DNA of 33,855 nucleotides, from contig QHVC01000002.1 of NCBI GenBank assembly GCA_003222205.1, forward strand, positions 1 to 33,855, given 5' to 3'. A program made the translations under genes and the position numbers. Each line of letters opens with the position of its first letter. Positions within the stretch are counted from its first letter, which is position 1. Below the pieces are notes generated by a model, which was not told the DNA's origin, ran no database searches, and saw only the letters and a program-made list of their open reading frames with translations. The DNA comes from Gemmatimonadota bacterium (lineage in GTDB: Bacteria; Gemmatimonadota; Gemmatimonadetes; Gemmatimonadales; GWC2-71-9). Positions 1-33,855 of this stretch are shown piece after piece.

Positions 1-1719
1 CGGATGAACCGCAGCGTAGTACGGGCCGAAATCGTTCCAGATCCTCGCAACGAGCTCCGCCGGGAGCTCGCGGAGCAGCATGCGGTCCCAATGCTTTAGA
101 TCGTCGATCTGAAGGACGATACTCGGGGGAGCTCCTGTACTGTCGGGAGCGAACACGGAGGGAGGAAACACGTAGAGACCTCGGTAAGCAACGTCCTTCA
201 TCTCCAGCCACTGATTATTTTCGTACACACTCTGGGGCCCCCGGCCGCCGATGGCGGGAATCACGGGTTCGCCATCGCGGTACCATCTGACGCCTTGGAC
301 GTCTCCTTTGAACTCGAGCTTCGCGCGCCCGGCATAGCCGGTGAGGGCGGCAGAGAATACCCGGCCGAAGAGGCTGCTGCCTTTCTCGCCGACCCGTGGA
401 TGCACATCGATGACGACAGCGGGAACGCTGAAGTCGCCGACATACTCGCCCCAGTCGTGATACTGGGCGAATTCGGTGTAGCGCTGCTCCTCACTTAACC
501 CCGCCCGCCGCTCCCGAGCTCTCCGATCATGCGCAACCTCGTTCTCATGCTGCTTCAGAGCGATCCATTGAGAGAGGTTGGTCGTCGTAGTGAGTTGAAA
601 ATCGCCGTAGCGGAGTTCTGAGAACTTCTCGTAGGCGTTTATGTCAGCCGTGTCCGCAATCGATCTCACGAGCGACAACGTATAGGCAGGGCCGCGGAGC
701 ACCGGAAGGAGGCGGCCTTCCGGCACGGAGACGCGCGGCAACGTGTCAGCGGCGCGACTCAGGAGGGGCGCGAGACGGCTGGCAATGATGGACCCCGACA
801 CACCCGGCCCACCGTTCTGGGAAAAATCTCCGAAGGTGTTGATGGCCACGACGTCGCCGGCTGTGTTGAGGAGAGGGCCACCGGAGTTTCCGTGATTGAT
901 GTTTACGTCCGAAATGATCGCCCGCTCCCGAACCCCGCTTACGATGCCCGAGGTGACTGTCGATTGCTGGTTGAGCGGGAACCCGATTGCGATCACGCGC
1001 TCGCCAGGCACGACCGTGGCCCCGGTGGAGTCTGGCTGGGCGAGGTGCAGGCGGGGGCACCCCCCGCAGAGAGCCAAATCGAACCTGAGGAGAGCGAGGT
1101 CTGCATCGTGGTCTTGCGCGACCACCTGAGCTCGCACGCGCGTTGCAGAGTCGAGAACAACGCTGACCTGCTCGGCGCGATCGACCACATGTTCGTTGGT
1201 GACCACGAGACCGCCGAGCGTATCGAGGAGGAACCCGGTTCCGTGGACCAGGTCAGCGTCGATGCGAACGACGGCTCGTTTGACCCTCTCGTATACGGCG
1301 ATCTCCGGGGCGATTTGACGGCTAGTCGTGACCGGGCTAACGGGGACTGAGTCGATTTGCGCGTTGGCGTTGCTCAGCTCGATGTGTGTGGTCTTACCGC
1401 GTTCTACGACCACAGGGACTACCCAGCGGAACGTGAGTCCACCGAGAATAGCAGGTGCGACGCTCCGTAATGCGTAGGTCCCGGACGCGACCGGAGAACT
1501 CACCCGCCCATCGAGTCCAGTACGTAATGGTGTGCGTACCGTGGTGTCGGATTTCAGCAGCAACTCAAGTCCGTATAGCGGAACTGGTCGGACCTGCAGC
1601 TCGTCGGCGACCAACGCAACGAGGACTTCGACGCTCCCCCTCCTGGCCGGCTGCTGCGCTGAGATTCGTGTGGCGATGAGCACGAGCAGGGCGAGAGACG
1701 TTAGGCGTGCAGAGGGCAT
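1..1719 (-). CDS. Secreted trypsin-like (HtrA/DegP-type) serine protease with N-terminal beta-sandwich-like domain; C-terminus runs off the left edge
   Basis: Own minus-strand translation from ATG at 1719 is open for 573 codons to base 1. Signal peptide MPSARLTSLALLVLIATRISAQQ. Catalytic motifs GTGFLLD..VVTNEHVV (His), DHDADLALLRF (Asp), NHGNSGGPLLN (Ser). RBS-like ggaagg/aggagg upstream. Missing from the ORF track because it has no stop in the window. Confidence 0.88.
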   Translation of the reverse strand, partial: MPSARLTSLALLVLIATRISAQQPARRGSVEVLVALVADELQVRPVPLYGLELLLKSDTTVRTPLRTGLDGRVSSPVASGTYALRSVAPAILGGLTFRWVVPVVVERGKTTHIELSNANAQIDSVPVSPVTTSRQIAPEIAVYERVKRAVVRIDADLVHGTGFLLDTLGGLVVTNEHVVDRAEQVSVVLDSATRVRAQVVAQDHDADLALLRFDLALCGGCPRLHLAQPDSTGATVVPGERVIAIGFPLNQQSTVTSGIVSGVRERAIISDVNINHGNSGGPLLNTAGDVVAINTFGDFSQNGGPGVSGSIIASRLAPLLSRAADTLPRVSVPEGRLLPVLRGPAYTLSLVRSIADTADINAYEKFSELRYGDFQLTTTTNLSQWIALKQHENEVAHDRRARERRAGLSEEQRYTEFAQYHDWGEYVGDFSVPAVVIDVHPRVGEKGSSLFGRVFSAALTGYAGRAKLEFKGDVQGVRWYRDGEPVIPAIGGRGPQSVYENNQWLEMKDVAYRGLYVFPPSVFAPDSTGAPPSIVLQIDDLKHWDRMLLRELPAELVARIWNDFGPYYAAVHP

Positions 1720-1818
1720 GGTGGCCCTCCTTCCTCAGGGTACAGCGGGCAGAACATGTGCACCTGGAGCAACCATTAATGATGCGGGTGTTAGGCACAC
1801 TCCGCCAGCATTCACCCG

Positions 1819-2979
1819 TCAACGCGCGATTAGCGCCAGCGCTGAATCCCGCACCGCGCGAAACCCCGCTTCTGACCGCTCGTTGTCCGCGTCGTTGGTG
1901 GTGTTGAACGCGGCGACCACCCCGCTCCCTGTCGCCGGGTTGATGTAGAAAAACGACCGGAACCCCGCCTGGTGCCCGGTGTGGCCGACGAACCGCGTTC
2001 CCCCACGCCGCAGAATGAAGAAGGACAGCCCAATTGAATCCGCCGGTGTCAGTTCGCCCGCCACCGGCTCCACGGCGAGATACCGCGCCCGCCACATCTC
2101 CTCGAGAGAACCGTGACCGAGTACGGCGTTGCCGGGTGAGGCGTTGCCGAGAAAGGCGAGGTAGCGGGCGAGGTCGCCCAGCGGCGCGTTCCAGCCGCCG
2201 TTGGGGATCGTGACGCCGGGATCGAAATCGCGACCGTTGGCGACCACGCTCACGCGGCCGGTGCTGTCCTTCGTCACGGTGTAGTTGTTGGACCGCGCCG
2301 CCGCGAGATGGTAGGGCGTGACGCCGAAGTAGCTGCGGGTGAGTCCGAGCGGTGTGAGGATGTTCTTCTGGACGTAGGTCTCCCAGGGATCGCCCGTGAT
2401 CTGCTCGATGATCCGCGCCAGGTAAATGAATCCCGGGTTGCTGTAGCTGTAGCGCGAGCCGGGCGCAAACAGGACTTCCTGGTACGGCATCATGGCGACG
2501 AGCTGCTCCCAGCGCGTCGGCTCGAACGGCTCCCACGGCTGTCCGCGAGTCCACGGCCATGTGGGCCCCTGGAAGCCCGCCGCGTGGGACAGCAGCATGC
2601 GGATCGTGATGTCGTCGACCGAGCCGAAGGAGTCGTGCACCTGCCGCAGCTCGGGGATCCACTTGGTGACGCGATCGTCGAGCGACAGGCGGCCGCGGTC
2701 GCGCAGCTGCAGGATGGCGATCGCCGTGAGCGTTTTGGTGATCGACGCCCAATGGTAGATGGTGGCGGTGTCGACGCGCTGGCCGAGGGCGCGGTCGGCG
2801 GCGCCGTACTCGTGATGAGCGGCGACCCGCCCGTTCGTCACGACCAGCACGCTGGCGCCGACGACGCTGTCGCCCGCGGCGTAGGCGTCGAAGGCTCGGG
2901 TGAAGGCGGGCCAACCCGCGGGACGCTGGACGGAGACCGCGAGAGCCAGGCACGTGAGGGTCTGGAGCATGGGGACCAA
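1819..2979 (-). CDS. Serine hydrolase, class C beta-lactamase/D-Ala-D-Ala carboxypeptidase-like family (Beta-lactamase PF00144 type)
   Basis: SxxK motif in HWASITKTLTAIAILQLRDRGRLSLDD; YSNPGFIYLARIIEQITG (YxN); HTGHQAGF near the C-terminus. Start could be Met at 2970. Confidence 0.88.
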   Translation of the reverse strand: MVPMLQTLTCLALAVSVQRPAGWPAFTRAFDAYAAGDSVVGASVLVVTNGRVAAHHEYGAADRALGQRVDTATIYHWASITKTLTAIAILQLRDRGRLSLDDRVTKWIPELRQVHDSFGSVDDITIRMLLSHAAGFQGPTWPWTRGQPWEPFEPTRWEQLVAMMPYQEVLFAPGSRYSYSNPGFIYLARIIEQITGDPWETYVQKNILTPLGLTRSYFGVTPYHLAAARSNNYTVTKDSTGRVSVVANGRDFDPGVTIPNGGWNAPLGDLARYLAFLGNASPGNAVLGHGSLEEMWRARYLAVEPVAGELTPADSIGLSFFILRRGGTRFVGHTGHQAGFRSFFYINPATGSGVVAAFNTTNDADNERSEAGFRAVRDSALALIAR

Positions 2980-2984
2980 ACATA

Positions 2985-3016
2985 CAGCGGGCAGGCCCGG
3001 TTGGACCTGCCCGCTG
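2985..3016 (-). terminator. Hairpin, terminator-like, downstream of the 3042..3512 gene
   Basis: Perfect 11-bp inverted repeat cagcgggcagg / cctgcccgctg with 10-nt loop; on the minus strand followed by tatgttt. Weak T tract. Confidence 0.5.
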
Positions 3017-3041
3017 CCTTCAGTATCCGTTACTCCGGACG

Positions 3042-3512
3042 TCAGTCCGTCGAATCCTTCTGGCTCTGCTGAATCTCCCGATTGGCGGTGCGCTGGGCGT
3101 CGCCGGCGTCCTTCGCCTTGACCCCGAGCGCCTGCAGCGTCTGGCCGATGCTCTTGCCGCTCTTCAGGCCGTCGAGAATCGCCTGGGTCGTGATGGCGGG
3201 ATTCTTGTCGCCCAGGTTCTTGGCCAGCACGTTCGCGGCGACGAACTGCCCGCGCGTGAGCTTGGGGTTGGCCGCTAGCGCCGTCTGATACGCGCTCTCG
3301 AGCATGTCGGGCGTCGTGCCGAGCTTATTGGCAATGCCCTTGAAGCTCATCGGGCGGGGCGTGTTGGGCGCCGTCGTCGGATGGCTCATGGTCGCCGGCC
3401 GGTGGCTGGTCGGCTTGGGGGTCTGGACGCGGCTCGCGTGCTGCGCGGCCAGGGCGGCCGCGGTGAGCAGCGTGGCGGCCAGGGTGGATGCGAGAATCCG
3501 TGTGACCTTCAT
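3042..3512 (-). CDS. Small secreted protein of unknown function
   Basis: MKVTRILASTLAATLLTAAALAAQHA signal peptide, then Pro/Thr-rich linker and a helical domain (GIANKLGTTPDMLESAYQTALAANPKLTRGQFVAANVLAKNLG). Start moved in from ORF 3042..3632. Confidence 0.7.
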   Translation of the reverse strand: MKVTRILASTLAATLLTAAALAAQHASRVQTPKPTSHRPATMSHPTTAPNTPRPMSFKGIANKLGTTPDMLESAYQTALAANPKLTRGQFVAANVLAKNLGDKNPAITTQAILDGLKSGKSIGQTLQALGVKAKDAGDAQRTANREIQQSQKDSTD

Positions 3513-3643
3513 GGGGCTTCCTCCGTCTCTAGGGAGCAGCCGGCGCGGGGCGCCGGCCACTGAGTTCATTACTAAGAACCGACCAGGCGCGGCGAGGTCA
3601 CAGAGCGTTTCGCTGCGAAACTTGGGGCCCATGAGGAGGAACG

Positions 3644-4477
3644 ATGGTGCGGAGGACGCTGGTGGTCGCGGTGTCGCTGTTTGGGACCGTCCGCAGCGCG
3701 GCGCAGACCCCCGTCGGCGCCGGCCTCACGGTGGGTGCGGCGCGGCTCTCCGATAAGCGCAGCGAGCGGGTGATGACGGGAGTGTTGCAAATCCGGCCGG
3801 CGCCGTGGCTGACGGTGTCGGCGATTCCCTCGGTGGTGCGGGTGGCGAACGACACGAGCGGAACGAGCGCGTCGAGCGGCGGGCTCGGCGACCTCCCCCT
3901 CGTCGCCGGCGCGGCGGTCACCCTGCCCGCGCGGTGGTCCCCGACCATCGGCGGAGCGCTCATCATGTCGCTCCCCACGGGGGACGCCGCGTGCGGGCTG
4001 GGCAGCGGCCAGACGACGTTCGGCATCGACGCCGGGGTGGGCATCGCGCCCACGGCGAACCTGCGGTTCTCGGCGGATGCGAGTCGTAACCTGTCCGGAC
4101 TCGCGGGCCAATCTTCGCTCACGCCGTCGCAGGCGACGGCCGTGCGGCTCGAGGCGGCGGCGGACGTCGCCCCACGCTGGACGATCGGCCTCTCCGTTGG
4201 CGCGGACGTCGGCAGCGGCGATTCGACCCAGGCGCTCACGCGGATCGCGGGAGCGGGGATCACTCACGCCATCGCTGGCGCCCTCGCCGTCACGGTGGAC
4301 GCGAGTCACGGCCTCACCACTGCGTCGCCCCGCTGGGTGGTCTCGGTCGGCCTGGGGACGGTGTTCTCAGGCATCTCCCCCGTCGCGCCCACGTCCCCCC
4401 TGCGCCGACTGCAGCGCAGCTTCGGGGGCGCGGCGGGCCGCAGCCGCGGGTCGGGCAAGGTCGGCGCCTGCGGGTAG
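3644..4477 (+). CDS. Predicted outer-membrane/transporter-like beta-barrel protein
   Basis: Signal-peptide-like MVRRTLVVAVSLFGTVRSAAQ; alternating amphipathic strands; SLPTGD and GLGSGQTTFGIDAG typical of porin-like exported proteins. Confidence 0.6.
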   Translation: MVRRTLVVAVSLFGTVRSAAQTPVGAGLTVGAARLSDKRSERVMTGVLQIRPAPWLTVSAIPSVVRVANDTSGTSASSGGLGDLPLVAGAAVTLPARWSPTIGGALIMSLPTGDAACGLGSGQTTFGIDAGVGIAPTANLRFSADASRNLSGLAGQSSLTPSQATAVRLEAAADVAPRWTIGLSVGADVGSGDSTQALTRIAGAGITHAIAGALAVTVDASHGLTTASPRWVVSVGLGTVFSGISPVAPTSPLRRLQRSFGGAAGRSRGSGKVGACG

Positions 4478-4500
4478 TCTGGCGCCCGCCGGACTCCGGT

Positions 4501-6303
4501 CTACGGGCTCACGACGTCGATCGTGACGTTCGACGGGTGCCGCGCCGTGCGATACACGCGGTGCGTCGCCGCGCGGTAATCCGCCGCCGTCGCCCTGAAG
4601 ATGTTGGGTACGAACGTCTGTGGGTTGCGGTCGTACAGCGGGAACCAGGTGCTCTGCACCTGCACCATGATGCGGTGGCCCTTCCTGAAGGTGTACGCCT
4701 GCTGGTGCAGGTCCACGGTGAACGGCGTCACCTGGTTCGCCGGGATCGGCTGCGGGTGCTCCCAGCTGTTGCGGTAGCGGCCGCGCATGACGTCGCCCGT
4801 CACCATCAGCTCGTAGCCGCCCATCCCTGGCCGGTCGGGGATGGTGTCCGGGTAGACGTCGATGAGCTTCACCACCCAGTCGGCGTCCGAGCCCGTCGTC
4901 GCCGCGAAGAGATGCGCGACCACGTTCCCCGCGACCGTCACGTCGGCGGTGAGCGGCGCCGTCTGCCACGTGAGCACGTCCGGCCGGCCGTCCACGAAGC
5001 GCTGATCCTCCGTCTCCCAGCGCCGCCAGCGGGACGGCGGAGAATACGTCCGCTCGACGGGGCGGGGTCGATACGGCACTGGATGCGCCGGATCCGACAC
5101 ATACTGGTCGGCGCCGGTAGCCGCTGTGGGTGGATCGAACGACAGGCCGCCGTTCTCGCGGAAAAAGAGGTGCTTCGTCTGGGCCGCCGCTGGCGGCCAG
5201 CGATCGAAGCTGCGCCACTCGTTCGTCCCGGCGTCGAACACCGTCGCCTCCGGGAATTTCCCGTCGCCCTCGCCCTTGAGCCAATACGCGAACCAGCGCG
5301 TCTGCAGCGCGCGGAAGTCCACGCCCGTGGGACGCCCGAATCGGATGTTGCCGAGGGCCGTGGCGGAATCCGCGAACCACTGCCCGTGGTACCAGGGACC
5401 CATCACCAGGAAGTTCACGCCCGCGGTGTCGGTCCTCTCGAGCGCCGCGTAGCTCGCGAGCGGCCCGTACTCGTCCTCCTGGTCCCACCAGCCGCCCACG
5501 GTGAGCGTCGGGACGGTCGTGTGGGTGAAGTAGCGGGGAAGGGAGCGCGCCCGCCACACGCTGTCGTAGGCGGGGTGCTCGGCGAAGTGGCGCCACGTGG
5601 GCCACTGCTCCGCGCCGACCGCCGCCGCCAACGCCCCCAGCGTCGGGAACGAGCGGTACCATTCGTACGTGTCGAAGCGCGCCGGCGATGGCGTCACGGA
5701 CAGGTCGGGCGACGCCTCCATCATCCATGAGTACTCGAGCCCGTAGCTCTGCCGGAACGCGCCCTGGTGGAAGAAATCGTCGCCCATCCAGGCGTCGCCC
5801 ATCGGCGCCTGGGGGCTGATCGCCTTGAGCGCCGGGTGGGCGCCGATCCCCGCCACCGCGGTGAGCCAGCCGGGATACGAGATGCCGAACACGCCGACCC
5901 GGCCGTTGTTGCCCGGCACGTTCTTCACGAGCCAGTCGATCGTGTCGTAGGTGTCGGTGCTCTCGTCGGTGCCCTGGGGGCCGGAGTGCGGGGGACGGTT
6001 CATGGCGAACGTGCCCTCGGACGTGAAGCGGCCGCGGATGTCCTGCGCAACGATGATCAGGCCGCTGAGGCCGAGGTAGCCGGCGTTGCGCGCCGCGCCG
6101 GCCGCGGCGCCGTCCGCGCCGTACGGCGTGCGGTCCATGAGGATGCCGAGGGACCCGGTCGTGCCCCGCGGCGCCACGATCACCGTGTGGAGCTTCACGC
6201 CGTCGCGCATCGGGATCATGGCTTCGGTGCGCGTGTACGCCGAGTCCTGCATGGGCTGCTGGGCGAGGGCGACGGTCAGCAGGACCAGTGAGGGTAGCAT
6301 CAT
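4501..6303 (-). CDS. CocE/NonD family alpha/beta hydrolase (X-Pro dipeptidyl-peptidase S15-like), exported
   Basis: MMLPSLVLLTVALAQQ signal; IPMRDGVKLHTVIVAP; nucleophile elbow GVFGISYPGW; PWYHGQW; C-terminal jelly-roll motifs (HLFAATTGSDADWVVKLIDVYPD, RKGHRIMVQVQSTWFPLYDRNPQT). Confidence 0.92.
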   Translation of the reverse strand: MMLPSLVLLTVALAQQPMQDSAYTRTEAMIPMRDGVKLHTVIVAPRGTTGSLGILMDRTPYGADGAAAGAARNAGYLGLSGLIIVAQDIRGRFTSEGTFAMNRPPHSGPQGTDESTDTYDTIDWLVKNVPGNNGRVGVFGISYPGWLTAVAGIGAHPALKAISPQAPMGDAWMGDDFFHQGAFRQSYGLEYSWMMEASPDLSVTPSPARFDTYEWYRSFPTLGALAAAVGAEQWPTWRHFAEHPAYDSVWRARSLPRYFTHTTVPTLTVGGWWDQEDEYGPLASYAALERTDTAGVNFLVMGPWYHGQWFADSATALGNIRFGRPTGVDFRALQTRWFAYWLKGEGDGKFPEATVFDAGTNEWRSFDRWPPAAAQTKHLFFRENGGLSFDPPTAATGADQYVSDPAHPVPYRPRPVERTYSPPSRWRRWETEDQRFVDGRPDVLTWQTAPLTADVTVAGNVVAHLFAATTGSDADWVVKLIDVYPDTIPDRPGMGGYELMVTGDVMRGRYRNSWEHPQPIPANQVTPFTVDLHQQAYTFRKGHRIMVQVQSTWFPLYDRNPQTFVPNIFRATAADYRAATHRVYRTARHPSNVTIDVVSP

Positions 6304-6381
6304 CGACTCCCGGAGAGCGCGGGGAGTCAGATTATACCGGTGGGACGGTGCGACAGTAAGCGCCCGATCGCCGCGCCTTCC

Positions 6382-6461
6382 CGTGCCCTGAAGGGCCGGC
6401 TCGGCGCTAGCATGCGTCCTTAAGGACGCCACAAAGTGCCGAGCCGGGGCTTCAGCCCACG
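6382..6461. repeat. REP/BIME-like nested palindrome
   Basis: 24-nt arms CGTGCCCTGAAGGGCCGGCTCGGC (6382..6405) and GCCGAGCCGGGGCTTCAGCCCACG (6438..6461) match 20/24 as an inverted repeat and flank a perfect 16-bp palindrome GCGTCCTTAAGGACGC (6414..6429). Confidence 0.75.
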
Positions 6462-6528
6462 GACTATGGCGCGCGGGCCCCGACCGCGCGAGCATTCACG
6501 GAGACCCGAGTGTGACGAGGAGACCGCG

Positions 6529-6837
6529 ATGATCGCTCGATTGTGGCACGGGGTGACGACGCGGCAGAACGCGGGCGCCTATGAAACCTTGCTCCGCAAC
6601 AAGGTCCTTCCCGGGATCCACCGGGTGTCGGGATACGGTGGCGCGTATCTCCTGAAGCGCACCGTCCCCGAAGGGGTCGAGTTCGTCACCGTTACGTTCT
6701 TCGAATCGCTCAACGCCGTGCGCGCGTTCGCGGGCTCCGACTACGAGCAGGCGGTGGTGCCGCCCGACGCACGGGCGCTGCTCCTGCGCTTCGACGAGCG
6801 CTCGGTTCACTACGAGATGGTGCTGGGGCCGGAATAA
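6529..6837 (+). CDS. Small dimeric alpha/beta-barrel, antibiotic biosynthesis monooxygenase-like protein
   Basis: MIARLWHGVTTRQNAGAYETLLRNKVLPGIHRVSGYGGAYLLKR...FVTVTFFESLNAVRAFAGSDYEQAVVPPDARALLLRFDERSVHYEMV; 102 aa. Confidence 0.7.
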   Translation: MIARLWHGVTTRQNAGAYETLLRNKVLPGIHRVSGYGGAYLLKRTVPEGVEFVTVTFFESLNAVRAFAGSDYEQAVVPPDARALLLRFDERSVHYEMVLGPE

Positions 6838-6838
6838 C

Positions 6839-6876
6839 GTTGCCGGTTGCCGGACGGCCGGTTGCCGGCAACCGGC
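6839..6876. repeat. Heptad tandem repeat ending in a 20-bp perfect palindrome between convergent genes
   Basis: GTTGCCG GTTGCCG GACGGCCG GTTGCCG; palindrome GCCGGTTGCCGGCAACCGGC at 6857..6876. Confidence 0.8.
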
Positions 6877-6892
6877 TCGGCGGCGGGGGAGG

Positions 6893-7774
6893 TTAGGGCG
6901 AACGCAGGGCGGCGGCGGGAGCCGGGCGGGTACGAAGGGCGCGCAGCGCCGTGTGCAGTCGCTGGGCCACGGGGCCGGGCTGCCCGCCACCGACCGGGCG
7001 CCCGTCCACGCGCACCACCGGCATCACGTCCGCCGAGGTGCTCGTCACGAACACCTCCTCGGCATTCGCCAGGTCTTTCGGCGTCACCGCGGTCTCGACC
7101 ACCGCCACGCCGAGTTGCTCCGCCTCCTCGAGCAAGATCTCGCGGGTGATGCCGGGGAGGATGTGGTGGTCCGCCGGATGGGTGCGCAGGGTGCCGCCCA
7201 ACACGGCAAACAGGTTGGCGCTCGCCCCTTCGGTGATCCGCCCGTCGCGCACGAACACGGCCTCGAACGCGTCGGCACGCACGGCCCGCTGTTTGGCGAG
7301 CACGTTGGGGAGCAGCTGGATCGACTTGATGTCGCAGCGGCCCCAGCGCTCGTCCGGCGTGGTCACCACGCTCGCGCCGCGCGCGCGTACGTCGTCGGGC
7401 GGAGTGAACGCGTTCGCCGCCAGATACACCGTGGGCGGAGTGCCGGCCGGGGGGAACTGGTGCGCGCGCGGTCCCGCGGCGCCCCGCGTGATCTGGAGGT
7501 AGACGAGGGCGTCGCCGCGTGTCAGGGCGTTGTCATCGAGCACCCGGCGCGCCGCCGCCAGCAGCGCGGCGTCGGTGAGCGCCGCGGGTCTGGCGAGCTC
7601 GAGCACGGCGAGCCCGCGTGCGAGCCGCCTCAAGTGCCGGTCGGCGGCGAACAACTCGCCCTCGGTTGCCCGAAACACTTCGTAGACGCCGTCACCGAAG
7701 AGAAAGCCGCGGTCGTCCACCGACACCGTGGCCTGCGCCTTGTCGATGAACGTGCCGTTGAAAAAGACGATCAT
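6893..7774 (-). CDS. Class IV aminotransferase, D-amino-acid transaminase-like
   Basis: FFNGTFIDKAQATVSVDDRGFLFGDGVYEVFRATEG; CDIKSIQLLPNVLAKQRA (PLP-Lys region); ITEGASANLFAV; VFVTSTSADVMPV. Confidence 0.88.
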   Translation of the reverse strand: MIVFFNGTFIDKAQATVSVDDRGFLFGDGVYEVFRATEGELFAADRHLRRLARGLAVLELARPAALTDAALLAAARRVLDDNALTRGDALVYLQITRGAAGPRAHQFPPAGTPPTVYLAANAFTPPDDVRARGASVVTTPDERWGRCDIKSIQLLPNVLAKQRAVRADAFEAVFVRDGRITEGASANLFAVLGGTLRTHPADHHILPGITREILLEEAEQLGVAVVETAVTPKDLANAEEVFVTSTSADVMPVVRVDGRPVGGGQPGPVAQRLHTALRALRTRPAPAAALRSP

Positions 7775-7780
7775 ACGGCA

Positions 7781-7812
7781 GGTGTCAGGGGTCGGGTGTC
7801 AGGTGTCAGGGG
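7781..7812. repeat. Heptad tandem repeat
   Basis: GGTGTCA GGGGTCG GGTGTCA GGTGTCA GGGG. Confidence 0.75.
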
Positions 7813-7813
7813 A

Positions 7814-8827
7814 CTAGGCAACCGTCCACGTCTGTCCGCTGCGGAGCAGGCCATCGAGGCTGGCCGGGTCGGTGCCGAGGCCTGCCGCGCGGGCCTGTGC
7901 GTGCACCTCGGCCTCGAAGGCGGGTGCAGGGTCGCAGTACAGGACGCCGAGGGCGACGGGGAACGCCGGCGGCTCGAGCCCGGTGAGCAGCTGGGCGAGG
8001 GCGCGGTTGCGCTCGTCGTGGACCAGGATGTCGGGCGCCGTGGCCGGGACCACCTCCAGCTCCAGCTTGCCCGGCACGAGCCGCAGCCCCTTGTCGCGGC
8101 TCTTCCCGAACAGCAGCGGCTTGCCGTGCTCCACGGGCAGCTGGGCCTCGGGGGCGATCTCCTTGGCGGTGAAGTTGTCGAAGACGCCGTCGTTGAACAC
8201 GACGCAGTTCTGGAACACTTCGACGAACGACGCGCCGCGGTGCGCGTGCGCCCGCTCGAGCACGCCGACCAGGTGCGCCATCGACGTGTCCACCGAACGC
8301 GCCACGAACCGCGCGCCGGCGCCGAGCGCGACCTGGCAGGCGGACACCGGGTTTTCGACCGAGCCGAGCGGCGTCGACGGCGAGCGGGTGCCGCGGCGCG
8401 ATGTCGGCGAGTACTGCCCCTTGGTGAGGCCGTAAATCTCGTTGTTGAAGAGCACGAGCTGCAGGTCCACATTGCGGCGCAGCACGTGCAGCAGGTGGTT
8501 GCCGCCGATCGACAGGGCATCGCCGTCGCCCGTCACCACCCAGACGTCGAGCTCGGGGTTGGCGAGCTTGATGCCGGTCGCGATCGTGGGCGCGCGGCCG
8601 TGAATCGTGTGGAAGCCGTACGTCGAGATGTAGTAGGGGAACCGTGCGGCGCAGCCGATCCCGGAGACGAACACCGTACGCTCGCGCGGCGCCCCGATGT
8701 CGGCGAGGGCCTTCTGCACGGCCTTGAGGATCGCGTAGTCGCCGCACCCCGGACACCAGCGCACCTCCTGGTCGGAGGCGTAATCCTTGGGCTGCAGCTC
8801 GCGGTCGGTGACGGTGACGACGGTCAT
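7814..8827 (-). CDS. korB: 2-oxoacid:ferredoxin oxidoreductase subunit beta
   Basis: VRWCPGCGDYAILKAVQ; FVSGIGCAARFPYYI; GRAPTIATGIKLANPELDVWVVTGDGDALSIGGNH (TPP motif); NNEIYGLTKGQYSPTS. Confidence 0.95.
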   Translation of the reverse strand: MTVVTVTDRELQPKDYASDQEVRWCPGCGDYAILKAVQKALADIGAPRERTVFVSGIGCAARFPYYISTYGFHTIHGRAPTIATGIKLANPELDVWVVTGDGDALSIGGNHLLHVLRRNVDLQLVLFNNEIYGLTKGQYSPTSRRGTRSPSTPLGSVENPVSACQVALGAGARFVARSVDTSMAHLVGVLERAHAHRGASFVEVFQNCVVFNDGVFDNFTAKEIAPEAQLPVEHGKPLLFGKSRDKGLRLVPGKLELEVVPATAPDILVHDERNRALAQLLTGLEPPAFPVALGVLYCDPAPAFEAEVHAQARAAGLGTDPASLDGLLRSGQTWTVA

Positions 8828-10689
8828 TTCGCGTGCTCCCGGATCGCGGCGCCGAGCTCGGCGACGTGGAACGGCTTCCCCGCGATCTTGTTGAACCCTT
8901 TGGCGTCCACGAGGTACGCGGCGCGCAGCAGCTGTACCAGCTGGCCGTTGTTGAGCTCGGGCACCAGCACGCGCTCGAAGCGGCGCAACAGCTCCCCCAG
9001 GTTGCTGGGGAACGGGCTCAAGTACCGGACGTGGATGTGCGAGACCGCGAGCCCATCGCCCCGCGCGCGGCGCACCGCTTCGTGAATCGCGCCGAACGTC
9101 GAGCCCCAGCCCACCACCGCCAGCGCGCCGCGCTCCTCGCCCAGCGCCACGTCCTGCGGCGGGATGTCGCGCGCGATGCCCGCGATCTTCGCCGCCCGGG
9201 TCTGCGTCATGCGGTGGTGGTTCCCCGGGTCGTAGGAAATGTGCCCGGTGTCGAAATCCTTCTCGATGCCGCCGATGCGGTGCTCCAGCCCGGGCGTGCC
9301 GGGGAGCGCCCACGGCCGGGCCAGCGTTTCGGCGTCGCGCAGGAACGGGTGGAAGTCCGTGGGGTCGGTGCGGAAGCGCACGGGGAATCTGGTCAGCTCC
9401 CGCTCTTCGGGGATCCGCCACGGCTCGGCGGCGTGCGCCAGGTACGTGTCGCTCAACACGATGACCGGTGTCATGTACTTCGTGGCCAGGCGGACGGCCT
9501 CCACGCCCATCGGAAAGCAGTCGCCGGCCGTGCGCGGGGCGATCACCGCCAGCGGCGAGTCGGCGTTGCGCCCCAGCACCGCCTGGAACAGGTCCGACTG
9601 CTCGGTCTTGGTCGGCATGCCCGTGGAAGGGCCGGCGCGCTGGCTGTCGACGAGGACGATCGGCAGCTCGGTGGCGATGGCGAGGCCGAGCATCTCGGTC
9701 TTGAGGGCAATGCCGGGGCCTGAGCTCGACGTCACGCCGAGCGCGCCCGCGTAGGCCGCGCCGATCGCCGCGCCGATCGCCGCGATTTCGTCCTCGGCCT
9801 GGAAGGTGAGCACGCCGAACGCCTTGAGATTCGCGAGCGTGTGGAGCAGGGCCGACGCCGGCGTGATCGGATAGCCGGAGAAGATCATCCGGGAGAGCCC
9901 CGCGGCGCGCATCCCGGCGATCAAGCCCCAGGCCAACGCCTCCGTGCCGCTCACGGTGCGGTAGACGCCCGGCGAGAAGCGCGCGGGAGCGACGGTGTAG
10001 CCGACCACGTGCTCGGCCATCTCCGCCGTTTCCCCGAAGGCGTGCCCCGCGTTGAGCGCCGCGACGTTCGCGGCGGCCACGTCGGGCCGCTTGACGAACT
10101 TCTTCTGCAGCCAGCCCAGCGTGGCTTCGCGCTCGCGGCCGTACATCCACAGCATCAGCCCCAGCGCCCACATGTTGCGACAGCGGTGGGCCTCTTTGGT
10201 GCCGAGGCCGAACTCCTTGACGGCGTCGGTCGTGAGCTTGGTGATGTCGAACGGAAGGAGACGGTACTTCGCCAGCGAGCCGTCCTGTAACGGATTGGTC
10301 GGGAATCCCGCTTTGGCGAGGTTGCGCTCGGTGAACGCGCCCGTGTCCACGACGATGGTGCCGCTGGGCTTCAAGTCCCTGAGCTCCACCTTGAGCGCCG
10401 CGGGGTTCATCGCTACCAGCACGTCCACCGCGTCCCCCGCGGTCAGGACGTCCGCCGTGCCGAAACGGATCTGGAACGCCGAGACGCCGAAGGTGGTGCC
10501 GGCGGGCGCGCGGATCTCGGCGGGGAAATCCGGGAAGGTCGCGAGATCGTTCCCGGCGAGGGCGGTCTCCACCGTGAATTGGGAACCCGTCACCTGCATC
10601 CCGTCCCCTGAGTCGCCGGCAAACCGGATCACGACCGATTCGACGGCCTCGCGGGGGTGGCTGGGACGGGGCGGGGTGGAGGTGGCCAT
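8824..10689 (-). CDS. korA: 2-oxoacid:acceptor oxidoreductase subunit alpha (fused gamma-alpha)
   Basis: Gamma-like IRFAGDSGDGMQVTGSQF; alpha-like ALAWGLIAGMRAAGLSRMIFSGYPITPASALLHTLA; VTSSSGPGIALKTEMLGLA; 4-bp ATGA overlap with the beta subunit. Confidence 0.95.
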   Translation of the reverse strand: MATSTPPRPSHPREAVESVVIRFAGDSGDGMQVTGSQFTVETALAGNDLATFPDFPAEIRAPAGTTFGVSAFQIRFGTADVLTAGDAVDVLVAMNPAALKVELRDLKPSGTIVVDTGAFTERNLAKAGFPTNPLQDGSLAKYRLLPFDITKLTTDAVKEFGLGTKEAHRCRNMWALGLMLWMYGREREATLGWLQKKFVKRPDVAAANVAALNAGHAFGETAEMAEHVVGYTVAPARFSPGVYRTVSGTEALAWGLIAGMRAAGLSRMIFSGYPITPASALLHTLANLKAFGVLTFQAEDEIAAIGAAIGAAYAGALGVTSSSGPGIALKTEMLGLAIATELPIVLVDSQRAGPSTGMPTKTEQSDLFQAVLGRNADSPLAVIAPRTAGDCFPMGVEAVRLATKYMTPVIVLSDTYLAHAAEPWRIPEERELTRFPVRFRTDPTDFHPFLRDAETLARPWALPGTPGLEHRIGGIEKDFDTGHISYDPGNHHRMTQTRAAKIAGIARDIPPQDVALGEERGALAVVGWGSTFGAIHEAVRRARGDGLAVSHIHVRYLSPFPSNLGELLRRFERVLVPELNNGQLVQLLRAAYLVDAKGFNKIAGKPFHVAELGAAIREHAK

Positions 10690-10724
10690 GATCCGTAAAC
10701 TAGCCTCGTTGCAACTCAAGGACA

Positions 10725-10759
10725 GGTGTCGGGTTCCGGGTGCCGGGGGATTGGGGTAT
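10725..10759. repeat. Heptad tandem repeat with canonical G-quadruplex motif in a divergent promoter region
   Basis: GGTGTCG GGTTCCG GGTGCCG GGGGATT GGGGTAT; G4 motif GGG-TTCC-GGG-TGCC-GGGGG-ATT-GGGG at 10731..10756. Confidence 0.75.
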
Positions 10760-10783
10760 TAAGATACGGCCCCCGCGCCCCCC

Positions 10784-12064
10784 ATGACCGCTCCCCGCTG
10801 CGCCCTTCTCGTCGCGCTCGTCACCGCCGCCGCTTGCGCGCCACGGGCGACGCCGGGACGCGCCGCTCCGGTGCCCCCACCGCTGTCGATTGCACCGCCC
10901 AGCGCCTGCGATGTGCCGGGCGATGCGGGCGCCGCTCCCGACACGCTCAGCGTAGCCGTTCCCGGCGCCGTGGATCCAGCGCACGCGCCGGTCCCCGTCA
11001 CCGGCGGCGAGCGCGTGCTGTTCCGCCAGCTGTACGAAACGCTGCTGCGCCTCGATTGCGAGGGACGTCTCCACCCCGCGCTCGCCGCCGCCTGGAGCAC
11101 GCCCGACGGCGGCTGGACGTGGACGCTCACCATCGCCGACAGCACGCGGTTCTGGGACGGCGTGCCGGTCGGCGCGCGCGACGTGATCGCGGCGTGGGGT
11201 ACGGCCATCTCCGCTGTCGCCGAGTCCACCGCGGCGATCGGTGAACACATGTTGATGTTGCGCTTGCGACGGCCCGCGCCGGAAGGGCCGCTCGCGCTCG
11301 CCGATCCCGCGCTGGCCGTTGCCAAGCGGGTGCCCGGCATCGCGTGGCCGATCGGCACGGGAGCGTATTGGGTGAGCGGTGCGACCGCCGACCTCACCGC
11401 TGCGCCGGTCGGCGGCGCGCGCCGGCCGGTGCTGCGGTGGCGGCCTGCCGGTGGAGATCAGCGGGACCTCCTCGACGCCGGCGTCGATCTCCTCGTGACT
11501 GACGACCCCGGCGCGGTGGCGTACGCCGCGACGCGCGCCGATTTCAGCTCGGTGCCGCTCCCCTGGGACCGGACCTACGTGCTGCTCGCCCCGGTACCGG
11601 TGCGGGCCCCGGCCCCGATCCTGGAGGACCTGGCCCGGCATGTGGTGCGCGTCGAGGCGCGGCCCGCGTCGCCGCCGTTCTGGTGGCAGGACTCGACCTG
11701 CGGGGCCGGCCCGCCGCCGGGAACCGCCTCGATCGTCCGATCGGGATCGGCGATCGTCTTCGTCCAGGGCGACGCCGTCGCCCGCGACCTCGCCGACCGC
11801 CTCGTGGCGCTGTCCCTCGACGCGCAGCCCCGCCGCGCGGTGGGCGTCCTCCCGGAGGCCCTGGGCGGCCGCCTCGCGGCCCGAGGCGACGATTGGTTCG
11901 TCGTCTCTGTGCCTCGTACGGCGCTCGACGCTTGCGCGGCGTGGTCGCCCGGCCTCTGGGGGGGCGGGATCACCCCGCTGCTGGACGTGCGGCGCCGGAT
12001 GTTGGTGCGCCGTGGCGGCGCGCGGCTGAGCATCGACTGGGACGCCGTCCCGCGCATCCGGTGA
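10784..12064 (+). CDS. Lipoprotein related to family 5 extracellular solute-binding proteins
   Basis: Lipobox-like VTAAACAP; LFRQLYETLLRLDCEGRLHPALAAAWSTPDGGWTWTLTIADSTRFWDGVPVGARDVIAAW matches the SBP_bac_5 N-terminal pattern. Short for the family (426 aa). Confidence 0.78.
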   Translation: MTAPRCALLVALVTAAACAPRATPGRAAPVPPPLSIAPPSACDVPGDAGAAPDTLSVAVPGAVDPAHAPVPVTGGERVLFRQLYETLLRLDCEGRLHPALAAAWSTPDGGWTWTLTIADSTRFWDGVPVGARDVIAAWGTAISAVAESTAAIGEHMLMLRLRRPAPEGPLALADPALAVAKRVPGIAWPIGTGAYWVSGATADLTAAPVGGARRPVLRWRPAGGDQRDLLDAGVDLLVTDDPGAVAYAATRADFSSVPLPWDRTYVLLAPVPVRAPAPILEDLARHVVRVEARPASPPFWWQDSTCGAGPPPGTASIVRSGSAIVFVQGDAVARDLADRLVALSLDAQPRRAVGVLPEALGGRLAARGDDWFVVSVPRTALDACAAWSPGLWGGGITPLLDVRRRMLVRRGGARLSIDWDAVPRIR

Positions 12065-12071
12065 GCCGCTC

Positions 12072-13744
12072 ATGACGTTCCGCACCCGCGTCCTACTCGC
12101 GTTCGCCCCGGTGGTGCTCGTGCCGTTGCTGGTGTTCGGCATCGGCGTGCGCCGCGCCGTGCGCGACCGCCTCGCGGCGCAGTACCGCCGGCGGGTGGAC
12201 GCCTTGGTGGCGGTGATCGAGGAGGACCTCGCCCAGCGCAGCCGCTCCATCGGCGACCGCCTCGGCTCGCTTACGGGGGCGGCGCTCGAGGACAACCACC
12301 TCCGCGCGGCCGCGGTGCAGGCGGTCGATCGCCAGTACCTGCTCGACTACGCCGGGGCGGCGATGCGGCTCGCGGGGCTCGACATGCTGCAGATCCAGGA
12401 CGCCAACGGCCGCATCGTCAGCTCCGGCCACTTCCGCCAGGAGTTCGACCGTCTCGAGCCCGCCCTGCCGCGGCTGCTCGCGACCGCGCCCGGTGGCGTC
12501 GCGCTGGTACGGGCCCGCACGCCGGAGGGAGCGTTCCTCGTGCTGGCGCGCGTGGACTCGCTGCGGCTCGGCGGCGGCCGCTTCACCGTCGTGGGCGGCC
12601 TGGCGGTGGATTCCGCCGCACTGGCGCGGCTGGCGCGGGACACCACGTTGCGCGTCGACTTGGAGTACCCCGGCGGCGTGCTCGCGTCGCGCGCCTCCGA
12701 TACCACCGCGGCGGACGAGATCGTGGGCGAGGTGCCGCTGGCATTCGTGGACGGCGACTCGGCGCGGCTCGCCCCCGCGCGCATCGTGGTGACGGCGCCG
12801 CTCACCGCCCTCGCCGACGTGCGTCGCAGCATGGACTTGGGGTTTCTGGTCGCCGTGCTGGCGACGGTTGCCGCGGCGATGCTCTTGGGCGGCTGGCTCG
12901 CCTCGCGGGTCACGCGCCCGCTCGCGGACCTTGCGGAGACCGCCAGACGTGTGGATCTGGAGCGGCTCGACGTCGCGTTCGGCAGCGAGCGGCCGGACGA
13001 GATCGGCGCGCTGGCGCGGCTCCTCGGCGAGATGACCGAGCGGCTGCGGGCGGGGGCGGCGCGGCTCCGCGACACCGAGCGCCGCGCCGCGATGGGCGAC
13101 CTCGCCCGGCAGGTAAACCACGACGTCAGGAACGGGCTCGCCCCGCTTCGCAACGTGCTGCGGCATCTGGCCCGGGTCGCCCGCGAGGAGCCGGACCAGC
13201 TGCCGCACGTGTTCGCCGAACGGCAGACGACGCTCGAGTCGAGCCTCGCCTATCTCGAGACGCTCGCCACGAATTACGCTCGTCTGTATCCTGAAACCCG
13301 GGCCACTCCGTGTGACGTGAACGAGGTCGTCCGGGAGACGTTGCGCCTCGTCGCGCCGCCCGACGGCGTCCGCGTCGAGACGGCGCTCGCCGATTCCCTG
13401 CCGCGAGTCCGCGCCGATGCGTTCGTGCTGCGCCGCATCCTCGAGAATCTGGTGCGCAACGCGGTCGAGGCGATCGACGGCGCGGCGGGCGCCGTGACCG
13501 TCACCACCGAGCAGCGGGGGGGGGCCGGTGGCAACGTGCGCGTCACCGTCGCCGACAACGGCAAGGGCATGACGCGTCCCGAGCTGGAGCGCGCCTTCGA
13601 CGACTTCTACACCACCAAGCCCGGCGGCACCGGGCTCGGCCTATCGATCGTGCGGCGGCTGGTGCTGGACCTGAACGGCAGCGTGAAGGTCGAAACGCAG
13701 CCGGGCCAGGGGACCAAATTCTTCGTTGAATTGCCGGGGGAGCC

Positions 13745-13748
<4 letters not shown>
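12072..13748 (+). CDS. Membrane sensor histidine kinase with HAMP domain (NtrB-like)
   Basis: Two TM segments; HAMP (GGWLASRVTRPLADLAETARRVDLERLDV); H-box QVNHDVRNGLAPLRN; N-box LVRNAVEAI; DNGKGM; GGTGLGLSIVRRLV. Confidence 0.95.
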
Positions 13749-15106
<1,358 letters not shown>

Positions 15107-15111
15107 ACTCG

Positions 15112-15171
15112 TTGTACCAATCCAGTTGACACATTCCAATGCGCCCCCTATGTTCACTCGAACTGGTACAA
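15112..15171 (+). promoter_or_regulatory. Sigma70-type promoter bracketed by inverted operator-like half sites, upstream of the Clp_N-GntR gene
   Basis: TTGACA (15126..15131)-N17-TATGTT (15149..15154); TTGTACCA (15112..15119) and TGGTACAA (15164..15171) are perfect reverse complements about 52 bp apart centre to centre. Confidence 0.75.
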
Positions 15172-15204
15172 GATCCTGTTCGATCTGCTAGGGGGAGGTC
15201 CCTC

Positions 15205-16089
15205 ATGCCCGGCTTCAGTTTCACCGACCGTGTTCGCTGGGTGCTACAAGCCGCGCGGGAGGAGGCCGCCCGCCTTCGCAACGGTTTTGTGGGCACCGAG
15301 CACCTCCTGCTCGCTCTAGTCAGAGACAAGAAGGGAGGGGTGGCGGCGCGTGTGCTGCTGAGCTTTCAAGCTGACCTCCAGGGAATCCGGCGCGCTATCG
15401 AGTCAAGGATCAAGCAGGGGGAGTCAGCGATCGCGGAGCGCCAAGATCTTCCTTACACGTCGCGGGCCAAGAAGGTGCTCGAGCTCGCGATGAACGAAGC
15501 GAATGAGCTGAACCACCGATACGTGGGCACAGAGCACCTGCTCCTCGGCCTGTTGCGAGAGGACAAGGGAATCGCCGCTCAAGTGCTCACGGAGGCAGGT
15601 GTCACGATAGAGCGCGCCCGCGCCGAGACGCTGCGAATCCTGGGCGATCATGCTTCGGCTGCCGAGCGCCCGATGTCAGGCTTCGCAGTGCGCATCGACG
15701 ATTCCGCCGACCGCTCCATCCATGAGCAGATCGTGGCACAGGTTCAGGAAGCGGTAGCCACGGGCACGCTCCGCCCGGGTGACCGGCTCCCGCCCGTGCG
15801 GCACCTGGCCGATCAGCTCGACATTGCGCCCGGCACGGTCGCGCGCGCGTACAGCGAGCTCGAGCGGCGGGGGATCGTCGTGACCGATGGCGCCCGTGGC
15901 ACGCGCGTCGCTGATCGTCCGCGAACGCCTGTCGCGGCGAGGAACCGTCCCGAAAACCTGGTGGGATTGTTGCGACCGGTCGTGGTGGCGGCCTTCCATC
16001 TCGGCGCGACCGCCGAGGAACTGAAGTGTGCGTTGGAAGAGGCCATGCGTGGGATATTCGGGGACTCGTCGGAACCAAGCGCGGCGTAG
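15205..16089 (+). CDS. Fusion protein: double Clp N-terminal (ClpC-type) domain plus GntR-family (YtrA-like) winged-helix regulator
   Basis: Two Clp_N repeats with NGFVGTEHLLLALVR and HRYVGTEHLLLGLLRED, followed by SIHEQIVAQVQEAVATGTLRPGDRLPPVRHLADQLDIAPGTVARAYSELERRGIVVTDGARGTRV (GntR HTH) and a short YtrA-like C-terminal helix. RBS gggggagg. No AAA+ domain. Confidence 0.92.
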   Translation: MPGFSFTDRVRWVLQAAREEAARLRNGFVGTEHLLLALVRDKKGGVAARVLLSFQADLQGIRRAIESRIKQGESAIAERQDLPYTSRAKKVLELAMNEANELNHRYVGTEHLLLGLLREDKGIAAQVLTEAGVTIERARAETLRILGDHASAAERPMSGFAVRIDDSADRSIHEQIVAQVQEAVATGTLRPGDRLPPVRHLADQLDIAPGTVARAYSELERRGIVVTDGARGTRVADRPRTPVAARNRPENLVGLLRPVVVAAFHLGATAEELKCALEEAMRGIFGDSSEPSAA

Positions 16090-16160
16090 CGCCGAGCCGC
16101 CGATACTTTAGTGCGCCTTTAGGCGACGGTGTACACCGCGACACAACCTCGTTCCGTGAT

Positions 16161-16180
16161 TCGTGTTCACCCGAACACGA
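16161..16180. repeat. Hairpin downstream of the Clp_N-GntR gene and upstream of the TPR gene
   Basis: TCGTGTTC-accc-GAACACGA, perfect 8-bp stem. No T tract, so not called a terminator. Confidence 0.5.
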
Positions 16181-16226
16181 GCTCACTCCCGCCGAATCGC
16201 ATCTCCCACTGGCTGCTGTAGTTCCC

Positions 16227-16251
16227 CGACACCCGACACCTGGCACCTGAC
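16227..16251. repeat. Heptad tandem repeat (reverse orientation)
   Basis: CGACACC CGACACC TGGCACC TGAC; reverse complement is GGTGCCA GGTGTCG GGTGTCG. Confidence 0.75.
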
Positions 16252-16291
16252 GTGCTTCTCCTCCGGGCGACCCCAACACGCCGGAGGAGTT

Positions 16292-17236
16292 ATGCGTTAC
16301 CAGTTCACCCTCACCGAGCCCCGCCGCCACCTTGAATGGCTGGGGCTCATTCCGCTGGCCGCTGTGATCGTCGCGATGGTCCTCGCGGCGGCGTGCGGCG
16401 AGAAGACCCCGCCGCGCGCCGACGCGAGCGAGGGCACCGTCGGGCCGACGGCCATCGTCACGACGCCCACCACGGGCTCGCCCATCGTCGGCCCGGTGAC
16501 GTTCGAGCGCGCCGAGTCGGTCTATCACGAGCGTCGCTTCGACGAGGCGACGACCCTGTTCAAGGCCTACACGGAGTCGAGCCCAAAGAATCCGTGGGGG
16601 TTCTACATGGTCGGGATGTCGTCGTGGAAGTCGGGCGACCGGACGGGCGCCGAGGCGGCGTTCGGCCGGGCGCTGCAGCTCGACTCCACGCACGTCAAGG
16701 CGCACCTCAATCTGGGCCGCGTGCTGATCGAGGACGGGCGGCCGTCGGAAGCGGTGCCGCACATCGAGCGGGCCATCGCGCTCGACTCCGTCTCCAGCGA
16801 AGGCTACCGGCTACTCGGCCGCGCCTATGACGCGCTCGGCAAGACCGACAGCGCGGTGTCGGCCTACCAGAAGGCGCTGGTCCGCGATGACGGCGATTTC
16901 TGGGCGATGAACAACCTGGCGATGGTCTTCATCCGCCAGGGGAAGTTCGAGGACGCGCTGGGCCCGCTGGCCCGCGCCACCCAGCTCGCGCCTGAGGTGG
17001 CCACGTTCCAGAACAACCTCGGCATCGCCCTCGAGGGGGCGGGCCATCTCACGGCCGCCGCGCAGGCGTACCAGGCGGCGATCGTGGCCGACAGCACCTA
17101 CGGCAAGGCGGCGACGAGCCTCGCCCGGGTGCGGCAGCTGAAGGAGGACCCGAACATCCCACCGGTGGACCTGACGTCGCTGGTGGGGAAGTTTGTGCTG
17201 CTCATTGAGCAGTGGAAGACGGAAGCTGGCTGCTGA
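16292..17236 (+). CDS. TPR-repeat lipoprotein/membrane-anchored protein
   Basis: N-terminal hydrophobic segment AAVIVAMVLAAACGEK (lipobox-like); multiple TPRs (NPWGFYMVGMSSWKSGDRTGAEAAFGRALQLDSTHVKAHLNLGRVLIEDGRPSEAVPHIERAIALD). RBS ggagga. Confidence 0.9.
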   Translation: MRYQFTLTEPRRHLEWLGLIPLAAVIVAMVLAAACGEKTPPRADASEGTVGPTAIVTTPTTGSPIVGPVTFERAESVYHERRFDEATTLFKAYTESSPKNPWGFYMVGMSSWKSGDRTGAEAAFGRALQLDSTHVKAHLNLGRVLIEDGRPSEAVPHIERAIALDSVSSEGYRLLGRAYDALGKTDSAVSAYQKALVRDDGDFWAMNNLAMVFIRQGKFEDALGPLARATQLAPEVATFQNNLGIALEGAGHLTAAAQAYQAAIVADSTYGKAATSLARVRQLKEDPNIPPVDLTSLVGKFVLLIEQWKTEAGC

Positions 17237-18179
17237 AGATCTTCTCCCCGTCGAAGCGGCCGTTCTCGATGAAGATCTCCGAGATGGCGCGCCCGGACGA
17301 GATGCTCCCGGCCATGTGGATCCCGGAGACGTTGGTCTCCAGCGTCTCCGGATCCAGCCGTGCGCGAAGCGTATCGGGCTCGAGCGCGATGCCGAGCCGG
17401 CGGAACAGCTCGAAGTCGGGGTGATAGCCCGTCAGGGCGTACACCCGGTCGGCGGGCAGCTCTTCGCTGCGGCGCCCGGCGCGGATCGTGACCGCCCGCT
17501 CGTCGATGCGCTCCACGGTTGCGCCGAAGCGCGCCGCGATCTCTCCGGCCTTGATGCGGTTCTCGATGTCCGGCTTGACCCAATACTTGATCGATGGGGG
17601 AAGCGCCTTGCCTCGGTATACGAGCGTGACGCGGGCCCCCGCGCGGAACAGCTCCAGCGCCGCCTCCACCGCCGAGTTGCGCCCGCCGACGACGACGACG
17701 TCGAGGCCGTAGCCCCCGTGGGGCTCGTCGAAATAGTGGCTGACGTGCGGCAGGTCTTCACCCGGGACCCCGAGGAGGTTGGGGTGGTCGAAGTAGCCGG
17801 TGGCGAGCACGAGTCGCCGAGTGACGATGCGCTCCTCGCCGGTGCGACCGGCCAAGAGGCACTCGAGGGCGCCGTTGCGCCGCTCCGCCGCGACGAGACG
17901 CGTGTGGGCCCGGAATCGCACACCCTCCACGCGGGCGACCCCGCGGTAGTACTTGAGGCCTTCCTCGCGGGTGGGCTTCTGGCCCGCGCAGACCAGCGGG
18001 TGCCCGCCGATTTCCATCCGCTCCGGCGTCGTGAAGAACGTCATCCCGATCGGATAGCGCGTGATCGAGTTGACGAGCACCCCGCCGTCCAGGAGCAGGG
18101 CATCCAAGCCGCGGCGCTTGGCGGACACGGCGCACGCGAGACCGATCGGCCCCGCGCCCGCGATCACGGCGTCTTCCAT
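17202..18179 (-). CDS. ypdA: YpdA/Bdr-family FAD/NAD(P)-dependent oxidoreductase (putative bacillithiol disulfide reductase)
   Basis: DAVIAGAGPIGLACAVSAKRRGLDALLLDGGVLVNSITRYPIGMTFFTTPERMEIGGHP; VVVVGGRNSAVEAALELFRAGARVTLVYRG; HMAGSISSGRAISEIFIENGRFDGEKI. Confidence 0.88.
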   Translation of the reverse strand: MEDAVIAGAGPIGLACAVSAKRRGLDALLLDGGVLVNSITRYPIGMTFFTTPERMEIGGHPLVCAGQKPTREEGLKYYRGVARVEGVRFRAHTRLVAAERRNGALECLLAGRTGEERIVTRRLVLATGYFDHPNLLGVPGEDLPHVSHYFDEPHGGYGLDVVVVGGRNSAVEAALELFRAGARVTLVYRGKALPPSIKYWVKPDIENRIKAGEIAARFGATVERIDERAVTIRAGRRSEELPADRVYALTGYHPDFELFRRLGIALEPDTLRARLDPETLETNVSGIHMAGSISSGRAISEIFIENGRFDGEKIFSSQLPSSTAQ

Positions 18180-18184
18180 GGGAG

Positions 18185-19108
18185 TCAGATCAAGTTACGC
18201 AGGACGAACCAGATGTTCGCGGGGCGTTCGGCCAGGCGCCGCATGTACCAGGCGAACCACGCGGTGCCGTAGCTGATCAGCACGCGCACCCGCTCCCCCT
18301 CGCCGGCCAAGCGCCGCTGCGCGTCGGCGCGGATGCCGTACAACATGTGGATCTCGTAGCTGCCGCGCGCTGCGTTGAGGTCGGCGGCGCGGCGGCGGAT
18401 GCGCTCGATCAGCGGCTGATCGTGCGTGCCGAAGATGGGGGTGGCCCGGCCCTTCGCGGCTTCCCCGAGCAATCGGCCGGCCAGCTCGAAGTACGCCTCG
18501 TCCACGTCCCGCTTCCTCGGAAACGCCACGTGCGCCGGCTCGCTGTAGGCGCCTTTGACCAGCCGGATCCAGGGCTTGAGCGGCAGCAGGGTCTCGAGGT
18601 CTTTGGGGGTGCGGCGCAGATATGCCTGGAGGGCGACCCCGACGTCCGCGCCCGACCCGCGCGCGGCGCGATAGACCTCGAGGGTCTTGTCCACGTACGT
18701 CGACTCCTCCATGTCGAGCCACAACAGCGAGCCTGCGGCCTTGGCGCGCGCCGCCAGCTCGTTGACTGCGCGGCGGCATGCGCCCGGATCGGTCTCGAGC
18801 CCCAGGTGGGTGAGCTTCACGGAGACGTGGGATCCGAGGCGGCGCCGCTCGATCTCGCCGAGGACTTGCAGGTAGTGGCGCCGTACGGCGTCGGCCTCGT
18901 CTCGGGAGCGCACCTGCTCGCCGAGCTCGGTGAGCACGGCGCCGATGTGCTCGGCGGCGAACCGTGACGCGGCGTCGAGCGCGGCCTCCAAGTCTTCGCC
19001 CGGCATGAAGCGACGGACCGCCCGTCGCGCGAACGCGCGACGTCGGAACTGCTCGGCGAGCCACGGACTGCGGGAGGCGCGGATCAGGAGGCGGCGGGCG
19101 AGGGACAT
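18185..19108 (-). CDS. Proline dehydrogenase (PRODH family)
   Basis: VSVKLTHLGLETDPGACRRAV; LLWLDMEESTYVDKTLEVY; VGVALQAYLRRTPKDLE; IRLVKGAYSEP; FGTHDQPLIERI; YEIHMLYGIRADAQRRLAGEGERVRVLISYG. Confidence 0.93.
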   Translation of the reverse strand: MSLARRLLIRASRSPWLAEQFRRRAFARRAVRRFMPGEDLEAALDAASRFAAEHIGAVLTELGEQVRSRDEADAVRRHYLQVLGEIERRRLGSHVSVKLTHLGLETDPGACRRAVNELAARAKAAGSLLWLDMEESTYVDKTLEVYRAARGSGADVGVALQAYLRRTPKDLETLLPLKPWIRLVKGAYSEPAHVAFPRKRDVDEAYFELAGRLLGEAAKGRATPIFGTHDQPLIERIRRRAADLNAARGSYEIHMLYGIRADAQRRLAGEGERVRVLISYGTAWFAWYMRRLAERPANIWFVLRNLI

Positions 19109-19130
19109 GGGCCCAAGATACGGGGATGGA

Positions 19131-19180
19131 GGGACCTGGGGAGGTGGGCGCTCTGGCCCACCTCCCCACGTCCCCACGTC
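19131..19180. repeat. Octad tandem repeats with a 12-bp perfect hairpin stem
   Basis: ggggaggtgggc-gctctg-gcccacctcccc (19138..19167) and CCCACCTC CCCACGTC CCCACGTC (19157..19180). Confidence 0.75.
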
Positions 19181-19191
19181 TTTGCGGTTGT

Positions 19192-20067
19192 TCAGCCTAT
19201 GACGATGATCAGGAACTTCGAGTTCTTCCAGAACTGCTCCGGGTGGGCGATCGTCAGGCTCCCCGCTCCGGAAATCTCTCCGTGGTCATCGGCCTGCGTG
19301 CCCCCGAGGGCCGAGAGGTCCTGCCGCGATGCGATGCGGTAGTGCGCGTTGGGGTCCGGCAGCGGGATGTTGGTCACCTCGCGCTTGTTGATCGCCGTGA
19401 ACGCGCTCGGGTCGAGGTGTCGCGCCGGCGTCAGGGTGACCCCCGTCTTCCACAGCACGAACAGGAAGCGGCTGCCGCCCTCGGGTTGAACGATGCCGCG
19501 GTCCTCCAGCTCATCCTTCGTGCCGATCACGTAGTAGACCGTGTTCTCGCGCACGGACATGTTGGCGACGGTGTCCCTGAGCGCCACGTTCTCGCCGCGC
19601 AGCGTGTCGACCAACGCGACGAGCATGCCGATCTGGGACTTCTGCGAGTCCACGATCTCCCGGTAGTTCGCGAGCGTCGCTTCGAGCGTGGTCCGCAGGC
19701 TGTCCGAGATCGTCGTCAACGACGCGACGCGTTCCTCGCTCGACCGCAGCAGCCGCTCCGCCTCGGGCAAGCGGCTCGCGACGTAGCGAACCCTCTGGAC
19801 CAGGCTGTCCCGCGCCGCCTGCATCGGCGATTCCGCGGAGCTCCTGACTTTGCCCTTGGGGATCGACACGCGCGCCAGCGCGGTGCTGATGTCGCTCAGC
19901 ACCCGCGCGTCGTACGCCATCTCGGCAACCAGCGAATCCCGTTGCGCGCCGGCGCGCGACAGGGAATCGATCCTGGCCAGGGCCTGCGGCGAGTCTCCCT
20001 GCCGGCATGCTCCGGCAAGGGCGACGGCGACCCCGGCCACCACCACAATGCGGAGGTGTCGGTACAT
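19192..20067 (-). CDS. Coiled-coil lipoprotein of unknown function
   Basis: MYRHLRIVVVAGVAVALAGACRQGDS (lipobox LAGAC); long heptad-rich coiled coil; C-terminal beta-rich domain. Good RBS (aaggagaaact). Confidence 0.75.
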   Translation of the reverse strand: MYRHLRIVVVAGVAVALAGACRQGDSPQALARIDSLSRAGAQRDSLVAEMAYDARVLSDISTALARVSIPKGKVRSSAESPMQAARDSLVQRVRYVASRLPEAERLLRSSEERVASLTTISDSLRTTLEATLANYREIVDSQKSQIGMLVALVDTLRGENVALRDTVANMSVRENTVYYVIGTKDELEDRGIVQPEGGSRFLFVLWKTGVTLTPARHLDPSAFTAINKREVTNIPLPDPNAHYRIASRQDLSALGGTQADDHGEISGAGSLTIAHPEQFWKNSKFLIIVIG

Positions 20068-20227
20068 CGAAGTTTCTCCTTGCAAGGATTCCGCTGCGTG
20101 GTACCCGGCGGACCCGCGCGGGTTTCGGAGGCAGCGGTAGGGGCGCCCATTGATGTTGCGGCGCGAGCGTGCTCGTCCGCAAGACCCAATGTTCGATTCC
20201 GGGCGACCCGACATCCCGTGACTCAGG

Positions 20228-21469
20228 TCACCACCCGGAACCAAGCGCGCGGCGGGCCGCCCGCACCCAGACGCGAACCTCGGCCGGGGTGGGGTGGGGG
20301 TCGTGGGGGAGGGCGCGCCACAGACTGTCGGGATCGGCGCGGGCGAGCCGCGCGACGCTCGTGACGCCGGCGGCCTGGAGCCGGGCCGCGTGCCGCGTCC
20401 CGATCCCGCGCAGCGTCACGAGCCGCGCCGCCGTCACCACCGCCTGCGCCTCGCCGGGTGGGAGGCCGCTGCGCGCCGCGACCGAGTCCGGCGCAAGCGC
20501 GGCGAGGCGGAACACGTCGCGCAAGCCGCCGCGCTCCAGCCGCGTCCGCGCGGTCGCGGAGACTCCCGGGAGGTCGTCCACGTACGGCAGCGTCGAGCTC
20601 ACCGTCCAGCGATCAAGCCCCAAGAGCGCCAGGACGACGAACCCGAGCGCGAACGCCGCGCGCCATGCGGAGCGCCACGCGCGGCACAGGTGATACAGCG
20701 ACCACGCTTCGAGCGCGAAGAAAGCGAAGCCGACGAAGCCGAGCGGCGGCATCTCGAAGATCTTGAGCTGCTCGAGGAACGGCACCGTGTAGATCCATTT
20801 CGCCCGTGACAGGGCGTTGTACGCTTCCCACAGGACGCCGGCGACGAGTCCGCCGAACATCAGGCGCACGATGCGGCCCCACGCCCCACGACCGATGTCT
20901 CCGAACAGCGACCGCTGGGGATCGACGCGGTACAGCAGCGGCTCGGCGAGCAGCCACAGCGCGCCCCAGGTCAGGGGATGGAGTACCGCCGGCAGCACCA
21001 GCGCCCCCGCGAGCAACGTCACCCCGAGCAGGGTGGAGAGGCGGAAGTCGTGGGGAGCGAGGGGCACGGGGCGGGTGACGAGCCCGCGCGCGACGCCCAG
21101 CCGGTCGAGCAGCCGCTCGGGGAGCAGGATCGCCGGGATCACCGTGGCGAAGGAGATGCTGACGCCGGCCCAGCGCTGCCACAGACTCGCGGGGGCGAAC
21201 ACGTAGTACCAGTCGCGCAGCCGGAAGTTGAGGGTCTCGAAGCCGCACCAGATCACGACCGACCACCCCAGCATCGCCGCCGTGTCGCGGGGCTGGTCCC
21301 ACAGCGACGGACCGCCCTTCCAGGCGACCAGCGCGTCGAGCAACAGCAGGGTGGGATACCACGCGAGCAGGTAGAAGACGGTGGGGACCGGCTCGACGCC
21401 GAGGCGGCGCAGCGCCACGGCCCCCGCGAGCGCCACGGCCGCCCCGACGGCGATACTTTTATGCGACAT
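20228..21469 (-). CDS. Polytopic membrane protein with C-terminal helix-hairpin-helix (DUF4332-like) region
   Basis: About 8 hydrophobic segments; C-terminus has DLPGVSATARTRLERGGLRDVFRLAAL and LVTLRGIGTRHAARLQAAGVTSVARLARADPDSL. Confidence 0.72.
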   Translation of the reverse strand: MSHKSIAVGAAVALAGAVALRRLGVEPVPTVFYLLAWYPTLLLLDALVAWKGGPSLWDQPRDTAAMLGWSVVIWCGFETLNFRLRDWYYVFAPASLWQRWAGVSISFATVIPAILLPERLLDRLGVARGLVTRPVPLAPHDFRLSTLLGVTLLAGALVLPAVLHPLTWGALWLLAEPLLYRVDPQRSLFGDIGRGAWGRIVRLMFGGLVAGVLWEAYNALSRAKWIYTVPFLEQLKIFEMPPLGFVGFAFFALEAWSLYHLCRAWRSAWRAAFALGFVVLALLGLDRWTVSSTLPYVDDLPGVSATARTRLERGGLRDVFRLAALAPDSVAARSGLPPGEAQAVVTAARLVTLRGIGTRHAARLQAAGVTSVARLARADPDSLWRALPHDPHPTPAEVRVWVRAARRALGSGW

Positions 21470-22166
21470 GCGACTCCACGTCGGTACCTCCGGCTACAAC
21501 TTCGACGAGTGGAAGGGCGCCTTCTACCCGGAGAAGCTGCCTGCCGACCAGTGGCTGCGCTATTACGCCGAGCGGCTCCCCGCGGTCGAGATCAATTACA
21601 CGTTCTATCGGATGCCGAACGCGAAGACGATCGGGCAGTGGATGGAGGCCACGCCCGATGGCTTCACGTTCGTGCTCAAGGTGTCGCAGCGCATCACGCA
21701 CCACGCGCGGCTCAAGGAGGTCGAGCAGCCGCTCCGCTACTTCACCGATACGGCGGCGAAGCTGGGGCCGAAGCTCGGGCCGCTCTTGTTTCAGCTCCCG
21801 CCCAATTTCAAGAAGGACGCCGACCGGCTCGGCGAAGTGCTGCGGCTCGTGCCCGAGACGATCCGCACCGCCTGGGAGTTCCGCCATGAGAGCTGGTTCG
21901 CGGACGACGTCTACCACGTGCTGCGCGCCCGGAACGCGGCGCTGTGCGTCGCCGACACCGAGGACGGTCACACGCCGCTCGTCGGCACGGCGGACTTCGG
22001 CTACTTTCGCCTGCGGGACGAGGGCTACACCGGTGAGGACCTGGCGAGCTGGGCCGGCAAGGTGAAGGAGATCGGGGCCGCCTGGCGCGAGGCCTTCGTG
22101 TTCTTCAAGCACGAGGAAGCGGGGCAGGGCCCCGCTTTGGCGCAGCAGTTCGCGAAGCTGTTCTAG
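21468..22166 (+). CDS. DUF72 domain-containing protein (YecE family)
   Basis: MRLHVGTSGYNFDEWKGAFYPEKLPADQWLRYYAERLPAVEINYTFYRMP; GPLLFQLPPNFKKD; WEFRHESWF; YFRLRDEGYTGEDL. Confidence 0.93.
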   Translation: MRLHVGTSGYNFDEWKGAFYPEKLPADQWLRYYAERLPAVEINYTFYRMPNAKTIGQWMEATPDGFTFVLKVSQRITHHARLKEVEQPLRYFTDTAAKLGPKLGPLLFQLPPNFKKDADRLGEVLRLVPETIRTAWEFRHESWFADDVYHVLRARNAALCVADTEDGHTPLVGTADFGYFRLRDEGYTGEDLASWAGKVKEIGAAWREAFVFFKHEEAGQGPALAQQFAKLF

Positions 22167-22987
22167 CCGCGCGCGCGCTTCTTCGCGGGCCGCTCTTCTT
22201 TTTCCTCTTTCTGTTTCCCCTTCGCCAGACTGGCCTTCAGCGCTTCCATGAGATCGATGATCTGCGTCTTCGGCGCTTCCTCCGGCGCCTCGACGATCTC
22301 CTGGCCCTCGACCTTCTTCTGGATCGCCTCGAGGATGCGCTGGCGCACCTTGTCCTCGTAGGCCTCGGGGCGGAATTGGTCGCTGGCCGCCTGATCGATG
22401 AACTGCACGGCGAGCGCCAGCTCGGCGGGCTTGATCTCCACCTCGCCAACCGGTACCTCCTCGATCGAGCGTAGCTCGTCCGCGTAGCGCAGCTGCTCCA
22501 TCGCGAGCCGCCCGCCGATGGGACGGATCATGATGAGGTATCCCTTGCCGCGCGCGGCGTACTGGCCGATCGCCACGCGTCCCGTCTTCTTCAGGGCCTC
22601 GGCGAGCAGCCGGTAGGCGCGCTCGCCCCCCTTGTCGGGGCCGAGGAAGTACGTCTTCTCGAGGAAGATGCGATCCACCTGCTCGGCGGGGAGGAACTCC
22701 TTCACGTCGATCGCTCCGGTGCCCCGTTCGTCGAGGGCCTTGAGCTCCTCGGCGGTGAACTGGACGTACTGGCCTTTGCTGAACTCGTAGCCTTTGATCA
22801 TCCCGTCCTTGTCCACCACCTCGCCATCCTTGGGACAGAAGTACTGCTGCTTCAGTCGTGACCCGTCGGTCTTGTGCAGCCAGTTGAAGGAGACCGCGGC
22901 GGTGGGCTCGCCGGCCGAGAACAGCTTGATCGGCACGGAGACGAGGCCGAAGGAGATCGTGGCGGAGCCGATTGCATGAGCGCTCAT
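22163..22987 (-). CDS. ku: Ku protein (bacterial NHEJ)
   Basis: MSAHAIGSATISFGLVSVPIKLFSAGEPTAAVSFNWLHKTDGSRLKQQYFCPKDGEVV; FLPAEQVDRIFLEKTYFLGPDKGGERAY; Lys-rich C-terminal tail. Confidence 0.96.
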   Translation of the reverse strand: MSAHAIGSATISFGLVSVPIKLFSAGEPTAAVSFNWLHKTDGSRLKQQYFCPKDGEVVDKDGMIKGYEFSKGQYVQFTAEELKALDERGTGAIDVKEFLPAEQVDRIFLEKTYFLGPDKGGERAYRLLAEALKKTGRVAIGQYAARGKGYLIMIRPIGGRLAMEQLRYADELRSIEEVPVGEVEIKPAELALAVQFIDQAASDQFRPEAYEDKVRQRILEAIQKKVEGQEIVEAPEEAPKTQIIDLMEALKASLAKGKQKEEKEERPAKKRARG

Positions 22988-23014
22988 ATGGGGTCTATGA
23001 TAGAAACACTCCCC
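22972..23014. promoter_or_regulatory. Candidate bidirectional ku/ligD promoter
   Basis: TATGATA at 22996..23002 reads TATGAT on + and TATCAT on -, between the ku ATG (22987) and the likely ligD ATG (23015). Confidence 0.5.
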
Positions 23015-25573
23015 ATGCCGACAGACAAGCGGCCCCCCGCCGCTCCGACCGATCCGCTAAGCGCTTACCGCGCCAAACGTTCCGTCGAGCGCACGCCGGA
23101 GCCGGCGGGGCTCGCGTTGCCGCCGACTGCGGCGGGCGGCTTGTTCGTCGTCCACAAGCACGCCGCACGGCGGCTGCACTGGGACCTGCGGCTCGAGATG
23201 GAGGGGGTGCTGCGCTCGTGGGCGGTGCCCAAGGGCCCGTCGCGCAACCCCGCCGACAAACGCCTCGCCGTGCACGTCGAGGACCACCCACTCGAATACG
23301 GCGACTTCGAGGGGATCATCCCCGAAGGCAACTACGGCGCGGGAGCGGTCATCGTCTGGGACCGCGGCACCTGGACGCCGGTGGAGGATCCGCTCGCCGG
23401 GCTCGTGAAGGGGAAGCTGCTCTTCGACCTGAACGGCTACAAGCTCAAGGGCCGCTGGACCCTGGTGAAAATCAAGAAGGGCCAGAAGGAGTGGCTGCTC
23501 ATTAAGGAAAGGGACGCGTACGTCGCGACCAACGGCGACGTGTTCCCCGAAGACTCGGTGCTCTCGGGCTGGACGGTTGAGGAGCTGAAGGAGGGGAAGG
23601 ACCGCGCGGCGCCGATCCGCAAGGAGCTGGAGAAACTCAAGGCGCCGCAGCGGGCAGTGACCGCCAAGGACGTCTCCCCGATGCTCGCCGAGACGCGCGA
23701 GCAGCCGTTCTCGAAAACCGGTTGGGTGTTTGAGCTGAAGCTCGACGGTTACCGCGTGCGCGCCGCCCGCGAGCACGGCGAGGCGCGGATCCTGTCGCGC
23801 AACGGCAACGACCTGACCGCGCTGTTCCCGGAGATCGCGCGGGCGGTCGCGGCGCTGCCGTTCCACGACGTGGTCCTCGACGGCGAGCTGGTCGTCCCCG
23901 ACGAGACCGGGCGGCCCAGCTTCCAGCGCCTCCAGAACCGCGCCAAACAGTCCCGGGCGCTCGACATCCGCCGCGCCGCGGTGGCGACCCCCGCGGTCTT
24001 CTACGCCTTCGACCTCCCGGCGTTCGAGGGCTTCGACCTGCGCGGGCTGCCGCTGGTGAGACGCAAAGAGATCCTGCAGCGCCTGCTGCCGCGCGCCGGT
24101 CCGCTCAAGTTCCTCGAGCACTTCGAGACCAAGGGCGAGGAGCTGTACGAGCGCGTGGTGCAGATGGGGCTCGAGGGGATCATGGCCAAGAAGGCGGACT
24201 CTACCTACCGCTCGGGGCGCTCGGCCAACTGGCTCAAGATCAAAGCCGACAAGACCGGCGAGTTCGTCGTCGTCGGCTATTCGGCGCCGAAGGGCTCGCG
24301 CGGCGGGTTCGGCGCGCTGCATCTCGCAGCCTACGACGGCGGTGAGCGCGGGAGACTGGTGTACGCGGGCCGCGCGGGGAGCGGCTTCACGGCGAAGGAG
24401 TTGAAGGACGTCGCCGCCCAGCTCGAGACGCTGCGGGTCCCCAAGCCACCGGCGGACGGTCCCGTGCCGACGGGGAAGGACCACACCTGGGTCCGGCCCA
24501 AGCTCGTCGCAGAAGTGCGGTACAAGGAGTGGACGGAGGAGGGGCTGCTGCGGCACCCGGTGTTCGTCAGATTCCGCGACGACAAAGATCCCAAAGACTG
24601 CGAATTGCCCAAACAGGGAATGGGGGATGCGGGATGGGTCCCCCCACCGCCCCCTACGCATCCCGCATCCCCCATCCCCCATCCCGAGGTTGTCTTCTCA
24701 AACCTCGACAAAGTCTTCTGGCCCGACGACGGCTACACGAAGGGCGACCTGATCGAGTACTACCGCACCATCTCTCCGTGGCTGCTGCCGTACCTGAAAG
24801 ACCGTCCCGTCGTGCTGACGCGGTTCCCCGACGGCATCGCGGGGAAGTCGTTTTTCCAGAAAGACGCGCCGGGCTTCATCCCCGACTGGATGCGCACCGA
24901 GCGGATGTGGAGCGAGGACGCGCAGCGCGAGATCGACTACTTCGTGTGCGACGACGAAGCGGCCCTCCTCTACCTCGCCAACATGGCGACGATCCCGCTG
25001 CACGTGTGGGCGAGCCGGGTGGGCTCGCTGGAGCGGCCGGACTGGTGCGTCCTGGACCTCGACCCCAAGGAGGCGCCGTTCGAGCACGTCGTCACGGTCG
25101 CGCGGGCCGCCCACCGTTTGTGCGAGGACATCGCGCTGCCGTCGTTCATCAAGACCAGCGGCTCGACCGGCCTGCACGTGCTGCTGCCGCTGGCGCGCCA
25201 GCTCACCTACGAGCAGTGCCGCACGCTGGCGGGGCTCTTGGCGCGCGTCGTGGCGGCCGAGCTGCCGGAGATCTCCACGATCACGCGCCAGGTGGGGAAG
25301 CGCGGCGGCAAGGTGTACATCGACTACGTCCAGAACGGCCACGGGCGGCTGCTCGTCGCGCCGTTCAGCGTGCGGCCGCTGCCGGGGGCGCCGGTGTCGA
25401 TGCCGCTCAAGTGGAGCGAGGTAACGGCGAAGCTCGACATGCGGGCGTTCACGATCAAGACCGCGGTGGCGCGGATGAAGCGGCTCAAGGAGGACCCGCT
25501 GCTGCCGCTGCTCGCGACGGCGCCGGACTTGGCGGGCGCGATCGCGAAGCTGGAGCGGCGGGTCGCGGGCTGA
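23015..25573 (+). CDS. ligD: Multifunctional ATP-dependent DNA ligase LigD, domain order phosphoesterase-ligase-polymerase
   Basis: PE: FVVHKHAARRLHWDLRLEMEGVLRSWAVPKGPS; ligase: VFELKLDGYRVRAAREHG; polymerase: VVFSNLDKVFWPDDGYTKGDLIEYYRTISPWLLPYLKDRPVVLTRFPDG, WCVLDLDPKEAPFEHVV, IKTSGSTGLHVLLPL. Confidence 0.96.
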   Translation: MPTDKRPPAAPTDPLSAYRAKRSVERTPEPAGLALPPTAAGGLFVVHKHAARRLHWDLRLEMEGVLRSWAVPKGPSRNPADKRLAVHVEDHPLEYGDFEGIIPEGNYGAGAVIVWDRGTWTPVEDPLAGLVKGKLLFDLNGYKLKGRWTLVKIKKGQKEWLLIKERDAYVATNGDVFPEDSVLSGWTVEELKEGKDRAAPIRKELEKLKAPQRAVTAKDVSPMLAETREQPFSKTGWVFELKLDGYRVRAAREHGEARILSRNGNDLTALFPEIARAVAALPFHDVVLDGELVVPDETGRPSFQRLQNRAKQSRALDIRRAAVATPAVFYAFDLPAFEGFDLRGLPLVRRKEILQRLLPRAGPLKFLEHFETKGEELYERVVQMGLEGIMAKKADSTYRSGRSANWLKIKADKTGEFVVVGYSAPKGSRGGFGALHLAAYDGGERGRLVYAGRAGSGFTAKELKDVAAQLETLRVPKPPADGPVPTGKDHTWVRPKLVAEVRYKEWTEEGLLRHPVFVRFRDDKDPKDCELPKQGMGDAGWVPPPPPTHPASPIPHPEVVFSNLDKVFWPDDGYTKGDLIEYYRTISPWLLPYLKDRPVVLTRFPDGIAGKSFFQKDAPGFIPDWMRTERMWSEDAQREIDYFVCDDEAALLYLANMATIPLHVWASRVGSLERPDWCVLDLDPKEAPFEHVVTVARAAHRLCEDIALPSFIKTSGSTGLHVLLPLARQLTYEQCRTLAGLLARVVAAELPEISTITRQVGKRGGKVYIDYVQNGHGRLLVAPFSVRPLPGAPVSMPLKWSEVTAKLDMRAFTIKTAVARMKRLKEDPLLPLLATAPDLAGAIAKLERRVAG
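24616..24686. repeat. Heptad palindrome inserted in-frame in the ligD linker
   Basis: ATGGGGGATGCGGGATG (24620..24636) and CATCCCGCATCCCCCAT (24659..24675) form a perfect 17-bp inverted repeat with 22-nt loop; extra ATCCCCC unit on the right. Encodes MGDAGWVPPPPPTHPASPIPHP. Confidence 0.85.
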
Positions 25574-25581
25574 TCGGCCCG

Positions 25582-26376
25582 CTACCAGTTGGTCGTGCTG
25601 CTCAGCAGCGGCCGCTTTGCATCCGTCGAGGAGGTGACGGTGGTGTCGCCCCGGGCGCCGATGGTATAGACGTGCCCGTAGACGAGTGACACGCCGGTCA
25701 CGGTGATCCGGTTCGTCGTCCCGGCCGTGTACCGCGCGCCAAAATCGTACACCCCGGGCGTGATCGTCGCGAACGCCCCCGCGCCCTTGTATGCCACCGC
25801 GGTGCCGACCGCCGTCCAGTGGGCGGTCACCGTGTCGCCGTTGAGCCGCGAGTACAGCGTCAGGGGATCCGCGTTGGGGCTCGCGTGCACGAGCCGCACG
25901 TAGGCGACGGTGTAATCCAGCGGCGCGGGGATCGGATCCTCCACGACGAAGGCGTCCGCCTTCTTGGTCGTGGCATTATAGAAGCCGGTCAGGAAGAAGG
26001 AGTAGAACTTCCCGTCGGCGATCGTCGCGGTGAGCGTGTCGATGGGGAGGTTCTTGTCGGTCGTCGCCGCGATCCGTCCCGTCAGCGAGTACGCCCCCGG
26101 CTCGAGGGCCGAATACAGCCCGCCGTTCCCCACCGCGCCGTACGCCACGCCGTTGGTGGACTCGGTCCCGGTCGCCGAGGAGATGGCCGTCATCTTCGTC
26201 TCATTGGCGTAGAAATTGACCTGGGGGTCGCCCACGCCGTAGTTGAAGAACATGATGCGCGCCGAGGGGACGGGCGCGAGGGGCAGCTGCTGGACCGCGT
26301 TTTTGTCGCAGGCAAGGAGCCCGGCGGCCAGGGCCAGCGCCGCGATCGCCAGAGGTCGGTTCATGGTCCGCGTCAT
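25582..26376 (-). CDS. DUF4397 domain-containing lipoprotein
   Basis: Lipobox LAAGLLACDKN; PSARIMFFNYGVGDPQVNFYANETKMT; YVRLVHASPNADPLTLYSRLNGDTV. ATGA overlap with the SusD stop. Confidence 0.85.
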   Translation of the reverse strand: MTRTMNRPLAIAALALAAGLLACDKNAVQQLPLAPVPSARIMFFNYGVGDPQVNFYANETKMTAISSATGTESTNGVAYGAVGNGGLYSALEPGAYSLTGRIAATTDKNLPIDTLTATIADGKFYSFFLTGFYNATTKKADAFVVEDPIPAPLDYTVAYVRLVHASPNADPLTLYSRLNGDTVTAHWTAVGTAVAYKGAGAFATITPGVYDFGARYTAGTTNRITVTGVSLVYGHVYTIGARGDTTVTSSTDAKRPLLSSTTNW

Positions 26377-27953
26377 GGTTCGGTGATCCACAACGGCTTG
26401 GTGTGATAGTTGGCGGCCAGGGCCCCGATGGCGGAGAGGCCGGCCTGGTTCCAGACGTACTCCGAGTTGTACCGCGGCCGGATGCGCTGCACCACGAGGC
26501 CGCCGTTGTCGGGGTAGAGGTTCGCCGGCAGCGGCGGCGCGAAGCCCCGGAACACCTGCTTGCCGCTCACCGAATCGACAGCCGTGTAGCCGTAGCGGCG
26601 CATGTCCATCCAGATCTCGTTGTGTCCCCAGCCCCACAGCGCGATGAACTTCTGGGACAGGACGTGCGACAACGTCAGCGGGCCGGTGGTCGGGACGATG
26701 TTCGTGTCCGCGAGGAAGCTGTCCCGCGCCGCGGCCGAGATCTGCGTCGGCGTCTGGTTGTCATCGAGGTTGCGCGCGTTCACGAACGCGAAGTGGGCGA
26801 TGATGCCGTTCTTGTACGCGGTCATGGCCGCCGCCTGATTCCCCGCCTTGAGCGCGGCTTCCGCCTTGATAAACTGCAGCTCCGCGTAGGTCATCACGGG
26901 GATCCTGGCCCGGTCGGCAAAGAGATACCGGCCCGGCTGGTTGAGCCCGGCCGTTCCCCGATAGCCGAAGAAGTTGTTGGGCTGCTGCATCGTGTCGGTG
27001 ATCGCTCCAAAGCCCACGTTGTTCGGATCGAGGCCGCGGTATTGCCCGTCGAGGGCGGGCGACAGCATGCGACTCATCCGCGGGTCAACCACCCCGCCAA
27101 ACTGCGTGCCGTTCATCAGGCCTAGGACGAACAGGGTCTGCCGGTACGGCGTGATGTTGTTTCTGCTGCGGCCCCAGAAGTTGTAGTCGGCGAAATCCAG
27201 GCTGGTGGCCGGGTAGGCGAGCAGGGCGTCATCGGCATTGCTGGTAAACGAGGAATCGACCGCGGCCATCACCGCCGCGCGATCGTACACGGTCTTGTTA
27301 CTGAAGTGATTCAGCATCAGGGCCTTCATCCCCCACGCCAGCCGGAGCCACTTCACCCGGTCCCCGCCGTAGATATGGTCCCCCTGGGCGAGATAGGTCT
27401 TGTCGACGGCACCGTCGGTGCGCCGCAGCAGCACGATGGCGCTGTCGAGGAGGCGCGCCACCTCCTGATAGGCGTAGTCCTGGGTGTCGTAATCGAAGGA
27501 GGTGCGCGTCGGATCGAAGGCTTCCTTGATGATGATTTCGCCGTGGAGATCGGTCAGCACCTGCCAGCCCCACGCCTTGAGGATGAGCCCGACGCCCAGG
27601 AGGTCCCAGCGCTGCTCGGCCGTGGCCTTGGCGTTCATGTCGATCAGGTTCTGCCCCAGCGACCAGTAGACGTCCCGCCACTGCTGGGCGCCGTTGTCGC
27701 TCGCGGGATCGTAGCCCATCCGGTCCCACGTGCTGCGAATCGTCCCCACGAGCATCCACTCCTGCGCGTACCGGCCCACGAAGCGGCCGTCGAACTGCGG
27801 GGAGGTCACCATCCAGTGCAGCATCGGCGGCAGGTAGAGAATCGCCGACACCGACTGCGGCCCGTTGGGGTTGGTGTTGACGTCCAACCAGTTGTTGCAG
27901 CCGCCGGAGAGGATCACCACGCCCGCCAGCAGCGCCGCGCGTCTCGTGTTCAT
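26373..27953 (-). CDS. SusD/RagB family outer-membrane lipoprotein
   Basis: MNTRRAALLAGVVILSGGCNNWLDVNTNPNGPQ; RVKWLRLAWGMKALMLNHFS; VMTYAELQFIKAEAALKAGNQAAAMTAYKNGI. Confidence 0.94.
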   Translation of the reverse strand: MNTRRAALLAGVVILSGGCNNWLDVNTNPNGPQSVSAILYLPPMLHWMVTSPQFDGRFVGRYAQEWMLVGTIRSTWDRMGYDPASDNGAQQWRDVYWSLGQNLIDMNAKATAEQRWDLLGVGLILKAWGWQVLTDLHGEIIIKEAFDPTRTSFDYDTQDYAYQEVARLLDSAIVLLRRTDGAVDKTYLAQGDHIYGGDRVKWLRLAWGMKALMLNHFSNKTVYDRAAVMAAVDSSFTSNADDALLAYPATSLDFADYNFWGRSRNNITPYRQTLFVLGLMNGTQFGGVVDPRMSRMLSPALDGQYRGLDPNNVGFGAITDTMQQPNNFFGYRGTAGLNQPGRYLFADRARIPVMTYAELQFIKAEAALKAGNQAAAMTAYKNGIIAHFAFVNARNLDDNQTPTQISAAARDSFLADTNIVPTTGPLTLSHVLSQKFIALWGWGHNEIWMDMRRYGYTAVDSVSGKQVFRGFAPPLPANLYPDNGGLVVQRIRPRYNSEYVWNQAGLSAIGALAANYHTKPLWITEP

Positions 27954-27955
27954 GG

Positions 27956-30900
27956 TCAGAACCCCATCCGGATGCCGAAATTGAAGCCGCGCGGCATGGG
28001 GAAGTTGCCGAAGTCGATCCCCACGCCGCCCGATCCGCCCACCGCGGCGGTGTTGCCGTTCACGATCGGATCGAGCCCCGTGTAGTTGGTGATCAGGAAC
28101 AGGTCGGTGCCCTTGACGAACACGCTGGCGGTGCGCGCGCCCAGGAACCCGTTCGGCAGCTCGTAGCTCAGCTGCACGTCCCGGAGCCGCACCCAGTTGA
28201 TGTCCCGCTCGATGAACAGCTCTTCGCTCATGTTCGTGTAGTAGGACGGGTTCGCACTCGGGACCATGACGATGTTGTTGACCGTCGGGTTGGCGCTGTT
28301 CTCTTTCCCGTCGCGCAACACGCCGTCGATGATCCGCGGCCGGTCGCGATCGAGAGTCTGCAAGCTGAGGCCGTGCGTCGTGAGGAAGTGATCAGTCGCA
28401 TCGAAGACGTCCCCGCCTTTGCGGATGTCCACCAGGAAATCCAGGGTAAAGCGCTTGTAGCGGAGGGTGTTCGTGAGGCCGATCGTAAAGTCCGGCTGGC
28501 GGTCGTAGCCCGGGGTGTTCCCGCAGGCGGCGTCGATGAAGTTGGACGACCGAATCGGCAGGCCGCTCGTCGGGTCGATCAGCAGCTTGCAGTCCTTGTT
28601 CCGGAGATAGAACAGGCCGGTGAGGGACATGGTGGAAAGGCCCGGCATGGTCCCGTTGCGGACGTTCCCATAGAGCCAGGTATCCGAGACGTACGACTCC
28701 GGGATGTTGCGGGGCAGGCCGGTCACGATCTGCCCCGCGCTGAACCAGTTCGCCACGACGTCCCAGGAGAAGGTCGGCTTCAAGACCGGGGTGGCGTGCA
28801 CGACGAGCTCGAGGCCGCGGCTGCGCGTCGACGCGCCGTTCAGATTGAACAGAATGAACCCCGTCCCGTAACTGCCGCGGACGTTTTCGACGATCTGGTC
28901 CTGGGTCACCTTGTGATAGACGGTCCCATCCAGCCCTAGCCGGTTGTTGAAGAAGCTCACCTCCGCGCCGAGCTCCCAGGACTTGGCGAACTCGGGCTTC
29001 AGGGCCAGGTTCGGTCCCCAGAAGCCGTAGCCGTAGCCGCCGAACGCCGTCGTCTTGGCTTCGAGCGCCGGCCGGTACGCGTACGGCCGCGCGTCCTTGC
29101 CGACCTCCGCGTAAGCGGCCCGGACTTTGCCGGTCATGAACCGGGCGACCGCCGGGAAGGCGTCGGAGAACACGAAGCTGGTGGAGATGGATGGATAGAA
29201 GAACGAGTTCCGCGCCACCGGAATGGTCGAGGTCCGGTCATTCCGGCCGGTCACGGTGAGGTACCAGAAGTTCCGGTAGTCAAGCACGGCCTGTCCGAAA
29301 AAGCTCACCAGGCGGCGCTGCTCGATCGTCGTGTGGCTCGTCCGCTTCGTCGGGTCCGTGTTGTTCATGGAAATGAACGTCGGATCCAGGAAATTGCCTC
29401 CGGCCGCGGCATCCGTCGTCGCCTTGTGGTCGGAGATATAGTGACCCAGCAGGCCGCTGATTGAGAAATTGCGGTTGATGGGGTGACTGTTGAAGCTCAG
29501 CACGGTCTGGGCGTCGAGGTTGCGGTTAAACAGGTCCGCCAGGTCGAGGTATCCGTTGAAGGGGGCGCCGGCCGCGCTCTGGGGATCGCGCAGGACGAGG
29601 TTGTTGTTCGTGTACGTGTCGGTGCCGAGATTGGTCTTGAGGCTCCCCCACGAGAACGGCGTGGCGAGGAGGCCGACGTTGACCATCACGCGATTGGTCT
29701 TGGCGTTGATCTTGTTCCTGATCACGTTGTAGTACGGATTGTCCACCTCGCTGGCCGCCGACAGCCCGGTCAGCCGGCGCCGCAGGCCGGACGTCGTGAG
29801 GTAGACCTTCGCGTTGTCCGTCTGAGGCCAGAGCATCAGGTCGATGAGCGGCCCCAAGGTCCCCTTGTACACCTGATCGTTGTTGTCGTAATCGTAGGAC
29901 ATCGAGATGTCGCTGTTCAACCAGCGGGCGATCTGGGCCTGGGAGGCCGCGGTCACGTTGACCCGGCTGTAGCCCGAGTTGGGAACGACGCCATTCTGCT
30001 TGTCGACGGCCGTCCCCAGCCGGTAGTTGACGCGATTGTCCGCCGACGCGCCGCTGAAGGCCAGGGTTTGGTTGACCGTCCCCCCCGTCCTGAGAAAGCC
30101 GTCGATGTTGTCGTAGAAGGTGGTCCCGGCGGGATACGGGGCGCCGAAGTAGTCGAACGAGCCGAGGATTCCGGCCGTCACCGTCGTCGGGCCGTACACC
30201 CGCTGCAGCTGCGGCCGCGCTCGCGTCGCTTCCACCCGGAAACTGCTGCTGTACTGCACGCCGCCGCCGGCCCGTCCCCGCTTGGTCATAATGACGATGG
30301 CGCCGTTGGCCGCATCGATGCCATACAGCGCGGCGGCTTCCGGGCCCTTCAGCACGGTGAGGCTGCCGATATCGTCGGGGTTGAGATCGGCGGCCCGGTT
30401 GGTGAAGTCGACGCCGCGGTTCGAGAACGCCGTGGTCGAATTCGCATCGGACGCGAGCACGCCCGTGTTCAGCGTCCGGTTGTCCATCGGGAGGCCGTCG
30501 ACGATGATCAGCGGCTGGTTGCTGCTGCTGATCGAGCTGACGCCGCGGATGGTGATCGACGAGGACGCGCCCGGCACGCCCGAGGTGCTCGTGACGTCCA
30601 CGCCGGCGATGCGCCCCTGCAACGCATTGACGAAATTCTCTCGCTGCGTTTGGGCGATGTCGCTGCCCTGGAGCGTCTGCTGCGAGGCGCCCTGGGCGCG
30701 CCGCTCGGCGGTCTGCCCCAGCGCCGTCACCTCCACGGCATCGAGGCTCAATGCCACCTGGCGCAGCGCGACGTTGATGACGTCCTCGGCGCCCACCGTG
30801 CGCTCGACCAGTCCGGTCCCGATGAACCGGTACTGCAGTACCTGGCCGACCTCGGCGCGGATCGAATAGTCTCCGGCGTTGTTGCTGTAGGTGCCGGTGC

Positions 30901-31045
30901 CGGTCCCCTTGATCACGATCGACGCGCCGGAGATGGGAGCGCCCTGTTCATTCGTGACCTTACCCGTCACCGTCTTTTGCTGCGCAGGCAGTCGAGCGGC
31001 AAGCAGGGACAATCCCATCAGCACCGTGAGGACGCGTGTGTTCAT
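27956..31045 (-). CDS. SusC/RagA family TonB-linked outer-membrane protein
   Basis: Carboxypeptidase-like N-terminus (KTVTGKVTNEQGAPISGASIVIKGTGTGTYSNNAGDYSIRA); plug ALQGRIAGVDVTSTSGVPGASSSITIRGVSSISSSNQPLIIVDGLPMDN and GPEAAALYGIDAANGAIVIMTKRG; C-terminal FNFGIRMGF. Confidence 0.97.
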   Translation of the reverse strand: MNTRVLTVLMGLSLLAARLPAQQKTVTGKVTNEQGAPISGASIVIKGTGTGTYSNNAGDYSIRAEVGQVLQYRFIGTGLVERTVGAEDVINVALRQVALSLDAVEVTALGQTAERRAQGASQQTLQGSDIAQTQRENFVNALQGRIAGVDVTSTSGVPGASSSITIRGVSSISSSNQPLIIVDGLPMDNRTLNTGVLASDANSTTAFSNRGVDFTNRAADLNPDDIGSLTVLKGPEAAALYGIDAANGAIVIMTKRGRAGGGVQYSSSFRVEATRARPQLQRVYGPTTVTAGILGSFDYFGAPYPAGTTFYDNIDGFLRTGGTVNQTLAFSGASADNRVNYRLGTAVDKQNGVVPNSGYSRVNVTAASQAQIARWLNSDISMSYDYDNNDQVYKGTLGPLIDLMLWPQTDNAKVYLTTSGLRRRLTGLSAASEVDNPYYNVIRNKINAKTNRVMVNVGLLATPFSWGSLKTNLGTDTYTNNNLVLRDPQSAAGAPFNGYLDLADLFNRNLDAQTVLSFNSHPINRNFSISGLLGHYISDHKATTDAAAGGNFLDPTFISMNNTDPTKRTSHTTIEQRRLVSFFGQAVLDYRNFWYLTVTGRNDRTSTIPVARNSFFYPSISTSFVFSDAFPAVARFMTGKVRAAYAEVGKDARPYAYRPALEAKTTAFGGYGYGFWGPNLALKPEFAKSWELGAEVSFFNNRLGLDGTVYHKVTQDQIVENVRGSYGTGFILFNLNGASTRSRGLELVVHATPVLKPTFSWDVVANWFSAGQIVTGLPRNIPESYVSDTWLYGNVRNGTMPGLSTMSLTGLFYLRNKDCKLLIDPTSGLPIRSSNFIDAACGNTPGYDRQPDFTIGLTNTLRYKRFTLDFLVDIRKGGDVFDATDHFLTTHGLSLQTLDRDRPRIIDGVLRDGKENSANPTVNNIVMVPSANPSYYTNMSEELFIERDINWVRLRDVQLSYELPNGFLGARTASVFVKGTDLFLITNYTGLDPIVNGNTAAVGGSGGVGIDFGNFPMPRGFNFGIRMGF

Positions 31046-31182
31046 AGAGAGGTGGACACGTTGTGGAGGACAGTGAGTCAAGCGCCGGCGGCTCGCGCGA
31101 ACGGTAGGGGGCTGATGCTACCGCCGAATCGCGAAGGCCGCCAGGTAGCCGCCCGGCACCGCGGGCGGTAGAATCTGCCGCC

Positions 31183-33855
31183 ATGACGCCCTCACGCTTC
31201 GCGGCCTCGTGCGCCGCCCTCGTCGTTCTCGCCACACCGGTTTTCGCCCAGCGACCTGCGCGCCCACGTCCCCACGCCCCCACGCCCCCTCGAGACACGA
31301 CGATCACCAAGGACTCGGTCTCCAAGTTCCTCGAGAGCTTCACCTACCGCAGCTTGGGGCCCGCCGCGTACTCAGGCCGCGTGACGGCGCTCGCCGTGCC
31401 GAACAGCCGCGAGCCGCGCCCCAAGACCTGGTACGTCGGCGCGGCGGGCGGCGGCGTCTGGAAGACCGCCAACGGGGGCATCACCTGGCAGTCGGTCTCC
31501 GCCGGGCTGGGATCGGAGAGCGTCGGCGACCTCGCCGTCGCCCCCTCCGACAGCAACATCCTCTGGGTCGGCACCGGGGAGAAGAACAGCCTGCGCTCCC
31601 AGTACTGGGGCGACGGCGTCTACAAATCCACCGACGGCGGCAAGGACTGGACGAAGATGGGCCTCGCCGACTCGCGCGCCATCGGCCGCATCGTGGTGCA
31701 CCCCACCGGTCCCGATACCGTCTACGTCGCCGCCCTCGGCCACCTCTGGGGCCCGAACAACGAGCGCGGCGTCTACAAGACCACCGACGGCGGCAAGACG
31801 TGGACGCGCGTGCTGTTCGTGGACGACACCACCGGATTCGTCGACCTCGAGATGGAACCCGGCACCCCCTCCACGCTGTACGCCGCGGCGTGGCACCGGC
31901 TGCGCTGGGGCGGCAGCCATATGGAAGGGGTGGGCCGGGGCAGCGGACTCTACAAGACCAGCGACGGCGGCAGGACGTGGAAGCGTCTCACCGATCCCGC
32001 GTTGAAGAACGGCCTCCCGACCGATCGCATCGGCCGCATCGGCATCGCAATCTCGGCGCAGAACCCCAAGCTCGTGTTCGCGTTCATTCAGGTGGATCGC
32101 GGCATCACCGAGGCAGCGCAGGGACGCTTCGGGGGCGTGTTCCGCTCCGCCGACGCCGGCGGGACGTGGACCCAGGTCAACGACCTGCAGGCGATCCCGC
32201 ACTACTACTACGACGAGATCTGGGTGGACCCCGCCGACAGCCAGCACGTGTTCGTCAATTCCTCATCGCTGCTCGAGAGCAAGGATGGCGGCCGCACCTT
32301 TGCCCCCGAGTCGCTATCGCGCGTGCACGGCGACCATCACGCCCTGTGGTTCGATCCGCACGACGCGGGGCACCGCATCCTCGGCAACGACGGCGGAGCG
32401 TACGTGACCTACGACGCGGGCCGGGCGTGGTGGCACATGCCGATTCCGATCGGCCAGTTCTACGCCGTGATCGTGGACAGCTCGCTCGCGCCCTACCAGA
32501 TCTGCGGCGGGCTCCAGGACAACGGCGTGTGGTGCGGCCCCAGCGGCACGCGGGATGAGATCGGCGTGACCGACGCCGACTGGTACCCGGTGAACGGCGG
32601 CGACGGCATGTGGGTGCAGATCCCCCCCAACGATCCGTGGACTGTGTACTCGGGGTGGCAGTTCGGCAACGTGTCGCGGTTCGACCTGCGCACGTGGAAG
32701 CGGGACGACATCCAGCCCGCCGCGCTTGACGCGGGCGCCGAGAGCGGCTACGACTTTACCTGGGACTGGACCACCCCGATTCTCATCTCGGCGTTCGACT
32801 CGACCACCGTGTATCTGGGCGGCAACCGGCTGTTCCGGCTGCGCCAGCACGGCCAAGATTGGGAAACGCTGGGGCCGGACATGACGCGCACTCCGCGCGA
32901 GAATCCGGCGCCGGAAGCGGGACACACCAGCTACCACGCGATTTTCTCCATCGCCGAGAGCCCCAAGTCGCCCGCGGTGCTGTGGACCGGCACCGACGAC
33001 GGCTTCGTGTGGGTGTCCCAGGACACGGGTCGCACCTGGACGAACGTCACCGGCAATTTCCCCCGCGGCGCAGCGACCGCCTGCTGGGTCTCGACGATCG
33101 TCGCCTCGATGCACGCCCAGGGCACCGTGTGGCTCACCTACGATTGCCACTTCCGCGACGACTACCGCCCGCACGTGTGGCGCTCGACGGACTTCGGCCG
33201 CACGTGGACGGAGCTGGTGGCCGGTCTCCCCGCCGACCGCGGCAGCGTCACGGTGTTCGAGAGTCCCCGGAACCCCAGGGTGCTGTGGGTCGGAACGTCC
33301 GACGGCGTGTACGTGACGGTGGACGGCGGCCAGCGCTGGCGCCGCTTCGGCGGCAGCTTCCCGCACGTCATGGTGGAGCGGATGGCGATGTCGTACCGGC
33401 AGCGCGAGCTGGTGGTCTCGACCCACGGCCGCGGGCTCTACGTGGTGCCGGTGGGCCCGGTCGAGGAATTCAGCGACTCAGTGCTGGGCGACACGATCCA
33501 CCTGTTCGACGTGGCGCCTGCCTACCAGTACCGCGAGCGGGACACACACCCGGGATTCGGCAGTTTCGGCTTCGTGGCATCGAACCCGCCGCGCGGCGCC
33601 GTGATCACCTATTCCTTGAAGGAGATGCAGCCGGATGGCGTGAAGCTCGTGATCACGACCGCCGCGGGGGACACGGTGCGCACCCTCACCGGCTCGGGTT
33701 TCCCGGGGCTGCAACGCGTCACCTGGGACCTGAATCGTGACAAGCCACGCCCGCGCGGGCTGGGCGACCCAACGTCACCTGCGGAGCTGCGACGGGTGGC
33801 CCCGGGCGAGTTCGCCGTCCGTCTGACGCTCGGAAAGCGCAAACTCGAGCGGAAG
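31183..33855 (+). CDS. Exported Asp-box (BNR/VPS10-sortilin-like) beta-propeller protein; truncated by the right edge
   Basis: Own translation from ATG 31183 is open for 891 codons to the last base. Signal MTPSRFAASCAALVVLATPVFAQ; at least 8 Asp-boxes (STDGGKDWTK, TTDGGKTWTR, TSDGGRTWKR, SADAGGTWTQ, SKDGGRTF, SQDTGRTWTN, STDFGRTWTE, TVDGGQRWRR). Missing from the ORF track because it has no stop in the window. Confidence 0.93.
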   Translation, partial: MTPSRFAASCAALVVLATPVFAQRPARPRPHAPTPPRDTTITKDSVSKFLESFTYRSLGPAAYSGRVTALAVPNSREPRPKTWYVGAAGGGVWKTANGGITWQSVSAGLGSESVGDLAVAPSDSNILWVGTGEKNSLRSQYWGDGVYKSTDGGKDWTKMGLADSRAIGRIVVHPTGPDTVYVAALGHLWGPNNERGVYKTTDGGKTWTRVLFVDDTTGFVDLEMEPGTPSTLYAAAWHRLRWGGSHMEGVGRGSGLYKTSDGGRTWKRLTDPALKNGLPTDRIGRIGIAISAQNPKLVFAFIQVDRGITEAAQGRFGGVFRSADAGGTWTQVNDLQAIPHYYYDEIWVDPADSQHVFVNSSSLLESKDGGRTFAPESLSRVHGDHHALWFDPHDAGHRILGNDGGAYVTYDAGRAWWHMPIPIGQFYAVIVDSSLAPYQICGGLQDNGVWCGPSGTRDEIGVTDADWYPVNGGDGMWVQIPPNDPWTVYSGWQFGNVSRFDLRTWKRDDIQPAALDAGAESGYDFTWDWTTPILISAFDSTTVYLGGNRLFRLRQHGQDWETLGPDMTRTPRENPAPEAGHTSYHAIFSIAESPKSPAVLWTGTDDGFVWVSQDTGRTWTNVTGNFPRGAATACWVSTIVASMHAQGTVWLTYDCHFRDDYRPHVWRSTDFGRTWTELVAGLPADRGSVTVFESPRNPRVLWVGTSDGVYVTVDGGQRWRRFGGSFPHVMVERMAMSYRQRELVVSTHGRGLYVVPVGPVEEFSDSVLGDTIHLFDVAPAYQYRERDTHPGFGSFGFVASNPPRGAVITYSLKEMQPDGVKLVITTAAGDTVRTLTGSGFPGLQRVTWDLNRDKPRPRGLGDPTSPAELRRVAPGEFAVRLTLGKRKLERK
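31263..31292. repeat. Octad tandem repeat in-frame just after the signal peptide
   Basis: CCCACGTC CCCACGCC CCCACGCC CCCTCG; encodes RPRPHAPTPPR. Shares the CCCACGTC unit with 19165..19180. Confidence 0.7.

Follow-up and report, generated by a model that had tools for sequence, protein, structure and literature searches.

Background

The closest functional parallel of the protein described here is ClpC2 of mycobacteria (Rv2667 and its M. smegmatis homologue). This Clp_N protein has no AAA+ modules and acts as a repressor of its own promoter (PMC10030653). Its operators have the sequence CGTCAAC-N5-GTTGACG, are often doubled and overlap the -35 and -10 elements, and they are bound by a surface of the Clp_N-type C-terminal domain that includes R185 and R189 (PMC10030653). 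Cyclomarin A releases ClpC2, which then acts as a sponge that protects ClpC1; in the parts of that study considered here, no target of ClpC2 other than its own promoter is mentioned (PMC10030653). Unfolded protein has been proposed as a second trigger, which would titrate ClpC2 (PMC12913811).

The window analysed here, i.e. the whole stretch of 33,855 nucleotides from a Gemmatimonadota bacterium, encodes a protein that shares with ClpC2 a ClpC-derived double Clp_N domain and the lack of AAA+ modules. The two also have in common paired palindromic operators (candidate ones in our case) over their own -35 and -10 elements; self-repression has been shown for ClpC2 and would be expected for the fusion. 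However, ClpC2 recognizes DNA by a Clp_N-type surface, whereas the fusion carries a separate GntR winged helix behind Clp_N, predicted to serve this purpose; the candidate operator, TTGTAYCA-N7-TGRYACAA, is unlike that of ClpC2, and the phylum is different. A response to a ligand has been demonstrated for ClpC2, while for the fusion it is suggested by analogy. The dedicated GntR domain and the other operator sequence argue that the fusion is not an orthologue of ClpC2. A literature search for Clp_N combined with GntR or with helix-turn-helix domains found nothing. A ligand-responsive Clp_N transcription factor, such as a preliminary description postulated, has a precedent in mycobacterial ClpC2 (PMC10030653).

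The fusion also resembles the YtrA subfamily of GntR regulators, with which it shares a GntR-type winged helix followed by a short two-helix tail and, presumably, autoregulation. YtrA proteins comprise about 125 aa, have no sensor domain before the helix and are usually encoded in ABC-transporter operons. The fusion, on the other hand, has 160 residues of Clp_N ahead of the helix and does not reside in a transporter operon: the fusion loci have no conserved neighbour, and in the window the gene lies next to an NtrC-type two-component pair and a TPR gene. With the N-terminal domain of ClpC it shares the fold, but it lacks the AAA+ modules and its Clp_N is joined to a DNA-binding domain. Finally, two cyanobacterial proteins (L039:7782-8990 and L040:7764-9011) likewise combine a helix-turn-helix domain with a double Clp_N in a single chain, but there the HTH_3 (XRE-type) domain is N-terminal and a Uma2 nuclease-like domain is found at the C-terminus. 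This architecture is apparently an independent fusion, so that, to judge from these sequences, the combination of helix-turn-helix and Clp_N arose at least once more. A stand-alone double Clp_N protein of 196 aa, very near the N-domain of ClpC and devoid of AAA+ or helix-turn-helix domains, has been also identified (L046:6655-7245); it is possibly a free decoy or adaptor.

Results

Gene, domain architecture and fold

The features of the locus, all on the + strand, are as follows:

15112-15134, +, candidate operator 1, TTGTACCA-N7-TGACACAT, a copy of the family motif that overlaps the -35 element
15126-15154, +, sigma-70-like promoter TTGACA-17-TATGTT, the sole one found in 15000-17400 (0.1 expected by chance)
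15149-15171, +, candidate operator 2, TATGTTCA-N7-TGGTACAA, a weaker copy (12 of 16 positions, 4 mismatches) that overlaps the -10 element
15190-15198, +, ribosome binding site AGGGGGAGG, read from the sequence
15205-16089, +, Clp_N-Clp_N-GntR-tail fusion gene, 294 aa (ORF, Pfam, AlphaFold2 model, orthologues)
15253-15411, +, first Clp_N repeat (Pfam PF02861, 50.4 bits)
15493-15645, +, second Clp_N repeat (Pfam PF02861, 70.3 bits)
15655-15675, +, flexible linker, residues 151-157 (pLDDT <50)
15724-15909, +, GntR winged helix (PF00392), with an APGT recognition segment invariant in the family alignment
15937-16047, +, two-helix YtrA-like tail, predicted dimerisation element (model helices 245-265 and 270-281; alignment with Lmo2241, 4ham)

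The reading frame is intact from the ATG at 15205 to the stop codon at 16087-16089. An N-terminal extension to 15139, present in the ORF list, was dropped, because translation would then begin upstream of the -10 hexamer. The preliminary description had proposed, from the sequence, a double Clp_N with both GTEH motifs retained, a GntR helix-turn-helix and a YtrA-like tail with no AAA+ module, and every element of this architecture was recovered. Pfam matches Clp_N in two stretches (E 1.3e-31) and GntR with 54.3 bits against a cut-off of 27 (E 1.1e-14), and detects no AAA+ family in the protein, and hence none of the D1/D2 modules that define the ClpC/ClpA unfoldases. The top PDB sequence matches of residues 5-153 are ClpC and ClpC1 N-domains (E 4.5e-36), while the GntR half aligns over residues 164-286 with Lmo2241 (4ham), which together with 3by6 and 2du9, all short YtrA-type GntR structures, covers both the helix and the tail. 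The AlphaFold2 model (mean pLDDT 88.9) comprises, in this order, an eight-helix Clp_N domain, the flexible linker, the winged helix and the two-helix tail. Comparison of its Clp_N half with ClpC N-domains reveals a shared fold, with a TM-score by target up to 0.94 (ClpC1-NTD, 6pbs_B, rmsd 1.3 Å) and a further match to 5hbn, the phosphoarginine-bound N-domain of ClpC. In sequence, this half matches the genome's own ClpC at 69% over 147 columns and M. tuberculosis ClpC1-NTD at about 46% identity. A frameshift or an assembly join between the two halves is excluded by the relatives found in 19 other genomes. There is good support for a one-component regulator whose sensor is Clp_N.

Promoter and candidate operators

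Directly upstream of the fusion gene, outside 15205-16089, lies a double inverted repeat with the consensus given above. The -35 hexamer TTGACA lies within the first site and the -10 hexamer TATGTT opens the second, the hexamers being 17 bp apart; RNA polymerase would be kept out by a protein at these sites, from which we infer autorepression. The motif is present upstream of all 20 family genes at a level of at least 12 of 16 positions (at least 14 of 16 in 16 of the 20), and 18 of the 20 promoters have a second copy at a distance of 29-40 bp, whereas shuffled promoters never reached 14 positions (0/4000, maximum 13); these per-promoter statistics are optimistic, because the consensus was taken from the DNA upstream of the same 20 genes.

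Genome scans provide an independent check. At no more than 1 mismatch, the window genome has a single motif site (15113-15133); in 16 other fusion genomes, 17 distinct sites lie at fusion promoters and 5 at other places, with 12 forward matches summed over the rows of a reversed-pattern control. At no more than 2 mismatches, 9 genomes yielded 18 distinct sites, 13 of them at the fusion promoter; the 5 remaining ones do not exceed what chance would give (19 control sites). Neither scan found an excess over controls away from fusion promoters, at thresholds that would pass over weak operators such as the second site of the window with its 4 mismatches. The five matches outside fusion promoters at the stricter threshold (genomes G384, G287 and G371) were considered as targets and set aside as all being at chance level; 3 of them are inside long coding frames, and those in G371 and on contig C203 of G287 are at or just upstream of a predicted start. 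As judged from the genome sequences, recognizable motif sites are thus restricted to the fusion locus. No Rfam family was found in the window.

Genomic neighbourhood

In the window, a histidine kinase and an NtrC-type sigma-54 activator are encoded directly upstream on the same strand (12072-15106), and the fusion gene has its own promoter after them; a TPR gene follows downstream, also on the same strand (16163-17236). A comparison of the fusion loci shows conserved neighbours within a single genus at most. Of the 17 loci whose flanks could be read, 11 have a convergent next gene, encoded on the opposite strand (ORF calls being heuristic), which indicates that there is usually no operon. With no conserved neighbour and the next gene mostly facing the other way, the simplest target of the regulator is the fusion gene itself. 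Taken with the restriction of recognizable operators to its own promoter, which supports self-repression and not a proteostasis regulon, the fusion gene looks, on sequence grounds, like a solitary autorepressor. Thus, the regulator postulated in the preliminary description stands as a one-component protein with a Clp_N sensor, but its control of a wider, proteostasis-related gene set is not borne out, since, to judge from the conserved promoter sites, it very probably acts on its own gene only. Two further loci of the window deserve mention. A YpdA-type bacillithiol disulfide reductase above the NCBIfam cut-off (17202-18179, - strand), which suggests bacillithiol use in this lineage, is followed by a proline dehydrogenase, and at 22163-25573 Ku adjoins LigD (with ligase, phosphoesterase and primase domains) in divergent orientation, forming a bacterial end-joining locus.

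Phosphoarginine and the McsB/ClpC context

Sensing of arginine-phosphorylated protein had been suggested from the two GTEH motifs. The window protein keeps both residues aligned to E32 and E106 of B. subtilis ClpC, the phosphoarginine-contacting glutamates. Among the 20 family members, 16 retain E32, 11 retain E106 and 10 retain both, as aligned to B. subtilis ClpC; the B. subtilis ClpC and M. tuberculosis ClpC1 N-domain references of this comparison and of the topology test below were entered by hand. The window genome (2.97 Mb, 217 contigs, 98.6% complete) encodes a true ClpC on contig C69 side by side with an McsB-type arginine kinase, as well as ClpB, a different unfoldase. The argument from the GTEH motifs is weak, for their glutamates are nothing unusual in Clp_N, ClpB keeping the second one, and the presence of both is necessary, but not diagnostic, for a phosphoarginine receptor. 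Since 19 of the 20 fusion genomes encode McsB, the glutamates have not disappeared in step with the kinase. Phosphoarginine could be a ligand of the window protein or of its clade, whereas, on the evidence of these sequences, it cannot be the defining signal of a family that retains both glutamates in only half of its members despite the nearly universal kinase.

Distribution and evolution of the family

A profile search recovered the fusion or a relative from 20 of 400 Gemmatimonadota genomes (the window genome included), which represent 15 of 140 genera; the identical set of 20 came back with a deeper profile. These counts cover Gemmatimonadota, the sampling outside the phylum being slight. 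The only close relative that bears a name comes from a Gemmatimonadaceae MAG (L038), which suggests Gemmatimonadota as the phylum of the window genome. The distribution is patchy, with 4 of 21 genomes in one family, and it is patchy inside a single genus too. Some tBLASTn matches had hinted at a fusion in Actinomycetota (hit H17 on a Streptomyces plasmid, residues 62-273; hit H2 on a Mycobacterium plasmid), but the ORFs there show none, and no plasmid record covered 80% of the query. Likewise, an apparent in-frame TGA in several relatives, which could have meant a split Clp_N/GntR gene pair, turned out to be the terminal stop inside the match. One fusion-bearing genome encodes a second GntR-half homologue with no recognizable Clp_N half in frame (L068, G365:C477:551-883), and the G287 relative (L043:8809-9774) may carry at its start an additional, incomplete copy of the Clp_N N-terminus, MSFDFADGVRRALARMRD, ahead of the regular domain.

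The GntR halves form one clade against the other GntR proteins of fusion genomes (100/98, with just three outgroup sequences). The N-domain tree placed the window clade among ClpC, suggesting repeated capture of Clp_N from ClpC; a single fusion clade of the Clp_N halves was, however, not rejected (p-AU 0.218), and together with the GntR clade this makes a single origin the simpler reading. Identity to the window protein is 46-80% in the GntR half and 24-62% in the Clp_N half; by this sequence comparison, the latter evolves much faster. Its branches are long, and in four members (L064-L067) Clp_N is below the Pfam cut-off or not found, the domain being assigned there through alignment to relatives. 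With such divergence, a conserved interaction with a ClpC ligand may not hold family-wide. The closest pair (L057/L058) nevertheless shows purifying selection on the Clp_N half, with dN/dS of about 0.14, and window-clade pairs give 0.18-0.22.

Discussion

That the regulator should serve its own gene alone hints at a further function of the protein, which the Clp_N domain would supply. We regard as probable a ClpC2-like, self-derepressing sensor, i.e. an autorepressor with a Clp_N sensor that is possibly a decoy for ClpC ligands. A GntR/YtrA-type dimer would bind the two inverted repeats over the -35 and -10 elements of its own strong promoter and shut it off. The ClpC-derived Clp_N domain would serve as the sensor; once occupied by a binder of ClpC N-domains, such as an adaptor, a peptide directed at ClpC or a protein that is unfolded or marked, it would cause DNA binding to be lost and the fusion protein to accumulate. 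The accumulated protein would then serve the Clp system as holdase or decoy and protect ClpC, as ClpC2 does in mycobacteria. The architecture, the promoter, the paired sites and their confinement to the locus can be read from the sequence; that the fusion protein binds these sites and represses is what we infer from them, and release by a ligand and the decoy role are proposed by analogy with ClpC2.

Other explanations would assign the Clp_N domain different roles. It might dock on the Clp machinery or its adaptors so that the repressor is, under certain conditions, handed over to ClpCP and the gene derepressed, Clp_N setting the stability of the protein instead of sensing a ligand. The closeness of the N-domain to that of ClpC means that it could bind the same adaptors, and complexes of adaptors with ClpC N-domains have been solved (MecA, 2y1r; YjbA, 8b3s). 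The Clp_N half, however, diverges fast. Free N-domains, moreover, usually compete for adaptors and do not become substrates, and we find this explanation rather improbable. It is unlikely, too, that the protein is a global proteostasis regulator, whose Clp_N would read phosphoarginine or damaged protein and whose GntR half would govern genes for chaperones and proteases: the two ClpC-type glutamates of the window protein and the joint presence of McsB and ClpC speak for it, but the window genome has no second operator at up to 1 mismatch, there is no excess over controls at up to 2, and retention of the glutamates falls far behind that of McsB.

We give little credence to local control of neighbours, such as the downstream TPR gene or a divergent gene, with Clp_N as merely a ligand domain; the same-strand orientation of the TPR gene would permit it and upstream genes, which are often divergent, could share the operator region, yet conserved neighbours are confined to one genus and the gene downstream is mostly convergent. 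That Clp_N is a decaying, functionless remnant on an autoregulated GntR protein is very improbable, for in spite of the long branches and the four members in which the domain is hardly recognizable, the closest pair shows purifying selection on its half and its fold is predicted with high confidence.

Returning to the self-derepressing sensor, it is conceivable, and we put this forward tentatively, that the Gemmatimonadota protein is a second, independently evolved answer to the task of ClpC2: a self-derepressing Clp_N decoy built on GntR, with a rapidly changing sensor that would follow stress signals or peptides directed at ClpC in this phylum. If this is right, bacteria of two phyla would independently have recruited the substrate-recognition domain of ClpC as a self-regulated sensor, one binding DNA through the Clp_N-type domain itself and the other by fusion to a GntR repressor. 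The operator sequence would offer a ready reporter for binders of ClpC N-domains in Gemmatimonadota, be they unknown natural products, adaptors or phosphoarginine proteins, which makes the signal read by Clp_N directly testable. If true, bacterial transcription factors would have in Clp_N a portable sensor module that has been adopted repeatedly.
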